Positions 1 to 61,476 of a DNA stretch of 61,476 nucleotides are shown piece by piece (position 1 is the first letter of the stretch; each line of letters opens with the position of its first letter). The notes under the pieces are model-generated. The model made no database searches and had not been told where the DNA came from. It saw nothing but the letters and a program-made list of their open reading frames with translations. The position numbers were made by a program, and so were the translations under genes. The stretch is from Mollicutes bacterium. GTDB taxonomy: Bacteria; Bacillota_I; Bacilli_A; Izemoplasmatales; Izemoplasmataceae. Location of the stretch: positions 1 through 61,476 of the forward strand of contig PWYL01000055.1 of assembly GCA_003568315.1 (NCBI GenBank), read 5' to 3'.

Positions 1-48
1 ATCTCTCAAAGCCATCGCCAGACCCTAGGGACTAAACACTACAAATGG

Positions 49-91
49 AAAACCAATCAAACGGCTTGAATAGGCCCATTGATTGGTTTTT
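49..91. terminator. bidirectional terminator at left edge
   Basis: A 12-bp inverted repeat (AAAACCAATCAA / TTGATTGGTTTT, arms 49-60 and 79-90) ends in a T-run on both strands. It can stop the minus-strand regulator transcript and any plus-strand gene entering from outside the window. The rest of 1-145 holds no gene that I can support. Confidence 0.6.
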
Positions 92-100
92 GTCTATTAT

Positions 101-131
101 AAGTGTGAAAGTCAGGTTATAACACTTTTTT
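101..131 (+). terminator. weak plus-strand hairpin with T6
   Basis: A 6-bp stem (AAGTGT / ACACTT) is followed by TTTTTT on the plus strand. It may be a second stop for an incoming plus-strand transcript. The stem is short, so confidence is low. Confidence 0.3.
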
Positions 132-145
132 ACCGGCTGTCTACA

Positions 146-1399
146 TCAGAGACGGAAGGTCCGTAGTTCATCAAGGGCTTCCCGGGCCCTGACCATGACT
201 CGCAGAGCCTCCTTGTAACGGGCGTTCTTCTTGAGCATCTCTTCGAGACGAAGCGCGAAGTGGCCGATATACTCCGCATCACCGCGATCAATAGCGAGGG
301 GCAGACAGATCTCCCGCAGATAACCGGTGAGATCCTTCTCATCCGTGAGGGTGAGACTGTGGAAGAGGGTCTTCTCGAGCAGGGCCTCTTCGCCGGCATG
401 GTGGAAATGTTCCACCGCCATCTTTCGGAACCGGGAATCATCGCGGTGTTTCCGACAAAGGAGCGTGAGGGAACGATAGAACCAGATGTCCCTGTTCGAG
501 GCGTCAAGCCTCTCCTCCAACACCTTCACGGGATTGTTCTCGACATCGAGACAGAGCAATCTCAATGCCTCATGGAAATTCTTCATGGCGGAGGGGATGG
601 AGTCGCGGGGGATACACATGAGCATCTTCTCGGCTTCCGCTTTGTTCTCGCGGGCGAGATGACGGACCATGTGCATCTTCAGACTGAGGATTCTCGCGGT
701 GTGCGGATATTTCGTGAAACCATCGGCCACTTCGCAATAATGGGGGATGCTCGAGACTGCGCGTCCGACGGAGGGTTTCACGAGGAAGGCATAAAAATTC
801 TTGATGATGTCCAGGCGGGGCTCCAGCGTGTTGATATCCTCCATGATATGCAGGAGTTGGAGCGCTTCCCGGTATTGACCAAGGTGATAGTTGTGTGCCA
901 CAGCTGCCGTGAGCACCGCCATGGCGGACAAGACGTTGATGTTCCCCACAAGGGGAAGCAAACCCTTGAGTAGCTTCCGAGAACGCTTGAAATCGTTTCT
1001 GAGTCGGCTTTCGAAGAGCTCGATGACATCCCGCAACAACCCGCACTCGATGCCGCCGAGCCGTTTGACGAGCTGTTCCAGATATTCGGGATCATCGTTG
1101 TAATAGGCCTTGATGGCTTCTTTGAGGACGTTTTCATCCTCGTCGAGTATCGAGTAGGCGTTCAAATCGACACCGATCCGGTCGGACATGTCCCGGAGTA
1201 TGGCGTCACTCGGTTCCGTCCTGTTGTTCTCGATCTTGGAGTAGTAGCTGACACTGCAGACGCCCTGGGAAGCTTTCTCTTGTGTGAGGTCCAGTTCGAG
1301 CCGTTTCTTCTTCAGGGTGTCGCCGATGTGACCGGAGAAATCTTGCAACTTGCGTTTGTACTGTCTGTCGAGTTGTTGTTTTAAACGTTGGTGGTTCAT
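146..1399 (-). CDS. XRE-family regulator with C-terminal TPR-like domain (Rgg/PlcR-like)
   Basis: Predicted cytoplasmic transcription regulator of 417 residues. An XRE helix-turn-helix lies at about residues 25-80, with the recognition-helix region reading SVSYYSKIENNRTEPS. The remainder is helical and repeat-like without catalytic motifs, as in RRNPP regulators that bind short signalling peptides in a TPR domain. I chose the ATG at 1399 because AAGGAG stands 10-11 nt upstream; an in-frame start at 1516 has no such site. The gene is monocistronic, divergent from the small membrane protein at 1567, and ends just before the terminator at 49-91. The family assignment (Rgg/PlcR/MutR type) rests on overall form; ligand and targets are unknown, and no peptide gene is evident beside it. 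Confidence 0.75.
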   Translation of the reverse strand: MNHQRLKQQLDRQYKRKLQDFSGHIGDTLKKKRLELDLTQEKASQGVCSVSYYSKIENNRTEPSDAILRDMSDRIGVDLNAYSILDEDENVLKEAIKAYYNDDPEYLEQLVKRLGGIECGLLRDVIELFESRLRNDFKRSRKLLKGLLPLVGNINVLSAMAVLTAAVAHNYHLGQYREALQLLHIMEDINTLEPRLDIIKNFYAFLVKPSVGRAVSSIPHYCEVADGFTKYPHTARILSLKMHMVRHLARENKAEAEKMLMCIPRDSIPSAMKNFHEALRLLCLDVENNPVKVLEERLDASNRDIWFYRSLTLLCRKHRDDSRFRKMAVEHFHHAGEEALLEKTLFHSLTLTDEKDLTGYLREICLPLAIDRGDAEYIGHFALRLEEMLKKNARYKEALRVMVRAREALDELRTFRL

Positions 1400-1534
1400 G
1401 TTGGGGTTCTCTCCTTGTTCTTTTGTAATCGTGTTGCCCATAAAACATTCTACACTGAAAATCTCATATCGGGGGTTGAGAAAATTCATCGGGAATCTCC
1501 CCCGTAACATTTTCATCTTGGAATCGGTGCATGT

Positions 1535-1540
1535 TATACT
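1535..1540 (+). promoter_or_regulatory. extended -10 of the small membrane protein gene
   Basis: TG-T-TATACT forms an extended -10 element 26 nt before the ATG at 1567. No good -35 hexamer is visible. The region 1400-1534 separates two divergent genes and otherwise holds only their leaders. Confidence 0.4.
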
Positions 1541-1566
1541 GGAATTGTCCGAAAGGGGCGATAAGC

Positions 1567-1818
1567 ATGTCGAAAAGAGATTCGCAGGACCATAAGCGGA
1601 AAACGCCGAAACACGACCTGAAAAACATGAATTTCTACATTCCCTTTGTCGGTCTCTTCCTATATTTCGTCTGGCGGCAGAACCATCACGACCACCCGGA
1701 CCAGGCCGACATCGGTTGGGGAAGGGTGATCCTCATGAGTGTCGTCATTCCCCTCGCCGTCACTCTCGCATTCCTCTTCCTCGCCGTCGCCGCGGCATCC
1801 GCGGTTGGCGGGACATGA
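1567..1818 (+). CDS. small two-TM membrane protein with His-rich loop
   Basis: An 83-residue protein of unknown function. It has a charged N-terminus (about 20 residues), a first hydrophobic segment around 22-38 (FYIPFVGLFLYFVW), a short His/Asp-rich loop (RQNHHDHPDQAD), then a longer hydrophobic segment around 52-80. The IPxxGLxLYxVW segment resembles the C-terminal part of small Bacillota zinc-ribbon/membrane proteins, but no cysteine ribbon is present here. The ATG at 1567 follows GAAAGGGG at suitable spacing; an in-frame start at 1531 has no SD. It is divergent from the XRE/TPR regulator, a layout that would allow joint regulation (inference only). Confidence 0.6.
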   Translation: MSKRDSQDHKRKTPKHDLKNMNFYIPFVGLFLYFVWRQNHHDHPDQADIGWGRVILMSVVIPLAVTLAFLFLAVAAASAVGGT

Positions 1819-1820
1819 TG

Positions 1821-1862
1821 AAAACGCCGTTTCCGGGCCTCGAGCCGGAAACGGCGTTTCAC
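1821..1862. terminator. strong bidirectional terminator between convergent genes
   Basis: A perfect 15-bp stem (arms 1822-1836 and 1845-1859, AAACGCCGTTTCCGG and its complement) separates the plus-strand small protein gene from the end of nth on the minus strand. T-rich tails are short on both sides. Confidence 0.75.
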
Positions 1863-1864
1863 TT

Positions 1865-2494
1865 TCAAGGCCGTATATCAGGGTAACGACAGAACTCTTT
1901 CAGGATGCAGGCGTCGCATTCGGGTCTTCTCGCCGTGCAGCGATAGCGTCCGAAGTGGATCATCCTGTGATGCAATGTCGACCAACTCTCTTCGGGGAAG
2001 GCCGCCATGAGTCTCTTTTCGACGATAAGCGCAGAATCCTCCCAATCGGCGAGACGAAGGCGTTTCGCCACTCGTGCGACATGTGTGTCCACAGCGATCC
2101 TATGTTCTTTGAACCATACGCTCAAGACGACATTCGCCGTCTTCCTGCCCACACCCGGCAGACTTTCCAGATCCTTTTGATCGGCGGGGACATTTCCGCC
2201 GAAACGTGTGGAAAGGATCCGGGCCGTCTCTTTGATGTGTCTGGCTTTGTTGCGGTAGAGGCCGATGGAACGGATCCGCTTTTCAATCTCGGCAAGAGGA
2301 GCGTCACAAAAGGCTTCAACCGTCGGAAAGTCGCGAAAGAGAGCGGGCGTCACCCGGTTCACGGATTCATCGGTCGTTTGCGCACTGAGCATCACCGCCA
2401 CGAGAAGTTCGAAGGCGTCTTTGTGGGCGAGTGTGGTGGCCGCTTCGGGATAGAGGCCTTCGAGGCGGTTGAGGATTCCTGCTATTCTTCCCAT
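1865..2494 (-). CDS. nth: endonuclease III (DNA glycosylase/AP lyase)
   Basis: Base-excision repair enzyme of 209 residues that removes oxidised pyrimidines and cleaves the abasic site. The helix-hairpin-helix LPGVGRKTA (112-120) carries the catalytic lysine K118, and the catalytic aspartate D136 lies in VDTHVARV. The C-terminal 4Fe-4S ligands are complete: C186-x6-C193-x2-C196-x5-C202. The length is typical. It is the last gene of the recG-plsX-rnc-dnaD-nth run and overlaps dnaD by 13 nt; dnaD-nth adjacency is common in Bacilli. Nothing unusual is seen. Confidence 0.96.
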   Translation of the reverse strand: MGRIAGILNRLEGLYPEAATTLAHKDAFELLVAVMLSAQTTDESVNRVTPALFRDFPTVEAFCDAPLAEIEKRIRSIGLYRNKARHIKETARILSTRFGGNVPADQKDLESLPGVGRKTANVVLSVWFKEHRIAVDTHVARVAKRLRLADWEDSALIVEKRLMAAFPEESWSTLHHRMIHFGRYRCTARRPECDACILKEFCRYPDIRP

Positions 2495-3108
2495 AGCTTG
2501 TGGAAATCCTTCAAGGCCGCTTTGTTTTTGCGGGGCTTATTGGCGGGAAGGTCCTTGACGGCGGAAAGCAGTATGCGGTCGATGGATTTCACAGAAAGCC
2601 TGTTTTGTGCCAGTGCGGTGTTCGCGGCTTCGCGGATCATCTTCTCGGAATAGCCCTCTTCATGGACCCATTGTTTCACCAGTTCGAAATCGAGTGACGA
2701 GAGGGGTTTTTCCAACACTTCCTCGAGATGGGAGACGATGCGGCCCAAGACGTTCTCGTCTTCTTTCTCGAATTTTTTCTTCAAGTGATTCGCGACCTTC
2801 GCGAGGATGTAGTCGACATTGAAGGTCTCCATCTCTTTGCCGTCTTCGCGTTTGACAAGGGTTATGGTGAGATAGCCCTTGTTCATGAGGTCGTTCAAGA
2901 GTTCTTCGGTCTCACGGGCGGACAAGGAAAGCATATTCGCGAACTTCTCGGCCTTGATGACCCGCTTTCTCTCCTCGAGGAGGCTGTTCAGCTTGATGAG
3001 TGCGACGGCCTCCTTCTCGCCGAGGCCGAGCTTGTGATAATAGCGGAGCACCAAGGCGTCATAATCCAGCACGCCATCGTCGATGAGGCGGCGGAGGAAA
3101 GCTTTCAT
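2482..3108 (-). CDS. dnaD: DnaD replication initiation protein
   Basis: Primosome component (208 residues) that acts with DnaB and DnaI to load the replicative helicase at oriC and at stalled forks. The N-terminal winged-helix DnaD_N region spans about 1-90. The C-terminal DDBH2 domain (about 110-190) includes FELVKQWVHEEGYSEKMI and the YxxxI-like helix ending near SIDRILLSAV. The start overlaps the rnc stop (ATGA), with GGGAGTGA as SD inside rnc. Its partners dnaB and dnaI also lie in this window, at 39-40 kb. Confidence 0.92.
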   Translation of the reverse strand: MKAFLRRLIDDGVLDYDALVLRYYHKLGLGEKEAVALIKLNSLLEERKRVIKAEKFANMLSLSARETEELLNDLMNKGYLTITLVKREDGKEMETFNVDYILAKVANHLKKKFEKEDENVLGRIVSHLEEVLEKPLSSLDFELVKQWVHEEGYSEKMIREAANTALAQNRLSVKSIDRILLSAVKDLPANKPRKNKAALKDFHKLWEE

Positions 3109-3800
3109 GTGCTTTCACTCCCGTCTTTTTTCTTCTTGCCGGCGAGTTTTTCCAACGCGGCCGCGGCCGCGTTCTGTTCGGCCTGTTTTTTGTTCCTGCC
3201 TTCTCCTTCGCCCATGAGAATCTCGTCCATATAGACCCGGATGGTGAATCTCTTCTTGTGGGAAGGTCCTTCTTCGGAGACGATCCGATAATCCAGTTCA
3301 CGACGGTCGGACTGGACGAGTTCCTGAAGATGGCTCTTGAAATCGATGAATCCGTCCCCCTCGTCCTTCTCGATGAGCGGGAAGACGACCTTCGCGGCGA
3401 TATGTTCCACCTTGTCGAGGCCGCCGTCGAGATAGGCGGCGCCGACAAGCGCCTCGAAAGCGTCGGCCAAGAGCGCACTCCTTTGGCGGCCACCACTTTT
3501 TTCTTCACCGTGTCCCAAGCGGAGAGAGGTCCCCAAATCACACGCTTTGGCATACTCGGCAAGGGCCGTTTCACAGACATAGCGGGCGCGCAACTTGGTC
3601 AGACCACCCTCGCGCAACTCGTTGTCGAGTCCATAGAGATATTCGCTCACGACGACATCCAGCACGGCATCGCCCAAGAACTCGAGTCGCTCGTTAGAGG
3701 AGACATCATGTTCGTTGGCATAAGACGAGTGGGTGAGTGCGGTCCGCAATAGTTCCGGGTCGCGAAAATCGATATCGAAAAAAGTGAGCAGCCGTTCCAC
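3105..3800 (-). CDS. rnc: ribonuclease III
   Basis: Double-strand-specific endoribonuclease that matures rRNA and some mRNAs; 231 residues. The RNase III signature NERLEFLGDAVLD lies at about 36-48, with the second acidic cluster in the LLADAFEALVGAAYLDGG region. A double-stranded RNA-binding domain occupies about 155-225 (KKQAEQNAAAAAL). The start codon is GTG at 3800, right after the plsX stop (1-nt gap), with only a weak SD, which suggests translational coupling. plsX-rnc proximity matches the Bacillus plsX-fab-acpA-rnc region, but fabD, fabG and acpP are absent from between them here. Confidence 0.95.
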   Translation of the reverse strand: MERLLTFFDIDFRDPELLRTALTHSSYANEHDVSSNERLEFLGDAVLDVVVSEYLYGLDNELREGGLTKLRARYVCETALAEYAKACDLGTSLRLGHGEEKSGGRQRSALLADAFEALVGAAYLDGGLDKVEHIAAKVVFPLIEKDEGDGFIDFKSHLQELVQSDRRELDYRIVSEEGPSHKKRFTIRVYMDEILMGEGEGRNKKQAEQNAAAAALEKLAGKKKKDGSEST

Positions 3801-3801
3801 G

Positions 3802-4797
3802 TCATTCCGCCCCGCTTTCGATGATTCTTCCGACCTTGGCGACCACGTCCTGGCGGACGATTTCGGCGGCTTGGCGGATGGCGTTGGCGAAACCTTCGCT
3901 GAGGGAGGATCCCTGGGCTTTGATCACGACGCCGCGGAGACCATAGATCATCGCCCCCCCGATTTCGGCGGGGTCGAGACGCTTCTTGAAACGCTTGAGA
4001 TTCCGATAGACCAAAAGCACACCGAGTTTGCCCAAGAGACCGCGCGTCAATTCCTCGCGGAGAATGACACCCATGCCTTGGGCGGTTCCTTCGATGGTCT
4101 TCATGACGATGTTGGCGGTGAAACCGTCGCTGATCAACACGTCACAGGGCGGATTGAGGACTTCTTTGGGTTCCACATTGCCGTAAAAGCGGATATGTTC
4201 GTCCTTGCGGAACAGTTCTTCCGCCTCATTGTCCAAGGGGCGTCCCTTGCCTTCTTCGGTGCCGATGTTGATGAGGCCGACGGTGGCCTCTTTCTTCCCG
4301 AGAATCTCTTCGGCATAGATGCTTGCGAAATAGGCCTGTTGGACCATGAATTCGGGACGGATCTCGATGTTGCCGCCGGCATCGAGCAGAATCATCTCCC
4401 CCTTCACGGTGGGAATGACGGGAGCGATGGCCGTCCTTTTCATGCCCTTCATGCGGCCGACGAGCATGTGGGCGCCGGCGATGAGGGCCTGCGTGGCTCC
4501 GCTCGAGACGATGGCGTCGTTCTCCTCTTTGCGGACACTCGAAAGGCTCACGGCCATCGAACTTTTCCGGTTGGAACGGATGGCGCCGATGGGGTCTTTC
4601 TCGCCCATGTCGATGACCCCTTCCGTCGGCACGATGCGGATTCTCGTCTCGTCGGTGAGATGGCGCTTGATCGCCTCCTCGTCACCATAGAGCGTGATTT
4701 CGATATCGGGGATCCTCGCGACGGCGAGCATGGCTCCCTTGACTTGTTCTTCCGGTGCGTGATCGCCACCCATGGCGTCAACGGCGATTTTGATCAT
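3802..4797 (-). CDS. plsX: phosphate acyltransferase PlsX
   Basis: Converts acyl-ACP and phosphate to acyl-phosphate, the donor for PlsY in phosphatidic acid synthesis; peripheral membrane enzyme, 331 residues. The N-terminus IAVDAMGGDHAP and the DGFTANIVMKTIEG segment are diagnostic. I chose the ATG at 4797 because AGAAAGGGGTG precedes it at good spacing; the GTG at 4806 overlaps that SD. It follows recG by about 50 nt and has its own extended -10. fakA, just upstream of recG, feeds the same acyl-phosphate pool, so the two genes share a pathway. No fapR gene is seen. Confidence 0.95.
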   Translation of the reverse strand: MIKIAVDAMGGDHAPEEQVKGAMLAVARIPDIEITLYGDEEAIKRHLTDETRIRIVPTEGVIDMGEKDPIGAIRSNRKSSMAVSLSSVRKEENDAIVSSGATQALIAGAHMLVGRMKGMKRTAIAPVIPTVKGEMILLDAGGNIEIRPEFMVQQAYFASIYAEEILGKKEATVGLINIGTEEGKGRPLDNEAEELFRKDEHIRFYGNVEPKEVLNPPCDVLISDGFTANIVMKTIEGTAQGMGVILREELTRGLLGKLGVLLVYRNLKRFKKRLDPAEIGGAMIYGLRGVVIKAQGSSLSEGFANAIRQAAEIVRQDVVAKVGRIIESGAE

Positions 4798-4826
4798 TCC
4801 GAACACCCCTTTCTTCTATCATGACC

Positions 4827-4835
4827 ATTATAGCA
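4827..4835 (-). promoter_or_regulatory. extended -10 of plsX
   Basis: TGC-TATAAT on the minus strand, about 30 nt before the plsX ATG and just past the recG stop. It should give plsX-rnc-dnaD-nth transcription independent of recG. No clear -35 is visible. Confidence 0.55.
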
Positions 4836-4846
4836 TAATGACCCGT

Positions 4847-6859
4847 TCACAGGGAGTAGTCCGCGTACTCTTCGAGTTCCTTCTCGATAGCCGCGACATA
4901 GTCCTCATAAGAGCTTTTTCTGCCCTTGTCGGCATCGGCGAGGATGGCTTTTGCATCGTCGCGGGCGATCTTCATGATGGGCAAATCCTCTTCGACATCG
5001 GCGTGGACGAAGCGGAGTCGCCCGCTCTGATAGGTGCCCATGAAGTCCCCGAAGCCCCTTCTTTTCATGTCGTATTCGCTGATGGCGAACCCGTCGGCGC
5101 TTCCTTGGAGGAAAGCGAGCCGCTGCCGCACCTCTTCGTCTCCTTCATAGAGAAACACGGCCCTACCCGGAAGATCTCTCCTGCCGACCCTTCCGCGCAG
5201 CTGGTGCAGTTGCGCGAGACCGAGTCGCTCGGCATGGTGCACGACGATGAGGGTCGCCCGGGGGACGTCCATCCCGACCTCGACGATAGTCGTCGCGACC
5301 AGAATGTCGATCATCCCCTCATGAAAAGCTTCCATGACGCTCTCCTTCTCCTCGGGAGGGCGTCTCCCGTGCAAGAGCCCGACACGGGCTTTTGGGTGTC
5401 TATGACGGATGGATCTTTCGATGTCGGCGATGCTTCTTCTGTTTTTTTTTCCGCCTTCGATGGTGGGAGAGATGATGTAGGTCTGTTCCCCTCTTTGGAG
5501 GGTCTTTTCAATGAAGCCATGGACTCGCGCTTCGTCTGTTTCGGAAAGGATTGTCGTCTCCACCGTCTTGGCGCTGTTGGGCATCTCATCGATGGTCGTG
5601 ATGTCCATGTCGCCAAAAAGTGTCATGGCCAAGGTGCGGGGAATCGGCGTCGCACTCAGATAGAGTACGTCGGGTTTTTCCCCTTTTCGGCTCAAGGCTC
5701 CCCGCTGCAAGACACCGAACCGGTGCTGTTCGTCTGTGACGACGAAACCGAGGCGGCGATAGGCGGTATTGCGGCTGAAGAGCACATGGGTGCCGATGAC
5801 GAAATGGATGCTCCCCTCCAAAAGACCCTTCTCGATCGCTTCCCTCTCTTCTTTCGGCGTCGTGCTCGTCAAGAGGGCGAGTTCATACGGCGTGTGTGCG
5901 AAGAGGGCTTGCGCCGTCTTGAAATGCTGGCGGGCGAGAATTTCCGTCGGTGCGAGGAAAGCGGCCTGATGATCGTCATCGATCGCGGCGAAAGCGCTCA
6001 CCATGGCGACGACGGTCTTTCCGCTCCCGGTATCCCCCTGCAACATCCTCCGCATGGCCTTGTCGGAGGCGATGTCGGATAGTATTTCCCCAAGCGCCCT
6101 CTTCTGTGATGCGGTGAGCGAGAAGGGGAGGTTTTTTGTGAAAGCGCGGATTTCTTCTTCAAAGAAGGGTTTCGCCAAGCCTTGTGCTTCCATGTGGCGC
6201 TTGCGCAAGAGGCGCACCTTGAGCTGGTAGTCGAGGAACTCCTCGTATTTGAGACGGCGGCGGATTTGATGGAGCGCACGGGGCGAAGGGGGCGCATGGG
6301 CCCAATCGAGAAGTCTCTTCTTGTCGATGAGGCGATAGCGTTCCCGCAAGGGCTTGGGAAGACGGTCGGAAAGAGAGTCCGCAAGGAGCGTGAAGGCTTC
6401 GCGGGCGAGTTTGGCGAAAGTGGTGTCCCGGATCCCTTCGACATTGTAGACGGGGAGGATCCCCTCGCGGAAGTTCTCGCGCAAAAACACCTTCTGGGCG
6501 GTAAAACTCTTATGCTCGGAAGAAATACGCCCGTGGAGGACGATGTGTATTCCGGGATGGAGCGTCTTTTTCAGATAATGTTGGTTGAACACGCTCACAG
6601 TGAAGGTTTGCCCTCCCACATCGGCAAGGAAGGTGAGTCTTGAGAGGCTCTTGCGGATAAAAAACACCTTGGGCTCGCTCGTGACACGCCCCGGGAGGTG
6701 GACCGTTTCTCCTTTTTCAGCCTCTTCAAGGTCGGTCAACCTTCTTTGGACATAGCGTTCCGGAAGCCGCGAAAGAAGGTCGATTGGTGTACGGATACCT
6801 TGTCGGGCGAGGGTTTGCGCCCGTTTTTCCCCGATGCCTCTGATGTCTTTGAGTTCCAT
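4847..6859 (-). CDS. recG: ATP-dependent DNA helicase RecG
   Basis: Branch-migration helicase that regresses stalled forks and processes Holliday junctions; 670 residues. The N-terminal wedge (OB) domain lies around 60-150. Superfamily 2 motifs follow: Walker A GDTGSGKT, a DEQH box (VVTDEQHRFG), motif III SATPIPRT, and late motifs with QLRGRVGR. A longer in-frame reading begins upstream inside fakA but has no SD and is non-homologous. The ATG at 6859 has GGTGAT 3 nt before it and gives the family length. recG is separated from fakA by a terminator and has its own promoter, so it starts the recG-plsX-rnc-dnaD-nth unit. Confidence 0.96.
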   Translation of the reverse strand: MELKDIRGIGEKRAQTLARQGIRTPIDLLSRLPERYVQRRLTDLEEAEKGETVHLPGRVTSEPKVFFIRKSLSRLTFLADVGGQTFTVSVFNQHYLKKTLHPGIHIVLHGRISSEHKSFTAQKVFLRENFREGILPVYNVEGIRDTTFAKLAREAFTLLADSLSDRLPKPLRERYRLIDKKRLLDWAHAPPSPRALHQIRRRLKYEEFLDYQLKVRLLRKRHMEAQGLAKPFFEEEIRAFTKNLPFSLTASQKRALGEILSDIASDKAMRRMLQGDTGSGKTVVAMVSAFAAIDDDHQAAFLAPTEILARQHFKTAQALFAHTPYELALLTSTTPKEEREAIEKGLLEGSIHFVIGTHVLFSRNTAYRRLGFVVTDEQHRFGVLQRGALSRKGEKPDVLYLSATPIPRTLAMTLFGDMDITTIDEMPNSAKTVETTILSETDEARVHGFIEKTLQRGEQTYIISPTIEGGKKNRRSIADIERSIRHRHPKARVGLLHGRRPPEEKESVMEAFHEGMIDILVATTIVEVGMDVPRATLIVVHHAERLGLAQLHQLRGRVGRRDLPGRAVFLYEGDEEVRQRLAFLQGSADGFAISEYDMKRRGFGDFMGTYQSGRLRFVHADVEEDLPIMKIARDDAKAILADADKGRKSSYEDYVAAIEKELEEYADYSL

Positions 6860-6883
6860 ACCATCACCAAATCCATTATAGCA
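6860..6883 (-). promoter_or_regulatory. recG promoter with SD at the predicted TSS
   Basis: Minus-strand order: extended -10 TGC-TATAAT (TATAAT at 6875-6880), 6 nt, GGTGAT (6863-6868), 3 nt, ATG. Initiation about 7 nt after the -10 would start the mRNA at GGUGAU, leaving a leader of about 9 nt. No -35 is evident. Confidence 0.65.
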
Positions 6884-6892
6884 CGCCAAAAG

Positions 6893-6917
6893 AAAAGGCC
6901 GAGGATTTTCCCCGGCC
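6893..6917 (-). terminator. fakA terminator
   Basis: On the minus strand a GGCCGGGG..CCTCGGCC hairpin (6897-6917) with a 4-5 nt loop is followed by TTTTCTTTT. It lies right after the fakA stop and before the recG -10. Confidence 0.75.
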
Positions 6918-6923
6918 CGAAAG

Positions 6924-8597
6924 TCATTCGACAGCGAAAAGGTAGTCGTAGATCTCTTGTGCTCCCTCGACGATGTCAATCTCGATCTCGGGGTGTTTTT
7001 CACCGATGTAAGTGTTCAAGGCGTCGACTTCTTCCTTGTCGACATTCTTGCCGTGCATGATGGTGATGATTTCGCTCTCTTCGTCGATCATGCGGTCGAC
7101 GAGGTCCTTGATTGTGGCCAGGCGTTCCTTCTTGGCGGTGACGATGTCACCGTCGAGAAGGCCGATGTAGTCGTCCTTCTTGATTTCGAGTCCGTTCACC
7201 TTTGAGTCGCGTACCGCATAGGTCACCTCGCCGCTTTTCACGTGGTCGATGAGTTCCTTCATCTCTTCAACGGTCTCTTCGACGTCCTGATTGGCGTCGA
7301 ACATGGTGAGGGAAGCGTAGCCTTGGGGAATCGTCTTTGCGGGCAAAACGACGATGTTCCTGTCGTCGATTGCCGCCGCGGCGTGTTCGGCCGAGAGGAA
7401 GACGTTCTTGTTGTTGGGGATGATGAGGATGTTCGTCGCGTTCACCTGTTCGACAGCGTCGACGAAATCCTGGGTTGCCGGGTTCATCGTCTGACCGCCG
7501 TCGATGACATGGTCGACACCCATCTCGAGGAACATCTCTTTGAGACCTTCTCCGTTCACGACCGTGATGATGCCGTATTTTTTCGGCGGAGTCTTCTTCT
7601 TTTCAAACTCCTTCGCTTCGTGTTCATGACCGCAGTCGTCATGGCGGCCATGAGCGTTGGGCGAATGCAAAAGGGTCTCCGTGTGTTGCATGTCCATGTT
7701 CTCGATTTTCAGATTGGCGAATTCACCATAGATCTGGGCGATGTTCAAGGCGTCGCCGGGTTTTTCCGTGTGGACGTGCACTTTGCAGATCTCATCGTCG
7801 GCGACAACCACGATGGAATCGCCGAGCCGTTTGAGTTGTTTGGTGAGTTTATCCTTGTTGAAGTTCTTGTCGGGGTTCAACTGGATGATGAACTCGGTGC
7901 AATAGCCGAATTCCTCGGCCTCTTCCGCGCCATCAGTTCTCCGGCGGCGGCGTCTGGGCTCCTTCTCGGTCTCATAGACTTCGCCCTCGAGGGCGGCCAA
8001 CATGCCTTCGACGATATAGACGAGACCGGCCGCGCCGCTGTCGACGACACCGGACTCCTTGAGTACCGGAAGGAGGTCCGGGGTGCGTTCGAGGCTCTCT
8101 TTCGCTTCCGTGAGATACACATGTAAAACATCGAGGATCTCCGTCTCATCGTCGGTCGATTCGTCCACCTTGTCGGCGGCTTCTCTCGCGACGGTGAGAA
8201 TCGTGCCCTCGACGGGGTTGATCACGGCTCCGTAGGCTTGTTTCACACCTTGTTTCAAACCTTCGACAAAATGGACGGCCGAGGCGGTCGTGAGCTTTGT
8301 GAACGCTTTGGCGAAACCGCTGAAAAGTTGCGACAATATGACGCCCGAGTTGCCGCGGGCTCCCATGAGGAGTCCGCGGGAAAGCGCCTTGCCCACTTTT
8401 TCGATCGATTCGTCCTCCAGCTCTTCGATGGCCCTGACACCGGACATCATCGTCGATTGCATGTTGCTGCCCGTATCGCCGTCGGGAACGGGGAATACGT
8501 TCAGATCATTTATCTCTTGGAAATGTTTTTTCAGTTTGAGACTGCCGTTCTTTATGATCAGTCTGAACAAGTTGCCGTCGATTTCCATTGGGTTCAT
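6924..8597 (-). CDS. fakA: fatty acid kinase catalytic subunit FakA (DAK/DegV-partner type)
   Basis: Phosphorylates exogenous fatty acids delivered by a FakB (DegV-type) carrier, giving acyl-phosphate for PlsX/PlsY; 557 residues. The N-terminal DhaL-type kinase domain has the nucleotide/Mg motif NVFPVPDGDTGSNM (about 29-42) and the later MGARGNSGVILSQ segment. A His/Glu-rich linker and a C-terminal DAK1-like region (NVFPLLL-type segments such as NILIIPNNKNV) follow. The ATG at 8597 has GGAGGA 8 nt upstream; the open frame runs further upstream but without homology. Bacillus carries an Asp23-family gene between rpmB and this gene; none is present here. No FakB gene is in the window. Confidence 0.93.
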   Translation of the reverse strand: MNPMEIDGNLFRLIIKNGSLKLKKHFQEINDLNVFPVPDGDTGSNMQSTMMSGVRAIEELEDESIEKVGKALSRGLLMGARGNSGVILSQLFSGFAKAFTKLTTASAVHFVEGLKQGVKQAYGAVINPVEGTILTVAREAADKVDESTDDETEILDVLHVYLTEAKESLERTPDLLPVLKESGVVDSGAAGLVYIVEGMLAALEGEVYETEKEPRRRRRRTDGAEEAEEFGYCTEFIIQLNPDKNFNKDKLTKQLKRLGDSIVVVADDEICKVHVHTEKPGDALNIAQIYGEFANLKIENMDMQHTETLLHSPNAHGRHDDCGHEHEAKEFEKKKTPPKKYGIITVVNGEGLKEMFLEMGVDHVIDGGQTMNPATQDFVDAVEQVNATNILIIPNNKNVFLSAEHAAAAIDDRNIVVLPAKTIPQGYASLTMFDANQDVEETVEEMKELIDHVKSGEVTYAVRDSKVNGLEIKKDDYIGLLDGDIVTAKKERLATIKDLVDRMIDEESEIITIMHGKNVDKEEVDALNTYIGEKHPEIEIDIVEGAQEIYDYLFAVE

Positions 8598-8676
8598 AGA
8601 CACATCCTCCGAATGATTTGGTAGGCCTCCTGGGAGGGCGGAAAGTTTGATAACCATAGCATTATAAGGCTTTTTC

Positions 8677-8705
8677 ATTGTATCATACGCCCTATGTATT
8701 TGCAA
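8677..8705 (-). promoter_or_regulatory. fakA promoter
   Basis: Minus strand TTGCAA (8700-8705), 17-nt spacer, TACAAT (8677-8682). A second TATAAT lies at 8661-8666. It is back to back with the rpmB promoter in a 225-nt divergent region that otherwise holds only leaders. Confidence 0.7.
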
Positions 8706-8751
8706 CACAACCCTCCGTGATGCGGGAAAGAGGGAACTACAGAAAAAAACC

Positions 8752-8779
8752 TTGATTTTTTCCAACTTTGTGATAGAAT
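8752..8779 (+). promoter_or_regulatory. rpmB promoter
   Basis: TTGATT (8752-8757), 16-nt spacer, TAGAAT (8774-8779) with an extended TG two bases before it. An SD GGAGG stands 7 nt before the rpmB ATG. Confidence 0.7.
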
Positions 8780-8822
8780 ATGTAGGGCTTGAAGCAGAAC
8801 CCACCATGAATGGAGGATTCTC

Positions 8823-9011
8823 ATGGCCAAACAATGTTACGTCACCGGCAAGAAGAACATGTCCGGCAACCGTCGCTCCTTCTCGTTGGCGGCGAGCCGG
8901 AGAAAATGGAAAGCGAATCTCCAAAAAGTGCGAATCGAAGAAAACGGCGAAAAGAAAACGGTCTACGTTTCCGCCAGGGCGCTCAAGAAAGGAAACATCA
9001 AGCGCGTCTGA
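8823..9011 (+). CDS. rpmB: 50S ribosomal protein L28
   Basis: Large-subunit ribosomal protein of 62 residues. The N-terminus [10 protein letters not shown], the central [12 protein letters not shown] and the C-terminal [14 protein letters not shown] match L28. Only one of the cysteines of the zinc-binding form is present, so this is the zinc-free type. It is one of few plus-strand genes; it is monocistronic, with its own promoter and two terminators, and convergent with thiN. Confidence 0.96.
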
Positions 9012-9044
9012 GGAAACACGCCGAATCCCCATGCCCACTGACTG

Positions 9045-9072
9045 AGCCGATTGGATTCAATCGGCTTTTCTT
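9045..9072 (+). terminator. first rpmB terminator
   Basis: 9-bp stem AGCCGATTG / CAATCGGCT with a GATT loop, followed by TTTTCTT. Confidence 0.8.
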
Positions 9073-9106
9073 ATGTAAAAAACCGAACTCTCTCCTTCTT
9101 TTTTGG

Positions 9107-9131
9107 CACCGCCTGACGGCGGTGTTTTTTT
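9107..9131 (+). terminator. second rpmB terminator
   Basis: 7-bp stem CACCGCC / GGCGGTG followed by T7 on the plus strand, just before the thiN stop. It is a tandem backup that protects the convergent thiN operon from rpmB read-through. It has no T-run on the minus strand. Confidence 0.8.
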
Positions 9132-9134
9132 ATT

Positions 9135-9740
9135 TCAATCGTTGGCCGCGATCACAAGGAGCCTTCCTTCACGGAAACGCACGACACCTTCGCCCTCGTT
9201 GGAAATGCAGAGAGGATCTTCCACCGCGAGATCGTAATCTTTCAGTTCGTAAGCGAAGCCCTCAAGGTCGAGTCCGTGCACCTTTTCCACGGCGAAAAAC
9301 GAGACGAAATCGTAGTCGTGCAGGATTTTGTGTTCCCCCGGACGAAGCATCCGCATGAGCTGGTTGTCGGTGACGAAAGTCACATCGCCCCGACGCAAAA
9401 AGAGGATGTTTCCGTATGTGTGGTCGAGACGGCGGCCGATGCCGCCATAGACCGTGACCCTCTTCGCACCTCGGTCGAAGGCTTCCTCGATGGCGATGTC
9501 CGTGTCCGTTTTCGCTTTCGCCTCGGCAAACACCTTGACAACGGGGGTGTTCTTCTTGATGTGGTCGAATTCGGAATTGGTGACGCTGTCGAAATCTCCG
9601 ACGGCGACATCGAGTCGCAAGCCCTTCTCGAGAGCGTGGAAAGCGCCTTTGTCGACACCGATCAGGAGTTCGCCCTCTTCTTTTTGATAATGTCTTTCGA
9701 GCGTGTAGTTGATGGGAGCGGCGAAGATCTTGGCCTTCAT
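9135..9740 (-). CDS. thiN: thiamine pyrophosphokinase
   Basis: Transfers pyrophosphate from ATP to thiamine to make thiamine diphosphate; 201 residues, cytoplasmic. The substrate motif DVAVGDFDS (about 44-52) and KAKTDTDIAIEEA followed by YGGIGRRLDHTYGN are typical. It overlaps rpe by 4 nt, and rsgA-rpe-thiN is a conserved order in Bacilli. It is the last gene of the long rlmN-led run. Rpe and thiamine diphosphate (via transketolase) meet in the pentose phosphate pathway. Confidence 0.93.
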   Translation of the reverse strand: MKAKIFAAPINYTLERHYQKEEGELLIGVDKGAFHALEKGLRLDVAVGDFDSVTNSEFDHIKKNTPVVKVFAEAKAKTDTDIAIEEAFDRGAKRVTVYGGIGRRLDHTYGNILFLRRGDVTFVTDNQLMRMLRPGEHKILHDYDFVSFFAVEKVHGLDLEGFAYELKDYDLAVEDPLCISNEGEGVVRFREGRLLVIAAND

Positions 9741-10372
9741 GACCGTACCTCCGTGATCCTGCTTTCGCGGTTCTTTGAGCGAAAGATGAAAGAGCCCGCG
9801 ACCAAAACATCGGCGCCCGCCTCCTTACAAAGCCTCGCGGTCTCTTTGTTGATGCCGCCGTCGACGACGATGTCGTAGTCGTATCCGCGCTTCTCTTTCC
9901 ATTCTTTCAACTCACGGATTTTCGGCAAGCTTTCATGCATGAAGGATTGACCCCCGAACCCGGGCTCGACGCTCATCACGAGGACGAGGTCTATCTTGGC
10001 AAGATAGGGATGGAGATCGGCCACGGGCGTCTTCGGTTTCAAGGATAGCCCCGCTTTGACTCCCTTTCCATGCAGGGTGTCGATGGCACGGAAGACATCG
10101 TCGACAGCTTCGATGTGGAAGGTGATGTGGTCGCTGCCGGCATCGATGAAAGCGTCGAAATACGCTTCGGGATTCGCGAGCATGAGATGGGTGTCGAAGA
10201 TTTGCTTGGAATGGGGGCGCATGGCTTTCACCACGGCCGGGCCGATGGTGAGGTTCGGAACGAAATGACCGTCCATGATGTCGATATGGAGCCATTCCGC
10301 GGCTTTCACGGTATCGATTTCCTCCTTCAAACGGCTGAAATCGGCCGACAGGATGCTGGGTGCGACGCGCAT
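9737..10372 (-). CDS. rpe: ribulose-phosphate 3-epimerase
   Basis: Interconverts ribulose-5-phosphate and xylulose-5-phosphate in the pentose phosphate pathway; TIM barrel of 211 residues. Motifs: VAPSILSADF at the N-terminus, HIDIMDGHFVPN with metal-binding His/Asp, VMSVEPGFGGQ, and VDGGIN near the C-terminus. Two in-frame ATGs follow the SD (AGGAGGT-ATGACC-ATG). The second, at 10372, has normal spacing and matches the family start, so I use it; the first, at 10378, abuts the SD. It lies 12 nt downstream of rsgA. Confidence 0.95.
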   Translation of the reverse strand: MRVAPSILSADFSRLKEEIDTVKAAEWLHIDIMDGHFVPNLTIGPAVVKAMRPHSKQIFDTHLMLANPEAYFDAFIDAGSDHITFHIEAVDDVFRAIDTLHGKGVKAGLSLKPKTPVADLHPYLAKIDLVLVMSVEPGFGGQSFMHESLPKIRELKEWKEKRGYDYDIVVDGGINKETARLCKEAGADVLVAGSFIFRSKNRESRITEVRS

Positions 10373-10384
10373 GGTCATACCTCC

Positions 10385-11251
10385 TCAGTAGCGTTTCGGT
10401 CGTTCGATGATTTCTTCCACGATGCGGCGATAGTTCTCATAGCGGCGCTTCGGGACCTCTCCCCCGGCAACGGCCTTTTTCACGGCACATCCCGGTTCCT
10501 CCATGTGTGTGCAGCCCCGGAACCGGCAGTTGTGGGAAATGTCGAAAAGGTCGGGATAGTGATGGGAGACCTCTTCCGGCTCGAGATCGGGAAGGTCGAG
10601 TTTCGAAAAGCCCGGTGTATCCGCCACAAGGCCTTCGCCCATGCTCACGAGTTCCACATGCCGCGTGGTGTGCCGTCCCCGGCCCAGAGCTTTCGAGATG
10701 TCCCCGACCTTCAAGGAGAGCGAAGAGTCCAAGACGTTGAGGATGCTCGATTTGCCGGTGCCGGTCTGTCCGGCGAAGACGGAGACCTTCCCGGCAAGGA
10801 GTGCATCTAGTCGGTCGAGGCCTTCTTTCGTCTTGGCGGAAAGGAAAAGGACATGATAGAAGGTTTCATAATAGGCGAGTTCCTTTTCCAATTTCTCGCG
10901 TTCGGCGTCTTGAAGAAGGTCGACCTTGTTCACAACGATGATAGGCTCGATGCCTTCGGCCTCGATCATGAGCAAGAAACGATCAAGCAGAAAGGAGCTG
11001 AAGGGGGGCTCTTTGGCGGAATTCACAAGAATGGCCCTTTCGACATTGGCGATGGGCGGACGGTCGAGATCGCTTGTGCGCTCTTCGATGTCGGTGATGG
11101 AATGTTCGTCGAGATAGGCGACATCCCCCACTTTCGGAGAAATCTTCCTGTGACGGAACTTTCCTCGCGGTTTCAGTTCGTGCCGCTTTCCTTCTTCATC
11201 CAAGACGGTGTAGACACCGCCGATGAGTTTCACGATTCGTCCTTTCCGCAT
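10385..11251 (-). CDS. rsgA: small-subunit biogenesis GTPase RsgA
   Basis: Circularly permuted GTPase acting in late 30S assembly; 288 residues. After an N-terminal OB fold, the G motifs appear in permuted order: G4 NKVD, G5 SAKT, G1 GQTGTGKSS, G2 region GRHTTRH, G3 DTPGF. The C-terminal zinc finger is C-x4-C-x-H-x5-C (CRFRGCTHMEEPGC). The ATG at 11251 has AGGAGGAACC upstream; a longer open frame reads into the permease gene without an SD. It lies 8 nt after the ABC permease, an unusual neighbour, since in Bacillus it follows prpC-prkC, which are absent here. Confidence 0.96.
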   Translation of the reverse strand: MRKGRIVKLIGGVYTVLDEEGKRHELKPRGKFRHRKISPKVGDVAYLDEHSITDIEERTSDLDRPPIANVERAILVNSAKEPPFSSFLLDRFLLMIEAEGIEPIIVVNKVDLLQDAEREKLEKELAYYETFYHVLFLSAKTKEGLDRLDALLAGKVSVFAGQTGTGKSSILNVLDSSLSLKVGDISKALGRGRHTTRHVELVSMGEGLVADTPGFSKLDLPDLEPEEVSHHYPDLFDISHNCRFRGCTHMEEPGCAVKKAVAGGEVPKRRYENYRRIVEEIIERPKRY

Positions 11252-11259
11252 GGTTCCTC

Positions 11260-13623
11260 CTATTCCTGATAGATGGCCAAAGCGTCTTTCAGACTCATTT
11301 TGTCGATTTTCCTTTTGGCCGACATTGTCCCAAGGAACAACGTCGCCAAAAAGAGAGCGAAATAGATGAGAACTTGCACCGGTGTGATGGCGAGGGGTAC
11401 CATGAATTCGTACATCTCGGCCATCCAGCGGCGGGTGAAAGCGAAAGCCAGCAAAGCGACGGGGATACCCACCACGAAACATAAGAGCGCAGCTTTCACA
11501 TAGCCCCCGAGAAGAATCTTTCGGATGATGCTATTATCATAGCCCAAAACCTTGAACATCGCAAGCGGATAGTAATGGTCCTCGACGAGCATCACTGTGA
11601 GAAGATAGACCACGACCAGCGCGATAAAAAGCGCACTTGCGACAAGAACCCGAAAGAACACGTTGAAGATCTCGTGCGTGTCCCTGAGCTGCTCGACGAT
11701 GTCGTCTGTGAAGACGAGGAGGGCATAGTCAACTTCGGGACTCTCGGAGAGATAGACGACATTATAGGCGGAAGGATCGGTGAAGAGCCATTCGGCCACG
11801 ACCTCCCGGGTGGCGAAAACATGGCTTCCGGCATAGATGTCGGCCACCCCCGTAATTTCCATCTCGAGGTTGTCTCCGGCCAAGGTGACCTCGACAGTGT
11901 CACCTTCGCGAAGACCGCTCAGATCGCTGAATCCCCGACTGATGACGAGTCCTTCCGCAAGCGATCCCGTCAGATCGCGGCCGCGGGAGTCTTTCAAAGG
12001 ATGGAGCGTCTGTCCCTCGGAAAGGGCGACGAGGGAGGCGTTGGTCTCATTTACACGAACGGAGAGTTCTAGGACCTTTTCTCCTTCCGCGGGCTCATCG
12101 AAAGTGATATCCTCCGTATAGGCCTTCACTTCGATTCCGGTCCCGCCGTAATACTCGGGAAGCGTCCGTTCGAGCATGTCATGCATGCCGAAACTGAAGA
12201 AGCCGGCGAAAAGGGCGCCGAAAAGACCCACGACAAAGACCGCGAACTTGCCCGGACGCCGCTTGATGAAGGCGATCTGCATGCGGACGAGGAAGGAAAG
12301 ACGCCAAGAACCGATCCGGAAACGCTTCAAGCCGCCTTTGGCCCATTCAGTCAAAGCGGGATGGATGAGCGCGACGGGACGTTTCCCGAGCAGACGTTTC
12401 ATCACAACAAAAGACAAGCCCAGAAGCAGGGTCAAAGGCAAAGCGAGCGCGATCACGAGCGTCACGACACGGAAGCGGATCTTTCCTTCCGGCAGAAGGT
12501 AGAAATCACGGAAAATATCCTGCATGGGATGGGCGGCGAACTGCCCCGCCAGAAAGCCCAAAAGGAGGAAAAGAAGCGCGAAGATGCCGATGAGTGCCAA
12601 AAAGGGGAATATCAAGGCGTTATCGGGCACACCGAGCGCTTTGAGCACGCCGAAAGGCCGACTGTTCGCCCGGAGTGTCTTCAAAAGCGAGAGCACGATG
12701 ATGAGAAGACCCAAAAGCGCGATGAAAGCCGCGACGATGAGCGCGAAAGCGTGTCCCCCTTCGATTTCCGCATAGATGGCACCGCTGCGCATGTTGTTTT
12801 CGGTGAGCGTGAGGTTTTCCAAAAACGGCGCCGTGAGAAACGCGGCTTGATCGAACATGCCTTCGAGCTCGCTCGCGCTCACTTCTTCCAAGACGCCGGC
12901 AAAATAGGCCCTTTTCGGGGCGTCGAACATCGCGAAATCCTCATCGGACATCAAAGCGAGCGTCTGCTTGGTGCTGTCGAAAAGGAAGGGATGGTCGAAG
13001 ACGGGCAGGTTGTAGTCGGGAAAGAGGACGAAGCCCGTCACGATGAAGGTTTCGCCTTGGACGACGAATTCGTCCTCGAGAGCGATGTCGTTGGCGCGGG
13101 CATAATTTCCAAGGATGGCGATCTCACCGGAAGAGAGAGGCTTGTTTCCTTCTTCGATGTGGCTCTTGTTGATGGAATCAGCGTCGTTCAGGATGCGCAT
13201 CCGGTGGTTGCCATCATCGCGGAAAAGCGGGATGTCCATGAAGAGTCTCGCCTCGAGACTGACACCCGTGAAGACTTGAATCAAGGTCTCCTTTCGAGAG
13301 GAGAGAATGTCTTCATGACAAGAGGAATCCGCGCTCGAAAGCGCCGAGAGGGTCTCTGTCGTCTGTAGTCCGCACACATCGCGGACATGTTCTTTTTCCG
13401 ACGCTGTCAAGCGGTCGGAGACCTCGATGGAGAAGTCCTCCTGGTTGGTCTCTTCGAAATAGGCCTCGCTCGCATCCCGGATGGCCGCGATGCTTTCGGC
13501 CATGGTCGTGTAGACGAAACCGCTCGCAAAAAGGAGCACCCCGAGGAGGAGAAACGAGAGCCACCGTTTCTTCATGAACCGCCAAGCGTGGAGGAAATGG
13601 ATCCTAATGCCAGTGGATCTCAT
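11260..13623 (-). CDS. FtsX/MacB-type ABC transporter permease
   Basis: Membrane subunit of an ABC exporter, 787 residues. TM1 lies at about 18-40, then a large extracytoplasmic domain (about 41-285), three TM segments around 285-415, a further segment near 450-470, a second extracytoplasmic domain, and three C-terminal TM segments (about 660-770). Two FtsX-like repeats in one chain fit the long MacB/LolCE-like permeases of Bacillota, such as those linked to antimicrobial-peptide response or lipoprotein handling. The start at 13623 lies 20 nt inside the ATPase gene with GAGGGTG as SD, so the pair is coupled. Substrate unknown. No two-component system or lipoprotein gene is next to it. Confidence 0.85.
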   Translation of the reverse strand: MRSTGIRIHFLHAWRFMKKRWLSFLLLGVLLFASGFVYTTMAESIAAIRDASEAYFEETNQEDFSIEVSDRLTASEKEHVRDVCGLQTTETLSALSSADSSCHEDILSSRKETLIQVFTGVSLEARLFMDIPLFRDDGNHRMRILNDADSINKSHIEEGNKPLSSGEIAILGNYARANDIALEDEFVVQGETFIVTGFVLFPDYNLPVFDHPFLFDSTKQTLALMSDEDFAMFDAPKRAYFAGVLEEVSASELEGMFDQAAFLTAPFLENLTLTENNMRSGAIYAEIEGGHAFALIVAAFIALLGLLIIVLSLLKTLRANSRPFGVLKALGVPDNALIFPFLALIGIFALLFLLLGFLAGQFAAHPMQDIFRDFYLLPEGKIRFRVVTLVIALALPLTLLLGLSFVVMKRLLGKRPVALIHPALTEWAKGGLKRFRIGSWRLSFLVRMQIAFIKRRPGKFAVFVVGLFGALFAGFFSFGMHDMLERTLPEYYGGTGIEVKAYTEDITFDEPAEGEKVLELSVRVNETNASLVALSEGQTLHPLKDSRGRDLTGSLAEGLVISRGFSDLSGLREGDTVEVTLAGDNLEMEITGVADIYAGSHVFATREVVAEWLFTDPSAYNVVYLSESPEVDYALLVFTDDIVEQLRDTHEIFNVFFRVLVASALFIALVVVYLLTVMLVEDHYYPLAMFKVLGYDNSIIRKILLGGYVKAALLCFVVGIPVALLAFAFTRRWMAEMYEFMVPLAITPVQVLIYFALFLATLFLGTMSAKRKIDKMSLKDALAIYQE

Positions 13624-14305
13624 CGGGAGACACCCTCTTGTCGTTTTGGTGATCGGCGACGATCTCGCCCGAGGTCAACGTGACCACCCTGTCGGCGATG
13701 GAAGCGATCGCTTTGTTGTGGGTGACGAGAACGATCGTCGTCCGCAAGTCCGCATGGATGTTCGCCAGAAGCTTCAGCACTTCCTTGCCGGTCTTTTCGT
13801 CGAGTGAACCCGTCGGCTCGTCGCAAAAGAGGATCTTCGGTTTCTTGACGAGCGCTCGGGCGATGGCGACGCGCTGTTGTTCGCCGCCGGAGAGCTCAAA
13901 GGGGTATTTGTCCGCATGCTCTTCCAAGAGGACCATGCGGAGGGCTTCAAGGGGAGAATGGGCGTCTTTCGCGCCATAAGCCCCCGTCTCGACATTCTCG
14001 GCCACGGTGAGTGTCGAGAGGAGGTAGTATTGCTGGAAGATGAAGCCGAGGTTGTCGCGGCGGAAAGCGAGCAGTCCCTTCTCGGAGCGGCTCGCGATGT
14101 CCTTTCCACCGATGGAAATCTCGCCCGCGCTCACGGAATCGAGTCCGCCCATGACGTTCAAGAGTGTGCTTTTCCCGCTCCCCGAAGGCCCCAAGACGAC
14201 GACGAACTCGCCCGAGGGAATCTCGAGGTCGACCCCCCTCAGGGCGGCCACTTCCACTTTCGTCTGCATGAAGGTCTTTTCGACATTTTTCAAGCTGATA
14301 TCCAT
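13604..14305 (-). CDS. ABC transporter ATPase (MacB/LolD-type)
   Basis: Nucleotide-binding subunit, 233 residues, partner of the following FtsX-type permease. Walker A GPSGSGKST (about 39-47), signature LSGGEQQRVA, Walker B ILFCDEPTGSLDEKTG and the H-loop VTHNK are intact. The long Q-loop-to-signature region and TGSLD tail are typical of the MacB/LolD/FtsE class. The SD is GAGG before the ATG at 14305. It begins 17 nt after addA, so this transporter sits inside the rlmN-addBA-rsgA-rpe-thiN run. Confidence 0.92.
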   Translation of the reverse strand: MDISLKNVEKTFMQTKVEVAALRGVDLEIPSGEFVVVLGPSGSGKSTLLNVMGGLDSVSAGEISIGGKDIASRSEKGLLAFRRDNLGFIFQQYYLLSTLTVAENVETGAYGAKDAHSPLEALRMVLLEEHADKYPFELSGGEQQRVAIARALVKKPKILFCDEPTGSLDEKTGKEVLKLLANIHADLRTTIVLVTHNKAIASIADRVVTLTSGEIVADHQNDKRVSPDEIHWH

Positions 14306-14322
14306 ACACGATTCCTCACAAT

Positions 14323-17300
14323 CTAGGTCCCGATTTCACGGAAACGTCCTTCGAGGATGGAGTAGAGATACCCCTTCGGTCTCTCACCGAGCATCCCCTC
14401 GAGGATGTCCGCATATCTATTCACTTGTTCGTCGTAAGCTTCCTTGTCGATGTTTTCCAATTTATAGTCGATGATGACGTATCCTTCTTCGGTCTCCAAA
14501 AGGAGGTCCACATAGCCCGATGTCTCTTGGGAATCATCCGCAAGATGGAGCGGGTATTCCTTGAAGGCCCGCTTGATTCTCAAAGTTGATAGGAGCGGAT
14601 GGCGCAAGAATGTCTCGAGATGTTTTTTCGTGTCCGCATCATGGGCGAGTTGGTCGATCTCCTTATCGGCATCGGCGGTGAAGTCGATGTCTTCGAATAG
14701 CCCGTGAATCCTCTCTCCCTCTTCAAGCGCCGAAAGACGTCGCTCGTCGAGGAGTTCTCGCACGCCTTCGCTCGGCTTCCTTTGGGTGATTTCCTCCTTT
14801 GCCTCCAAAAAGGGCGCATAGGCTTTCTTTGCAGAATCCAAAGCGGGCAGTCCTCTTCTCGGCCGCTCCAAAGACGGGACCACACCGATATGCTCGAAAT
14901 CCACCCTTCGGATGCATCCGGCAACATCGCTCTTCACGGCTTGGAAGATATCGCTGAAAGAGTTGAAGTTGCGACGGGTGAAACGCTCGATACGGCCCGA
15001 AGCGTCCCGGGCGAAAGGCACATCTTTTTCGGGATCGTTTCCCGCGATGACCGTGAGATTCTCTTTCGCCCGCGTCATGGCCACATAGAGGAGCCGGAGA
15101 CGTTCGCTCACTTCGGCCTCCCTCTCTTTGGTCCGTTTCAGATCGAAAGCGAGGAACTTGTCCAAGCCTTCAAAGAGATGGGGGATGAGAAAGCCCAGTT
15201 CCCTGTCGAATTCAAAGTTTCTCAAAGAAGAGAAACGGAAACGGCGATAGGTGTGGGGGATGTATACGTTGGAAAACTGCAGCCCTTTCGACTTGTGCAT
15301 GGTGAGAAGATGCACTTTGTCCGGGGAGAAGGGTTTTTGGATGAAGAACTCCTTGTCGAGACCGGCCTCTTGCAAGGCGTCGAAATAGGCGATGAAGTCT
15401 TGGATGTCGTCCCCTTTGTCGGCGCGTTCATAGGCCACCGCGAGTAGGTGGTCGAGACGGTTCTTGGCGGCCTCGGTATTTTCGATGCGGACGAGCCGCC
15501 GATAGAAGGAAAGTGCCTCCAAGACATCATGGATCGCTTCGGGAAGCGGCTGGATGTGGATCTTTCCGGCAAGGTCGAAAAAGCTTTGGAAGAAATCACG
15601 GAAAGGCTCTTGGACATGTCTTTCTTTGAAAGTCTCTTCTTTCAGAAGATGATCCGGGAACAAAGCGTATTGCGAGGCGATTGTTTCGTCGGAAAAATCG
15701 AAGAGGAAAGAACGGGTGACGCTCATGAAGGCGTGGCGGAACTTGTCCGCATAGACATTTTCATCGCGCAGGGAGAGGGCGAGTGTCAAGGCCTGTTTCA
15801 GCACGGCGACTTCTTCATGGGCGATGAAAGAGGGGTTCTTGTGGACGGAGAGGGGGATGCCGAGATGTTCGAAGACGGCTAGAAAATCGTCATAACGGGT
15901 CGCGGTCTCGGTGAGGATGGCGAAATCGCCGTAGCGGACGGGGCGAAGGGAGTCATCCTCGACGACTTTCTCTTCGGCTTCGATCCTTTGTTGGATGTCT
16001 TGGGCGAGGAAGATGATTTCCGCGACGGCCCGGTCGTTCTCTTCAAAGAACTCCTTGTGGTCTTGAAGGTCATAGATGGCGAGGTCGAGTCCGTAACGGC
16101 TGTTCTCATCGGCAAGTCGCAAGTAGCTTTCATTTCCCGCCTGCAAAGACTGGTCGGCATCATAGTCGATGCCGCCAATGCGTTCGTCCATGAGGGCGGA
16201 AAAGACCTTGTTCACACTTTCAAGCAGAACTTTACGGGAACGGAAGTTCTCGTTCAGAGAGATGGCGAGTCCGCCTTTCTTCAGGCGGTAGTCGTGATAT
16301 TTCGCGCTGAAGATCGAAGGGTCGGCGTCGCGGAAGCGATAGATCGACTGCTTGACATCGCCGACCATGTAGAGGTTGTCGGAAGTGAGGAGACTGAGCA
16401 GTGCCTCCTGCATGGCGTTCGTGTCCTGGTACTCGTCGACCATGATCTCATGGATCCTTTCTTTCAAGGCGGAGAGCACATCCGGGTTCTCTTCAAGAAT
16501 CGCCATCACGAGCCGGACGATGGTGGCGTAATCGAAACTCTCCTCTTCCAGTTGTCTTTCCATGTGACGTTCATCGAAACGAGAAAGCAGTCTCGTAAGA
16601 ACCGCGGTGTGGTCTTTTGTCGCGAAGAACGCCCGGCGGTGTTCGGTCTTGTCTTTCTTCGTCCACTCCTTGACATCCTGCAACAACGCCCGCAAATCGT
16701 CCATGTGCTGTTTCAGGATGTCTATCTCTCCTTCGTGCGGTGTGTCTTTCAGCTTTTGGGAGATACCCTGTCTCGAGGGGAGTTTCAAATCCCCACGAAG
16801 AAGGGTGTGGATAGTCTCATAATCAAAAGCTTCCAGCAAATCTTGCAGGGATGCGCGGACATCTGCGCAAAAACGGACAGATTCTTCGCTAAGACGTTCT
16901 TCTTCCATTCTTTCGAGTTTTTCGACGAGGAGCCGGACAAGGTCTATGGCCTGTTCTTCATACATGGAAAAAAGAGCCGCGAAACGTTCTTCGGTGAAAC
17001 TGTCGGGACCCAAGGAAGAAACAAGTTCTTCGCGGTCGGGGTGGATGGAGAGGGCGTCATGGAAAAAGACGAGTTGACGTTGCAAAGCGGAATCGTCCTT
17101 GTTGGCGAAGGTGGAGACATAATCGAGAAATTCCGCTTCTTTTTCTTTGAAGGCCTCGGCGAGAATTTCGTCGGCGATCTCTTCCTTCAGGATCGTCTGC
17201 AGGGCTTCGTCGGCCACATGGAGATCGCGGGAGAGATTCTGCAGATATCCGTATTTTTTGAGCAAAAACAGGCAAAAACTGTCGAACGTGCGAATATGGG

Positions 17301-17574
17301 CGGAATCGAGGCCTTCGAGAGCCTTCTTCAATGCGGGGTCTTGGGCAGCTTTCTTGACGATGTTGTCCCGGATCCGCTCTTTCATCTCCATGGCGGCTTT
17401 GTTCGTGAAAGTGAGGATGACGAGACTCTCGATGGGAACTCCCGCTTCCAATTTCGCATTGACACGCTCGGTGAGGACCGCCGTTTTTCCGCTGCCGGCG
17501 CCGGCGGAGACGAGAAGATTCCTGCCCGAGGTCTCGATAGCTTTCTTCTGGGAGGGAGTGAAACGGATGGCCAT
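14323..17574 (-). CDS. addA: ATP-dependent helicase/nuclease subunit A (AddA)
   Basis: UvrD-like 3'-5' helicase and nuclease subunit of the RecBCD-equivalent AddAB, which resects double-strand breaks for RecA; 1083 residues, somewhat shorter than Bacillus AddA. Walker A is SAGAGSGKTAVLTERV (about 23-38); motif II is IMVDEYQDTN; the C-terminal nuclease has GYVDLLLETEEG..IIDYK with the catalytic D and DYK. Both a GTG (17577) and the next ATG (17574) are possible starts; the ATG has better spacing to the GGGGTGAT SD. It overlaps the addB stop by a few bases. Confidence 0.95.
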   Translation of the reverse strand: MAIRFTPSQKKAIETSGRNLLVSAGAGSGKTAVLTERVNAKLEAGVPIESLVILTFTNKAAMEMKERIRDNIVKKAAQDPALKKALEGLDSAHIRTFDSFCLFLLKKYGYLQNLSRDLHVADEALQTILKEEIADEILAEAFKEKEAEFLDYVSTFANKDDSALQRQLVFFHDALSIHPDREELVSSLGPDSFTEERFAALFSMYEEQAIDLVRLLVEKLERMEEERLSEESVRFCADVRASLQDLLEAFDYETIHTLLRGDLKLPSRQGISQKLKDTPHEGEIDILKQHMDDLRALLQDVKEWTKKDKTEHRRAFFATKDHTAVLTRLLSRFDERHMERQLEEESFDYATIVRLVMAILEENPDVLSALKERIHEIMVDEYQDTNAMQEALLSLLTSDNLYMVGDVKQSIYRFRDADPSIFSAKYHDYRLKKGGLAISLNENFRSRKVLLESVNKVFSALMDERIGGIDYDADQSLQAGNESYLRLADENSRYGLDLAIYDLQDHKEFFEENDRAVAEIIFLAQDIQQRIEAEEKVVEDDSLRPVRYGDFAILTETATRYDDFLAVFEHLGIPLSVHKNPSFIAHEEVAVLKQALTLALSLRDENVYADKFRHAFMSVTRSFLFDFSDETIASQYALFPDHLLKEETFKERHVQEPFRDFFQSFFDLAGKIHIQPLPEAIHDVLEALSFYRRLVRIENTEAAKNRLDHLLAVAYERADKGDDIQDFIAYFDALQEAGLDKEFFIQKPFSPDKVHLLTMHKSKGLQFSNVYIPHTYRRFRFSSLRNFEFDRELGFLIPHLFEGLDKFLAFDLKRTKEREAEVSERLRLLYVAMTRAKENLTVIAGNDPEKDVPFARDASGRIERFTRRNFNSFSDIFQAVKSDVAGCIRRVDFEHIGVVPSLERPRRGLPALDSAKKAYAPFLEAKEEITQRKPSEGVRELLDERRLSALEEGERIHGLFEDIDFTADADKEIDQLAHDADTKKHLETFLRHPLLSTLRIKRAFKEYPLHLADDSQETSGYVDLLLETEEGYVIIDYKLENIDKEAYDEQVNRYADILEGMLGERPKGYLYSILEGRFREIGT

Positions 17575-20021
17575 CACGCATCACCCCTTTCTTTTTTGAG
17601 TCTTGGGAAGATGTCGGCGGGCTTCGCTTTGCTCACGGTCTCATAGTCGCGATTCCGCTTGTGGCAGACATCCGCATAATCACAGTATTCGCAAGAGATC
17701 TGTGTGCCGTTTCTTTCTTTCTTCGGTCGGACGGGAAACTCTCCCCGGCCGATGGCGCTTATGGCTTTTTCGATGAGCTCATCGGTATGTTCAAGGAGGC
17801 GTTCGAGGTCTTCTTCGTCGTATTTTTTCACGTTTTTGTAGAAAGCGCCGTCATTTGTGAATCTGAGACCCTTGATGAAAGAATCCACTTCGGCCCGGGG
17901 ATCGAAGCGTTGGACGGCGTCTTTTTCTTCCAGCGTGAAACCGTCGAATCGGAAGAACTCGTCTGTCAGTTGTTCGTAGCTCTTCTTCTCATCACGATTC
18001 AAAGGCCGCAAATACGTCCTTTGTTCATAGAAACCCGCGAAGCGCGCTTGTGGATTCTTTTCACGGAAAAGGAGCATGTAGACGAGGAGCTGCGCTTTGA
18101 TGCCGTGAAGGGCCAAAGCGAGATCGAAGGTGGGCTCACCGCTCTTGTAGTCGACGAGGACATGGTCGTCGCCGTCTTTGAAGACGCGGTCGATGACGCC
18201 TTTCAAGATGGCTTTGGGAGGATCGCCGTAGGGTTTTTCGTGGCTTTCTTCGGATTCATGGACAAAGAATCCCGTGCGTGCGAGTTGTTCGCGCAGGTGT
18301 GTGTGCGCGATACGGACCGCCTCTTTCGCTTTCTCGATGAAATAGGTCGCGCGCGCATCTTGAGCTTCAGAGAAATGCTTTTTCGCGGCATCTTCCAAGA
18401 AGGTGTCGGGAAGGGTCTCTTCGAGAAGCCCTGCCTCCAACACGTCGTGGATGAAACTCCCTAAGACCATGCTTTGGTTCTTTTCCACCTTGTCGACCGC
18501 GAGGACATGGTCGAGATAGAAACGGAAAGGACACTCGAAATAGTCGGAAAGCCGTGTATAGGAGATATGCAGGGGAAAGGTCAAAAACTTCGCCAACGTC
18601 TCTTCGGCGATACCGCGAAAACGGTTGTCGAAAGTGTCGAATTCTTTTTGGAAAGCGCCAAGTCCTTTTTGGAGATCCTCTGTCTTTATGCCGTAGGTCA
18701 TGTATTCATCATGGAGCGCCTTGACAAAAAGCGCGTCGGCCGTCTCGCTGTATGTGCGCATCTCAAAGGGGTGGGGCTCTTTTTCCGTCCAGCCAATCTC
18801 ATCTTCGAGCTCTTTGAGGAAATGGCTTTCGCTGAAGTGTTCGTCAAGGCTTTGGGTGGAGACATGCATATGGACGCTTTGCAAGGAGGAAAGCACCGAG
18901 CGGATCTCCTTCTTTTTTAGCTTGTTCATTTCTGCGGAAGAAGGAAGGCCGATCTCTTCCTTGTCTTCGGTTTCGAGGATCTCGTCGTCTTCGGCAAGAG
19001 CGGGGAAATGCCCTTCATGCAGTCCGACGACATAAGCGTGGGTCCTCTCTTTCGTGTCGATGGTGGAAAAGGTCTCGAGACATACGGCGTCGGCGAGTCT
19101 CTTCTTGGTCGCAACCTTTCTTTGCAAGATGTGTGTCAGGGCGTCTTTCACCATGGGGAGAGGATGGTCGGTCCCGATAAAGCCGTTCAAGATGGTGACG
19201 AGCTTTTCGCGGATGCTGTTCTCTTCCGGTGTGATTGGATTGGAAAAAGCCTCCTTCAGAGCTTTATCGAAGGATTCGCGCACACTGCCTCCCGGAGTGA
19301 GAGCGGTTAGGAATCTCTGCACGGAAGGATATTCGTGGAGAGGTCTTTTTGAGAGATTCTGCATGGGGATGCCGAATTGCGGGAATATCCGCCGGATGAG
19401 CGGAGTGTAGGCTCTGTGAGCGTTCAAGACGGCTATCTTTCTCAAGGGGACGCCTTCATCGTGTGCCCTGCGGATCGAGGTCGCCACTTCGACAATCTCT
19501 TCTTCGAGGGTCGAGAAACGTTTTCGTACCACTTCCTCGGGCGGATGTTCACTTGCTTCTGCGTCGATGGTGCGAAGCCCGAAGGGACGGAGTTTTTCCA
19601 AAGCGTGCGGAAACAGCGGATCGAAGAATTCGCCATATACAACGGGTGCATATTCGGAGAAGAACGATTCGAACCGGGGGAAGGACTTGATGGCTCCTTT
19701 TTCCAGGAGGTGTCGCTTCAAATCGCGCAAAAGCTTGGGAAAGACGCGTCCATAGGCGGCGTTCTCATCGACAAGGCGAAGATGGCCGAGTAGAAACGCC
19801 ACGACGGAAGGATCTTTTCCGAGGAAGCGGGCGCTCTCTAAGAGCGCGCTTTCTTCCATACGGAAAAAGACCTTCTCGTAAAGGTCCTCCTTGTTCAAAA
19901 AGCGTAAGGGCCGGAGAATGCCCTCCTCGTTCATCCGCTTCAAAATGCGCTTTTTCTCTTCGTTTCCCGTGATGATGACAAGCGGGCGGGAAGCGTCCCG
20001 TATCAATCCGATGATTCCCAT
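17574..20021 (-). CDS. addB: ATP-dependent nuclease subunit B (AddB/RexB-like)
   Basis: Second subunit of AddAB, 815 residues, well short of the roughly 1160 of Bacillus AddB. The C-terminal nuclease domain has GVIDRVFKDGDDHVLVDYK. The four iron-sulfur cysteines are present: one in the FECPFRFYLDHV segment and three in CEYCDYADVC (C-x2-C-x5-C). I see no Walker A motif at the N-terminus, which begins MGIIGLIRDASRPLVIITGN, so it is closer to the RexB form. The ATG at 20021 follows AGGAAG; the open frame extends into rlmN without a start signal. It lies 13 nt after rlmN. Confidence 0.9.
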   Translation of the reverse strand: MGIIGLIRDASRPLVIITGNEEKKRILKRMNEEGILRPLRFLNKEDLYEKVFFRMEESALLESARFLGKDPSVVAFLLGHLRLVDENAAYGRVFPKLLRDLKRHLLEKGAIKSFPRFESFFSEYAPVVYGEFFDPLFPHALEKLRPFGLRTIDAEASEHPPEEVVRKRFSTLEEEIVEVATSIRRAHDEGVPLRKIAVLNAHRAYTPLIRRIFPQFGIPMQNLSKRPLHEYPSVQRFLTALTPGGSVRESFDKALKEAFSNPITPEENSIREKLVTILNGFIGTDHPLPMVKDALTHILQRKVATKKRLADAVCLETFSTIDTKERTHAYVVGLHEGHFPALAEDDEILETEDKEEIGLPSSAEMNKLKKKEIRSVLSSLQSVHMHVSTQSLDEHFSESHFLKELEDEIGWTEKEPHPFEMRTYSETADALFVKALHDEYMTYGIKTEDLQKGLGAFQKEFDTFDNRFRGIAEETLAKFLTFPLHISYTRLSDYFECPFRFYLDHVLAVDKVEKNQSMVLGSFIHDVLEAGLLEETLPDTFLEDAAKKHFSEAQDARATYFIEKAKEAVRIAHTHLREQLARTGFFVHESEESHEKPYGDPPKAILKGVIDRVFKDGDDHVLVDYKSGEPTFDLALALHGIKAQLLVYMLLFREKNPQARFAGFYEQRTYLRPLNRDEKKSYEQLTDEFFRFDGFTLEEKDAVQRFDPRAEVDSFIKGLRFTNDGAFYKNVKKYDEEDLERLLEHTDELIEKAISAIGRGEFPVRPKKERNGTQISCEYCDYADVCHKRNRDYETVSKAKPADIFPRLKKERGDA

Positions 20022-20034
20022 GGCATCTTCCTTT

Positions 20035-21066
20035 TCAGAGATTGTCGCACTCTTCCTTGATGCGGAGTTGCCCGCAAGCGGCATCGATGTCGGCCCCGAG
20101 CTCGCGACGCGAAGTCGCGCGGATCCCTTGCGATACCAGCCGGTCGTAGAAACGGGCGTGCTGTTTTTCTTCGGAGCCTTTATAGTCGAGTTCCGCCACC
20201 TCGTTGAAGGGGATGAGATTGACATAGCAGAGCGTGTCCTTCAAGAGTCCCACCAAACGGTCGGCATCATGCAGACTGTCGTTCACACCGGCGATCAAGA
20301 GATACTCGAAAGTGACCCGGCGGTTCGTCTTCTCGATATAGGTTTGGAGGCTCTCCATAAGGCGCTTGATGGGGTATTTCCGGTTGATGGGCATGAGCGA
20401 GGTACGGGTCTTGTCGTCGGCCGCATGCAGACTCACGGCGAGATTCACCTGTTTTTGCAAGTCGGCGAAAGCGAGGATGCCCGGTACGAGGCCCGCGGTG
20501 GAGACGGTGATCTTGCGTGCGCCAATTTCCATGCCGTAGGGGCTGTTGATGATGTCGATGAAACGCATGACATTGTCGAAATTGTCGAAAGGCTCACCCG
20601 TGCCCATGATGACGACATGACTCACGCGCACGTCTTCACGCGCTTCGATGGCGACAATCTGCAAGACCATCTCGGCCGGTGTGAGGTCGCGGACCTTCTC
20701 GAAGAGCCCCGATGCGCAAAAAGCGCAGCCGAGGTTGCAACCGACCTGGCTCGTGACACAGATGGTCTTGCCGTAGTCTTGTTCCATGAGGACGGTCTCG
20801 ATGAGATGGCCGTCCGGAAGGGCGAGGAGATATTTCTTCGTCCCGTCCTTGGAGACATGGCGCTCGCTTATCGGAAGATGACGGATGACGTAGTTTTCAG
20901 AAAGATGCTCGCGCAAGGCCTTGCTCGTATCGGTGTATTGGGCGAAGTCGTATACTTTCTTCTTGTAGAGCCAAGTGAAGACCTGTTTGGCGTTGAAGGG
21001 CTTGAAGCCTTTTTCCACGAGGTCTTCACAGAGACTCGCAACGGTCTCTCCATAGAGGTTTTTCAT
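20035..21066 (-). CDS. rlmN: 23S rRNA (A2503-C2) / tRNA methyltransferase RlmN
   Basis: Radical-SAM methyltransferase that modifies A2503 of 23S rRNA; 343 residues. The cluster motif is C110-x3-C114-x2-C117 (CNLGCAFC). The second essential cysteine near the C-terminus is in ADIDAACGQLR. The GTGEPFDNFDN segment is typical for SAM binding. It starts a 12-kb run (rlmN-addB-addA-ABC-permease-rsgA-rpe-thiN) with gaps of at most about 17 nt and no internal terminator that I can see. Confidence 0.96.
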   Translation of the reverse strand: MKNLYGETVASLCEDLVEKGFKPFNAKQVFTWLYKKKVYDFAQYTDTSKALREHLSENYVIRHLPISERHVSKDGTKKYLLALPDGHLIETVLMEQDYGKTICVTSQVGCNLGCAFCASGLFEKVRDLTPAEMVLQIVAIEAREDVRVSHVVIMGTGEPFDNFDNVMRFIDIINSPYGMEIGARKITVSTAGLVPGILAFADLQKQVNLAVSLHAADDKTRTSLMPINRKYPIKRLMESLQTYIEKTNRRVTFEYLLIAGVNDSLHDADRLVGLLKDTLCYVNLIPFNEVAELDYKGSEEKQHARFYDRLVSQGIRATSRRELGADIDAACGQLRIKEECDNL

Positions 21067-21090
21067 GGTATCACCGTCTCAATTATATCA
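21067..21090 (-). promoter_or_regulatory. rlmN promoter with SD at the predicted TSS
   Basis: Minus strand: TGA-TATAAT (TATAAT at 21082-21087), 6 nt, GGTGAT (21070-21075), 3 nt, ATG. The spacing is the same as at recG, rqcH and ylbF. It appears to drive the long addBA-rsgA-rpe-thiN run. Confidence 0.65.
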
Positions 21091-21112
21091 TAGCGGGAAG
21101 GCTCAGACCATG

Positions 21113-21140
21113 AAAAAAGCGGCGGGAATCCCGCCGCTTT
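21113..21140 (-). terminator. ald terminator
   Basis: Hairpin AGCGGCGGG..CCCGCCGCT followed by T6 on the minus strand, directly after the ald stop and before the rlmN promoter. Confidence 0.85.
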
Positions 21141-21143
21141 CCG

Positions 21144-22259
21144 TCATTTCTCGATGAGTTTCCGTGCATCTTCGCATTCGTAGCCGAAGGCGTCGGCCAC
21201 GGCTTTGTAGACCACATGGCCGTCCATCACGTTCAAGCCCTTGCAAAGCGCCGCATCTTCGAGACATGCGCGTTTGTGACCCTTGTTGGCGATATCGAGG
21301 GCATAGGGGATGGTGGCGTTCGTGAGGGCGAACGTCGAGGTGCGCGGTACGGCACCGGGCATGTTGGCGACACTGTAATGCATGACGCCGTGTTTCTCGA
21401 ACACGGGGTTGTCGTGTGTCGTGATGCGGTCGATGGTCTCGACGGAGCCGCCCTGGTCGATGGAGATGTCGACGATGACGCTGCCTTTCGGCATCTTCTT
21501 GACCATGTCCTCGGTGACGATCTTGGCCGCTTTGGCTCCCGGGATGAGAATGGTGCTGACGAGCGCGTCGGCATCTTGGATGGACTTCTCGATATTCAAG
21601 GGGTTCGATTTGAGAACGGTGACCTCCTTGTCGAAAATGTGGTCGAGATAGCGCATCCGATCCTCGTCGATCTCGATGATGGTCACACGAGCGCCGAGAC
21701 CGATGGCCATCTTCGCTGCACTGATGCCGGCGGTACCGCCGCCGAGCACGACGACATGGCCCCGTTGCACGCCGGGGACGCCGGAAAGCAGGACTCCGCG
21801 ACCGTCGCGGTGTTTTTCGAGTTGCGTCGCGGCGACGATGGTTCCGCGTCGGCCGGCGACTTCGCTCATCGGCCGGAGCAAGGGGAGTTCCCTTCCCACT
21901 TGTACCGTCTCATAAGCGATGGCCGTGCATCTCGATTTCACGAGCTCCTTCGTGAGCTTTTCTTCCGCGGCGAGATGGAGATAGGTGAAGATGACAAGGT
22001 CCTCACGGAAGAACTTGTACTCCGGGGGAAGCGGCTCCTTGACCTTGATCACCATTTCTTGGCTCCAAGCCTCTTCGGCCGTATCGACGAGCTTCGCTCC
22101 CGCTTCGGCGAACTCTTCGTCTTTGATGCCCGAGCCGAGTCCCGCGGTCTTTTGGACGAACACGTCATGGCCGCCCTTTTTGAGAAGACTCACCCCCGCC
22201 GGGGTGATTCCCACACGGTTCTCGTTGTTTTTGATTTCCTTGGGAACACCGATTTTCAT
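21144..22259 (-). CDS. ald: alanine dehydrogenase
   Basis: NAD-dependent enzyme that interconverts L-alanine and pyruvate plus ammonia; 371 residues, cytoplasmic. It begins MKIGVPKEIKNNENRVGITP, has the Rossmann motif VVLGGGTAGISAAKMAIGLGA, and the AlaDH segment VDISIDQGGSVET with the NMPGAVPRTSTFAL region. The ATG at 22259 has AGGAGG 8 nt upstream; the longer open frame is spurious. It is monocistronic, with its own promoter and terminator, between pheT and rlmN. Confidence 0.96.
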   Translation of the reverse strand: MKIGVPKEIKNNENRVGITPAGVSLLKKGGHDVFVQKTAGLGSGIKDEEFAEAGAKLVDTAEEAWSQEMVIKVKEPLPPEYKFFREDLVIFTYLHLAAEEKLTKELVKSRCTAIAYETVQVGRELPLLRPMSEVAGRRGTIVAATQLEKHRDGRGVLLSGVPGVQRGHVVVLGGGTAGISAAKMAIGLGARVTIIEIDEDRMRYLDHIFDKEVTVLKSNPLNIEKSIQDADALVSTILIPGAKAAKIVTEDMVKKMPKGSVIVDISIDQGGSVETIDRITTHDNPVFEKHGVMHYSVANMPGAVPRTSTFALTNATIPYALDIANKGHKRACLEDAALCKGLNVMDGHVVYKAVADAFGYECEDARKLIEK

Positions 22260-22300
22260 ATGAACCCTCCTGTAAGTGTTTTCATAATCCATACGGTATA

Positions 22301-22329
22301 ATTGTAACAAACACCCCGTAACTATACAA
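22301..22329 (-). promoter_or_regulatory. ald promoter
   Basis: TTGTAT (22324-22329), 17-nt spacer, TACAAT (22301-22306) on the minus strand, about 42 nt before the ald start. Confidence 0.65.
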
Positions 22330-22392
22330 CCGTCAGTACGCAAAAAATGTAAGGGCTTTACTCCGGATGGAGCCCATATCCTGTTTTCCACG

Positions 22393-22420
22393 AAAAAAGG
22401 GTCGCAAAAATCCGCGACCC
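22393..22420 (-). terminator. pheT terminator
   Basis: 7-bp stem GGGTCGC / GCGACCC with T6 on the minus strand, just past the pheT stop. Confidence 0.85.
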
Positions 22421-22432
22421 TTTGTTTGACAA

Positions 22433-24796
22433 TCATCTCTGGATGGCGCCGTGTTCTTCTTCTAAAGCCTTGACGATCTCTTGCACGAGCTTGTCGGTCG
22501 TGTCGGCCTGGAGCGTCTTTTCCGCATCCTCGAAACGGAGGCGGAAAGCGAGGGACTTCTTGCCTTTCGGAAGCTTATCCCCTTCGTAGAGGTCGAAGAC
22601 GTGGATGGCGGCGAGCATCTCCCCCGCGCATTCGCGAGCCGTCCTTTTGATGGCTTCGGCATTGATCGACTCATCGACGAGCAAAGCGATATCCCTTTGC
22701 ATGCCCGGGTGTTTCGGCACGGGCGTGTAGGCACTCCTTTCCCTTCCAAGCTCATATGCCTTCTCGAGATCGATCTCGGCCAGATGGACGTCTTTCAGAT
22801 CGTGTGCATCGGCGTATTCGGGATGCACCTTGCCGATGTGGCCGATTTCTTCTCCTTGCGCTTTGATAATTGCGCATTGATGGGGGTGGTAGTTCCCGAT
22901 CGTGGTGGAAGTGAAAATCAAGGGGCTGAAGCGGAGCGCATCCGCCAAAGACTCGATTATGCCCTTCAGGGTGAAAAAGCTCGTCGGTGCGTGTTTTTGC
23001 CAGCGATGCGTCCGGTAGGACCCGCACATGAGGATGCCGAGCATCTCCGTTTCCCCTTCTTCTTCATAACACTTGCCGATCTCATAGATATGGATCGCTT
23101 CGGTCTTCCGCGCCCGGTTGTGGGCGGCCACATCGAAAAGACCGTGCAACGGTGTGAGCACGAGCGTCTGATGGGCGCGGCTCAAAGGCTTGGAAAGCGA
23201 GACGGGTTCTTTCTCTTTGTCCTTGGCGAGATCATACACCCGCTCTTTCTCGCGGAGGGCGTAGGTCATGGTCTCATCGAAGCCGAGGTCGGCGAGGATG
23301 TGTCTTGTGCGACGCTTGAAGCGCTGATAGTCCGTGAGTCCGCCCCGGGAGACGGTCGTGGGGAGTGTCGCGGGGAGGATGTTGTAGTCGGAAAGGCGGC
23401 CGATCTCCTCGATGAGGTCCTGATAGGTGTTGATGTCTTGACGGCGGGAAGGTGGGTCGACAACGAAAATACCGTCCTTCTCTTCGAAGGGGAAGGAAAG
23501 CCTTTGGAGAACGTCCTGCACATGTGCGGTGTCGAAATCGCTTCCGAGGACCCGGTTCAGTTTTTCGAGGGAGAGTTCAATCGGGGACCGTTTATTCTCG
23601 TGATTATCGAAGTACTTGATACCGTCGCGGATGCTCGTGCTCGCATAGACCGCGAGCAATGCCGCCGCCCGGTCCAAGGCGTAGCGGGTCATGGCGGGAT
23701 CGATCCCCCGTTCGAAGCGGAGCGAGGATTCGCTTTTCAGACCGAGCCTTCCCGAAGTCCTCCGGATCCGGCGGGGATCGAAGGCGGCGCTTTCGAGAAG
23801 GATGGAAGTCGTCTCTTCGGTCACTTCGGTCTCGGCCCCGCCCATGACGCCCCCGAGGGCGATGGGCTCTTTCCCGTTCGTGATGAGGATGTCGCCTTCT
23901 TCGAGTTTGCGCTCTTCATCATCGAGGGTCGTGAAAGTCTCGCCCTTCTTCGCTTCGCGGACGAGCACCCTCTCTTCGCCCACTTTGTCGTAGTCGAAAG
24001 CGTGCAAGGGCTGACCGGTCTCCAACATCACATAGTTCGTGATGTCGACGACGTTGTTGATGGGGCGGATGCCGGCGGCGATGAGACGTGAGCGCATCCA
24101 GCGGGGGCTCTCGCCGATTGTCACATCGTCCAGCACGCGGCCGTAATAGCTCTTGCAGGCTTTGGTCTCGGTCTCTATGGTGAGGGGGTTTTCCATTTTG
24201 GCGGTGACGATCTTCGGTTTCGGGATTTTCACATCGCGATTGAATATCGCCGCGACATCGTGGGCGACGCCGATCATGGAGAGGAGGTCGGCGCGGTTCG
24301 GTGTGATATCGAGATCGAGCACCGTGTCGTTGAAAAAGAGATAGGCCATGGCGTCCTCCCCCGCGGGGGCCGTGTGGTGGAGGACGTGGATACCGTCTTC
24401 ATGGTGGTATTTGTAGTCGATGCCGAGTTCCGTGAGGGAGGCGATCATGCCTTCGGAGACGACACCCCGGATCTCTGTCTTTTCGATTCTCAATCCGTGG
24501 GCGAGTGTTGCGCCGGGGAGGGCCACGGCGACTTTCTGTCCTTGACGGACGTTCGGGGCGCCGCAGATGATGGTGAGTCTTTTCTTTTTCACATCGACTT
24601 CGCAGACGACGAGTTTGTCCGCCTTCTCATGGGGTGAAACGGAAAGCACCTCGCCGATGACGAGATTCTCTCCTTGTGCGAGCGGGAACACCCCTTCGAC
24701 CTCTTGGGACCGTAAAGTCAGACTTTCGGCGAGCTCTTCGGGGGTGATGCCGTCTAGGGAAACATAGTTTTTCAACCAGGAACAAGACACTCTCAT
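22433..24796 (-). CDS. pheT: phenylalanyl-tRNA synthetase beta subunit
   Basis: Beta subunit of the (alpha-beta)2 PheRS; 787 residues. In order: the EMAP/tRNA-binding domain (about 40-150), B3/B4 editing domain, B5 domain, the catalytic-like core, and a C-terminal FDX-ACB anticodon-binding domain (about 690-787, PKHPGMQRDIALLVDE). The start MRVSCSWLKNYV is canonical. It follows pheS by 22 nt and is under the same Phe T-box leader. Confidence 0.97.
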   Translation of the reverse strand: MRVSCSWLKNYVSLDGITPEELAESLTLRSQEVEGVFPLAQGENLVIGEVLSVSPHEKADKLVVCEVDVKKKRLTIICGAPNVRQGQKVAVALPGATLAHGLRIEKTEIRGVVSEGMIASLTELGIDYKYHHEDGIHVLHHTAPAGEDAMAYLFFNDTVLDLDITPNRADLLSMIGVAHDVAAIFNRDVKIPKPKIVTAKMENPLTIETETKACKSYYGRVLDDVTIGESPRWMRSRLIAAGIRPINNVVDITNYVMLETGQPLHAFDYDKVGEERVLVREAKKGETFTTLDDEERKLEEGDILITNGKEPIALGGVMGGAETEVTEETTSILLESAAFDPRRIRRTSGRLGLKSESSLRFERGIDPAMTRYALDRAAALLAVYASTSIRDGIKYFDNHENKRSPIELSLEKLNRVLGSDFDTAHVQDVLQRLSFPFEEKDGIFVVDPPSRRQDINTYQDLIEEIGRLSDYNILPATLPTTVSRGGLTDYQRFKRRTRHILADLGFDETMTYALREKERVYDLAKDKEKEPVSLSKPLSRAHQTLVLTPLHGLFDVAAHNRARKTEAIHIYEIGKCYEEEGETEMLGILMCGSYRTHRWQKHAPTSFFTLKGIIESLADALRFSPLIFTSTTIGNYHPHQCAIIKAQGEEIGHIGKVHPEYADAHDLKDVHLAEIDLEKAYELGRERSAYTPVPKHPGMQRDIALLVDESINAEAIKRTARECAGEMLAAIHVFDLYEGDKLPKGKKSLAFRLRFEDAEKTLQADTTDKLVQEIVKALEEEHGAIQR

Positions 24797-24818
24797 GGGG
24801 ATTCCTCCTTTCGTCCTC

Positions 24819-25856
24819 TCACGCTTTGAACTGCCTCAAAAAGCGCAGATCGTTGGTATAGAAGTTGCGGATGTCCTCGATGCCGTAACGGAGCATGGCG
24901 ATCCGCTCGATGCCCACGCCGAAAGCGAACCCTTGGTATTTTTCCGGGTCATAGCCGCTCGCGGCAAGCACATAGTCGTTCACCATGCCGGCGCCGAGAA
25001 TCTCGATGTAGCCGGTATTCTTGCAGATGTTGCAGCCTTCGCCCGCACAATTCGCACACGAGACATCCACTTCGGCGGAAGGCTCGGTGAAGGGGAAATA
25101 GGAAGGGCGGAGACGGATTTTCCGCTCGGGACCGAACATGGCTTTCGCCAAGACGAGAAGCGTCCCCTTGAGGTCGGCCATGGTGGTCGACTCATCGACG
25201 ACCAATCCCTCGATCTGGTAGAACTGGTGGCTGTGGGTCGCATCGTCGTCATCCCGTCTGTAGGCCTTGCCCGGACAGATCATCTTTACCGGTTTCTTGC
25301 CGCCATATTCCAACATCGTCCTGACCTGCACCGGAGAGGTGTGGGTGCGAAGAAGCGTCTCTTCGGTGATGTAGAGGCTGTCCTGCATGTCTCTTGCGGG
25401 ATGGTCCTTGGGCAGGTTCAGTTTCTCGAAATTCATCTCGTCGGTCTCGATTTCGGGTCCTTCCTCGATGGTGTAACCCATGCCGATGAAAAGGTCCTCG
25501 ACCTCTTCGACGATCTGGTTGATGATGTGGCGGGAGCCCACCCGGAAATCCGGGGCGTCCAAGGTCACATCGACGCGTTCCTTGGCGAGTTTTTTCTCGA
25601 TGGAGCGTCTTTTCAAGAACGCCTGTCTTTTTTCGATGAGACTCGCGAAGCGTTCTTTGCCCTCGTTCACGGCCTGACCGAAGGCGGGACGTTTTTCTTT
25701 GGGTAAATCACGCATGTGTTTCATGAAGGAGGAAATCTCCGCCTTCTTGCCGAGGTATCTCGACTTGACGTTCAAGAGTTCCGCCTGGGTCTTTACCTTC
25801 TCAAGCTCTTTTTCCAGTTCCTCTTCGAGTTCGTCGATGCGTTTTTTCACATCCAT
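24819..25856 (-). CDS. pheS: phenylalanyl-tRNA synthetase alpha subunit
   Basis: Catalytic subunit of PheRS, charging tRNA-Phe; 345 residues. The N-terminal coiled coil (about 1-85) is followed by the class II core: motif 1 region GSRHIINQIVEEVEDLF, motif 2 near KMICPGKAYRRDDDDATHSHQF, and motif 3 GFAFGVGIERIAML. The ATG at 25856 has AAGGAGTGAT upstream; an open frame reads back into the T-box leader but is not coding. It is co-transcribed with pheT. Confidence 0.97.
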   Translation of the reverse strand: MDVKKRIDELEEELEKELEKVKTQAELLNVKSRYLGKKAEISSFMKHMRDLPKEKRPAFGQAVNEGKERFASLIEKRQAFLKRRSIEKKLAKERVDVTLDAPDFRVGSRHIINQIVEEVEDLFIGMGYTIEEGPEIETDEMNFEKLNLPKDHPARDMQDSLYITEETLLRTHTSPVQVRTMLEYGGKKPVKMICPGKAYRRDDDDATHSHQFYQIEGLVVDESTTMADLKGTLLVLAKAMFGPERKIRLRPSYFPFTEPSAEVDVSCANCAGEGCNICKNTGYIEILGAGMVNDYVLAASGYDPEKYQGFAFGVGIERIAMLRYGIEDIRNFYTNDLRFLRQFKA

Positions 25857-25875
25857 CACTATCACTCCTTGAAAT

Positions 25876-26084
25876 AAAAAACGTCCTTGAAAGGGTTCAA
25901 GGACGATATACACCGCGGTACCACCTTGGTTCGTAATGCGCTCGAAGGCTCTAACGCGGCCAAGCGGGCGGGATTAGCGCCACTCGGGGGCTGAAACCTT
26001 CCTTGCGGGGGACCGGACCGTTTCCAGCCGCGACGGCCCTCTCTGGCGGGCCCTTCAAGGAGGCATGTGCCCCTTCTACGTGTT
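25876..26084 (-). ncRNA. T-box leader, tRNA-Phe specific
   Basis: Transcript attenuator that senses uncharged tRNA-Phe. The conserved AAGGTGGTACCGCGG lies at 25913-25927 (minus strand). The terminator hairpin GTCCTTGA..TCAAGGAC (25883-25904) is followed by T6. In stem I the specifier codon UUC (25993-25995) is followed by A and then GCCCC, which pairs with GGGGC on the 5' side, so the codon sits in the expected internal loop. It agrees with the pheST genes downstream. Confidence 0.9.
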
Positions 26085-26090
26085 AGGCTC

Positions 26091-26119
26091 ATTATACGGG
26101 AAGCCGCCCCCTTTTGCAA
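26091..26119 (-). promoter_or_regulatory. pheST promoter
   Basis: TTGCAA (26114-26119), 17-nt spacer, TATAAT (26091-26096) on the minus strand, ahead of the Phe T-box. Confidence 0.75.
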
Positions 26120-26127
26120 GAGGCGAC

Positions 26128-26154
26128 GAAAGAAGGGCGCGCCCGCGCCCTTCT
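26128..26154 (-). terminator. pepF terminator
   Basis: 10-bp GC-rich stem AGAAGGGCGC / GCGCCCTTCT directly after the pepF stop, with only TTTC behind it on the minus strand. The U-tract is weak. Confidence 0.55.
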
Positions 26155-27906
26155 TCATCCGGTGAGTTCGAGGAACGTACGGATCTCTTCTTCGATGACA
26201 TCGAGGGAACGTTGCCAGAAATCTTTCTTTTCCACATCGATACCGACCAGGGCGGCGACATCCTCGACATCCATCGCTCCGGTCTTTTGTAGAAGCGTGT
26301 CGATCTCTTCCGTGAAGGCTGCGCCTTTCTCTTCGAAAAGCGCATAGATCCCTTTCGCGAAGAGGAGCCCGAAGGCGTAGGGGAAATTGTAGAAACTCAA
26401 AGAGCCGCTGTAGTAATGGCCCTTGTTCACCCACATGTAGGGATGGAGGGTGTCGGGATCCAATCCTTCGCCGTAGGCTTCCTTCTGGGCTTCCAGCATG
26501 AACTGTTTGATCTTCTCGACAGAAAGCGGGGTCTCTTTCCTCGTCTCGAAGACCCTTTTTTCAAAGAGGAAGCGGCTCATGATATCGACGATGACCTGGG
26601 TGGAGCCCATGAGGGACTGTTCTAAGAGGAAAATCTTCTCCTCTTCTTTCGCATCCCGTATCGCTCTTCTTTTGACGATCGTCTCACAGAGTGTCGAGGC
26701 GGTCTCGGCGAGAGGCATCGTGTAACGGGAGTTGAGAATGTCCTCTTGGAAGATCTGTTCACCGTGATAGGCATGACCGAGTTCATGCGCGAGGGTGATG
26801 ACATTCGAAAAAGAGCCCGTGAAATTCGTGAGGATGCGGCTTTCGCCGATAGGGTGGATGTTCATGCAGAAGGCGCCGCCGCGCTTGCCCTTCCGCGGGG
26901 TGAAATCGATCCATTCCTCTTCCTTCGCCCTTTTTGCGAGTTTTGCGAGGCGTTCACCATAAGAATGGAAGTTGTCAATCACATAGTCCATGGCCTCATC
27001 TTCGCCGAAAGTGCGTTCACTCTTGCCCAAGGGAGCGAAGAGGTCGTAGAAGGGGAGTCCCCCTTCGTGACCGAGAAGCTTCGCTTTTTGGCGGAGATAT
27101 TTGTGAAACATGGGCAAGCGTTCTTTCATCGCGGACATGAGCGCCTCAAGGGTCTCCATCCTCATCCTGGAATTATGGACGGCTTCATGGAGGGGACTCT
27201 CGAAGCCTCTTTTCTTCGTGAGTTCGTTCACTTCGCCCTTGATGCTGTTCAAAGCGAAAGCGACGGACTTCTCGATTTTTTTGTAGGCTTCCATCTCCGC
27301 TTCGAAAGCCTTCTTTCGGACTTGGGCGTCCCTTGAGTGGGCTTTGTTGCGGATGGCGGGAAGGGTCGTCTTCTCCCCTTCGTACTCGACTTCGAGGGTG
27401 CTTGTGAGAAGACTCTGCAGTTGTCCCCAGGCGTTCGAGCCCGTCTGGCTCAACTTGGCCACGAGTTCCTCTTCTTTGTCGCCGAGGAGATACTTGGCGT
27501 TCTCCCTCAGCCGCAAAAGATGATAGCGGTAATCGGAAAGCGAAGGTTCCGCCGCGAGTTCTTTCTCGAAATCCTCCACTTCGAGGAGCCATTTCGAGAA
27601 GCCGGTGGAAAAGGTCGTCGTCTCCGCCGAGAGGGAGCGGAGGCGGTTCGCCCATTTGTTCGATTCTTCGTCCTCGGCATCGGTCGCGATCCGCAAGTTC
27701 ACATAGGCGAAATGTTTGAGAAAGTCGCTCCGAAGTCTTCTTGCCAGTGAAAGATAGGATTCCACCGTCTCCTTGAACGGGGCGTTCGGGCCCAAAGACT
27801 GTACGAAGCTTTTCGTGTCCTCGATGAGCGATCCAAGACCTTCCACCCCTTTTGGGAATGAATCGTCATACCCTGCGAAAAGCGTATCCAGTTTCCATGT
27901 TCTCAT
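26155..27906 (-). CDS. pepF: oligoendopeptidase F (M3B)
   Basis: Cytoplasmic zinc metallopeptidase that hydrolyses short peptides; 583 residues. The zinc motif is HEXXH in LAHELGHAYHG, and the downstream Glu ligand lies in the MPLAETASTLCETI segment. The overall M3 helical fold and the GWVNKGHYYSG-type C-terminal region (MWVNKGHYYSGSLSFYN) support the family. The SD AAGGAGG precedes the ATG at 27906. It is separated from the BI-1 gene by a terminator; no clear promoter is visible in the 40 nt before it. Confidence 0.94.
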   Translation of the reverse strand: MRTWKLDTLFAGYDDSFPKGVEGLGSLIEDTKSFVQSLGPNAPFKETVESYLSLARRLRSDFLKHFAYVNLRIATDAEDEESNKWANRLRSLSAETTTFSTGFSKWLLEVEDFEKELAAEPSLSDYRYHLLRLRENAKYLLGDKEEELVAKLSQTGSNAWGQLQSLLTSTLEVEYEGEKTTLPAIRNKAHSRDAQVRKKAFEAEMEAYKKIEKSVAFALNSIKGEVNELTKKRGFESPLHEAVHNSRMRMETLEALMSAMKERLPMFHKYLRQKAKLLGHEGGLPFYDLFAPLGKSERTFGEDEAMDYVIDNFHSYGERLAKLAKRAKEEEWIDFTPRKGKRGGAFCMNIHPIGESRILTNFTGSFSNVITLAHELGHAYHGEQIFQEDILNSRYTMPLAETASTLCETIVKRRAIRDAKEEEKIFLLEQSLMGSTQVIVDIMSRFLFEKRVFETRKETPLSVEKIKQFMLEAQKEAYGEGLDPDTLHPYMWVNKGHYYSGSLSFYNFPYAFGLLFAKGIYALFEEKGAAFTEEIDTLLQKTGAMDVEDVAALVGIDVEKKDFWQRSLDVIEEEIRTFLELTG

Positions 27907-27947
27907 GAAGATTCCTCCTTGTCGTCTCTTAGATATCTAACCAAAGG

Positions 27948-27967
27948 AAAAGCCCCCGGACGGGGGG
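27948..27967 (-). terminator. terminator of the BI-1/YccA gene
   Basis: Short CCCCC / GGGGG hairpin followed by CTTTTCC on the minus strand, adjoining the stop codon at 27968. Confidence 0.5.
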
Positions 27968-28747
27968 TCACCTTCTTTGGGAGCTGATGATCGCGAGAAG
28001 ACGCAGCAGCTCGACATAGAGCCAAAGCAGGGTGATGATGAAGGAAAGCGCGAGCGGCCACTCATACTGGCGGTCGGCACCGGCCTGGACCGTCTTTTGG
28101 ATATCGTCGAAATCGATGACGAGATAGAGGGAGGCCACGATCACGCTGATGACGACAATCGCCGTGTACATCAACATCATGCCCTCGACACCGAAAATCT
28201 GCGGTACAAACAAGAACAGGGGGATCATGATGAGACCCGAAAGCAGAAGGCCGATGAGCGCTACGAACATCACTTTCCTAAAGCGGCTCGTGACCCGGAT
28301 GATGCCGCTACGATAAAGGAAAAGCATCGCCAGGGCCACACCGATCGTCGCCATGACGGCCGTCGGCACGATGCCGTCACCGAAAGCGATGGTGTAGATT
28401 CCGGAGATGACACCGAGAAATACGCCCTGACAGATAGCATAGATGATGGAAAAGAAGGGCGCGAGATTCAGACTCCGCATGGCCACGATCACCGAGATGA
28501 GACCGATGATGGGTGCCAAAAGGAAGAACCAAAGGCCGCCGACGATTTCGCCCCGTTGCACAACGCCCGTGTAGGAAAAAGCGCCGATGGCGACCACGAA
28601 TGTCAAAAGGATCCCGCATCGGAAAAGCACCCCGCCGTAGGTCGCGGGCGTGGCGCTTTCGCCGGCATGATGTTTCTCGATACTCCGCATGAGGGGATTC
28701 GAGCCCATGCGGCCGAATCCTCTTCTTGTAGTCGTTCTATGCATCAT
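27968..28747 (-). CDS. Bax inhibitor-1/YccA family membrane protein
   Basis: Integral membrane protein of about 259 residues with seven predicted TM segments after a basic N-terminal tail of about 45 residues. The conserved C-terminal part is DFDDIQKTVQAGADRQYEW followed by a last TM helix containing LLWLYVELLRLLAII. In this family such acidic residues contribute to pH-gated calcium leak in characterised homologues (BsYetJ); function in this organism is inferred. The ATG at 28747 (ATGATG) has GAGGAG 10 nt upstream. Its promoter region holds repeats listed separately. It is flanked by polC and pepF with no obvious functional link. Confidence 0.88.
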   Translation of the reverse strand: MMHRTTTRRGFGRMGSNPLMRSIEKHHAGESATPATYGGVLFRCGILLTFVVAIGAFSYTGVVQRGEIVGGLWFFLLAPIIGLISVIVAMRSLNLAPFFSIIYAICQGVFLGVISGIYTIAFGDGIVPTAVMATIGVALAMLFLYRSGIIRVTSRFRKVMFVALIGLLLSGLIMIPLFLFVPQIFGVEGMMLMYTAIVVISVIVASLYLVIDFDDIQKTVQAGADRQYEWPLALSFIITLLWLYVELLRLLAIISSQRR

Positions 28748-28770
28748 GTCAATCACACTCCTCGAAGTCC

Positions 28771-28776
28771 ATTATA
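28771..28776 (-). promoter_or_regulatory. -10 of the BI-1/YccA gene
   Basis: TATAAT on the minus strand, 23 nt before the ATG at 28747. No -35 is recognisable; the -35 position is occupied by a tandem 10-bp repeat. Confidence 0.55.
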
Positions 28777-28779
28777 CGT

Positions 28780-28799
28780 AAATTTCCACAAATTTCCAG
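28780..28799 (-). repeat. tandem 10-bp repeat upstream of the BI-1 gene
   Basis: Two adjacent copies of AAATTTCCA[C/G] (plus-strand reading, 28780-28789 and 28790-28799), one helical turn apart, covering the -35 position. A perfect palindrome lies just upstream at 28805-28819. Confidence 0.6.
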
Positions 28800-28804
28800 A
28801 CCTT

Positions 28805-28819
28805 TTTGTGAATCACAAA
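28805..28819. promoter_or_regulatory. perfect palindrome overlapping the polC stop
   Basis: TTTGTGA-A-TCACAAA, 7 bp each side of a central base, spans the polC stop codon and lies just upstream of the BI-1 promoter. No T-run follows it on the minus strand, so it is more like an operator than a terminator. Confidence 0.4.
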
Positions 28820-31800
28820 TCGAAGAGGCTCACCTGCGGTGTGGTGGGCAAATCACCGAGGGCGTCGAGGCCCTTCAGACGGTCGAAAAGCGTCTCCGAA
28901 AGGAGGGTCCGCTCTTTCAGATCCTCGTGCGAAGAGAACACCTTCTCCTCTCTTGCCTTCACAATCGAGCGGGCGACTTTCTCCCCGAGCCCGTCCAAAG
29001 CGATGAAAGGCATGCGGAGGCTTTCGTTGTCTTTTGCGATGAGGAAGTCCGTGGCCGCCGATTCGGTGATGGAAAGCGGTGCGAAACGGAAACCGCGCCG
29101 CACCATCTCCAAGGCGACTTCGAGCACGGTATAGAGTCTCTTTTCGGGGTCCGTCGCCCGGATGCCCTTCTCGTCGATCTCTTTCATGCGCCTTTCAATC
29201 GCCTGCTCGCCGCCGACCATGGCCACGAGGTCGAAATAGTTGGCGCGCTTCGAGAAATAGGCGGCATAGAAATGGATGGGCCTGTGCAATTTGAACCAGG
29301 CGATGCGCAAGGCCATCATGACATAGGCTGTCGCATGGGCTTTGGGGAACATGTATTTGATCTGGCCCGCGCTCCAGATGTACCAATCGGGGATGTTGTA
29401 GGAACGCATGATTTTTTTATACTCTTCCCATTTGCGGATGTCTTTCGCGGCTTTGCCCTTGCGGATGAACTCGCTGATTTCGAAGGCCGTTTCGCTCGGG
29501 ATGCCGCTTTGGATGAGATAGACCATGATGTCGTCCCGGCAGCCGATGACGTCTTTGAAGGGGATCTTGCCGTATTTGGTCTTGCCCGTGACGAGTTTCT
29601 CGGCGTTGTTCAACCAGACGTCGGTGCCGTGCGAAAGGCCCGATATCTTGACGATGTCGGCGAAAGAATCGGGGCGCGATTCTTTGAGCATCCCCCGCAC
29701 GAAGGGGGTTCCCATCTCGGGGATGCCGTAGCTTGCGACCTCGCTATGGATGTCGGAGGGCTTCAGACCGATGACTTCCGTGCCCGAAAGGAGCTTATAG
29801 ACCTTGGCGTCGTCAATCGGGATGTCACGGGCGTCCTTGAAGGGGAAGTTGATCGGGTCCTCCTTGACATAGTCCATGAGCTGGCGGATCATCGTCGGGT
29901 CGTCGTGTCCGAGAACATCCAGCTTGAAGAGGTTGTCCTCGAAAGAATGGTAGTCGAAATGGGTGGTCTGCCAGGATTTCGTGGTGTCATCCCCCGGATA
30001 CTGCACCGGGGTGACGTCATAGATCTCCTTGTAGCTCGGGACAACGACGACACCGCCCGGGTGCTGTCCCGTCGAGCGTTTGACACCGGTGATCCGTTGC
30101 GCCCGCCGTTCGATCTCCGCCTTGCGGATGGTGAGGTTCTTCTTCTCGGCATACCCTTTGACATAGCCGAAGGCGGTCCGCTCGGCCACGGTGGAGATGG
30201 TCCCGGCCCGGTAAGCGCGGTCCTTGCCGAAGAGGTCGCGGATGTATTCGTGGACCGTTGCCTGATAATCGCCCGAGAAGTTGAGGTCGATGTCGGGGAC
30301 CTTGTCCCCCTTGAAACCGAGGAAGGTCTCGAAGGGGATGTCGTGGCCGTCCCGACGTAAAGTGTGGCCGCATTCGGGGCAACTGATCCCTCGCAAGTCG
30401 AAGCCGCTGTCCACATCATCGAGAAGGCTCTGCAAGCCCTTCTCGCTCTCTTTGACACCGTACCGTCTCTTTTCCTCGGCGGTCATCTTGAAGGAGGAGA
30501 ATTTGCATTCGGGACAGGCGTAATGAGGGGGCAAGGGATTGACTTCGGTGATGTCCATGAGGGTCGCGACGAGGCTGGAGCCCACGCTGCCGCGCGAGCC
30601 GACGAGATAGCCCTCGTCCAACGACTTCTTGACGAGAAGATGACTGATATAATAGACGGTCGAGAACTTGTTCTTGGTGATGCTTTCCATCTCTTTTTCC
30701 AGCCTTTCGGCCACAATCGGAGGTAGGGGGTCGCCATAGAGTTCTTTGGATCTCTTCTCGACCATGTCCTTCATCTTCGTCTCGATCGAGGGAACGCCCC
30801 GGAGCGAGAGGAAGTCGTCGGTCGGGGTGTAGAGCTCGTCGGTGAACGCTTCGAAAGCGGTGATGGATGCCGCGATGTCAGCGGGGTTCGCGATGACGGC
30901 CTCTTCAGCCTTCTTCTCGCCGAGGAAGGCGAAAGACGAAAGCATCTCTTCGGTTGTGCGGAAGTATTGCGCAGGGATCTTGTCGTAGCGGGCGAGACTG
31001 TGATAGCCGCCGCCGACGATGGGAGTGCGGACATAGATGTCGCGGTAGCGTACCGAGGATTCTTCGATGTGGTGGGCGTCGCTCACCGCGCATACGGGAG
31101 TGTCCGTCTTCTCTCCGACAGTGACGATGCGTTTTATCGCTTTTTCCACCCGTTTCTTCGCATCCTCCATATCGCTTTCGCGATGGACGTGGTCTTCCGG
31201 CGGAGTGATTTCCAGATAATCGAAAAATCCCGCTTTCTTCTCCAATGTCTCCATATCGAGATTCATGGCCGTCTCGAAGAAGTCGGAGTTCATGCAGCCG
31301 CTCCCGACAAGAAGGCCGTTGCGGTGTTTTTCGAGGACTCTTCGCGGCAGTTTGGGCCCTTTTTGGAAATGCTTGGTGTTGGTGAGGCTCACAAGTTTGT
31401 AGAGGTTCTTCAACCCTTCCCTGTTCGTGGCGAGGACACTCACATGGCCCGCTTGGGCATGGCGGAAGGAATCAACGCGAGCCACCTTCTTGGCGAGGTT
31501 CTTCAAATCGTCGAAGGTCCTCACGCCCTCTTTGTCGAGGTCGGCGAGCATGGAAAGGAAGATGTCGGTCGTCGCCCGCGTGTCGTATTCGGCACGGTGG
31601 TGCCTTGTGAGTTCGACCTTGAAATGTTTGGCTACGGCTTTCAGGTTGAAACGCTTGAGTTTGTCGCCATAGAGCTGTCGGGCGATTTCCAGGGTATCGA
31701 TGACGGGATAGGGCCCATCATGGAGTTGGAGCCGTTTCAAATTCTCTTCGATATGCGCCATGTCGAAAGAGGCGTTGTGGGCTACGAGGATGGTCCCTTG

Positions 31801-33264
31801 GAAAAAAGTCTTGAATTCGGGAAGCACCTCGTCGATGGTCTTGGCCGCTTTGACATCGCGGTCACTGATGCCGGTGAGTTCTTTGGTGAAGGATGACAAG
31901 GGCTCTTCAGGATTGACGAAAGCATCGAACCTGTCGACGACCTGGTGGCCTTTGATTTTCAAGGCGGAAATCTCGATGATCTTGTCTTCTTGGGCGGAAA
32001 GGCCTGTCGTCTCGATGTCGAAGACGGTATAGACAGCATCGCGCAAGGAGCCTTCGTATTCACCCGTCGCGGCCTCGGTCTCTTTTTCGTCGACCACGGA
32101 CAGTTCGACGCCGTATATCGGTTTGACGCCTTCCTTCTTCGCGGCCTTCGCGAATTCGGGGAAGGCCTGCACACCGTCGTGGTCGGTGACGGCCAGGGCT
32201 TCATGGCCGAAGGCGGCCGCCGCGGCGACATAGTCCTCGACGGCATCGATGCCGTCGAGTGTCGACATCTTCGTATGGAGGTGCAGTTCGACGCGTTTCT
32301 TCGCCGCCTCGTCCTTCCTCGTCTGCAGGGGGACGGGACGGTTCGTCCTCTCGACGATATGGACGATGAGGACGACCTCGTCGTTGAAATCGTCATGTTT
32401 GGCGCTGCCCTTGGCGCGCATTTTCATACCGGGAACGGTCTTGGAGAGATAGAGGTCCTCTTCTTTGCCTTTCACGAACTTCTTCACATAGAGGGAGTCG
32501 TTCTCGCTCGAGAGGATGAAAGTGTAGAGCACAGTCTCTTTTTTGATGGGGCGCCTGTCGACGGAATGGATGATCCCCTCGATGGCGAACTCGGCGGATT
32601 GATGGGCGGAACGGTATTCGAGGAGGTCATCCTCGTTGACGGGAACGGAAGGGATCTCGTGGGTCACCTTCTTGATGCGGCGGTCATAGAAATATTCGAA
32701 ATGGAGCCGCTCTTCTTCCTCTTCTTGGGCGTGCTCTTCCTCTTCGGCCTCTTCGGCGGCACGTTCGATTTGGGAGGCGATGGTTTCTGCCTCTTCACAG
32801 AACTCTACGTCCAGTTTGGCGTCGAAGCCGAAATCGAGGAGCATCTTCTCGACCTCGACGAGGAGTTCGCGGACATAGTCGCCGTCTTTGGGGCAACGCA
32901 AGGAAAGACGGTTTTCTTCCCTTTCCACCTCGAAGCCCCGCATCGCTTCAAAACGGGGTTTTTTCGCTATCAAGCGTTCAAGGGCGAAATCATAGTAGTC
33001 CTTGAGGAGAGAGGGGTCGGGATTCTCGTATTCGATGCTATAGGTTACCGTGTCACAAGTGTCCAAAAAGGAGGAAAGACTCTCCAAGCGGGTGATGAAA
33101 CGCTTGAATAGTCCGACCTCCAGGGGTTTTTCCAATTCAATGGCAAAAGACCAGGAATTCCTGGCCTCGTCAACTTCCAACTCGATGAGTCTGCCTTCGA
33201 AAGGGGGAGTGTTCCCCTCCTGAAGGTCCAAGAGTTTCACCAGTGTCTGGAACGCTTTTTTCAT
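28813..33264 (-). CDS. polC: DNA polymerase III PolC
   Basis: Replicative DNA polymerase of Bacillota; 1483 residues. In order: N-terminal domain, OB fold (about 225-320), PHP domain (LHLHTKMSTLDG), an inserted 3'-5' proofreading exonuclease (VFDIETTGLSAQEDKIIEIS, about 415-570), zinc finger (CPEC..CPEC), and the catalytic core with PDIDLNFSG. I chose the ATG at 33264, 9 nt after GGAGTG; the ATG at 33273 abuts that SD. It lies after the rpoZ terminator and has its own extended -10. Confidence 0.97.
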   Translation of the reverse strand: MKKAFQTLVKLLDLQEGNTPPFEGRLIELEVDEARNSWSFAIELEKPLEVGLFKRFITRLESLSSFLDTCDTVTYSIEYENPDPSLLKDYYDFALERLIAKKPRFEAMRGFEVEREENRLSLRCPKDGDYVRELLVEVEKMLLDFGFDAKLDVEFCEEAETIASQIERAAEEAEEEEHAQEEEEERLHFEYFYDRRIKKVTHEIPSVPVNEDDLLEYRSAHQSAEFAIEGIIHSVDRRPIKKETVLYTFILSSENDSLYVKKFVKGKEEDLYLSKTVPGMKMRAKGSAKHDDFNDEVVLIVHIVERTNRPVPLQTRKDEAAKKRVELHLHTKMSTLDGIDAVEDYVAAAAAFGHEALAVTDHDGVQAFPEFAKAAKKEGVKPIYGVELSVVDEKETEAATGEYEGSLRDAVYTVFDIETTGLSAQEDKIIEISALKIKGHQVVDRFDAFVNPEEPLSSFTKELTGISDRDVKAAKTIDEVLPEFKTFFQGTILVAHNASFDMAHIEENLKRLQLHDGPYPVIDTLEIARQLYGDKLKRFNLKAVAKHFKVELTRHHRAEYDTRATTDIFLSMLADLDKEGVRTFDDLKNLAKKVARVDSFRHAQAGHVSVLATNREGLKNLYKLVSLTNTKHFQKGPKLPRRVLEKHRNGLLVGSGCMNSDFFETAMNLDMETLEKKAGFFDYLEITPPEDHVHRESDMEDAKKRVEKAIKRIVTVGEKTDTPVCAVSDAHHIEESSVRYRDIYVRTPIVGGGYHSLARYDKIPAQYFRTTEEMLSSFAFLGEKKAEEAVIANPADIAASITAFEAFTDELYTPTDDFLSLRGVPSIETKMKDMVEKRSKELYGDPLPPIVAERLEKEMESITKNKFSTVYYISHLLVKKSLDEGYLVGSRGSVGSSLVATLMDITEVNPLPPHYACPECKFSSFKMTAEEKRRYGVKESEKGLQSLLDDVDSGFDLRGISCPECGHTLRRDGHDIPFETFLGFKGDKVPDIDLNFSGDYQATVHEYIRDLFGKDRAYRAGTISTVAERTAFGYVKGYAEKKNLTIRKAEIERRAQRITGVKRSTGQHPGGVVVVPSYKEIYDVTPVQYPGDDTTKSWQTTHFDYHSFEDNLFKLDVLGHDDPTMIRQLMDYVKEDPINFPFKDARDIPIDDAKVYKLLSGTEVIGLKPSDIHSEVASYGIPEMGTPFVRGMLKESRPDSFADIVKISGLSHGTDVWLNNAEKLVTGKTKYGKIPFKDVIGCRDDIMVYLIQSGIPSETAFEISEFIRKGKAAKDIRKWEEYKKIMRSYNIPDWYIWSAGQIKYMFPKAHATAYVMMALRIAWFKLHRPIHFYAAYFSKRANYFDLVAMVGGEQAIERRMKEIDEKGIRATDPEKRLYTVLEVALEMVRRGFRFAPLSITESAATDFLIAKDNESLRMPFIALDGLGEKVARSIVKAREEKVFSSHEDLKERTLLSETLFDRLKGLDALGDLPTTPQVSLFDL

Positions 33265-33292
33265 GAGGTTCATCACTCCGGTTTCCACCCTG

Positions 33293-33301
33293 ATTATAGC
33301 A
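33293..33301 (-). promoter_or_regulatory. extended -10 of polC
   Basis: GTGC-TATAAT on the minus strand, 28 nt before the polC ATG and immediately after the rpoZ terminator. Confidence 0.55.
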
Positions 33302-33310
33302 CACGGTACG

Positions 33311-33339
33311 AAAAAAAAAGTAGATGCGATCTACTTTTT
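33311..33339 (-). terminator. rpoZ terminator
   Basis: 11-bp stem AAAAAGTAGAT / ATCTACTTTTT with a GCG loop and T9 on the minus strand, right after the rpoZ stop. Confidence 0.9.
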
Positions 33340-33341
33340 CA

Positions 33342-33557
33342 TTATTCGAACTCGATGTCGATCTTGCCTTCGCGGATCTCTTCCAACGCGATGCCGACGG
33401 GTTTCACGCATTTCGCCTCGATGGTCGTGTCTTCCTTCTCGCGGATAATCTTCGCCCGCATGGCGGCGGTGTAGGCCAGTTTGTATTTGGAATCGATCCG
33501 TTTCAGAAGTTCGTCAATGGACGGATAGCGGAGACCTTCGACATTCTTCTCACTCAT
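33342..33557 (-). CDS. rpoZ: RNA polymerase omega subunit
   Basis: Small subunit that helps assemble core RNA polymerase; 71 residues. The N-terminal region RYPSIDELLKRIDSKYKLAYTAAMRAKII matches omega (folding around the beta-prime C-terminus), and KPVGIALEEIREGKI follows. The ATG at 33557 lies 9 nt after GGGAG; an ATG at 33563 is only 3 nt from it. It overlaps the gmk stop by 8 nt, the usual gmk-rpoZ arrangement. Confidence 0.93.
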   Translation of the reverse strand: MSEKNVEGLRYPSIDELLKRIDSKYKLAYTAAMRAKIIREKEDTTIEAKCVKPVGIALEEIREGKIDIEFE

Positions 33558-34179
33558 TCTCATCAACTCCCAAAAGTTCTTTGTATTTATGGATGGCGCG
33601 TTCGGTGCGTGCGTGTTCGGCGCGGATGATGGCCAAGACCCGGTCGGCGGCGTTCGTGACCTCGTCGTTGACGACGATGTAGTCGTACTTGTGGGCGAGG
33701 GGAAATTCGCGTTCGGCCTTGTCCATGCGTTTCTGGATGGTGTCCCCGGATTCGGTGCCGCGGCGGAGGAGCCGTCTGTAGAGGGCTTCGCGGTTCGGGG
33801 GGGCGATGAAGATGAAGACGCCGTCCTTCGCTTTTTCCCTGACCTGCAGCGCACCTTGGACCTCGATCTCGAGAACGACTTCCTTGCCTTGTTTGATCTG
33901 TTCATCGACCTTGTCCCGGGGGGTGCCGTAATAGTGGCCGACGAATTCGGCCCATTCGAGGAAGGCGTCATCGCGGATGCGTCTCTCGAACTCCTCGCGG
34001 CTCACGAAATAGTAGTCGAGACCCTCGACTTCCCCTTCGCGTTGGGGGCGAGTGGTCATGGAGGTGGAATAGACGAGATCGTGGCCTTCCAAGTCGAAAA
34101 GGGCTTTACGCACCGTTCCCTTGCCGACGCCGGAGGGGCCGCTCAAGACAATCAGCAATCCGCGTTCATTCAGTTTCAT
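33550..34179 (-). CDS. gmk: guanylate kinase
   Basis: Phosphorylates GMP to GDP; 209 residues. The P-loop is LSGPSGVGKGTVRK near the N-terminus. The GMP-binding region TTRPQREGEVEGLDYYFVSREEF and the lid region follow. SD GGAGGG stands 10 nt before the ATG at 34179. It forms an operon with rpoZ and is divergent from rqcH, as in Bacillus where yloA, gmk and rpoZ cluster. Confidence 0.96.
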   Translation of the reverse strand: MKLNERGLLIVLSGPSGVGKGTVRKALFDLEGHDLVYSTSMTTRPQREGEVEGLDYYFVSREEFERRIRDDAFLEWAEFVGHYYGTPRDKVDEQIKQGKEVVLEIEVQGALQVREKAKDGVFIFIAPPNREALYRRLLRRGTESGDTIQKRMDKAEREFPLAHKYDYIVVNDEVTNAADRVLAIIRAEHARTERAIHKYKELLGVDENE

Positions 34180-34240
34180 GCGACCGCTCCCTCCGTTTTT
34201 GCTTTGTCAAATGCTTTTTCCGAATTCTCCATTATTAAAT

Positions 34241-34269
34241 ATGATAACACTTTTTCGTCCGATTTGTAA
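34241..34269 (-). promoter_or_regulatory. gmk-rpoZ promoter
   Basis: TTACAA (34264-34269), 17-nt spacer, TATCAT (34241-34246) on the minus strand. It is back to back with the rqcH promoter. Confidence 0.6.
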
Positions 34270-34307
34270 GAGTCATTTTATCGATTTTCCAAGAACAACG
34301 CCGGGCA

Positions 34308-34331
34308 TGTTATAATGAAACGGGTGATGAC
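34308..34331 (+). promoter_or_regulatory. rqcH promoter with SD at the predicted TSS
   Basis: TGT-TATAAT (TATAAT at 34311-34316), 6 nt, GGTGAT (34323-34328), 3 nt, ATG at 34332. The predicted leader is about 9 nt. Confidence 0.65.
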
Positions 34332-35999
34332 ATGAGTTTCGACGGCGTGATGCTTGGACATGTGAAGGAAGAACTTGAAGAGAGGCTCCTCGGAGGAAGG
34401 ATCCAGAAGGTCCATCAGCTTGACGAGGCGACCTTCCTTTTTTCCGTACGCCAAAAGCGGACGGAGACGCTCTATCTCCGGTTCAAGGGGTCCGAAGCGC
34501 GCATCCATCTCACCGCTGAACGCCACGAGAAACCCTATACCCCGCCGATGTTTTGCATGTTGCTGAGAAAGCACCTCGAAGGCGGCGCGATCGAGGAAAT
34601 CCGCCAACACGGAAACGACCGGGTGTTGTCATTCACGATCCGCATCCGCATGGACACGGGAATCAAAGAGACAAGGCGTCTCGTCATGGAGTTTTTCGGA
34701 AAAGACGCGAACCTCGTGCTGACGAAGGAGGATTTCACCATCCTCGATGCGCTCCGCCGCATCCCTCCTTTCGATGAGAGACGCACGATGGCGGCCGGCG
34801 CCGTCTATGCATGGCCCGAGGACGAAAGAATGGACCCTTACCGCGAAGAGGATCTCGCCGAAGTCCTCGGTTCGCTTCGAAGCGAAAACGAGAGGGACTA
34901 CCTGGGAAAGATCCAGGGTGTCTCTCCGCAACTCATCCGCGAGTTCTTCCACCGCAGAAAGAACAAGGAGCCTTTGGAAGCCTGCCAAGAGATCATCCGG
35001 GAGAAGGCCTACGAGATGAAACAAGGCGAGAAGGTGCGATTCGCCTCCTACGAGCTCACACACGCCGAAGGGGAGGCGATACATTTTTCGTCTCCGTCGG
35101 CTTTGTTGGACCGGGTCTTTTCCGAGAAAGTGCGCACCCATAAGAAAAGCCAACGGAAGGACGAACTCGCCGCGCTTGTCGGCAAGCGCCGAACGCGGCT
35201 GGAAGAAAGAATCGAGAAATTCCACGCCGACTTCCGCAAGGCGGAGAAGTATCCCCGTCTCCAAAAGAAGGGGGAACTCCTCCTCGCCTATCAATCCCGA
35301 GTGGAAAAGGGCGACAGACATCTGGAATGCGAAGACTATGCGACCCGCGAAACGGTAAGCATCCGCCTCGACCCGCAAAAGAGCGCCGTGGAGAATGCCA
35401 CCGACTATTTCGAACGGGCGAAGAAACAAAAAAAAAGCATCCCCCACATCAAGCAACAGATTGTCCGCTCCAAACGGGAGAAGGAATATCTCGGGCTCAT
35501 CGAGAGCCAACTCGACGAAGCCACTCTCGCCGAGCTCGAGGAGATCCGCGAGGAACTCGTCCGCGAAGGCTATCTCCGCATGAAAAAAAGCGGAACAAAA
35601 AAGCGGAAGCCCCGACAAGCCACAAAGCCCATGGTCTTTTTTGACGAGACGGGCATGGAGATCCTCGTCGGCAAGAACAACACCCAAAACGCCCGCATCA
35701 CGCATGAGCTCGCCAAGCCCGCGGATGTGTGGTTCCATGTGAAAGACGCCCCGGGAAGCCATGTCGTCGTGAAAAAGGGCTTCCCCCTCTCCGAGACGAC
35801 CATCCGCACGGCCGCACAACTGGCCGCCTACCACTCGAAGATGCGGCTCTCCTCGAGCGTGCCCGTCGATTACACCGAGAAAAGAAACATCAAGAAGATT
35901 CCGGGAAGACAACCCTGTTTTGTCACCTACAAGAACCATGCCACAATCTTCATCGACCCCGATGAATCGTTCGTGCGGTCATTGAAAAAAGAGGGTTGA
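34332..35999 (+). CDS. rqcH: ribosome-associated quality control protein RqcH (NEMF/FbpA family)
   Basis: Binds stalled 50S-peptidyl-tRNA complexes and directs alanine tailing of the nascent chain; 555 residues. The NFACT-N domain begins MSFDGVMLGHVKEEL and holds the conserved D-R pair in HGNDRVLSF. A long coiled coil (about 285-440) follows, then the NFACT-R domain with PADVWFHVKDAPGSHVVVK and the C-terminal CFVTYKNHATIFIDP. Family members were formerly named fibronectin-binding protein. It is monocistronic on the plus strand and ends at a bidirectional terminator shared with thrS. Confidence 0.95.
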   Translation: MSFDGVMLGHVKEELEERLLGGRIQKVHQLDEATFLFSVRQKRTETLYLRFKGSEARIHLTAERHEKPYTPPMFCMLLRKHLEGGAIEEIRQHGNDRVLSFTIRIRMDTGIKETRRLVMEFFGKDANLVLTKEDFTILDALRRIPPFDERRTMAAGAVYAWPEDERMDPYREEDLAEVLGSLRSENERDYLGKIQGVSPQLIREFFHRRKNKEPLEACQEIIREKAYEMKQGEKVRFASYELTHAEGEAIHFSSPSALLDRVFSEKVRTHKKSQRKDELAALVGKRRTRLEERIEKFHADFRKAEKYPRLQKKGELLLAYQSRVEKGDRHLECEDYATRETVSIRLDPQKSAVENATDYFERAKKQKKSIPHIKQQIVRSKREKEYLGLIESQLDEATLAELEEIREELVREGYLRMKKSGTKKRKPRQATKPMVFFDETGMEILVGKNNTQNARITHELAKPADVWFHVKDAPGSHVVVKKGFPLSETTIRTAAQLAAYHSKMRLSSSVPVDYTEKRNIKKIPGRQPCFVTYKNHATIFIDPDESFVRSLKKEG

Positions 36000-36024
36000 G
36001 CATCGATACATCATAAGCCTTAGA

Positions 36025-36062
36025 CAAAAGAAATGAGCGCCCCCGGGGCGCTCATTTCTTTT
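36025..36062. terminator. bidirectional terminator between rqcH and thrS
   Basis: Long stem AAATGAGCGCCCC / GGGGCGCTCATTT (36031-36057) with TTTCTTTT on both strands. On the minus strand it contains the thrS stop codon. Confidence 0.85.
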
Positions 36063-37968
36063 GGGCGATCTCTTTGGCGAAAAGTTCCATGAATTCATCA
36101 AAGCCGACGGTGTGTTGCTCCTTCTCGCCGTAGCGGCGGTAGGTGACGGTGTTTTCTTCGACCTCGTTGTCGCCGATGACGAGCTGGAAGGGAATCTTCT
36201 TCTGTTGGGCGTCGCGGATCTTTTTGCCGAGTTTCTCTTCGCGGTCATCCACTTCCGTGCGGTAATCGGCATCAAGGAAGAGGCCTTGGAGTTTGTTGGC
36301 GTGATCCAGGTGCTTCTCCACGCTCACGGGGATGATCGCGGCCTGGGTGGGGGCGAGCCAAGTCGGGAAGGCGCCCTTGAATTGCTCCAAGAGGATGCTC
36401 ATGAGGCGTTCCCACGTGGAGATCAGTCCACGGTGGATAAGGACGGGGCGGTGTCTTTTCCCGTCTTCGCCGATGTAGGTGAGGTCGAAACGTTCCGGCA
36501 GCAAAAAGTCGAGCTGTACGGTGCTCATGGTGATGATGTGGCCGAGGGCGGTCCTGACCTGGATGTCGATTTTGGGGCCGTAGAACGCGGCCTCGCCTTT
36601 CATTTCCGTGTATTCGATCCTCTCTTCGTCGAGGAGTTCCTTCATGACTTTCTCGGCTTCGTCCCAGAGTTCGTCGCTCTCGTGGAACTTGCCCTTGTCC
36701 GCATCGCGGAGCGCGAGCTCCACATATTCGATTGTGAGCCCGAGATCGTTGATCGCCTTCCGGATGAGGCCGTAGGCGGAAAGCACCTCGTGTTTGATCT
36801 GGTCCTTTCGCGCGAAGATGTGGGCGTCGGTCAACGTCATCGCCCGGACCCTCTCGAGACCCGAAAGGGCGCCGCTCTTTTCATAGCGGTACTGCGTGAC
36901 GATCTCGGCATAGCGGAGGGGGAGGTCCCGATAACTTCTCAATTCGCTCTTGTAGACGATGGCGTGATGGGGGCAGGCCATGGGCCGGAGGACATAGCTT
37001 TCGTCTTCGTCCTCGATCAGGGGGAACATGTCGTCTTTGTAATGTTTGAAATGGCCGCTCGTCTCATAGAGTTGCCGTGTGCCGAGGATGGGGGGGGATA
37101 GGTGTTTGTAGCCGTAACGTCTTTCGAGGCGCTGGACGTATTCCTCGAGGACGCGGCGGACGGTGAACCCGTTCGGAAGCCAGATGGGAAGTCCTTGCCC
37201 GGCCTCGTCACTCAACAGGAAAATCTTCAGTTCCTTGCCGAGTTTCCGGTGGTCCCGTTCGCGGCGTTCCTCGCGGAGCGCGAGATACTCGTCGAGCTTT
37301 TCTTCCGTGAACCAGCTCGTGCCATAGATCCGCGTCAGCATCTCCCTTTCGCTGTCGCCGCGCCAATAGGCGCCGGCGACGGAGAGAAGTTTGAAATGCC
37401 TGATGAGGGAGGTGCGTTCGACATGGCCGCCCCGGCAGAGGTCGGTGAATCCGTTCTGGCTGTAGAGGGTGATTTCGTCATCCTCGATCTCTTGGAGGAG
37501 TTCTTGCTTGTAGGGATCGGCGGAAAAGCGGGAGACCGCTTCTTCCTTCGTGACAACCTCTCTCTTTATGGGCAAATCCTCTTTGGCGATTTTTCGCATC
37601 ATTTCCTCGATCCGGGAGAGGTCCTCGTCGCGGATGGCTTCATCCGTCTTGATGTCGTAGTAGAAACCCTCGTCGATGGCGGGACCGACACCGAAACGGG
37701 CGTCGGGATAGAGCCTTTTCACCGCATGGGCCAGAAGATGCGCCGTGGAGTGGTTCAACACCTCGAAAGCCGCATCCGTCCCTTTCACGACAAGCTCGAG
37801 CGAAGCATCCGTCTCGATGGGACGGTCGAGTTCGGTGAGGACGCCGTCGATTTTTGCGGCCACGCTCTTTTTCGCAAGACCCGGAGCGATCGCTTTCGCG
37901 ACCGCTTTCGGAGTCACACCTTTTTCGTATTCTCGTTTCGAATTGTCGGGGAATGTGATGGTGATCAT
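36052..37968 (-). CDS. thrS: threonyl-tRNA synthetase
   Basis: Charges tRNA-Thr; 638 residues. In order: TGS domain (about 1-62), second additional domain for editing (about 65-225), class II core with the zinc Cys in LRPMACPHHAIVYKS, STVQLDFLLPERFDLTYIGEDG and IHRGLISTWERLM, and a C-terminal anticodon-binding domain. The ATG overlaps the stop of the MazG-like gene (ATGA) with AGGAGG upstream. Both genes lie under the Thr T-box. Confidence 0.97.
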   Translation of the reverse strand: MITITFPDNSKREYEKGVTPKAVAKAIAPGLAKKSVAAKIDGVLTELDRPIETDASLELVVKGTDAAFEVLNHSTAHLLAHAVKRLYPDARFGVGPAIDEGFYYDIKTDEAIRDEDLSRIEEMMRKIAKEDLPIKREVVTKEEAVSRFSADPYKQELLQEIEDDEITLYSQNGFTDLCRGGHVERTSLIRHFKLLSVAGAYWRGDSEREMLTRIYGTSWFTEEKLDEYLALREERRERDHRKLGKELKIFLLSDEAGQGLPIWLPNGFTVRRVLEEYVQRLERRYGYKHLSPPILGTRQLYETSGHFKHYKDDMFPLIEDEDESYVLRPMACPHHAIVYKSELRSYRDLPLRYAEIVTQYRYEKSGALSGLERVRAMTLTDAHIFARKDQIKHEVLSAYGLIRKAINDLGLTIEYVELALRDADKGKFHESDELWDEAEKVMKELLDEERIEYTEMKGEAAFYGPKIDIQVRTALGHIITMSTVQLDFLLPERFDLTYIGEDGKRHRPVLIHRGLISTWERLMSILLEQFKGAFPTWLAPTQAAIIPVSVEKHLDHANKLQGLFLDADYRTEVDDREEKLGKKIRDAQQKKIPFQLVIGDNEVEENTVTYRRYGEKEQHTVGFDEFMELFAKEIAQKK

Positions 37969-38279
37969 TTCTTCCGCCTCCTGCCTTCTTCATAGCGTTC
38001 TTCGTTGATCCTGTCCTTCTCGATGATCGCATCCTCCAAATCGATGCCGTAGATGTTGGCGATGTGGGTGACATAGTGGAGGACATCGTAGAGTTCGTAC
38101 TTTATGGCTTTCTTCCTCTCTTCGGTGAGGCCTTTTTGGTGTTCTTTGCGCATCTCGACACTGAGCTCGCCGACCTCCTCGAAGAGTTTCAACACGACTT
38201 CGTGTTTCTTGTCGGGATGGAAGTCGATTTGTTTTATGTGTTCTTGGAGCCCTTTGACGGTGAGATCCTTTTTCAGCAC
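37965..38279 (-). CDS. MazG-like nucleotide pyrophosphohydrolase
   Basis: A 104-residue all-alpha protein of the MazG-like/dUTPase-2 type, predicted to hydrolyse NTPs or a modified nucleotide to NMP and pyrophosphate. The metal-binding helices are clear: E-E-V-G-E-L (about 34-39) and the later E-L-Y-D (about 62-65), giving the ExxE..ExxD pattern. The start is GTG at 38279 after AAAGGAGG. It lies between the Thr T-box and thrS, overlapping thrS by 4 nt, so it should be induced by threonine-tRNA starvation. The substrate cannot be told from sequence. Confidence 0.82.
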   Translation of the reverse strand: MLKKDLTVKGLQEHIKQIDFHPDKKHEVVLKLFEEVGELSVEMRKEHQKGLTEERKKAIKYELYDVLHYVTHIANIYGIDLEDAIIEKDRINEERYEEGRRRKK

Positions 38280-38296
38280 GGCTTAGCCTCCTTTAT

Positions 38297-38492
38297 AAAA
38301 AAGCGTCCCTTGGGATTAAGGACGACTTTTCACCGCGGTACCACCTTAGTTCGCACGCACTCGAGCCCTTAACGCGGGAAACGGGAATCCCTTTCGGGTC
38401 CGACTCCGAGGGAGTGGCGCCTTCCCCTTGGCGGCTTTCACCGTCCCGCCTCGCTTTCGGACGGGAAGGGCCCTGGCCTCTTCACGGTCTTA
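38297..38492 (-). ncRNA. T-box leader, tRNA-Thr (for MazG-like gene and thrS)
   Basis: The conserved AAGGTGGTACCGCGG lies at 38333-38347 (minus strand), followed by a terminator hairpin (38304-38324) and T6. In stem I, a helix UUCCC/GGGAA leads into an internal loop; ACU (38413-38415) lies 6 nt before the GAGUCG segment, as UAC does in the Tyr leader, and the following CCUC can pair with GAGG. I therefore read the specifier as ACU (Thr). It is followed by C rather than the usual purine. An overlapping GCC is the alternative. Confidence 0.85.
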
Positions 38493-38498
38493 ATAGGG

Positions 38499-38527
38499 AT
38501 TATAGACGATTAAGGGCGGATTGTCAA
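38499..38527 (-). promoter_or_regulatory. consensus promoter of the T-box-mazG-thrS operon
   Basis: Perfect TTGACA (38522-38527), 17-nt spacer, TATAAT (38499-38504) on the minus strand. The TGA of TTGACA is the stop codon of dnaI. Confidence 0.85.
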
Positions 38528-39423
38528 TCTTCCTCGATGGCCTCGGTGAGTTTGACGACATCCGCGAGATTCATGATGCGCTCGATGATCCTATGCGCCT
38601 TGATGATCTCGGTGTCTTTCTCCTGCATGGTGAGATATTCCTTGAGTCCTTGCGGGGGAACGTTCGAGGTGAAGAAGGTCGGTCGTTCGTCGAGAAGACG
38701 GTGCTGCAGGACAGGGCCGAGAATCTCGTCACGGATCCAAGCGGAGAAGGACTCGCCGCCGATATCGTCCAACATGAGGATCTCGACGGTTTTCAACCGT
38801 TCGATCCGCATTTCCAGATCGCCGGTTTTGATGGAACTCTTCAGTTCGCGGACGACATCGGGATAATAGGCCAACACGACCTCATGGCCCAGTTCGCCGA
38901 ACCGGTTGCCGCAGGCGGCGAGGGCGTAGGTCTTGCCGACGTGATAGCGGCCGTGGAGATAAAGTCCCTTGATCCTCTCTCCTTTGTGGTATTGGTTCGT
39001 GAGGGCGATGATCTTGGAATAGAGGTTCCGGCGTTCGGCGCTCCGTTGATAGAAATCGTCCAGCCGCGCCCTTCTGACCATGGCCGGCATATAGAGGGCG
39101 TCCACCCGGGAAAACGCGGCACGCTCTTCGCTCTCGGCGCGAAGATATGTGCAAGGGTGGTACTCGAGGAAAATCCGCCCCTTGCGATAAGAAAGCACCG
39201 GCTGCATGCCGGTCGTTTCCTGCTTGCAGTAGGAAAGCCCCCGGCAGCCTTCGCAATGGACATATTCTTCCCGGTAGGTGAGAAGCTCGTTCAAAGCGTC
39301 CTCGATTGCTTCCGCCGCGACGTCATTTTCGAGGAAGAACTCCTTCAGCCGGGCATCATCGGCGAGTTCTTCAATCGTCTTCTCGACGATGCCGGGATTC
39401 TTTTTGAACTTGTAAGGGCGCAT
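38524..39423 (-). CDS. dnaI: primosomal helicase loader DnaI
   Basis: AAA+ ATPase that loads the replicative helicase; 299 residues. The N-terminal zinc-binding region is C-x2-C..C..C (CEGCRGLSYC and a later HPCTY). The C-terminal AAA+ domain has a P-loop GRYHVGKTYALAA and Walker B ILMLDDIGGES. The ATG at 39423 lies 8 nt after AAGGAG; an ATG at 39429 overlaps the dnaB stop but is only 2 nt from the SD. It is the last gene of the polA-CDF-nitroreductase-mutM-coaE-dnaB-dnaI run. Confidence 0.94.
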   Translation of the reverse strand: MRPYKFKKNPGIVEKTIEELADDARLKEFFLENDVAAEAIEDALNELLTYREEYVHCEGCRGLSYCKQETTGMQPVLSYRKGRIFLEYHPCTYLRAESEERAAFSRVDALYMPAMVRRARLDDFYQRSAERRNLYSKIIALTNQYHKGERIKGLYLHGRYHVGKTYALAACGNRFGELGHEVVLAYYPDVVRELKSSIKTGDLEMRIERLKTVEILMLDDIGGESFSAWIRDEILGPVLQHRLLDERPTFFTSNVPPQGLKEYLTMQEKDTEIIKAHRIIERIMNLADVVKLTEAIEED

Positions 39424-39425
39424 GA

Positions 39426-40601
39426 TCATTTCTCCTTGTCATCGAGGTAGTCGTCCAGCCAGTCGACCCCGGCATCACGGACCCGTCCGCCTTTCCTTTG
39501 GGAACGGGATTTCTCTTTCCGGTTGCGCACCTTCTTTTCGATGTGGGCCACGGCGTCTTCGGCGGAAGCGATGTCGGTACGTTTCCACTCGCCGACGATC
39601 TTCTCGAAATAGTTGTAGGTCGGGAACCGCTGGTCGAGTTCTTTCAACACGTAGGCGATGAGCACATTGATGACCTCGAGAGAGAGGTCGGTCTCCGTCA
39701 CGAGGCGTTCGATCACCCGGGCGTCGGCCGCGGGCGCCCGCATGCCGGTCGCTTCCTCGAGAAGCGTTTTCGGGTGGACCGACTTGAAGTATTCAAGGTT
39801 GTAAGTGTCGCTTTTTTTCCGGATGCGTACGCGTTTTTCGCCCGCATAGCTTTTCTGGGCTAAGCGCGAAAGTTCGGCGAAATCGATCGTGCCGTCCTCA
39901 AGGAGGCTCTGACGGAGGAGTTTCCGGAGCGTCTCCTCGTTCAGGTTATAGATATAGGCGATCTCTTTCAGTTTCTCCTTGCAGCGTTTGGTCTTCGTCT
40001 TGTCCGACACGAGGGAAGGAGGCAGGCTTTCGAGGACGAGGTCGATGTCGGTCGCATGAAGGATCTCGGTCTTTTTCGCTTCGGCCGCCATGAAACTCGC
40101 GCGACTCTTCACGGGAGCGGCGACCGGCGGAAAGACCTCGTCAAAACGGACCGAACAGTTCCGGTAGTCCCCCTTCTTCGGACGGACGATCCGGAAATGC
40201 GCGATGAGGTCGTTGAAACGCTCCTCGCCGATCCTTTGTTTCAGATACGCCCCGAAAGGGGCGTCTTTGATGAAACTTTCCGCCGAGAGCGGAGGGAAGA
40301 GTTCGATAAGATAATCTTCCTCTCCTTTGTAGGTCTCGATGAGCGCGCTCGCCTCCAACGTCTGCCGAGCGCTGAAAAAAGCCCCGGGATTCATATCGAG
40401 GAGGTCATAGAGAAAGGAATGGGGGTAGGTGGGAGACTGCAGCTTGGAGCGGTCGATGAGGGAATGAAGCGTCATGTATAGCGAAAAAGCGTCCCGGCCG
40501 ACCACGGGCAGATAGAGGAGATTCAATGTGTGCACGTGCGCGGGAGAAAGGTTCGCGCGGGAGACGATGCGGAGTTTGTCGTCGGCGGCGACGCTTTTCA
40601 T
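39426..40601 (-). CDS. dnaB: replication initiation/membrane attachment protein DnaB (Bacillus type)
   Basis: Helicase co-loader that acts with DnaD and DnaI; 391 residues. It is not the DnaB helicase. An N-terminal winged-helix region and two DDBH2-like modules are expected. The FKSVHPKTLLEEATGMRAPAA segment and the C-terminal YVLKELDQRFPTYNYFEKI helix resemble the family, and the basic C-terminal tail is typical. I chose the ATG at 40601 because of GGGGTG upstream; the ATG at 40616 has no SD. Its position before dnaI is conserved in Bacilli. Confidence 0.88.
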   Translation of the reverse strand: MKSVAADDKLRIVSRANLSPAHVHTLNLLYLPVVGRDAFSLYMTLHSLIDRSKLQSPTYPHSFLYDLLDMNPGAFFSARQTLEASALIETYKGEEDYLIELFPPLSAESFIKDAPFGAYLKQRIGEERFNDLIAHFRIVRPKKGDYRNCSVRFDEVFPPVAAPVKSRASFMAAEAKKTEILHATDIDLVLESLPPSLVSDKTKTKRCKEKLKEIAYIYNLNEETLRKLLRQSLLEDGTIDFAELSRLAQKSYAGEKRVRIRKKSDTYNLEYFKSVHPKTLLEEATGMRAPAADARVIERLVTETDLSLEVINVLIAYVLKELDQRFPTYNYFEKIVGEWKRTDIASAEDAVAHIEKKVRNRKEKSRSQRKGGRVRDAGVDWLDDYLDDKEK

Positions 40602-40617
40602 GGCTTCACACCCCATC

Positions 40618-41226
40618 TCATGTGTCGAGGGACCTGCGGATCTTTTTCAGGACCCGTTGGTAGGATTTCCTGGTCTCGATGATGTTTTTGGAGTTGTCGA
40701 TGACATAATCGGCGAGTTCGCGCTTCTTCGTGATCGGCATCTGGGCGCGGATCTTCTTGCGCGCGTAATCTTCGTCGATGTTTTCCCGGGCGACGATACG
40801 CTCGATTTGGTCCTTGCGCCGGGCATAGACGAGCACACTGATGTCGACGAGTTTATGGAAGTCGGTCTCGAAAAGCAAGGGCACATCGAGGACGATGATC
40901 GGGGTGTCGTAGTCCTCGAGATGTTTCACTTCGTTCATGACGATCCGTTTCACGCGGGGATGGACGATCTCGTTGATCTTTTTCCGGGCGGCGATATCGA
41001 AAAAGAGCTTCCGTGCGAGTTTGTTGCGGTTGATCTCGCCGTCGGTCGCGAGAATCTCGTCGCCGAAGAGCGCATGGATCTCCTTGTAGGCGTCTTTGCC
41101 CTTCTTGATCTCCTCTTTGGCGATCTCGTCGGCATCGATGACCGGGATGCCTTCGGAACGGAACATCTCGCTCACGGTGGATTTTCCCGTGGCGATGCCG
41201 CCCGTCAAACCGATCAGTTTGGCCAC
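40618..41226 (-). CDS. coaE: dephospho-CoA kinase
   Basis: Last step of CoA synthesis: phosphorylates the 3'-OH of dephospho-CoA; 202 residues. The P-loop GLTGGIATGKSTVSEMF starts the protein, and the CoA-domain region VVLDVPLLFE-like segment (IIVLDVPLLFETDF) is present. The start is GTG at 41226, 1 nt after the mutM stop, with AGAAGGG as SD; the longer open frame upstream is antisense noise to mutM. The polA-mutM-coaE order is conserved. coaX in the same window performs the first step of the pathway. Confidence 0.94.
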   Translation of the reverse strand: MAKLIGLTGGIATGKSTVSEMFRSEGIPVIDADEIAKEEIKKGKDAYKEIHALFGDEILATDGEINRNKLARKLFFDIAARKKINEIVHPRVKRIVMNEVKHLEDYDTPIIVLDVPLLFETDFHKLVDISVLVYARRKDQIERIVARENIDEDYARKKIRAQMPITKKRELADYVIDNSKNIIETRKSYQRVLKKIRRSLDT

Positions 41227-41227
41227 A

Positions 41228-42055
41228 CTATCCCTTCTTTCGTTCCTTCTGACAGACGGGACAAAAGTATGTGCCTCGTCCACCGATTTTCTTCTTCAGG
41301 ATTTTCGTGCCGCATTCGGGGCAGTCTTCTCCCTCTTTGGTATGCACGGAAAGTCTCTGCTGGAATCGGCCCGTGACACCGAGCGTGTCCTTGTAGGTCC
41401 TGATGCTCGTGCCGCCGAGCTCGACGGCATCTTGTATGATTTTTTGCGCACATGCCGCCAACCTTTCCGTATCCTCAAAAGAAAGGCTTCCCGCGGGAAT
41501 CTCCGGATGGAGCCCTGCGCAATGGAGGATCTCGTCGGCATAGATGTTGCCGATGCCGGCCATGATGCGCTGGTCCAAAAGCGCCGCCTTCAAAGGGCGG
41601 GTACCCTTCAGAACGGAAGCGAGATGGGTCGCGTCGAAAGACGGTGCCAAGGGCTCTTTGCCGAGCCGACAAAGGGGCGGCACCTCATGCAGTTCGTCTT
41701 TTCTCCGAAGACAGAACGTGCCGAACTTGCGGACGTCGTGATAGACGAGGGCCAAGCCGTCGGTGAAGACGAACTTGACGTGTTCGTGTTTTTCTCCGGG
41801 AGCGTCCGCATCTTTCAAGAAATACTTCCCCTCCATGCGGAGATGGCTGACGAGGACCTTTTCGCCCAGGTCGAAAAGGAGATACTTCCCCCGGCGCCAC
41901 ACGGAAAGAATCGTTTTCCCGACAAGTTCAAGGGAGAAACTTTCCGGATTTTCGACCATGCGGGGCCAGCGGATTTCCGCCCGGGCGATGGTCTTATGGG
42001 AGACGAGTCGCTGCAAGGACCTTCTGACCGTCTCCACTTCGGGAAGTTCGGGCAC
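41228..42055 (-). CDS. mutM: formamidopyrimidine-DNA glycosylase
   Basis: Removes 8-oxoguanine and formamidopyrimidines; 275 residues. The catalytic N-terminus PELPEVETV (Pro2 as nucleophile after Met removal), K/R region, H2TH domain (DQRIMAGIGNIYADEIL) and the C-terminal zinc finger C-x2-C..C-x2-C (CPEC..CPVC) are all present. The start codon is GTG at 42055, immediately after the nitroreductase stop. Confidence 0.96.
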   Translation of the reverse strand: MPELPEVETVRRSLQRLVSHKTIARAEIRWPRMVENPESFSLELVGKTILSVWRRGKYLLFDLGEKVLVSHLRMEGKYFLKDADAPGEKHEHVKFVFTDGLALVYHDVRKFGTFCLRRKDELHEVPPLCRLGKEPLAPSFDATHLASVLKGTRPLKAALLDQRIMAGIGNIYADEILHCAGLHPEIPAGSLSFEDTERLAACAQKIIQDAVELGGTSIRTYKDTLGVTGRFQQRLSVHTKEGEDCPECGTKILKKKIGGRGTYFCPVCQKERKKG

Positions 42056-42556
42056 CTACTCGATGACCTGCACTTTCGCGGGGTCATAACGGTGGACGAT
42101 ATCTTTCTTCTCCTCGGGATGGCCGAGGGCGATGAGCGAAAACGGGGTTCCTTCCGCAGGGCGGACAATGTTTTCGACCTTCTCCATCCGTTCTTCCAAG
42201 GGGTAGACGCCGATCCAGACACCGCCGAGACCTTGGTGCACGGCTTCGAGGAGGATGTTCTGTGTGGCCGCCGAAAGGTCCTGCGGACACATCTCCTTGC
42301 GGCCGTCTTCCAATACGTCGATCAGGGTGAGGATGGCGACGGGGGCCTCCTTCAGAGGCCAAGCACCTTGGGAAATGCCGCCGAGTTCGGTGAGGATTTC
42401 ACGGTTTTTGATCACGATGAACCGCCAAGGCTGCTGGTTTCTGGCCGAAGGCGCCTGCATGGCGCTTCGGAGAAGTTTCTCGACGACGGTGTCGGAAACC
42501 TCTTTTCTTTGGAACTTGCGTACACTGTTCCGTTTCATGCAAAGACTCTCACTCAT
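42056..42556 (-). CDS. nitroreductase-family flavoprotein
   Basis: A 166-residue FMN-dependent oxidoreductase of the NfsB/FRP-like superfamily. The N-terminal RNSVRKFQ and the FMN-binding APSARNQQPWRFIVI are diagnostic; the C-terminal part has ALGHPEEKK. The natural substrate cannot be inferred. SD GGAGG is 7 nt before the ATG at 42556, which overlaps the CDF transporter stop (ATGA). It is inserted, together with that transporter, between polA and mutM. Confidence 0.9.
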   Translation of the reverse strand: MSESLCMKRNSVRKFQRKEVSDTVVEKLLRSAMQAPSARNQQPWRFIVIKNREILTELGGISQGAWPLKEAPVAILTLIDVLEDGRKEMCPQDLSAATQNILLEAVHQGLGGVWIGVYPLEERMEKVENIVRPAEGTPFSLIALGHPEEKKDIVHRYDPAKVQVIE

Positions 42557-43440
42557 GATTCCACCTCCGGATTGACATGGACTGTGATATGTTGTATCTG
42601 TTTTTCCGCACGCAAGCGGTTTCTGACTTCATGGGCGATTTCGTGGCCTTCGGCGACGCTTTTGCTTCCGTCGACACGGATGTCGACCATCACCTGATAG
42701 TAGTGTCCATAGACGAGCATGGTGAGCTTGTCGACGCCGCGCACGCCTTCAATCTGCTCGATGTGGTTCTTCGTCTCCTCGATGACGCTTTCGGGAGCGT
42801 TCTTCCCGATGATGGAAGAGACCGAGTCGGCGAGGATGCTGATAGCGACACGGATGATGAAGAGGATCACGAGGAGCGCGGCGACACTGTCGGCATAGAG
42901 GAGCCATGTGACGCCCGTCCGTCCCCCGAGATAGCCGAAAGACACCCCGAGGAGGACGACGACGGAGCCGAGCACATCGACGAAGGATTCCTTGCCGGAT
43001 GCCTTCAGTACTTGTGAGTGTAACACATCGGCACGGGCAAGTAAATAGCGCGAAAGAAGGAGCTTCGAGGCGATGACGAAGACCACGACGACAAGCGCGT
43101 AGATGCTCGGGGCGGTGGGTGTGTCACCGAATACGGCCACGGCTTGGCGGCCGATCTGATAGGCGATGAAAAGGACGACAAAACCGAGGAAGATCGAGAG
43201 CACATACTCGATTTTGCCGTGGCCGATGGGATGTTCCCTGTCGGGCGGCTTCTTCGTCTGGCGGACGCCGAAGATGACAAGTGTATCGCTCACGAGGTCG
43301 GAAAGAGAATGGAAGGCGTCGGCGATGAGCGCCGTGGAGAAGAAAAGGAAGCCTCCCGCGCCCTTGATGACGATGAGCGAGGCGTTCACGAGGAAACTCT
43401 TGGCCATGACCCCTTCACGCGTAGGTTCATTTCGCTTCAT
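42553..43440 (-). CDS. cation diffusion facilitator (CDF) family transporter
   Basis: Divalent-metal/proton antiporter of 295 residues with six predicted TM segments and a C-terminal metal-sensing domain. TM2 carries D-x2-H-x3-D (ADAFHSLSD). In TM5, where zinc-type members have H-x3-D, this protein has E-x3-D (KESFVD), so zinc is not assured and Mn or Fe is possible. The C-terminal HEIAHEVRNRL and HVNPE fit the cytoplasmic domain. I chose the ATG at 43440 because of GGAGG 8 nt before it. It overlaps the polA end by 14 nt. Confidence 0.9.
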   Translation of the reverse strand: MKRNEPTREGVMAKSFLVNASLIVIKGAGGFLFFSTALIADAFHSLSDLVSDTLVIFGVRQTKKPPDREHPIGHGKIEYVLSIFLGFVVLFIAYQIGRQAVAVFGDTPTAPSIYALVVVVFVIASKLLLSRYLLARADVLHSQVLKASGKESFVDVLGSVVVLLGVSFGYLGGRTGVTWLLYADSVAALLVILFIIRVAISILADSVSSIIGKNAPESVIEETKNHIEQIEGVRGVDKLTMLVYGHYYQVMVDIRVDGSKSVAEGHEIAHEVRNRLRAEKQIQHITVHVNPEVES

Positions 43441-46039
43441 CGAGATTCCCTCCGAGAGCGACTTCCGTCGTCAAAGGTACGAGCAGGTCGGCGGCACCTT
43501 CCATCTTCTCCTTGACAAGATCCTTGACGACGTCTTGTTCTTCCTCTTTGACGTTCAAGACGAGTTCATCATGGATCTGCAGCACGAGACGGCTTTGCAG
43601 GTCCTTTTCAACGAGAGCTTGTTCGACCAGGATCATGGCGATCTTGATGATGTCGGCGGCGCTCCCTTGTAAAGGAGCGTTCATGGCGATGCGTTTGCCA
43701 TTCTCCCGTTGAGCGTGGATCTTGCTTTTCATCTCGGGAATGTAGCGTCTACGGCCGTACAACGTCTCGACAAACCCCTCTTTTTCGGCTTGTTCTATCA
43801 CTTTGTCCATGAAGGCCTTGATGCCCGGGAAGCGCTCATAATAGCGTTCGATGAAACGTCGGGCTTCGGCGACGGAGATGGAGAGCTCCTCGGAAAGACC
43901 ATAAGGGCTTTGTCCGTAGATGATGCCGAAATTCACCGCTTTGGCGAGACGCCTTTCATCGGCGGAAAGTTCCTGCTTGCCGAGAATCTCTCGGCCGGTA
44001 TGGGTGTGGATGTCTTCGCCTTCTTCGAAGGCGCGGATGAGTTCCTTCTCTTTCGCCATGTGGGCGAGGAGACGAAGCTCGATCTGCGAGTAGTCGGCCG
44101 TGAGGAGCACGCATCCTTCATCCGCGCGGAAGACACGGCGGAGTTTTCTGCCGGTCTCGGTGCGGATGGGGATGGTCTGGAGGTTCGGCTCGATGGAAGA
44201 GAGTCTTCCCGTCTGGGTGAGCGCCTGCTTGTAGATGGTGTGGATGCGGCCTTCCTTCGCCGCGTCGAAAAGACTCTTCACATAGGCGGTCTTCAATTTG
44301 TTCACGGTGCGGTGACGCATGATTTTCTTGATGATCGGGTGTCTATCCGCGAGTTTCTTCAACACGTCGATGCTCGTCGACGGACCGGTCTTCGTTTTTC
44401 TCAAGACGGGCAGGTCGAGCCTTTCAAAAAGTACTTCGGCGAGCTGTTTGGGAGAAGCGATGTTGAAAGAGGTCCCTGCGAGATGATGGATCTCCTCCGT
44501 GATGGAATCGAGTTCTTCATCCAACTGTTTTTCGATGTCTTTCAAGGCTTCGAGATCGATGCGCACACCCCTTTCCTCCATGCGGGCGAGAATCGGCGCG
44601 AGGGGCATCTCGATGTCTTGGAAGAGCGGGGTCTGTTCTCGTTTTTCGAGTTCGGAAGCGACTTCTTCTTCGAGGCCGGCGAGGAGCGAGGCCTTTTTCA
44701 CGGCGTAGTCGGTATACGTCGTTTCATCGGGGACGGCGCTCTTCGCGCCTTTTCCATAGACTTCCTCCAGATAGGGGACGTCATCTTCTCCGAACCGGGC
44801 GGAAACGACGCGGAAGTCCTTATCGGCGTAACTCGGGTTCAGACAATAGACCGCGAGGAGAAGGTCGAAAGTGACACCCCGGAGTTCGACGCCGTCTTGT
44901 TTGAGCATGACATTCATCCGTTTCAGATTGAAGGTCGACTTCTTGCAAGCATCGTCCGCGAGGAAATCCTTCATGCTTTCCGAGGCCAAAAAGACATCAT
45001 AGGGTATGAAGAAACATCCCGCATCGCTTTCGAGGCCGAAACCGAGCCGCTCGGCGTGGTGGTAATTCTCCCCGAAAGCTTCAAGGACGATATGCACATG
45101 TCCGCGCAACACGGCGGGAATCTTCTTCTCGTCGCGGATGATTACCGTCTTCTTTGCCTTGTTTTTCTTCTTTCCTCCCTCGAGCCGCTTCAGGAGGCTG
45201 TGGAACTCCATCCGCTCATAGAAATTCTTGAGTTCGGATTTGTCAGGCCCTTCATATGCGGTGGCCGCGAGGTCCGGACCTATTTCGGCGTCAAGCTTCA
45301 CTTTTGCGAGATCCCGCCAGCGCAGGGCTTCGTCCGCGTTCTCGGAGATTCGCTCCTTGAGTTTCCCCTTCAATTCATTCAGGTTCTTGAGGATGTTCTC
45401 GATGGAGCCGTATTCGTGCAGAAGTCTAAGGGCCGTCTTCTCGCCCACCCCGGGGATTCCGGGGATGTTGTCGGAAGCATCACCCATGAGGCCTTTCAAA
45501 TCGGGGACTTGCGCGGGAGAAATGCCGAAATCCTTCTCGAGACTCTTTTGCGTGTAGGTCTCATCGATGTCGAGACCGCGTTTGGCGATCCGCATGGTCA
45601 CCTTGTGGTTCAGAAGCTGATAGAGGTCGCGGTCGTTGGAGATGATCTCGATGGCGTCGAAATCATCGTAATGTCTATTCGCGAAAGAGCCGATGATGTC
45701 GTCGGCTTCAATCTCTTCGGATTCATGGACGGCCATGCCGAGCTTTTTGGGGACTTCCTTGACGAAAGAAAGCTGGCTTTTGAATTCGTCGGGCATCGGT
45801 TTCCGTTTGGCCTTGTATTCTTCGTATGCCTTGTGGCGGAACGTCGCTTTGCCTTTGTCGAAAGCGACGAGCACATGGGTGAAATGCTCTTCGCGGATCC
45901 GGTTCAACATGTTGGTGAAAGCGTACACGGCATTCGTGTACTCGCCTTTCGAATTCCGCATGAGGTTTCCCGAATACGCCGTGGCATAATAAGCCCGAAA
46001 CATCAGATTCGAGCCGTCGATGAGAAGCAGTCTCTTCAT
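43427..46039 (-). CDS. polA: DNA polymerase I
   Basis: Repair and Okazaki-fragment polymerase; 870 residues. The N-terminal 5'-3' exonuclease starts LLLIDGSNLMFRAYYAT; a degenerate 3'-5' exonuclease region follows (about 300-460). The polymerase domain has motif A TADYSQIELRLLAHM, motif B KAVNFGIIYGQ and motif C LQIHDELVL. It is first in a run of seven genes ending with dnaI. SD GAAGGGA precedes the ATG at 46039. Confidence 0.97.
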   Translation of the reverse strand: MKRLLLIDGSNLMFRAYYATAYSGNLMRNSKGEYTNAVYAFTNMLNRIREEHFTHVLVAFDKGKATFRHKAYEEYKAKRKPMPDEFKSQLSFVKEVPKKLGMAVHESEEIEADDIIGSFANRHYDDFDAIEIISNDRDLYQLLNHKVTMRIAKRGLDIDETYTQKSLEKDFGISPAQVPDLKGLMGDASDNIPGIPGVGEKTALRLLHEYGSIENILKNLNELKGKLKERISENADEALRWRDLAKVKLDAEIGPDLAATAYEGPDKSELKNFYERMEFHSLLKRLEGGKKKNKAKKTVIIRDEKKIPAVLRGHVHIVLEAFGENYHHAERLGFGLESDAGCFFIPYDVFLASESMKDFLADDACKKSTFNLKRMNVMLKQDGVELRGVTFDLLLAVYCLNPSYADKDFRVVSARFGEDDVPYLEEVYGKGAKSAVPDETTYTDYAVKKASLLAGLEEEVASELEKREQTPLFQDIEMPLAPILARMEERGVRIDLEALKDIEKQLDEELDSITEEIHHLAGTSFNIASPKQLAEVLFERLDLPVLRKTKTGPSTSIDVLKKLADRHPIIKKIMRHRTVNKLKTAYVKSLFDAAKEGRIHTIYKQALTQTGRLSSIEPNLQTIPIRTETGRKLRRVFRADEGCVLLTADYSQIELRLLAHMAKEKELIRAFEEGEDIHTHTGREILGKQELSADERRLAKAVNFGIIYGQSPYGLSEELSISVAEARRFIERYYERFPGIKAFMDKVIEQAEKEGFVETLYGRRRYIPEMKSKIHAQRENGKRIAMNAPLQGSAADIIKIAMILVEQALVEKDLQSRLVLQIHDELVLNVKEEEQDVVKDLVKEKMEGAADLLVPLTTEVALGGNLDEAK

Positions 46040-46075
46040 CTTCGTGTCCCTTCCCTTCGGTGTTGGTCAAACTCT

Positions 46076-46084
46076 ATTTTACCA
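46076..46084 (-). promoter_or_regulatory. extended -10 of polA
   Basis: TGG-TAAAAT on the minus strand, 36 nt before the polA ATG and just beyond the acpP terminator. Confidence 0.45.
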
Positions 46085-46100
46085 TACGCCCGCGGGAAAT

Positions 46101-46129
46101 AAAAAAATACCCATCCGGGGATGGGTATT
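46101..46129 (-). terminator. acpP terminator
   Basis: 9-bp stem AATACCCAT / ATGGGTATT followed by T7 on the minus strand. The stem touches the acpP stop codon. Confidence 0.88.
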
Positions 46130-46356
46130 CATTTCGAGACTTTTTCCAGATAGTCGACGATATCCTGAACGGTCTTGATCTTCGTGGCGTCGTTGTCGTC
46201 GATCTCGACATCGAACTCCTCTTCGATCGCCATGATGAGTTCCACGGCGTCCAAGGAGTCGGCGCCGAGGTCGTCGGCCAACTTCGATCGGGGCTCGATC
46301 GAGGCCTTGTCGACGTCGAGCTCTTCGGCGATGATGGTCCTGATCCTCTCAAACAC
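46129..46356 (-). CDS. acpP: acyl carrier protein
   Basis: Carries acyl chains on a phosphopantetheine arm; 75 residues, highly acidic. The attachment serine is Ser34 in [10 protein letters not shown]. The start is GTG at 46356, 10 nt after AAGGAG; an ATG inside the SD region opens only a 5-codon frame that ends in TGA over the acpP start. It is monocistronic with a consensus promoter. It stands apart from plsX-rnc, with which it is linked in Bacillus. Confidence 0.95.
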
Positions 46357-46389
46357 CCTTCTTCATCTCCTTTATAAAGTGTCGGTATC

Positions 46390-46418
46390 ATTATAGATTC
46401 AACGGGCATTTTTGTCAA
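46390..46418 (-). promoter_or_regulatory. consensus acpP promoter
   Basis: Perfect TTGACA (46413-46418), 17-nt spacer, TATAAT (46390-46395) on the minus strand. Confidence 0.85.
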
Positions 46419-46560
46419 TGAAAGCGGGTGGGAACCAATCGTCGAAACAGTAGACCATCCGGTCGATGACCATGCGGGAGCACAGACCACCGCCTTGATT
46501 CTCAAGGCCGCCTTCGAAGGGGGGCCGGAGATGGAAAGCCGCGCCCAAGAATTTTTTCAT
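46399..46560 (-). CDS. doubtful 53-residue ORF between coaX and acpP
   Basis: An open frame from ATG (46560) to TGA (46399) encodes 53 residues beginning MKKFLGAAFHLRPPFEGG. No convincing SD precedes it, it runs over the acpP promoter, and its sequence is shaped by several hairpins in the DNA. I do not recognise a family. It may be chance. Confidence 0.15.
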   Translation of the reverse strand: MKKFLGAAFHLRPPFEGGLENQGGGLCSRMVIDRMVYCFDDWFPPAFIDKNAR

Positions 46561-46617
46561 CCGAAGACCGAGAGCTGGCTAAGCCCGTCTCCGGGTGGTT
46601 CCGGGAGACGGGCGAAA
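46490..46617. other. hairpin-rich non-coding segment
   Basis: Three inverted repeats lie in 130 nt: GCCTTGA/TCAAGGC (about 46490-46510), a GGCC..GGGGGGCC palindrome around CCTTCGAAGG (about 46507-46526), and a 10-bp GCCCGTCTCC/GGAGACGGGC stem (46580-46614). None has a T-run. They follow the coaX stop on the minus strand. The segment could be a structured 3' UTR or a small RNA. Confidence 0.35.
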
Positions 46618-46654
46618 AAGCGCGAAAAATATTTTGTGTCGGTAAAGGGCTTTG

Positions 46655-47395
46655 TCACTCGTTTTTCTCGGATATCGCCACAAGGCCTTTCAAAACCAGG
46701 TGTTCGTCGAAACGGTAGTGCTTGGGCAAAAGCCCTTCGAGGTGCCTGCTCGAACCACCGATGACGAGTACGGGGATGTTGTTTTCCTCTCTGGCGGAGA
46801 GGATGCTTTCAACCATCCCCTCGATCTGGAAGACATGGCCGTGGAGGAATCCGGCGTTCAAGGCTTCGATAGTGTTCGTCCCGAGGATCTTCTCGGGTTT
46901 TTGGAACTCGAACTGGAGGAGTTGTTGGGCTCTTTCGACGAGTGCGTCCTTGCTGGTGTCCAGCCCGATAGTGATGGAAACACCCTTGATTTCGCCTTCT
47001 TCCATGTAGGTGAAGGTCGTGGCCGTGCCCATGTCGATGATGATAGCGTCACGCCCGTAATGGGCGATGGCGCCGGCGGCCGCTGCAACGAGGTCGGCTC
47101 CCACTTCTTGTGGATAGTCCGTCTTGATTCTGACTCCGGTTTTCACTCCGGGACCGACGAACAGGGGGCGGATGCCGAAATAGCGCTGCATGAACGTCTT
47201 GAAAGCATCATTCACTATTGGTGCGACGCTGGCGATGACGACGTCGTCGACATCATGGAAGAGATGTTTCAAGAGGGCATAGTACTCATCACCCGATTTC
47301 TTCATGTCGGTATGATAGCGGTAGGTCTCTTCGATGGAGCCGTTCCCTTTGCCGATGACGATGTCGGAGTTGCCGATGTCGATGTAGAGTTTCAT
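46655..47395 (-). CDS. coaX: type III pantothenate kinase
   Basis: First step of CoA synthesis from pantothenate; 246 residues, ASKHA fold. The N-terminal phosphate loop is DIGNSDIVIG; the pantothenate region GPGVKTGVRI and ADLVAAAAGAIAHYG follow; DMGTATTFTYMEEGEIKG is the central Asp/Thr motif. Two ATGs follow the SD (GTAGGT-ATGGAC-ATG); the second, at 47395, has proper spacing and the canonical MKLYIDIGN start. It lies 8 nt after the PanT-like gene, so uptake and first phosphorylation of pantothenate are coupled. Confidence 0.94.
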   Translation of the reverse strand: MKLYIDIGNSDIVIGKGNGSIEETYRYHTDMKKSGDEYYALLKHLFHDVDDVVIASVAPIVNDAFKTFMQRYFGIRPLFVGPGVKTGVRIKTDYPQEVGADLVAAAAGAIAHYGRDAIIIDMGTATTFTYMEEGEIKGVSITIGLDTSKDALVERAQQLLQFEFQKPEKILGTNTIEALNAGFLHGHVFQIEGMVESILSAREENNIPVLVIGGSSRHLEGLLPKHYRFDEHLVLKGLVAISEKNE

Positions 47396-47403
47396 GTCCA
47401 TAC

Positions 47404-48000
47404 CTACCCTTCCGTTTGCGGACCCTCATCATGCGGGGGGTGGAATGCTGCTGAACGCCAGAGGGCCATGATGACCGGTGTCCCGACAAGAACGGCCGTC
47501 ACAATCTCGATGGTTCCGTTCAACGGGAAAACGATGATGATGAGATTGATGAATTCGCCGATGAACTCCCGGAAGAAACCCAAGAACAAGATGACGAAAG
47601 ACAAGGTCACCACAGTGTGGACAAGCGTTCCCAACAAGAACGTGAGCGCCACCCGGAGACGGAAGTCGGAAAGGCGCTTCAACCCCACGAAGATATACCA
47701 GGTCACCAGACCAAAAATCATTCTCGGCGCGATGGCGACCACGGGATTTTGGAAAATGACGTTTGCGGGGTCGGGACGCATGAAGGCGACGATCATCGAG
47801 AAGAGTCCGAAGGCGAATCCGAGCGAAAGCCCGAACTTGGGTCCGCCATAGATGGTGCCGATGATGACCGGGATGTGCAGAAGCGTGAAGGCGATACCCC
47901 CGTATTGGAAAAATCCCACTTGGGGAATCAACGCCATGACGACGATGATGGCCACGAACATGGCCATGACGGTCATTTCACTGACCTTTGTGTTACGCAT
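47404..48000 (-). CDS. panT: ECF transporter S component, pantothenate type (PanT-like)
   Basis: Membrane substrate-binding subunit of an energy-coupling-factor importer; 198 residues with six TM segments. The loop FTLLHIPVIIGTIYGGPKFGLSLGFAFG is shortened here as TLLHIPVIIG and GPKFGLSLGFAFG, both typical of PanT/CblT-like S components. Pantothenate is inferred from adjacency to coaX. The start at 48000 follows AAGGAG at 9 nt; an ATG at 48018 has AAGGGG, which is tied up in a hairpin. The EcfA/T module is not in this window. Confidence 0.82.
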   Translation of the reverse strand: MRNTKVSEMTVMAMFVAIIVVMALIPQVGFFQYGGIAFTLLHIPVIIGTIYGGPKFGLSLGFAFGLFSMIVAFMRPDPANVIFQNPVVAIAPRMIFGLVTWYIFVGLKRLSDFRLRVALTFLLGTLVHTVVTLSFVILFLGFFREFIGEFINLIIIVFPLNGTIEIVTAVLVGTPVIMALWRSAAFHPPHDEGPQTEG

Positions 48001-48018
48001 GTTGAATCTCTCCTTCAT

Positions 48019-48117
48019 TTCAGGCCCCTTTACGGGGTCCCATATTTAGGATTGCGATCTATGTTGAAAGCCCCTCTTGGCGCTGGCGTGACAGGCTACA
48101 CCGCGCGAAGGGCTTTT
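48019..48117 (-). promoter_or_regulatory. structured leader between the M42 gene and panT
   Basis: The minus-strand RNA holds a hairpin of about 50 nt (AAAGCCC..GGGCTTT outer stem with an inner GCGC/GCGC, 48071-48116) and then a small GGACCCC/GGGGCC hairpin (about 48023-48040) covering the SD of the first panT ATG. Only TTT follows the first hairpin, so it is a weak terminator or a regulatory structure. No promoter is clear. Confidence 0.4.
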
Positions 48118-48120
48118 TGC

Positions 48121-49185
48121 TCAGACGTTTTTCTTGATCTCCGCGACCGTGTCGCTGTCCAAGGTCTTGACGAGTTCCTTGAGCATCGCCCGGACGGCTT
48201 CATAGTCATTTTGGTGGATCATCGAAGTGGTCGAATGGATGTAGCGGGCGGGCATGCCGATGGTCGCGACGAGCACTCCTCTGCGGGAGAGTTGGGCACG
48301 GGCGGCGTCGGTGCCTCCCTTGGAATGGTAGTGTTGGTATTTGATGTTGTGTTTTGCGGCCAACTCTTCGATATGTCTTTTCATGCCGCGGTGCATGATC
48401 TGGTTGGGATCATGGAAACGGACGAGGAATCCTTCGTTCAGTTTACCGCTGATCTCGTCACCGCCGAAGGAATCCTGACAAGGCGAACAATCGACGGCGA
48501 TGAAGATGTCGGGATCGAGGGTGTAGGTCGCTGTCTTCGCGCCGCGGAGACCCGCTTCCTCCTGCACGGTGCCGCCGCCGTACAAGGCGCACGGGATGTC
48601 TTCGTCCTTGAATTCTTCGAGGATGTCAACAGCCATCGCGCAGCCGAAACGGTCGTCCCAGGCCTTGGATATGAATTTCTTGCCGTCGGCGGTGACGGTG
48701 AAGTTGTTCTTCGGGATGATTTGCTGGCCGAGCTTGACGCCGAGTTCTTCGGCGTGTTCCTTGCTCTCGGCACCGATGTCCAGACGGAGTTCGTCGAAGG
48801 TGAGGGGCTTTTCCTCCTTCTTTCCCCGGGTGAGGTGCGGGGGCTTGGAGGCGGTGACACCGGGAATCTCCTCGAGATCGTCCGTGTAGATGACCATGTG
48901 TTGCGAGAGGAAGACATCGCCCTTCATGCCCCCCAGAGCCTTCATCTTGACGAGACCTTCTTTGGTGATGCCCGTGACCATGGCGCCGACTTCGTCCATG
49001 TGTCCGGCGATCACGACCCGGGGGCCTTTCGAGCGGGTGTTGATGCCGGCGAATATCGAGCCGAGCCGGTCTTCGACAATCTCTTCGGCGAAAGGTTCCA
49101 GCACGTCTTTCAGATACTTCTTGACGTGGCTCTCGTAGCTTGGCGCTCCCGGAATCTCAAGCAGTTCCTTGTACATTCTCTTCAT
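48121..49185 (-). CDS. M42 family glutamyl aminopeptidase/endoglucanase-like metallopeptidase
   Basis: Dinuclear-metal aminopeptidase of 354 residues, likely a TET-type dodecamer, for cytoplasmic peptide turnover. Metal and catalytic motifs in order: AGHMDEVG (His, Asp), AWDDRFGC (bridging Asp), GTVQEEAGLRG (catalytic Glu pair), VDCSPC (Asp) and the C-terminal His in IHSTTSM. SD GGAGGAT precedes the ATG at 49185, which lies 29 nt inside trmB. Exact substrate preference is not evident. Confidence 0.93.
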   Translation of the reverse strand: MKRMYKELLEIPGAPSYESHVKKYLKDVLEPFAEEIVEDRLGSIFAGINTRSKGPRVVIAGHMDEVGAMVTGITKEGLVKMKALGGMKGDVFLSQHMVIYTDDLEEIPGVTASKPPHLTRGKKEEKPLTFDELRLDIGAESKEHAEELGVKLGQQIIPKNNFTVTADGKKFISKAWDDRFGCAMAVDILEEFKDEDIPCALYGGGTVQEEAGLRGAKTATYTLDPDIFIAVDCSPCQDSFGGDEISGKLNEGFLVRFHDPNQIMHRGMKRHIEELAAKHNIKYQHYHSKGGTDAARAQLSRRGVLVATIGMPARYIHSTTSMIHQNDYEAVRAMLKELVKTLDSDTVAEIKKNV

Positions 49186-49828
49186 TGTGATCCTCCTCGA
49201 AAGATGCGGTGATTATGTATATCGGTCCGTCTTTGCCGTAGCGTTCTTCGAACTCGGTCATGATGTTGTCGAGACGCTCCTCGCTGTGCAAATCGAGTGA
49301 GAGGAAAAGGAAACGCATGCCGGCACGGTTCATGGTTTTCAGCGAATATTCGAAGAATTTGCGGTTGTCGGTCTTGAATTCGATTCTGCCCCCGGGCTTT
49401 AGAATCTCCTTGTACATGGCGAGGAAGTCAGGGTGGGTGAGGCGTCTTTTCTCATGTCGTTTCTTCGGCCAGGGATCGGAGAAGTTCAAGTATATCCTCT
49501 TGACGGAACGGGGGCGCAGGAAATTCTTGAGATTCTCCGCGTCGGCCCGGACGAGGAGGAGATTCAACAGAGGATCCTCGACGACCCTCTCCAAGGCCCG
49601 GATGATGACATTGTCGAATTTCTCGACGGCGAGATGGTTGCAAGAAGGATTCGCTTTCGCCAAAGTGTGGATGAAACGGCCCTTGCCGGTGCCGATCTCC
49701 ATTTCCAGAGGCTTTTCTTCCGGGAAGCGGTCGTTCAAGACGATGTCTTCGTCCCCGGCAAGGGAGACGATCTTGTCGGGGTGGCGGGCGATGATCCTTT
49801 TTGCGTGAGGGACATTTCGCAAGCGCAT
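49157..49828 (-). CDS. trmB: tRNA (guanine-N7-)-methyltransferase
   Basis: Makes m7G46 in tRNA; 223 residues, class I SAM methyltransferase. SAM motif is EIGTGKGRF; the catalytic segment is YLNFSDPWPKKRHEKRR; a C-terminal TEFEERYGKDG region matches the family. The ATG at 49828 (MRLRNVPHA) matches Bacillus TrmB and has GGTGAT 4 nt upstream; an in-frame ATG at 49846 lies within the -10 region. It follows pepV by about 40 nt with its own promoter. Confidence 0.95.
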   Translation of the reverse strand: MRLRNVPHAKRIIARHPDKIVSLAGDEDIVLNDRFPEEKPLEMEIGTGKGRFIHTLAKANPSCNHLAVEKFDNVIIRALERVVEDPLLNLLLVRADAENLKNFLRPRSVKRIYLNFSDPWPKKRHEKRRLTHPDFLAMYKEILKPGGRIEFKTDNRKFFEYSLKTMNRAGMRFLFLSLDLHSEERLDNIMTEFEERYGKDGPIYIITASFEEDHNEENVQGTA

Positions 49829-49853
49829 GCGTATCACCACCGACATTATACCA
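49829..49853 (-). promoter_or_regulatory. trmB promoter with SD at the predicted TSS
   Basis: Minus strand: TGG-TATAAT (TATAAT at 49845-49850), 6 nt, GGTGAT (49833-49838), 4 nt, ATG. It differs from the other four such elements by one base in the last spacer. Confidence 0.6.
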
Positions 49854-49867
49854 GATTCGACCCGTTT

Positions 49868-51232
49868 TCAAAGCCCCTTCGTTTTCCTTGTGAGATTGTG
49901 GATGGCTTCCATGTAGATGGCGGTGCCTTTCAAAAGGTCATCGATGTGGACGTGCTCGTCGATGCGATGGGCCTCTTCTTCTCGGCCGGGCATGAGCAGG
50001 CCGAAAGCCACACCGTATCCCAAGACGCGGGCATAGGTGCCGCCACCGATGGTGTAGGGCTTTGCGTCGAGATCGTTCGTGACTTTTTGATAGGCCGCCA
50101 TGAGATGCTCGACGAGAGGAGTTTCGACAGAAACGTGGTGCAGGGGAAGGTGCATCTTCTTCTCATAGTCCAAACCGTAGCGTTTGGCGGCATTCTTGAG
50201 CCTCTGCGCGGTGGCGCGCACATTGAACCCGAGCGGATAGCGCAGAGTCACGCCGATGCGGGCACCGTTTTCTTCATCATAGCTGAAGGTCCCGGGATTG
50301 ATGGTCAAAGAGGAGAGCACGGGCTCTTTCATGGCGATACCGAGTTTATCTCCGTAAGGGTCGAAAGCGAGTTTGTCATGGATGAAGGCGATGAAAGGAT
50401 CATCGATATTCTCATGCAAGAAGGAAGCGAGAATGAAAGCGGCGTTCAATCCGTGATAAGGGGTCATGCCGTGGGAAGTCCGCCCCTGCACCCGATAGAC
50501 GCCTTCGGAAAAGGAGCCCTTGTAGCCGTGGTGTTTCAAGAAGGCTTTGAACTCCCTCGAGAGGTCGACGGAGAGTTCGCATTCGGCATAGTCGGGAACG
50601 ATATTGTAGCGGTGTCCGGAAAAGAAATGTCTCAAGGGGCTCTCTTGATATGCCCCGTGGAAATCGAAGTTGAGGACGCCTTTTTCGCCGTGGATGAGGG
50701 GGAAGGTGGCATCGGGAGAGAATCCGTGATCCGGCATCTTCTCGTGTTTGAAATATTCGCGGATGCCCCGCCAAGCGGTTTCCTCGTCGGTGCCGAGGAT
50801 GAGCCGCACCCTTTTATTGAAAGGAACGCCCAAGTCTTTCAAGAATTTCATGGCGAAATAGGCCGCGATCACGGGGCCCTTGTCGTCGATGGTACCCCGT
50901 CCGTAGACTTTGCCGTCTTTCACTTCCGGATTGAAGGGGGGATGCTTCCAGCCGGTGGAAGCCGGGACGACATCGAGATGGCCCAGGATACCGACAATCT
51001 CTTCGCCTTCCCCATGTTCGATGTGTCCCGCGTACCCCTTGACATTCCTGGTAAGAAAACCATCGTTCTCTCCCAAGGCGAGCATGTGCTGTAAAGCTTC
51101 ACCGATCGCCTCCCCGAAGGGGGCCTCACTATCGGGATCGAAGGTCTCGAGCATGCTCGGGATGCGGACCAGTGCGCGCAATTCCTTGATGATGACCTTC
51201 CGGTGTGTTTGCACGTATGTGAGAAAGTCCAT
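49868..51232 (-). CDS. pepV: dipeptidase PepV-type (M20)
   Basis: Zinc-dependent dipeptidase of the M20/Sapep family; 454 residues. Metal ligands: H in GILGHLDVVPAS, D in GRGTIDDKGP, the catalytic Glu in LGTDEETAWRG, D in FSPDATFPLIHGEKG, and a C-terminal His in IDEHVHIDD. The ATG at 51232 follows GAGGTGG; upstream in-frame codons cross the promoter. It is divergent from the metal ATPase. pepV, the M42 enzyme and pepF give this window three peptidases. Confidence 0.93.
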   Translation of the reverse strand: MDFLTYVQTHRKVIIKELRALVRIPSMLETFDPDSEAPFGEAIGEALQHMLALGENDGFLTRNVKGYAGHIEHGEGEEIVGILGHLDVVPASTGWKHPPFNPEVKDGKVYGRGTIDDKGPVIAAYFAMKFLKDLGVPFNKRVRLILGTDEETAWRGIREYFKHEKMPDHGFSPDATFPLIHGEKGVLNFDFHGAYQESPLRHFFSGHRYNIVPDYAECELSVDLSREFKAFLKHHGYKGSFSEGVYRVQGRTSHGMTPYHGLNAAFILASFLHENIDDPFIAFIHDKLAFDPYGDKLGIAMKEPVLSSLTINPGTFSYDEENGARIGVTLRYPLGFNVRATAQRLKNAAKRYGLDYEKKMHLPLHHVSVETPLVEHLMAAYQKVTNDLDAKPYTIGGGTYARVLGYGVAFGLLMPGREEEAHRIDEHVHIDDLLKGTAIYMEAIHNLTRKTKGL

Positions 51233-51290
51233 GGGACCACCTCGTTCTGCCCATTCTCCCTTGTATGAGGGTGGGGGCACGATGTATAGA

Positions 51291-51319
51291 ATGATACCAC
51301 GCGGAAGCGCTTTTATCAA
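51291..51319 (-). promoter_or_regulatory. pepV promoter
   Basis: TTGATA (51314-51319), 17-nt spacer, TATCAT (51291-51296) with extended TG-G on the minus strand. A cre-like sequence fills the spacer. Confidence 0.65.
51302..51315. promoter_or_regulatory. cre-like site in the pepV promoter
   Basis: CGGAAGCGCTTTTA matches the Bacillus cre form TGAAAGCGCTTTCA at 11 of 14 positions and lies between the -35 and -10. A CcpA-like gene is encoded at 55.3-56.3 kb. By position it would repress. Confidence 0.35.
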
Positions 51320-51342
51320 GAGTTTCAAATCCTTGGTAACCC

Positions 51343-51370
51343 TTGACACATGAACGCCCAATCATATAAA
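51343..51370 (+). promoter_or_regulatory. promoter of the metal ATPase operon with IR over the -10
   Basis: TTGACA (51343-51348), 16-nt spacer, TATAAA (51365-51370). The imperfect dyad ATCAT-N5-ATGAT (51361-51375) covers the -10 and is a candidate operator for the co-transcribed ArsR protein. Confidence 0.6.
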
Positions 51371-51396
51371 ATGATGGTTGATAGAAGGTGTGACGT

Positions 51397-53487
51397 ATGG
51401 TCAGAAAACTCGTGATGAAGAACCTCATCTGTACGGCCTGCGCTTCCAAGATCGAGGTGGCCTTGTCCGAACTTCCCTATATACACTCCGCCAGTTTCAG
51501 TTTCGCCAACCAGACGATGATCATCGATGTCGACGACTCTTACGATGAAGAACGGGCTGTCGATGAAATCCAGGACATCGTCGATTCCATCGAAGGCGGC
51601 GTGGATGTTTTTCCCTATGAAAGGCGCCACCGTGTCGAACCGCGCAAGTTCTTGAAGACCTACCGGTTCGTGATGATCGGCGTCCTCATCTATGCCGCGG
51701 GAAGCATTCTCGGGTATTTCGAGATACTCGGACCGCGGTTGAACCCGCTCTATTGGGTGGGCTACGCCTTCATCGCCCACAAGGTCATCCACAACACCTA
51801 CCTCGGATTGAAACGCCGGGAGTTCTTCAACGAGAACATGTTGATGTTTGTGGCGACACTCGCGGCGATGGCCATCGAGAAGCCGTTCGAGGCCGCACTC
51901 GTCATCATCTTCTATTCCATCGGCGAACATCTCCAGCATCGGGCCGTGGACCATTCCAAGAACGAGATCAGCTCTCTGGCGGGGCTTCGTGTGGAATACG
52001 CCAATGTCATCGAGGGCGAGGACATCTCCATCAAAGACCCCATGGCCGTCAAGAAGGGAGACAGGCTCCTCGTCAAGAACGGGGAGAAGATTCCCGTCGA
52101 TTGCATCATCACCAAGGGGGAGACCTCCTTGAACACCAGCGCCCTGACCGGCGAATCGAAACTCAAAAACGCCGAACCGGGCGATTTCGTCCTGAGCGGC
52201 AACATCAACGTCGGCAGCGTCATCGAGGTCGAAGCCAAACGGGAATACAATGAGTCGACCATCGCCAAGATCATCGACCTCATCGAGAACGCCGCCAACA
52301 AGAAGACCAAGACCGAGAACTTCATCACCCGCTTCGCCCGTTTTTACACGCCCATCGTCACCGGTCTGGCGTTCTTGATGTTCTTGATTCCCACACTCAT
52401 CGATCCCGCAAACGCCGAGGAATACATCCACCGGGCGGCGATATTCCTCGTCATCAGCTGCCCTTGTGCGCTCGTCCTCTCCATCCCCCTCTCCTACTTC
52501 GCCGGGATAGGTGCGAGCGCCCGCGAAGGCATCCTCTTCAAGGGGTCGAACTATCTCGACATGCTCGCCTGGGTCGACACCATCGGCATCGACAAGACCG
52601 GCACTTTGACCCACGGCAATTTCGATGTGGCCGGTTTCACGAACCTCACAACACTCAAATATGCGGCCTCATTGGAACAATACTCCAACCACCCGATCGC
52701 CCAATCCATCACCAAGGCCTTCCCGGGAACCCTCATGGAATTCGACCGTGTGGAAGAGATCGCCGGCTTCGGCATGAAAGGGGAAGCCGGCGCCGACACC
52801 TATCTCGTCGGCGGCCGGAAGCTCTTGGACAAAGAGGGCATCCGCACCATCGACAAGAAGGACACCGCCGGCACGAACGTCTTCGTTGCGAAAAACGGTG
52901 AATACATCGGCCGTGTGGTCGTCAAGGACAAAGTCCGCGAAGATGCGCCCGCCGTCATGAAGAGCCTCATGCGTAAGGCGCGTGTCACCATGCTCACCGG
53001 CGACAACGAAGCCACCGCGAGCGAAGTCGCCTACGACGTGGGCGGCATCGACTACGCCCACAGTCTGCTTCCCGCCGACAAGATCGAAGTGTTCGAGAAA
53101 CTCCCCTCCAAGGGAGCGAAAATGTATATCGGCGACGGCATCAACGACGCCCCGCTCATCCGGAGCGCCGACATCGGCATCGCCATGGGGGAAGGTAGCG
53201 AACTCGCCATCGACGTCGCCGATGTCATCATCATGAACAACGACCTCACCCTTTTGAACAAGGCGTTCAGACTCTCGCGAAAGACCCGCACCATCGTCTA
53301 TCAGAACATCGCGCTCAGTCTGGGTGTGAAATTCACATTTCTCACCCTTGCGGGCTTCGGTGCCACCAACATGCTCATGGCGATATTCGCGGATGTCGGC
53401 ATCACGCTCATCGCCGTCATGAACGCACTCAGACTCGTGTATGGAAGGAGATGGCTCATACGTGACCGAAAGAGAAAATTTGCGTGA
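51397..53487 (+). CDS. Zn/Cd/Pb-type P1B ATPase (ZntA/CadA-like)
   Basis: Heavy-metal efflux ATPase in the plasma membrane; 696 residues. One N-terminal heavy-metal-associated domain with C-x2-C (ICTACASK), TM segments, A-domain TGES, the CPC motif in ISCPCALVLSIP, phosphorylation site DKTGTLTHG, HP motif (NHPIAQS), GDGINDAP, and a last-but-one TM with FADVGITLIAVMNALRL. The CPC plus this DxG form is the P1B-2 (Zn/Cd/Pb) subgroup. SD AAGGTG precedes the ATG at 51397. It forms an operon with the ArsR sensor that follows. Confidence 0.94.
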   Translation: MVRKLVMKNLICTACASKIEVALSELPYIHSASFSFANQTMIIDVDDSYDEERAVDEIQDIVDSIEGGVDVFPYERRHRVEPRKFLKTYRFVMIGVLIYAAGSILGYFEILGPRLNPLYWVGYAFIAHKVIHNTYLGLKRREFFNENMLMFVATLAAMAIEKPFEAALVIIFYSIGEHLQHRAVDHSKNEISSLAGLRVEYANVIEGEDISIKDPMAVKKGDRLLVKNGEKIPVDCIITKGETSLNTSALTGESKLKNAEPGDFVLSGNINVGSVIEVEAKREYNESTIAKIIDLIENAANKKTKTENFITRFARFYTPIVTGLAFLMFLIPTLIDPANAEEYIHRAAIFLVISCPCALVLSIPLSYFAGIGASAREGILFKGSNYLDMLAWVDTIGIDKTGTLTHGNFDVAGFTNLTTLKYAASLEQYSNHPIAQSITKAFPGTLMEFDRVEEIAGFGMKGEAGADTYLVGGRKLLDKEGIRTIDKKDTAGTNVFVAKNGEYIGRVVVKDKVREDAPAVMKSLMRKARVTMLTGDNEATASEVAYDVGGIDYAHSLLPADKIEVFEKLPSKGAKMYIGDGINDAPLIRSADIGIAMGEGSELAIDVADVIIMNNDLTLLNKAFRLSRKTRTIVYQNIALSLGVKFTFLTLAGFGATNMLMAIFADVGITLIAVMNALRLVYGRRWLIRDRKRKFA

Positions 53488-53749
53488 CACGGTGCGGCTT
53501 TTCAAGATTTTCAGCGACGAGACCCGGCTGAGAATCATCGATTTGCTCATGGACGGCGAGTACTGCGTCCAGGACATCTGCGAGAAACTCGACATGCAAC
53601 AGTCCACAGTCTCGCACCAGCTCAGGCTCCTCCGGGACGAGAACGTGGTCCGAAGGCGCAGAAGCGGGAAAAAGGTGATCTATGCCCTCAAAGACCTCCA
53701 TGTCAAGACCATCTACCAGATGGCCCGCTCTCACGTCGAAGAGTGTTGA
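53462..53749 (+). CDS. ArsR/SmtB-family metal-sensing repressor
   Basis: Winged-helix repressor of about 95 residues, predicted to release its own operon on Zn/Cd binding. The DNA-binding helix region is DMQQSTVSHQLRLLRDENVV. Ligands of the alpha-5 site are complete in D-x-H-x10-H-x2-E near the C-terminus (the CadC/CzrA arrangement). The alpha-3 site keeps two cysteines (YCVQDIC) of the ArsR/CadC pattern, with Q in place of the middle one. I prefer the GTG at 53462, 11 nt after AAGGAG; an ATG at 53441 lies before that SD. It overlaps the ATPase gene. Confidence 0.9.
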   Translation: MTERENLRDTVRLFKIFSDETRLRIIDLLMDGEYCVQDICEKLDMQQSTVSHQLRLLRDENVVRRRRSGKKVIYALKDLHVKTIYQMARSHVEEC

Positions 53750-53781
53750 GGATTCTGCGCGATCCTCAATATCGACAAAAG

Positions 53782-53823
53782 AAAAACTCCGTCCGGAACC
53801 TGTGCGTTCCGGACGGAGTTTTT
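53782..53823. terminator. bidirectional terminator between arsR and tyrS
   Basis: 17-bp perfect stem (53783-53799 / 53806-53822; AAAACTCCGTCCGGAAC and its complement) with T-runs on both strands, serving the convergent arsR and tyrS transcripts. Confidence 0.9.
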
Positions 53824-53826
53824 GCA

Positions 53827-55068
53827 TCAACGCGCGTGTCGCAAGAGACCATAGTGCTTCTTTCCGCGTCGCAAGACATGATAGACACCCTCGATCGCAC
53901 TTTCGCTCGTGAGCATGGCTTCGGTGTCGGTCATCTTCTCACCGTTCACGCTCACGGCGTTTTGTCCGATGAGGGTGCGCGCCTCCCGTTTCGAGGGAGC
54001 GAGACCCGTCTCTATCAGTGCCTCCACAAGCGGCAAAGGCTCATCCGTCATCGCGTGCGGGACGTTTTCCAATCCCATAGCGATCTCCTTGGCGGAAAGG
54101 CGGGTGATATCGCCACCGAACAGGGCTTCGGTGATCCGTTCGGCTTCGGCGAGACCCTCTTCTTTGTGGATGAGGCGGGTGACCTCTCGGGCGAGGCGTT
54201 TCTGGGCGTGACGCAAATGCGGGCTCGCTTCCATCTTCGCGGTGATGTCTTCGATGTCTTTTCGGGAAAGCGATGTGAACTGTCTCAGCCGGACAAGCGC
54301 CTCGTCGTCCTCGAGATTGATCCAGTATTGGTAGAAGGCATAGGGCGAAGTCCTTTCCGGATCGAGCCAGACGGTTTCGGTGCCGGTCTTTCCGAACTTC
54401 GTGCCATCCTTCTTTGTGACAAGCGGCGCGACGAGACCGTAGATTTCCTTGTCCGCCCCTTCGCGGCGACGGATGTAATCGAGGCCGGCGGTGATGTTCC
54501 CCCATTGGTCGCCGCCGCCGATTTGCAGTGTGCAACCTTTCCGTTTGAATAGCTCGTGGAAATCGATCGCCTGGATGATCTGATAGGAGAACTCCGTGAA
54601 ACTGATACCGGTTTCCAACCGGTTCTTGACGCTCTCTTTCGCCATCATCGTGTTGATGTTGAAGTGTTTGCCGACATCTCGCAGGAAGGTTACCATGCCA
54701 TAATTCTTGAGCCAATCGTAGTTGTTCACGACGAGGGCTTCGGGAATGATCGATTCGACCTGTCGCTCGAGAGATTTCGCGTTTTCCATCGTCTCTTCGA
54801 GCGTGAGAAGTTTACGCTCGCTCCCACGTCCGCTAGGATCACCGATGAGACCGGTGCCGCCGCCGATGACCATGATTGGCTTGTGTCCCGCCGCTGCAAG
54901 TCTCCTCGCGATCATGTAGGGGACGAGATGGCCCACGTGCAAAGAGCTGTCGCTCGGGTCCGCCCCGAGATAGAAGACGACTTCGTTCTTGTCGAGATGA
55001 TCGGAAATTCTCTCGTCGGTCACGTCTTGCAGAAGTCCGCGGTATGCGAGATCCTTGATGACATCCAT
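53827..55068 (-). CDS. tyrS: tyrosyl-tRNA synthetase
   Basis: Charges tRNA-Tyr; 413 residues, class I. The HIGH-like motif is HVGHLVPYM, the KMSKS-like motif is KFGKTGTET, and a C-terminal S4 RNA-binding domain (about 350-413) contains PSKREARTLIGQNAVSVNGEK. Two ATGs follow the SD (GGAGGAATGAACATG); the second, at 55068, has normal spacing. It is preceded by a Tyr T-box and ends at the terminator shared with arsR. Confidence 0.97.
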   Translation of the reverse strand: MDVIKDLAYRGLLQDVTDERISDHLDKNEVVFYLGADPSDSSLHVGHLVPYMIARRLAAAGHKPIMVIGGGTGLIGDPSGRGSERKLLTLEETMENAKSLERQVESIIPEALVVNNYDWLKNYGMVTFLRDVGKHFNINTMMAKESVKNRLETGISFTEFSYQIIQAIDFHELFKRKGCTLQIGGGDQWGNITAGLDYIRRREGADKEIYGLVAPLVTKKDGTKFGKTGTETVWLDPERTSPYAFYQYWINLEDDEALVRLRQFTSLSRKDIEDITAKMEASPHLRHAQKRLAREVTRLIHKEEGLAEAERITEALFGGDITRLSAKEIAMGLENVPHAMTDEPLPLVEALIETGLAPSKREARTLIGQNAVSVNGEKMTDTEAMLTSESAIEGVYHVLRRGKKHYGLLRHAR

Positions 55069-55091
55069 GTTCATTCCTCCTCGGATAGTAC

Positions 55092-55298
55092 AAAAAGGTG
55101 GCCCTTGCAAAGGACGGATGTTATCCGCGGTACCACCTTTGTTCTAGTTCTCACTAACACTCGAAGGGGATAACGGTCCCGCCGTCCATTGTTTGGCAAT
55201 GGCGACTCCCAAGTGTATTCCGCGGCTTCCTTCCCCGGTTCGCACCGGCCACCGGGTCTCTTGGGAAGGGGTGCCGCTACTTCTCTTGTTCGCGGTCT
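55092..55298 (-). ncRNA. T-box leader, tRNA-Tyr specific
   Basis: The conserved AAGGTGGTACCGCGG lies at 55125-55139 (minus strand). The specifier UAC (55215-55217) is in the canonical context GGAAUACAC, with CAAG/CUUG below and GCGGC/GCCGC above the loop. The terminator ends in T5 at 55092-55096; its 3' arm CCACC is complementary to the T-box GGTGG, so termination and antitermination are directly exclusive. A GATAAT -10 candidate (55305-55310) overlaps the stop codon of the upstream regulator gene. Confidence 0.9.
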
Positions 55299-55305
55299 TT
55301 TCTGA

Positions 55306-56307
55306 TTATCTTGTCGTTTCACGGGAGACAATCCCGTGGTCGAGGATGACTTTGGGATTCTCGATTCCCTCTTGGTTCATGAGTTTGGTGAGCACCCGCA
55401 TCGAGACGGCGCCGATGTCATAGATCGGCACATCGACACAGGTCAGATTCGGGCGCGAGAGACGGGCGTATTTCGTGTTTTGGAAACCGCACACACTGAT
55501 GTCGTCGGGCACTGTGACATCGTTTTGGAAGGCGACGTTGATGAAACTCACGGCGATGGAGTCGCGCACGGCGATGATGCCGTCGACCTTTTGGCTTTGG
55601 AAGTATTCGTGGAAATGTTCGGTGTTCACCGAGATTCTTCCGCTCGTGCGCATGATCTTGGTTTCGAGGCCGTGCTCCTCCATGGCTCTGAGATAGCCCT
55701 TCTCTTTGAGGTCGTTGACCATGTATTTTCGTACCGTGGAAACCATGTAGATGTTCTTGCGGCCTTCTTCGACGAGTTTCTTGGTGATCTCATAGCCGGC
55801 CTTCTCGTAGTCGATGGAAACGCTCGGAATCTCGTCCGATTCGTGAAACATGGTGTTGGTGAGCACGATGGGGATCTGGTGCTCGTTCTTGATGGTCATG
55901 AGGAAATCGTATTGTTTCCGGGTGATCTCGTCGTTCAAATAGAGGATGCCATCGACCTGGGCGGCGATGATCTCCTTGAGAATCTCCTCCTCGGAGGATT
56001 CCTCGTTGTCGAGGATGTAGAGGAGGATCGAGTATTTGTACACACGGGCGATATCGGCGATGCCGTTCATCATCTCGGCGATGGAGGCTCGACTCATGTC
56101 GGGAACAAGAACGGCGACCGTCGTGGATTTGCGACTGGCGAGGCCCTTGGCGAACGCGTTGGGCTTGTAGCCGAGTTCCTCGATGACGCGGATTACCCGC
56201 TCGCGGGTCTCGGGTTTGACCTTTTCGGGGTTGTTGATGGCCCTTGATACCGTGGCCAGGGAAACGCGGGCCTTGCCTGCGACATCATAGATTGTAGCCT
56301 TGCCCAT
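55306..56307 (-). CDS. ccpA: LacI-family regulator, CcpA-like
   Basis: Transcription regulator of 333 residues, probably the carbon catabolite control protein. The N-terminal HTH is ATIYDVAGKARVSLATVSRA, followed by the hinge region NAFAKGLASRKSTTVAVLVP, very close to Bacillus CcpA; the periplasmic-binding-like core lacks sugar specificity motifs that I can assign. CcpA acts with HPr(Ser-P); that partner is not in the window. A cre-like palindrome overlies its promoter, which suggests autoregulation. SD AGGTGG precedes the ATG at 56307. The other option is a different LacI paralogue. Confidence 0.8.
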   Translation of the reverse strand: MGKATIYDVAGKARVSLATVSRAINNPEKVKPETRERVIRVIEELGYKPNAFAKGLASRKSTTVAVLVPDMSRASIAEMMNGIADIARVYKYSILLYILDNEESSEEEILKEIIAAQVDGILYLNDEITRKQYDFLMTIKNEHQIPIVLTNTMFHESDEIPSVSIDYEKAGYEITKKLVEEGRKNIYMVSTVRKYMVNDLKEKGYLRAMEEHGLETKIMRTSGRISVNTEHFHEYFQSQKVDGIIAVRDSIAVSFINVAFQNDVTVPDDISVCGFQNTKYARLSRPNLTCVDVPIYDIGAVSMRVLTKLMNQEGIENPKVILDHGIVSRETTR

Positions 56308-56331
56308 TCAACCACCTACTTCCTTTAAGGT

Positions 56332-56360
56332 ATTATAGCATTGAATGAAAATGTTTTCAA
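56332..56360 (-). promoter_or_regulatory. promoter of the ccpA-like gene
   Basis: TTGAAA (56355-56360), 17-nt spacer, TATAAT (56332-56337) with extended TG-C on the minus strand. Confidence 0.75.
56346..56359. promoter_or_regulatory. cre-like operator over the ccpA-like promoter
   Basis: TGAAAATGTTTTCA is palindromic except at its centre and fits the cre form TGAAAnCGnTTTCA except that the central CG reads TG. It overlaps the -35 and the spacer, which fits repression of the gene by its own product. Confidence 0.45.
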
Positions 56361-56400
56361 ACCATTTTCATGCCTTTCCAAGGCATTCCTCACCCATATG

Positions 56401-56424
56401 AAAAAAGCCTTCGAGCGAAGGCTT
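56401..56424 (-). terminator. rplS terminator
   Basis: 9-bp stem AAGCCTTCG / CGAAGGCTT followed by T6 on the minus strand, just past the rplS stop. Confidence 0.88.
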
Positions 56425-56428
56425 TCTT

Positions 56429-56776
56429 TCATCGGCGTTCCTTGATGCGTGACGCCTTGGCCGAGCGGCCGCGGATGTAGTGAAGTTTCGCGCGACGCAC
56501 TTTCCCTCTCCGCACCACATCGATTTTCGCGATGGAGGGAGAATGGACGGGAAAGGTCCTTTCGGTACCGATACCGAAAGACACCTTGCGGACGGTGAAT
56601 GTCTCGCTGATGCCGGAGCCCTGGCGCTTGATGACGAGGCCTTCGAAGACCTGGATCCGCTCGCGGGCACCTTCTTTGATCTTCACTGAGACCCGTACAC
56701 GGTCACCGGGACGGAAAGGGGGCAGATCGGCTTTGAGTTGTTGCTTGGTGATATCGCTGATCAGGTTTTGCGACAT
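56429..56776 (-). CDS. rplS: 50S ribosomal protein L19
   Basis: Large-subunit protein at the subunit interface; 115 residues. The motif [18 protein letters not shown] and the C-terminal [16 protein letters not shown] are diagnostic. The ATG at 56776 has AAGGAG about 10 nt upstream. It is the last gene of the rimM-trmD-rplS series and also has its own extended -10 with a leader of about 75 nt. Confidence 0.97.
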
Positions 56777-56855
56777 GTGGGAATCACTCCTTTGGTCATC
56801 TTTGTTCATGGAGTGGACCTTCCAGCGGAACAAGATTCATTGAACAGCGCCGATT

Positions 56856-56864
56856 ATTATAGCA
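56856..56864 (-). promoter_or_regulatory. extended -10 of rplS
   Basis: GTGC-TATAAT on the minus strand, 80 nt before the rplS ATG. The intervening leader may carry an L19-type autoregulatory structure, as known for Bacillus rplS, but I cannot fold it with confidence. Confidence 0.5.
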
Positions 56865-56880
56865 CAATCGGAAGGTGTGT

Positions 56881-57573
56881 TCAACGGTTTTTTCGTTTTT
56901 CCAGATACTTCCTATAGAGGTCGGGACGCCGCTTCTTCGTCCGTTTCAGGGATTCTTCACGACGCCAGGCCTCAATCTTGGCGTGATCACCCGAAAGGAG
57001 GATCTCGGGTACGGCCCTGCCTTCGAAAACCCGGGGCCGGGTGTAGTGGGGGTATTCGAGAAGCCCCCGACTGAAGGAATCTTCCTCGGGCGACGCCTCG
57101 TTCAACACGCCCGGCAGCAGGCGGACGATGGAATCGCAAACGACGAGTGCCGGCGCTTCGCCGCCTGTGAGGACATAGTCGCCGATGGATATCTCGACGT
57201 CGAAATAGTCCCGGATGCGCTCATCATAGCCCTCGTAATGGCCGCAGAGGATGATGATGTGCTTGTTCTTGGCGAGGGTCGCGGCCCGTTCTTGATTGTA
57301 GGGAAGACCTTGCGGTGTCATGAGAATGCGGAGGGCCGTATGTTCTTCGTCCACGGCCCGGAGCGCATTCACGACGGGCTCTACGCGGAGCACCATGCCC
57401 GCACCGCCGCCGTAGGGGGTGTCGTCAACGCTTTGGTGCTTGTCGACGCTATATTCACGGAAATCGTGGATACCCACCGTGATATGGTTGTCACGTTTCG
57501 CCCTTCCGAGGATGGAGTGTTCGAAGAAGGGACGGACCATGTCGGGGAAAAGCGTCAGGATGTCGATTTTCAT
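56881..57573 (-). CDS. trmD: tRNA (guanine-N1-)-methyltransferase
   Basis: Makes m1G37 in tRNA, which prevents +1 frameshifting; 230 residues, SPOUT knot fold. The N-terminus is MKIDILTLFPDM; substrate and SAM segments are LMTPQGLPYNQ, CGHYEGYDERI and IGDYVLTGGE. The ATG at 57573 overlaps the rimM stop by 4 nt. The longer open frame upstream lies in rimM and is not coding. Confidence 0.97.
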   Translation of the reverse strand: MKIDILTLFPDMVRPFFEHSILGRAKRDNHITVGIHDFREYSVDKHQSVDDTPYGGGAGMVLRVEPVVNALRAVDEEHTALRILMTPQGLPYNQERAATLAKNKHIIILCGHYEGYDERIRDYFDVEISIGDYVLTGGEAPALVVCDSIVRLLPGVLNEASPEEDSFSRGLLEYPHYTRPRVFEGRAVPEILLSGDHAKIEAWRREESLKRTKKRRPDLYRKYLEKRKNR

Positions 57574-58073
57574 AACAATCCCTCGATTTCGTCGATGAGA
57601 ATCTCCTTGGCATCCAAGTCGACCTTTTTGACAAAGACCTTGAGAAAAGGTACGAGGACGTCCTTGCCCGATTCGGCTTCGATTCTGAGCATCGTTCCCT
57701 GGGGGACCTCGAAGACCTCTTTGACGATGCCTATCGGGCCGTCGGCCGTTTTCACCGTGCAACCGACAAGGTCGTTGTAATAGAACTCGTCGGACCCGAG
57801 CGGCTCCCTCTCTTCGGCAAGGATCTCGAGGGTTCCGCCCTTGAGATGTTCAACTTCGTCCAAAGAGGAGAACTCCTCGAAATCGAGAAGGTCCATGCCC
57901 TTGTGTTCGCGGTGTCTTTCGACAGTCACCTTGATTCTTCGTCCTTGGGCGTTGACATAGAGTGAAGCGTTTTTTTTGTAGCGATCGCGCTTGAAGTCGC
58001 TGTCGGTCCGGACTTTCAATGTGCCGTCGATTCCGTGGGTGTTTTTGATGGTGCCCACGACAATGTATTCCAT
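57570..58073 (-). CDS. rimM: 16S rRNA processing protein RimM
   Basis: 30S assembly factor that binds S19 and the head of the subunit; 167 residues. The N-terminal RimM domain begins VVGTIKNTHGIDGTLKV, and the PRC-barrel part contains DLVGCTVKTADG and VPQGTMLRIE. It lies 10 nt downstream of natB and overlaps trmD. Confidence 0.95.
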   Translation of the reverse strand: MEYIVVGTIKNTHGIDGTLKVRTDSDFKRDRYKKNASLYVNAQGRRIKVTVERHREHKGMDLLDFEEFSSLDEVEHLKGGTLEILAEEREPLGSDEFYYNDLVGCTVKTADGPIGIVKEVFEVPQGTMLRIEAESGKDVLVPFLKVFVKKVDLDAKEILIDEIEGLL

Positions 58074-58083
58074 TCTCTCACCC

Positions 58084-59271
58084 CTAACGGGAGAACATCA
58101 TTTTCTCGCTGTCGAACATCTTGTTCAGAACGAAGACGAAAAGGGCCGTGTAGCCGATGTTCGCGGCGATGGTGATGAAGAAGTTCGTGATGCTGTAGTC
58201 GAAAAGGAGGATGCCCGACAACATGTTGATCGGGCCGTATATGGGCAGAAGATGTACCAGGGGGTTGTGGTTCACATCGGCGCCGAAAGAGTTCATGATA
58301 CCGATGATCATGGCAATGAGATAGAAGGGGGTGATCAACATCGAGGCCTCCTTGATGGTCTTCGCATAGGCACTGATGATGGAAATGAGACCGACGATGA
58401 AGATGACCGTCACGACGAGCAGTAAGAAAATCGCCAAGAACTCGCGCGCGCCATAGATCGAGATGTCCGGCATCGCTTCATCCGCAACCATGAGCCTGGG
58501 AAGGGAGAGGATGATGCCGATGAAGGCCGAAAGGGCGGATAGAAGCGAAAGCAAAGCTGCGCTCGTCACTTTGCCCAAAGCGATGTCGCGCCGCTTGGTG
58601 GGCGTGACGAGAAGCGAGGCGATGGTGCCCCTTTCTTTCTCGCCGGCGATGGCGTCGGGTCCGATGCTCATGGCGCCGACGAAGAGGAAGATGATGATGA
58701 GCATCGGCAGAAGCATCGCGAAACCTTGCGCGGCCATGGACCTCTCGTCAACAATGTTTTCCGTGTCGAGGACATAAGGGTGATAGTCCGCGGGGTCGTC
58801 AAGCCGGTCCTTGATGATGGATTCGTGGTAGGCTCTCATCACGGCGGACACGCGATTGTGGGCGCTCGAGGAACGTTGGTTCCCCTGGTTGTAATAGATG
58901 GTCACATCCGGGAGGTCTTGTTTGTCACGTTCGGCGATTCTCTCCTCGAAGTTTTCCGCGAAAATGACGGCGAGATCGATTTCCTCCTCCAGGAGCTTTT
59001 CCTCGAGGTCATCGCGGGTCAGTCCCCCTTCGATGAAACGGTAGTTCATCGTCTCGTCGAAAGCGAGGACAATGGCTTCCGGGACATTTTCTCCATAGAT
59101 TTTCGTCTCATAATCCTCCGGCTCGGTGAATTGCGTCTGCACCACAGTGCCGATGATCGTGTAGATGATGAAGATGCTCAAGCCGGGCAGGATGAAAACC
59201 GTGAGCACGAGGCGTTTATCGGTGAGCACGCGGAAGAGTTCTTTCTTGAAAATCACGAGCATGTTACGCAT
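58084..59271 (-). CDS. natB: ABC-2 type permease (NatB-like)
   Basis: Membrane subunit of an ABC exporter; 395 residues. TM1 near residues 19-40, an extracytoplasmic domain (about 45-195), then five TM segments to the C-terminus. The segment PDAIAGEKERGTIASLLVTP is the conserved ABC-2/NatB cytoplasmic signature. It pairs with the NatA-like ATPase; NatAB of Bacillus extrudes sodium, but other substrates are possible. The ATG at 59271 overlaps the natA stop by 8 nt, with GGGTGA as SD. Confidence 0.87.
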   Translation of the reverse strand: MRNMLVIFKKELFRVLTDKRLVLTVFILPGLSIFIIYTIIGTVVQTQFTEPEDYETKIYGENVPEAIVLAFDETMNYRFIEGGLTRDDLEEKLLEEEIDLAVIFAENFEERIAERDKQDLPDVTIYYNQGNQRSSSAHNRVSAVMRAYHESIIKDRLDDPADYHPYVLDTENIVDERSMAAQGFAMLLPMLIIIFLFVGAMSIGPDAIAGEKERGTIASLLVTPTKRRDIALGKVTSAALLSLLSALSAFIGIILSLPRLMVADEAMPDISIYGAREFLAIFLLLVVTVIFIVGLISIISAYAKTIKEASMLITPFYLIAMIIGIMNSFGADVNHNPLVHLLPIYGPINMLSGILLFDYSITNFFITIAANIGYTALFVFVLNKMFDSEKMMFSR

Positions 59272-60052
59272 GGGCCAATTCACCCGCACTTTCTTCCATC
59301 AGACGGAAAAAGACTTCCTCGAGGTCGCCGTTCGCATCCAACGCCTTGACCTTGTCCAGATCGTCGGAAATCTTCAACTCGCCGTCGATGATGATGCCCA
59401 CCCGGTCGCACATCTTCTCGACGACAGAGAGAATGTGGGTCGAGATGATGATGGCCTTCCCGGCATCGCGCATCTCGAGAAGATAGTCGATCACCGTCCG
59501 GGCCGTCAAGACATCGAGTCCGTTCGTCGGTTCGTCGAAGATGATGAAATCGGGATCGTGCACCAAAGAGATGGCGAGGGAGGTCTTTTGTTTCATGCCG
59601 CTCGAGAGGTCGGCGACCTTCACTTCGGCGAATTTGTCGATGCCGAAGCGATTGAACTGTTCGGCCTTCCTTTTTTCCATGGTTTCCTCGTCGATACCGT
59701 GCAATTTGGAGAAATAGTCGAAGAGGTAGTTGGGCGTGAAGAAATCGTCGAGTTTGAGTTCCGTGGTCAAGAAAGCGATGTTCTTGCGGACCTCGATACT
59801 CTCTTTCAGAACGCTCTTGCCGTCGATGAAGATGTCCCCTTCATCCGGACGGATGAGCGTCGAGATGCAACGGAGCGTGGTCGTCTTCCCGGCTCCGTTC
59901 GGACCCAGAAGACCATAGATTTCACCCCGTCTGGCGGTGAAGGAAAGTCCCTTCACCGCGATGCGTTTGCGTTCGTCGGTGTGTTCGATGCGTCTTTGTT
60001 TCCTTGAGAGACGGAAGGTCTTCTTGATGTTTTTCACTTCCAGGTCGGTCAT
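59264..60052 (-). CDS. natA: ABC transporter ATPase (NatA-like)
   Basis: Nucleotide-binding subunit, 262 residues. Walker A is GPNGAGKTTTLR, the signature is the variant LSSGMKQKTSLA, Walker B is FIIFDEPTNGLD and the H-loop ISTHI. A basic insertion (SRKQRRIEHTDERKR) follows the first strand. SD GAGG is 7 nt before the ATG at 60052. It follows the khpA terminator and should lead natA-natB-rimM-trmD; I see no clear promoter in the 60-nt gap. Confidence 0.88.
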   Translation of the reverse strand: MTDLEVKNIKKTFRLSRKQRRIEHTDERKRIAVKGLSFTARRGEIYGLLGPNGAGKTTTLRCISTLIRPDEGDIFIDGKSVLKESIEVRKNIAFLTTELKLDDFFTPNYLFDYFSKLHGIDEETMEKRKAEQFNRFGIDKFAEVKVADLSSGMKQKTSLAISLVHDPDFIIFDEPTNGLDVLTARTVIDYLLEMRDAGKAIIISTHILSVVEKMCDRVGIIIDGELKISDDLDKVKALDANGDLEEVFFRLMEESAGELAHA

Positions 60053-60109
60053 CGCCAAACCTCGCTTTCTTCTTGGTTGTTCTGATGAATCACGTGAGCG
60101 GGCCAAGCC

Positions 60110-60137
60110 AAAAAACCCCGCGACAGGAGCGCGGGGT
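60110..60137 (-). terminator. rpsP-khpA terminator
   Basis: 8-bp stem ACCCCGCG / CGCGGGGT followed by T6 on the minus strand, one base after the khpA stop. Confidence 0.88.
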
Positions 60138-60138
60138 C

Positions 60139-60393
60139 TCAGAAGGCATCGATGTTGATGGTGATCTTCTTGTGATTTCTCGAGGCGCTCGCATAGGCTA
60201 TCGTCCGTATCGCGTTCGCTATGCGTCCGTTCTTGCCGATGACCCGCCCCAGATCGTCGCTGTGCACGAGGACCTGGACCGCGATTCGCTCGTCGTCTTC
60301 GGACAGCTTCTTGACCTCGACATCTTCGGGATGGATCACCAGCGGGGTCACGAGGTTCTCGATCAGTTTCTCATAATCCACGTCTACAGACAT
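60139..60393 (-). CDS. khpA: KH-domain RNA-binding protein KhpA
   Basis: Small RNA-binding protein (84 residues) that partners KhpB in several Bacillota and affects division and mRNA fate. A single type II KH domain has the GxxG loop in VIGKNGRIANAIRTI. SD AGGTGA precedes the ATG. It follows rpsP by 11 nt, the conserved rpsP-ylqC order; the ylqD gene found next in Bacillus is absent, replaced by natAB. Confidence 0.94.
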   Translation of the reverse strand: MSVDVDYEKLIENLVTPLVIHPEDVEVKKLSEDDERIAVQVLVHSDDLGRVIGKNGRIANAIRTIAYASASRNHKKITINIDAF

Positions 60394-60404
60394 ATATCGT
60401 CACC

Positions 60405-60677
60405 TTACTTACGGCTTTTTTGCTGGTGGTATTTCTCCATTACACCCTGTCTGCTCAAGATGTTCTTGGCGGTGTTCGTAGGCTGTGCACCCTTGTTCAG
60501 CCATTCCAGAGCCCGCTCTTCGTCGATGTTGATCAGACTCGGATTCTCCCGCGGGTCGTAGGTGCCGAGAATCTCGAGATAGCGGCCGTCCCGCTTGATC
60601 CGGCTCTCAGCCACGACCAGGCGATAAAAGGGTTTTCTTGTGGTCCCGAAACGTTGCAAACGGATTTTCACTGCCAT
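60405..60677 (-). CDS. rpsP: 30S ribosomal protein S16
   Basis: Small-subunit protein, 90 residues. The N-terminus AVKIRLQRFGTTRKPFYRLV and the GRYLEILGTYDP segment are diagnostic. SD AAGGAGG stands before the ATG at 60677. It begins the rpsP-khpA unit under a near-consensus promoter. Confidence 0.97.
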   Translation of the reverse strand: MAVKIRLQRFGTTRKPFYRLVVAESRIKRDGRYLEILGTYDPRENPSLINIDEERALEWLNKGAQPTNTAKNILSRQGVMEKYHQQKSRK

Positions 60678-60705
60678 ATCATTTCCTCCTTGTCATTCTC
60701 CGCCC

Positions 60706-60734
60706 AGTGTATCAAAACCGGGATAGGATGTCAA
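60706..60734 (-). promoter_or_regulatory. rpsP promoter
   Basis: TTGACA (60729-60734), 17-nt spacer, TACACT (60706-60711) with extended TG-A on the minus strand. The TGA in TTGACA is the ylbG stop codon. Confidence 0.8.
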
Positions 60735-60976
60735 GTGTTTTCGCTTGACACGTCTTCGACCTTGTACATGCTGTCGTCCAAAAGGGAATCCTCCACCCTG
60801 CGGACATGTTTCAAGGATTCCAGTTCCTTGCGGATTTTGTCCCGGCGGTCCTCGTCGACATAGAGGACGGCATATTTCCGTTTCTTGTGGAAATAGGCGA
60901 CATTGCCTATCTTCTTGAGCCGTTTGAGCACCCGGGGGCTCTTGAAATAGACGATGATGCTTGCTCGGTTTCGCAT
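60731..60976 (-). CDS. ylbG: YlbG-like protein (DUF2129)
   Basis: An 81-residue protein of unknown function, common in Bacilli next to ylbF. The N-terminal half ASIIVYFKSPRVLKRLKKIG and the middle VAYFHKKRKYAVLYVDED match the DUF2129 pattern (a predicted small alpha/beta fold). SD AAGGAGG precedes the ATG at 60976, inside the ylbF coding sequence. It overlaps ylbF by 70 nt. Confidence 0.85.
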   Translation of the reverse strand: MRNRASIIVYFKSPRVLKRLKKIGNVAYFHKKRKYAVLYVDEDRRDKIRKELESLKHVRRVEDSLLDDSMYKVEDVSSENT

Positions 60977-61362
60977 GTGGGGCCTCCTTCTTCTGTCACA
61001 ACAATTTCACGCGCGATGGGGATCCTCTCGCTCACCGCCTGGGCGATTTCCGTCGCGACATCATCCAAGAAGGCTTGCAAGCGTCTTCTGGCAGCGAGAT
61101 AATCACGGACGGCGGGATGGTCATAGAGGGTCTCTTTCGCCTTGCGATATGCTTTCGTCTTTTCGGTCCGGTCGGGGTGATGACGGCCGTAGCGTTCAAT
61201 ACCGGCAAAGGCTTCGCGACATGAAGAGAAACGCTTGAAGAGGGTGTTCACCTTCTTATCGGAAAGCATGCGCTCATTGGCTTTTGCAAAATGGCGGTAT
61301 GCGGGTGAGGACTTGATCTCATCCACAAGCCGGTAGGCTTTCTCGATTATTTCCTGGTCCAT
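60907..61362 (-). CDS. ylbF: YlbF-like regulator (RicF/YmcA family)
   Basis: A 151-residue helical protein of the YlbF/YmcA family; in Bacillus, YlbF, YmcA and YaaT form a Fe-S-bearing complex that stimulates RNase Y processing. Helices include KAYRLVDEIKSSPAYRHFAKAN and a C-terminal QAFLDDVATEIAQAV segment. The last about 25 residues, which overlap ylbG in another frame, look unconstrained. The ATG at 61362 has GGTGAT 3 nt upstream; an in-frame start at 61389 would precede the promoter. Confidence 0.83.
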   Translation of the reverse strand: MDQEIIEKAYRLVDEIKSSPAYRHFAKANERMLSDKKVNTLFKRFSSCREAFAGIERYGRHHPDRTEKTKAYRKAKETLYDHPAVRDYLAARRRLQAFLDDVATEIAQAVSERIPIAREIVVTEEGGPTCETEQASSSISRAPGCSNGSRR

Positions 61363-61386
61363 GGAATCACCAACGCCATTATAGCA
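61363..61386 (-). promoter_or_regulatory. ylbF promoter with SD at the predicted TSS
   Basis: Minus strand: TGC-TATAAT (TATAAT at 61378-61383), 6 nt, GGTGAT (61366-61371), 3 nt, ATG. Confidence 0.65.
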
Positions 61387-61428
61387 CACAAGGTCTTTTT
61401 AAGGAACTCCGTAAGGGTCCGTATTTGT

Positions 61429-61457
61429 TTGACAAGGTGCGGCTTTGCCCATATAAT
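61429..61457 (+). promoter_or_regulatory. consensus plus-strand promoter at the right edge
   Basis: Perfect TTGACA (61429-61434), 17-nt spacer, TATAAT (61452-61457). It is divergent from ylbF and must serve a gene beyond the window; only about 12 nt of transcript lie inside. Confidence 0.8.
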
Positions 61458-61476
61458 CAACTAGGAAAGAAATCCC

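Follow-up and report, generated by a model that had tools for sequence, protein, structure and literature searches.

A predicted MazG-like pyrophosphohydrolase gene lies between a threonine T-box and thrS in a family of Mollicutes

Control of thrS by a T-box is standard in Firmicutes and was recorded for at least 29 of 34 of them in one comparative survey (PMC2494555). In another survey, aminoacyl-tRNA synthetase genes rank first among the targets of T-boxes, followed by amino-acid biosynthesis and transporter genes (PMC3766115). According to a review, iMazG from a Vibrio integron is a dNTP-pyrophosphohydrolase with measured activity (PMC3856429). The locus described here brings parts of both kinds together. 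It lies in a stretch of 61,476 nucleotides, hereafter the window, which is contig 49 of a Mollicutes genome (G000) of 83 contigs and 1.41 Mb. In the window, a gene for a MazG-like protein, mazG, stands between a threonine T-box and thrS (Table 1). We put at roughly 0.75 the probability that mazG and thrS form a two-gene operon with one promoter and one transcriptional T-box, with (d)NTPs or damaged (d)NTPs as the most likely substrates of the enzyme, and that mazG was probably inserted before thrS.

Table 1. Features of the mazG-thrS locus in the window
Feature	Position	Strand	Remarks
Promoter of sigma-70 type, TTGACA-17-TATAAT	38499..38527	(-)	12/12 consensus match
T-box leader RNA	38315..38494	(-)	RF00230, 67.5 bits, E 1.1e-14
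Specifier codon ACU (Thr)	38413..38415	(-)	tRNA-Thr(GGU) present in genome
T-box / antiterminator core AAGGTGGTACCGCG	38334..38347	(-)	UGGU 38343-38340 complementary to tRNA-Thr ACCA
Intrinsic terminator hairpin and T-run	38297..38324	(-)	CGUCCUU common to terminator and antiterminator
Ribosome-binding site of mazG, AAAGGAGG	38287..38294	(-)	
mazG, predicted MazG-like (iMazG-type) NTP pyrophosphohydrolase gene, 104 aa, GTG start 38279	37965..38279	(-)	PF03819
thrS, threonyl-tRNA synthetase, 638 aa, ATG at 37968	36052..37968	(-)	TIGR00418, 693.9 bits
dnaI (helicase loader), upstream neighbour outside T-box control	38524..39429	(-)	PRK08939, 247.7 bits, cut-off 228

On the minus strand, the order in the window is dnaB-like gene, dnaI, promoter, T-box, mazG and thrS, where the gene at 39426-40616 (-) is presumably dnaB-like, as named from gene order. 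The -35 element of the promoter overlaps the stop codon of dnaI, and the mazG stop and the thrS ATG overlap as ATGA. A promoter scan over 5 kb returned one other site besides the mazG leader promoter, with a score of 9/12, and no promoter-like site within the window's mazG; on this ground, a thrS promoter of its own inside mazG was set aside for the window. The sequence-only reading of this DNA had assigned the gene, leader and promoter to 37965-38527 and had described a consensus promoter, a T-box with an intact antiterminator, a 104-residue MazG-like protein and a mazG stop overlapping the thrS start. The span is correct and each of these elements was recovered: the promoter matches at 12 of 12 positions, the core, terminator and T-run of the T-box were located and the leader matches RF00230 below its gathering score, the protein matches PF03819 and carries the expected motifs (see below), and the overlap is ATGA. 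In addition, the sequence gives no sign of a transcription boundary between the two genes, which overlap or nearly touch; within mazG of the window, nothing resembling a promoter was detected.

The RF00230 score of the window T-box (67.5 bits in a 401-base search) is below the gathering score of 93, and hence the element is absent from a default scan. This is not unusual here, since five of 11 T-boxes detected in this genome also score below 93. All 19 mazG leaders that were scanned with RF00230 match the model, four above 93 and 15 below it. Further features were compared in a set of 31 mazG leaders, comprising 30 genomes of the window's family and G103, a genome of another order (G022 and G006 are outside this set). 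A promoter match of 10-12 of 12 was present in 31/31 leaders, with 100 nt examined in each, and the best match in shuffled sequences averages 8.1/12. The antiterminator core was found in all 31 printed leaders, and by eye a hairpin and a T-rich run lie behind the core in every one of them, the T-run of the L087 leader being TTTTCTTT. In L087 (from G018), another core resembling a T-box, GGTGGTACCCAG, lies some 280 nt upstream of the main antiterminator, possibly a tandem leader, a decayed leader or a chance occurrence. After omission of L070 (a near-copy) and of L087 and L095 (wrong leader end points), an alignment of 28 leaders yielded 40 predicted pairs, 20 of them with compensatory changes. 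The consensus fold of these 28 leaders contains Stem I-like pairs and the terminator, and the antiterminator helix is absent from it. The fold of the window leader as a single sequence is not better than those of shuffles (z -0.61, 52/200 as good), and its minimum-energy form differs from the Rfam fold; single-sequence folding was set aside as uninformative.

The specifier is ACU in the window and either ACU or ACC in all 28 aligned mazG leaders. The tRNA-Thr genes found have the anticodons UGU, CGU and GGU and 3' ends ACCA, and the UGGN bulge of the window leader, UGGU, is complementary to this end. The terminator and the antiterminator would exclude each other through a common segment, CGUCCUU, an exclusion that the folds do not display. 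The spacing codon-N6-GAG, applied in a rough search that allowed several candidates for each leader, yields the codon matching the downstream synthetase at 6/10 of the other T-boxes of the genome, and it fails at leuS, hisS, asnS and pheS. One letter of the antiterminator was considered as a marker of mazG (ACCGCG with mazG, mostly ACCACG without) and rejected on account of five exceptions: G011 and G080 have mazG and ACCACG, and G079, G032 and G030 have ACCGCG and no mazG. This letter pattern likely reflects kinship.

Ten of the genome's 11 detected T-boxes lie directly before an aminoacyl-tRNA synthetase gene (valS, tyrS, leuS, serS, alaS, ileS, hisS, asnS, pheS and trpS), and mazG is the sole other first gene. 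Two of these T-boxes are in the window as well, at 55107-55302 (-) before tyrS and at 25896-26087 (-) before pheS, both directly.

MazG and other all-alpha NTP pyrophosphohydrolases are defined by metal-binding residues in EExxE and ExxD motifs. The window MazG carries EEVGE (34-38) and ELYD (62-65), and an alignment of 42 MazG rows, 11 of which come from other families, shows no variation at E34, E35, G37, E38, E62, D65 and K88. The protein scores above the cut-off of PF03819 (29.1 bits, cut-off 22) and below those of PF12643 'MazG-like' (19.7 bits, cut-off 27), the dimeric dUTPase PF08761 (18.8 bits, cut-off 22.9) and the two-domain MazG models NF007113 (27.2, cut-off 208) and TIGR00444 (20.2, cut-off 148.3). 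Its predicted fold (pLDDT 92.4) has iMazG 2q5z as best PDB match (Foldseek E 1.4e-5, 40% identity). The nearest solved sequence is likewise the Vibrio iMazG (profile E 2.3e-22). The next closest solved proteins are mouse and human dCTP pyrophosphatase and an archaeal MazG. The window MazG is of the iMazG subtype, its closest solved relative in both sequence and predicted fold. Among six genomes of the window's genus (15 pairs), mazG dN is 0.03-0.20 and dS ranges from 0.38 to saturation, and mazG dN is smaller than thrS dN in 14/15 pairs, indicating that mazG is kept under purifying selection. Two more matches to the MazG domain PF03819 are present in the window's genome, at G000:C75:14447-14656 and G000:C21:1260-1469.

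To follow the gene in the order, a profile of 16 mazG rows from members of the window's family was searched against 90 genomes at E 1e-12. The profile matched 32 of the 49 genomes of the family, one match each, and none of the 41 genomes from the other two families of the order. Of the 32 matching genomes, 31 have thrS directly behind mazG, so the adjacency is not confined to the window's genome; in the last, G083, the contig ends just past mazG. Chance adjacency of the two genes is ruled out by this occurrence in 32/49 family genomes, and the unit of threonine T-box, mazG and thrS, which had been read from one genome, proves to be conserved well beyond it, including G103. The promoter, antiterminator and terminator precede mazG in 30 of 31 checkable family genomes and in G103. 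The exception is G022, where mazG-thrS has no T-box in the 126 nt between mazG and the start of the contig, the T-box of other leaders being about 60-85 nt away; the contig of G006 begins inside mazG. The junction between mazG and thrS was measured in 32 of 33 loci (32 of the family and that of G103). The genes overlap in 28 of these, by 8 nt in 15, by 4 nt in 12 and by 1 nt in one, so that 27 overlap by 4 or 8 nt, and the non-overlapping junctions are +1 (G069), +2 (two loci) and +12 (one locus). A dnaI match is found upstream of mazG in 28/33 loci, in three of them 0.9-1.0 kb off.

In wider samples, 33/395 genomes of the class and 19/392 genomes of the phylum match the mazG profile at E 1e-10, family members included. 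Twenty matching genomes are outside the family, and the context of mazG was examined in 18 of them, up to 1.5 kb on each side (G330 and G356 gave no locus). G103 is the only one of the 18 with T-box-mazG-thrS. The sequence-only reading had proposed to look for MazG-like genes directly upstream of thrS across Bacillota; the order with the T-box is present in most genomes of the family, and outside it G103 is the single case among the 18. One of the four genomes examined in the order of G103 matched mazG, and another of the four, G091, has a T-box directly before thrS. In G103 (L096 / L114), a gene judged methyltransferase-like by reading its sequence stands between dnaI and the T-box. In G440, thrS is about 1.2 kb downstream of the MazG gene, behind a trpS-like gene, and the MazG neighbours in G440 and G441 resemble a histone-like gene and der, as judged by reading the sequences. 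A scan for close relatives reaching past the window's phylum gave 14 loci, all from Mollicutes or Candidatus Izimaplasma. Sixteen Tenericutes MAGs with a relationship to the NB1-n group have been described in a study of soda-lake sediment (PMC6146748).

The 17 family genomes that lack mazG bear on the history of the unit. In 14 of them (G016, G009, G024, G071-G075, G078, G079, G087, G088, G089 and G013), the T-box is directly before thrS; the locus of G085 is cut off where its contig ends, and at the search threshold no thrS was recovered from G076 or G014. A T-box core also precedes thrS in all four f3 loci seen and in 0/3 f2 loci seen. The presence of T-box-thrS without mazG in the f3 loci and in 14 of the 17 mazG-less genomes suggests that mazG was inserted between an older T-box and thrS, and we infer that this probably took place in the ancestor of most of the family. 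The gene looks to have been lost or transferred several times later. A quickly built tree of 54 ThrRS rows requires six changes of the mazG label, or five without the cut-off G085, against 17.6 in shuffles; these counts do not separate gain from loss, nor one gain from transfers. On this tree, genus g5, which has no mazG, branches outside the group of mazG rows, and changes occur in g7, g9, g12 and f5. Two f5 ThrRS rows fall among rows of the window's family (SH-aLRT 97), a placement suggesting that the T-box-mazG-thrS block may have been transferred. The ThrRS of G103 is placed among family rows. The MazG tree puts 32 thrS-type rows together with a weak support of 47 and a long-branch warning. 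The distances of MazG and ThrRS are moderately correlated (r 0.38 in 30 genomes, 0/2000 permutations as high; 0.28 without G103). Two genomes of genus g9, G087 and G013 (L137, L138), have a divergent ThrRS that is 47-48% identical to that of the window, lies behind a T-box and groups with f3 rows, which might represent a possible replacement of thrS. In addition, G013 has an in-frame N-terminal thrS extension between the T-box and thrS.

The anatomy, conservation, selection and leader covariation described above were all read from the sequence, and from them we infer how the unit may respond to tRNA, couple its translation and act on a substrate. Uncharged tRNA-Thr would pair with the ACU specifier through its anticodon and with UGGU through its free ACCA end. 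The antiterminator would then form, and RNA polymerase would enter the mazG-thrS message, which encodes a small all-alpha pyrophosphohydrolase and ThrRS. Translation of the two genes is probably coupled via the ATGA overlap. With charged tRNA-Thr, transcription would end at the terminator immediately ahead of mazG, and neither gene would be read. Like iMazG, the MazG protein would most likely act on (d)NTPs or their damaged forms, releasing pyrophosphate and leaving the monophosphate. Most likely, either threonine shortage raises MazG to trim or clean the nucleotide pools when growth stalls, or mazG is simply well placed in the leader. The substrate is not indicated by any missing function, because other PF03819 genes are common and dUTPase is widespread. 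Neither shows an inverse pattern with mazG in the family genomes: the dUTPase domain PF00692 is present in 44/49 and missing in 4/32 with mazG and 1/17 without it.

How much of this arrangement serves a response to threonine can be weighed against three other accounts. For the account that mazG landed between the T-box and thrS by chance and is kept for its enzyme activity, with a threonine response that is physiologically meaningless, we would give even odds. It agrees with the lack of mazG in several lineages with intact thrS control, with the presence of other MazG-domain genes in the genome, and with the position of mazG beside dnaI, a replication gene, where the gene of a dNTP enzyme might initially have been picked up. 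However, a pure passenger might be expected to relocate now and then, and none of the 32 profile matches (49 family genomes, E 1e-12) is away from thrS, one contig ending after mazG. The leader, terminator and tight junction have also been kept over deep divergence. The family copies were seen solely next to thrS and show as much constraint as thrS itself, which argues for a kept function. This exclusive adjacency to thrS, along with the overlapping genes and the correlated MazG and ThrRS distances, might also be taken to mean that MazG works with ThrRS, for instance as a binding partner or by clearing away a nucleotide by-product of the ThrRS reaction. However, mazG is missing in 17/49 family genomes, which argues against thrS needing MazG, and in the order's other families, and all but a few of these genomes show thrS; a partnership of this kind seems quite unlikely to us.

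The sequence-only reading had pointed out that MazG-type enzymes can influence (p)ppGpp or aberrant NTP pools and that the pairing may link the starvation response to tRNA charging. Taken as an account of the stringent response, MazG would lower (p)ppGpp and so tune the starvation response to tRNA-Thr charging. The window's genome has one RelA/SpoT-domain match, and nothing ties it to the window MazG. E. coli MazG has been linked to a reduction of (p)ppGpp (Gross et al. 2006, cited in PMC6850273). However, the assays published in PMC6850273 showed neither binding nor hydrolysis of (p)ppGpp by MazG from cyanobacteria and cyanophages, and the window MazG is not of the E. coli type, scoring far under the cut-offs of the two-domain models. 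These assays on other MazG proteins and the iMazG-like type of the protein both disfavour a (p)ppGpp role, and we regard it as the least probable of the accounts. The likeliest interpretation is that a dNTP or damaged-NTP hydrolase would be expressed together with ThrRS when the charging of tRNA-Thr falls. A further step, that the sensing of tRNA charging directly controls how much of a nucleotide-pool enzyme is made, so that a shortage of charged tRNA-Thr brings about dNTP (or damaged NTP) hydrolysis along with more ThrRS, is doubtful. If true, it would connect translation to DNA precursors by an alarm that bypasses (p)ppGpp in these mycoplasma relatives. The mazG-thrS locus lends itself to testing whether the state of aminoacylation acts on nucleotide pools, and it gives a starting point for finding out what small iMazG-type enzymes do.

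The sequence-only reading knew of no standard pairing of this kind, and in the literature searched, where subscription papers are mostly outside coverage, we likewise found no description of MazG paired with a T-box or thrS. Streptococcus pneumoniae spr1471 is listed as a Thr T-box gene, 'Thr-tRNA ligase related hypothetical' (PMC2494555), and is compared here by this table entry alone, with no relation claimed. Like iMazG of Vibrio rotiferianus DAT722 (PDB 2q5z, 2q73), the window MazG is a single domain of about 100 aa; in contrast, iMazG sits in an integron cassette array, as the review describes it (PMC3856429), whereas the window mazG is tied to thrS. The two-domain MazG of E. coli and YabN have the superfamily domain in common with the window MazG, but their models comprise 248-486 positions against its 104 aa, and its scores are far below the family cut-offs. 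The leader itself resembles the T-box thrS units of Firmicutes (RF00230; B. subtilis thrS and thrZ; references in PMC2494555), with a Thr specifier, a UGGN bulge, an antiterminator/terminator switch and thrS downstream. The window unit differs from them in its MazG-like first gene, the synthetase being first in the 10 other T-box units of the genome. The parts are ordinary, and as far as the compared genomes indicate, it is the conserved pairing of mazG with a Thr T-box and thrS that is unusual; an operon in which a Thr T-box is followed first by a conserved nucleotide hydrolase gene would extend the list of T-box targets.
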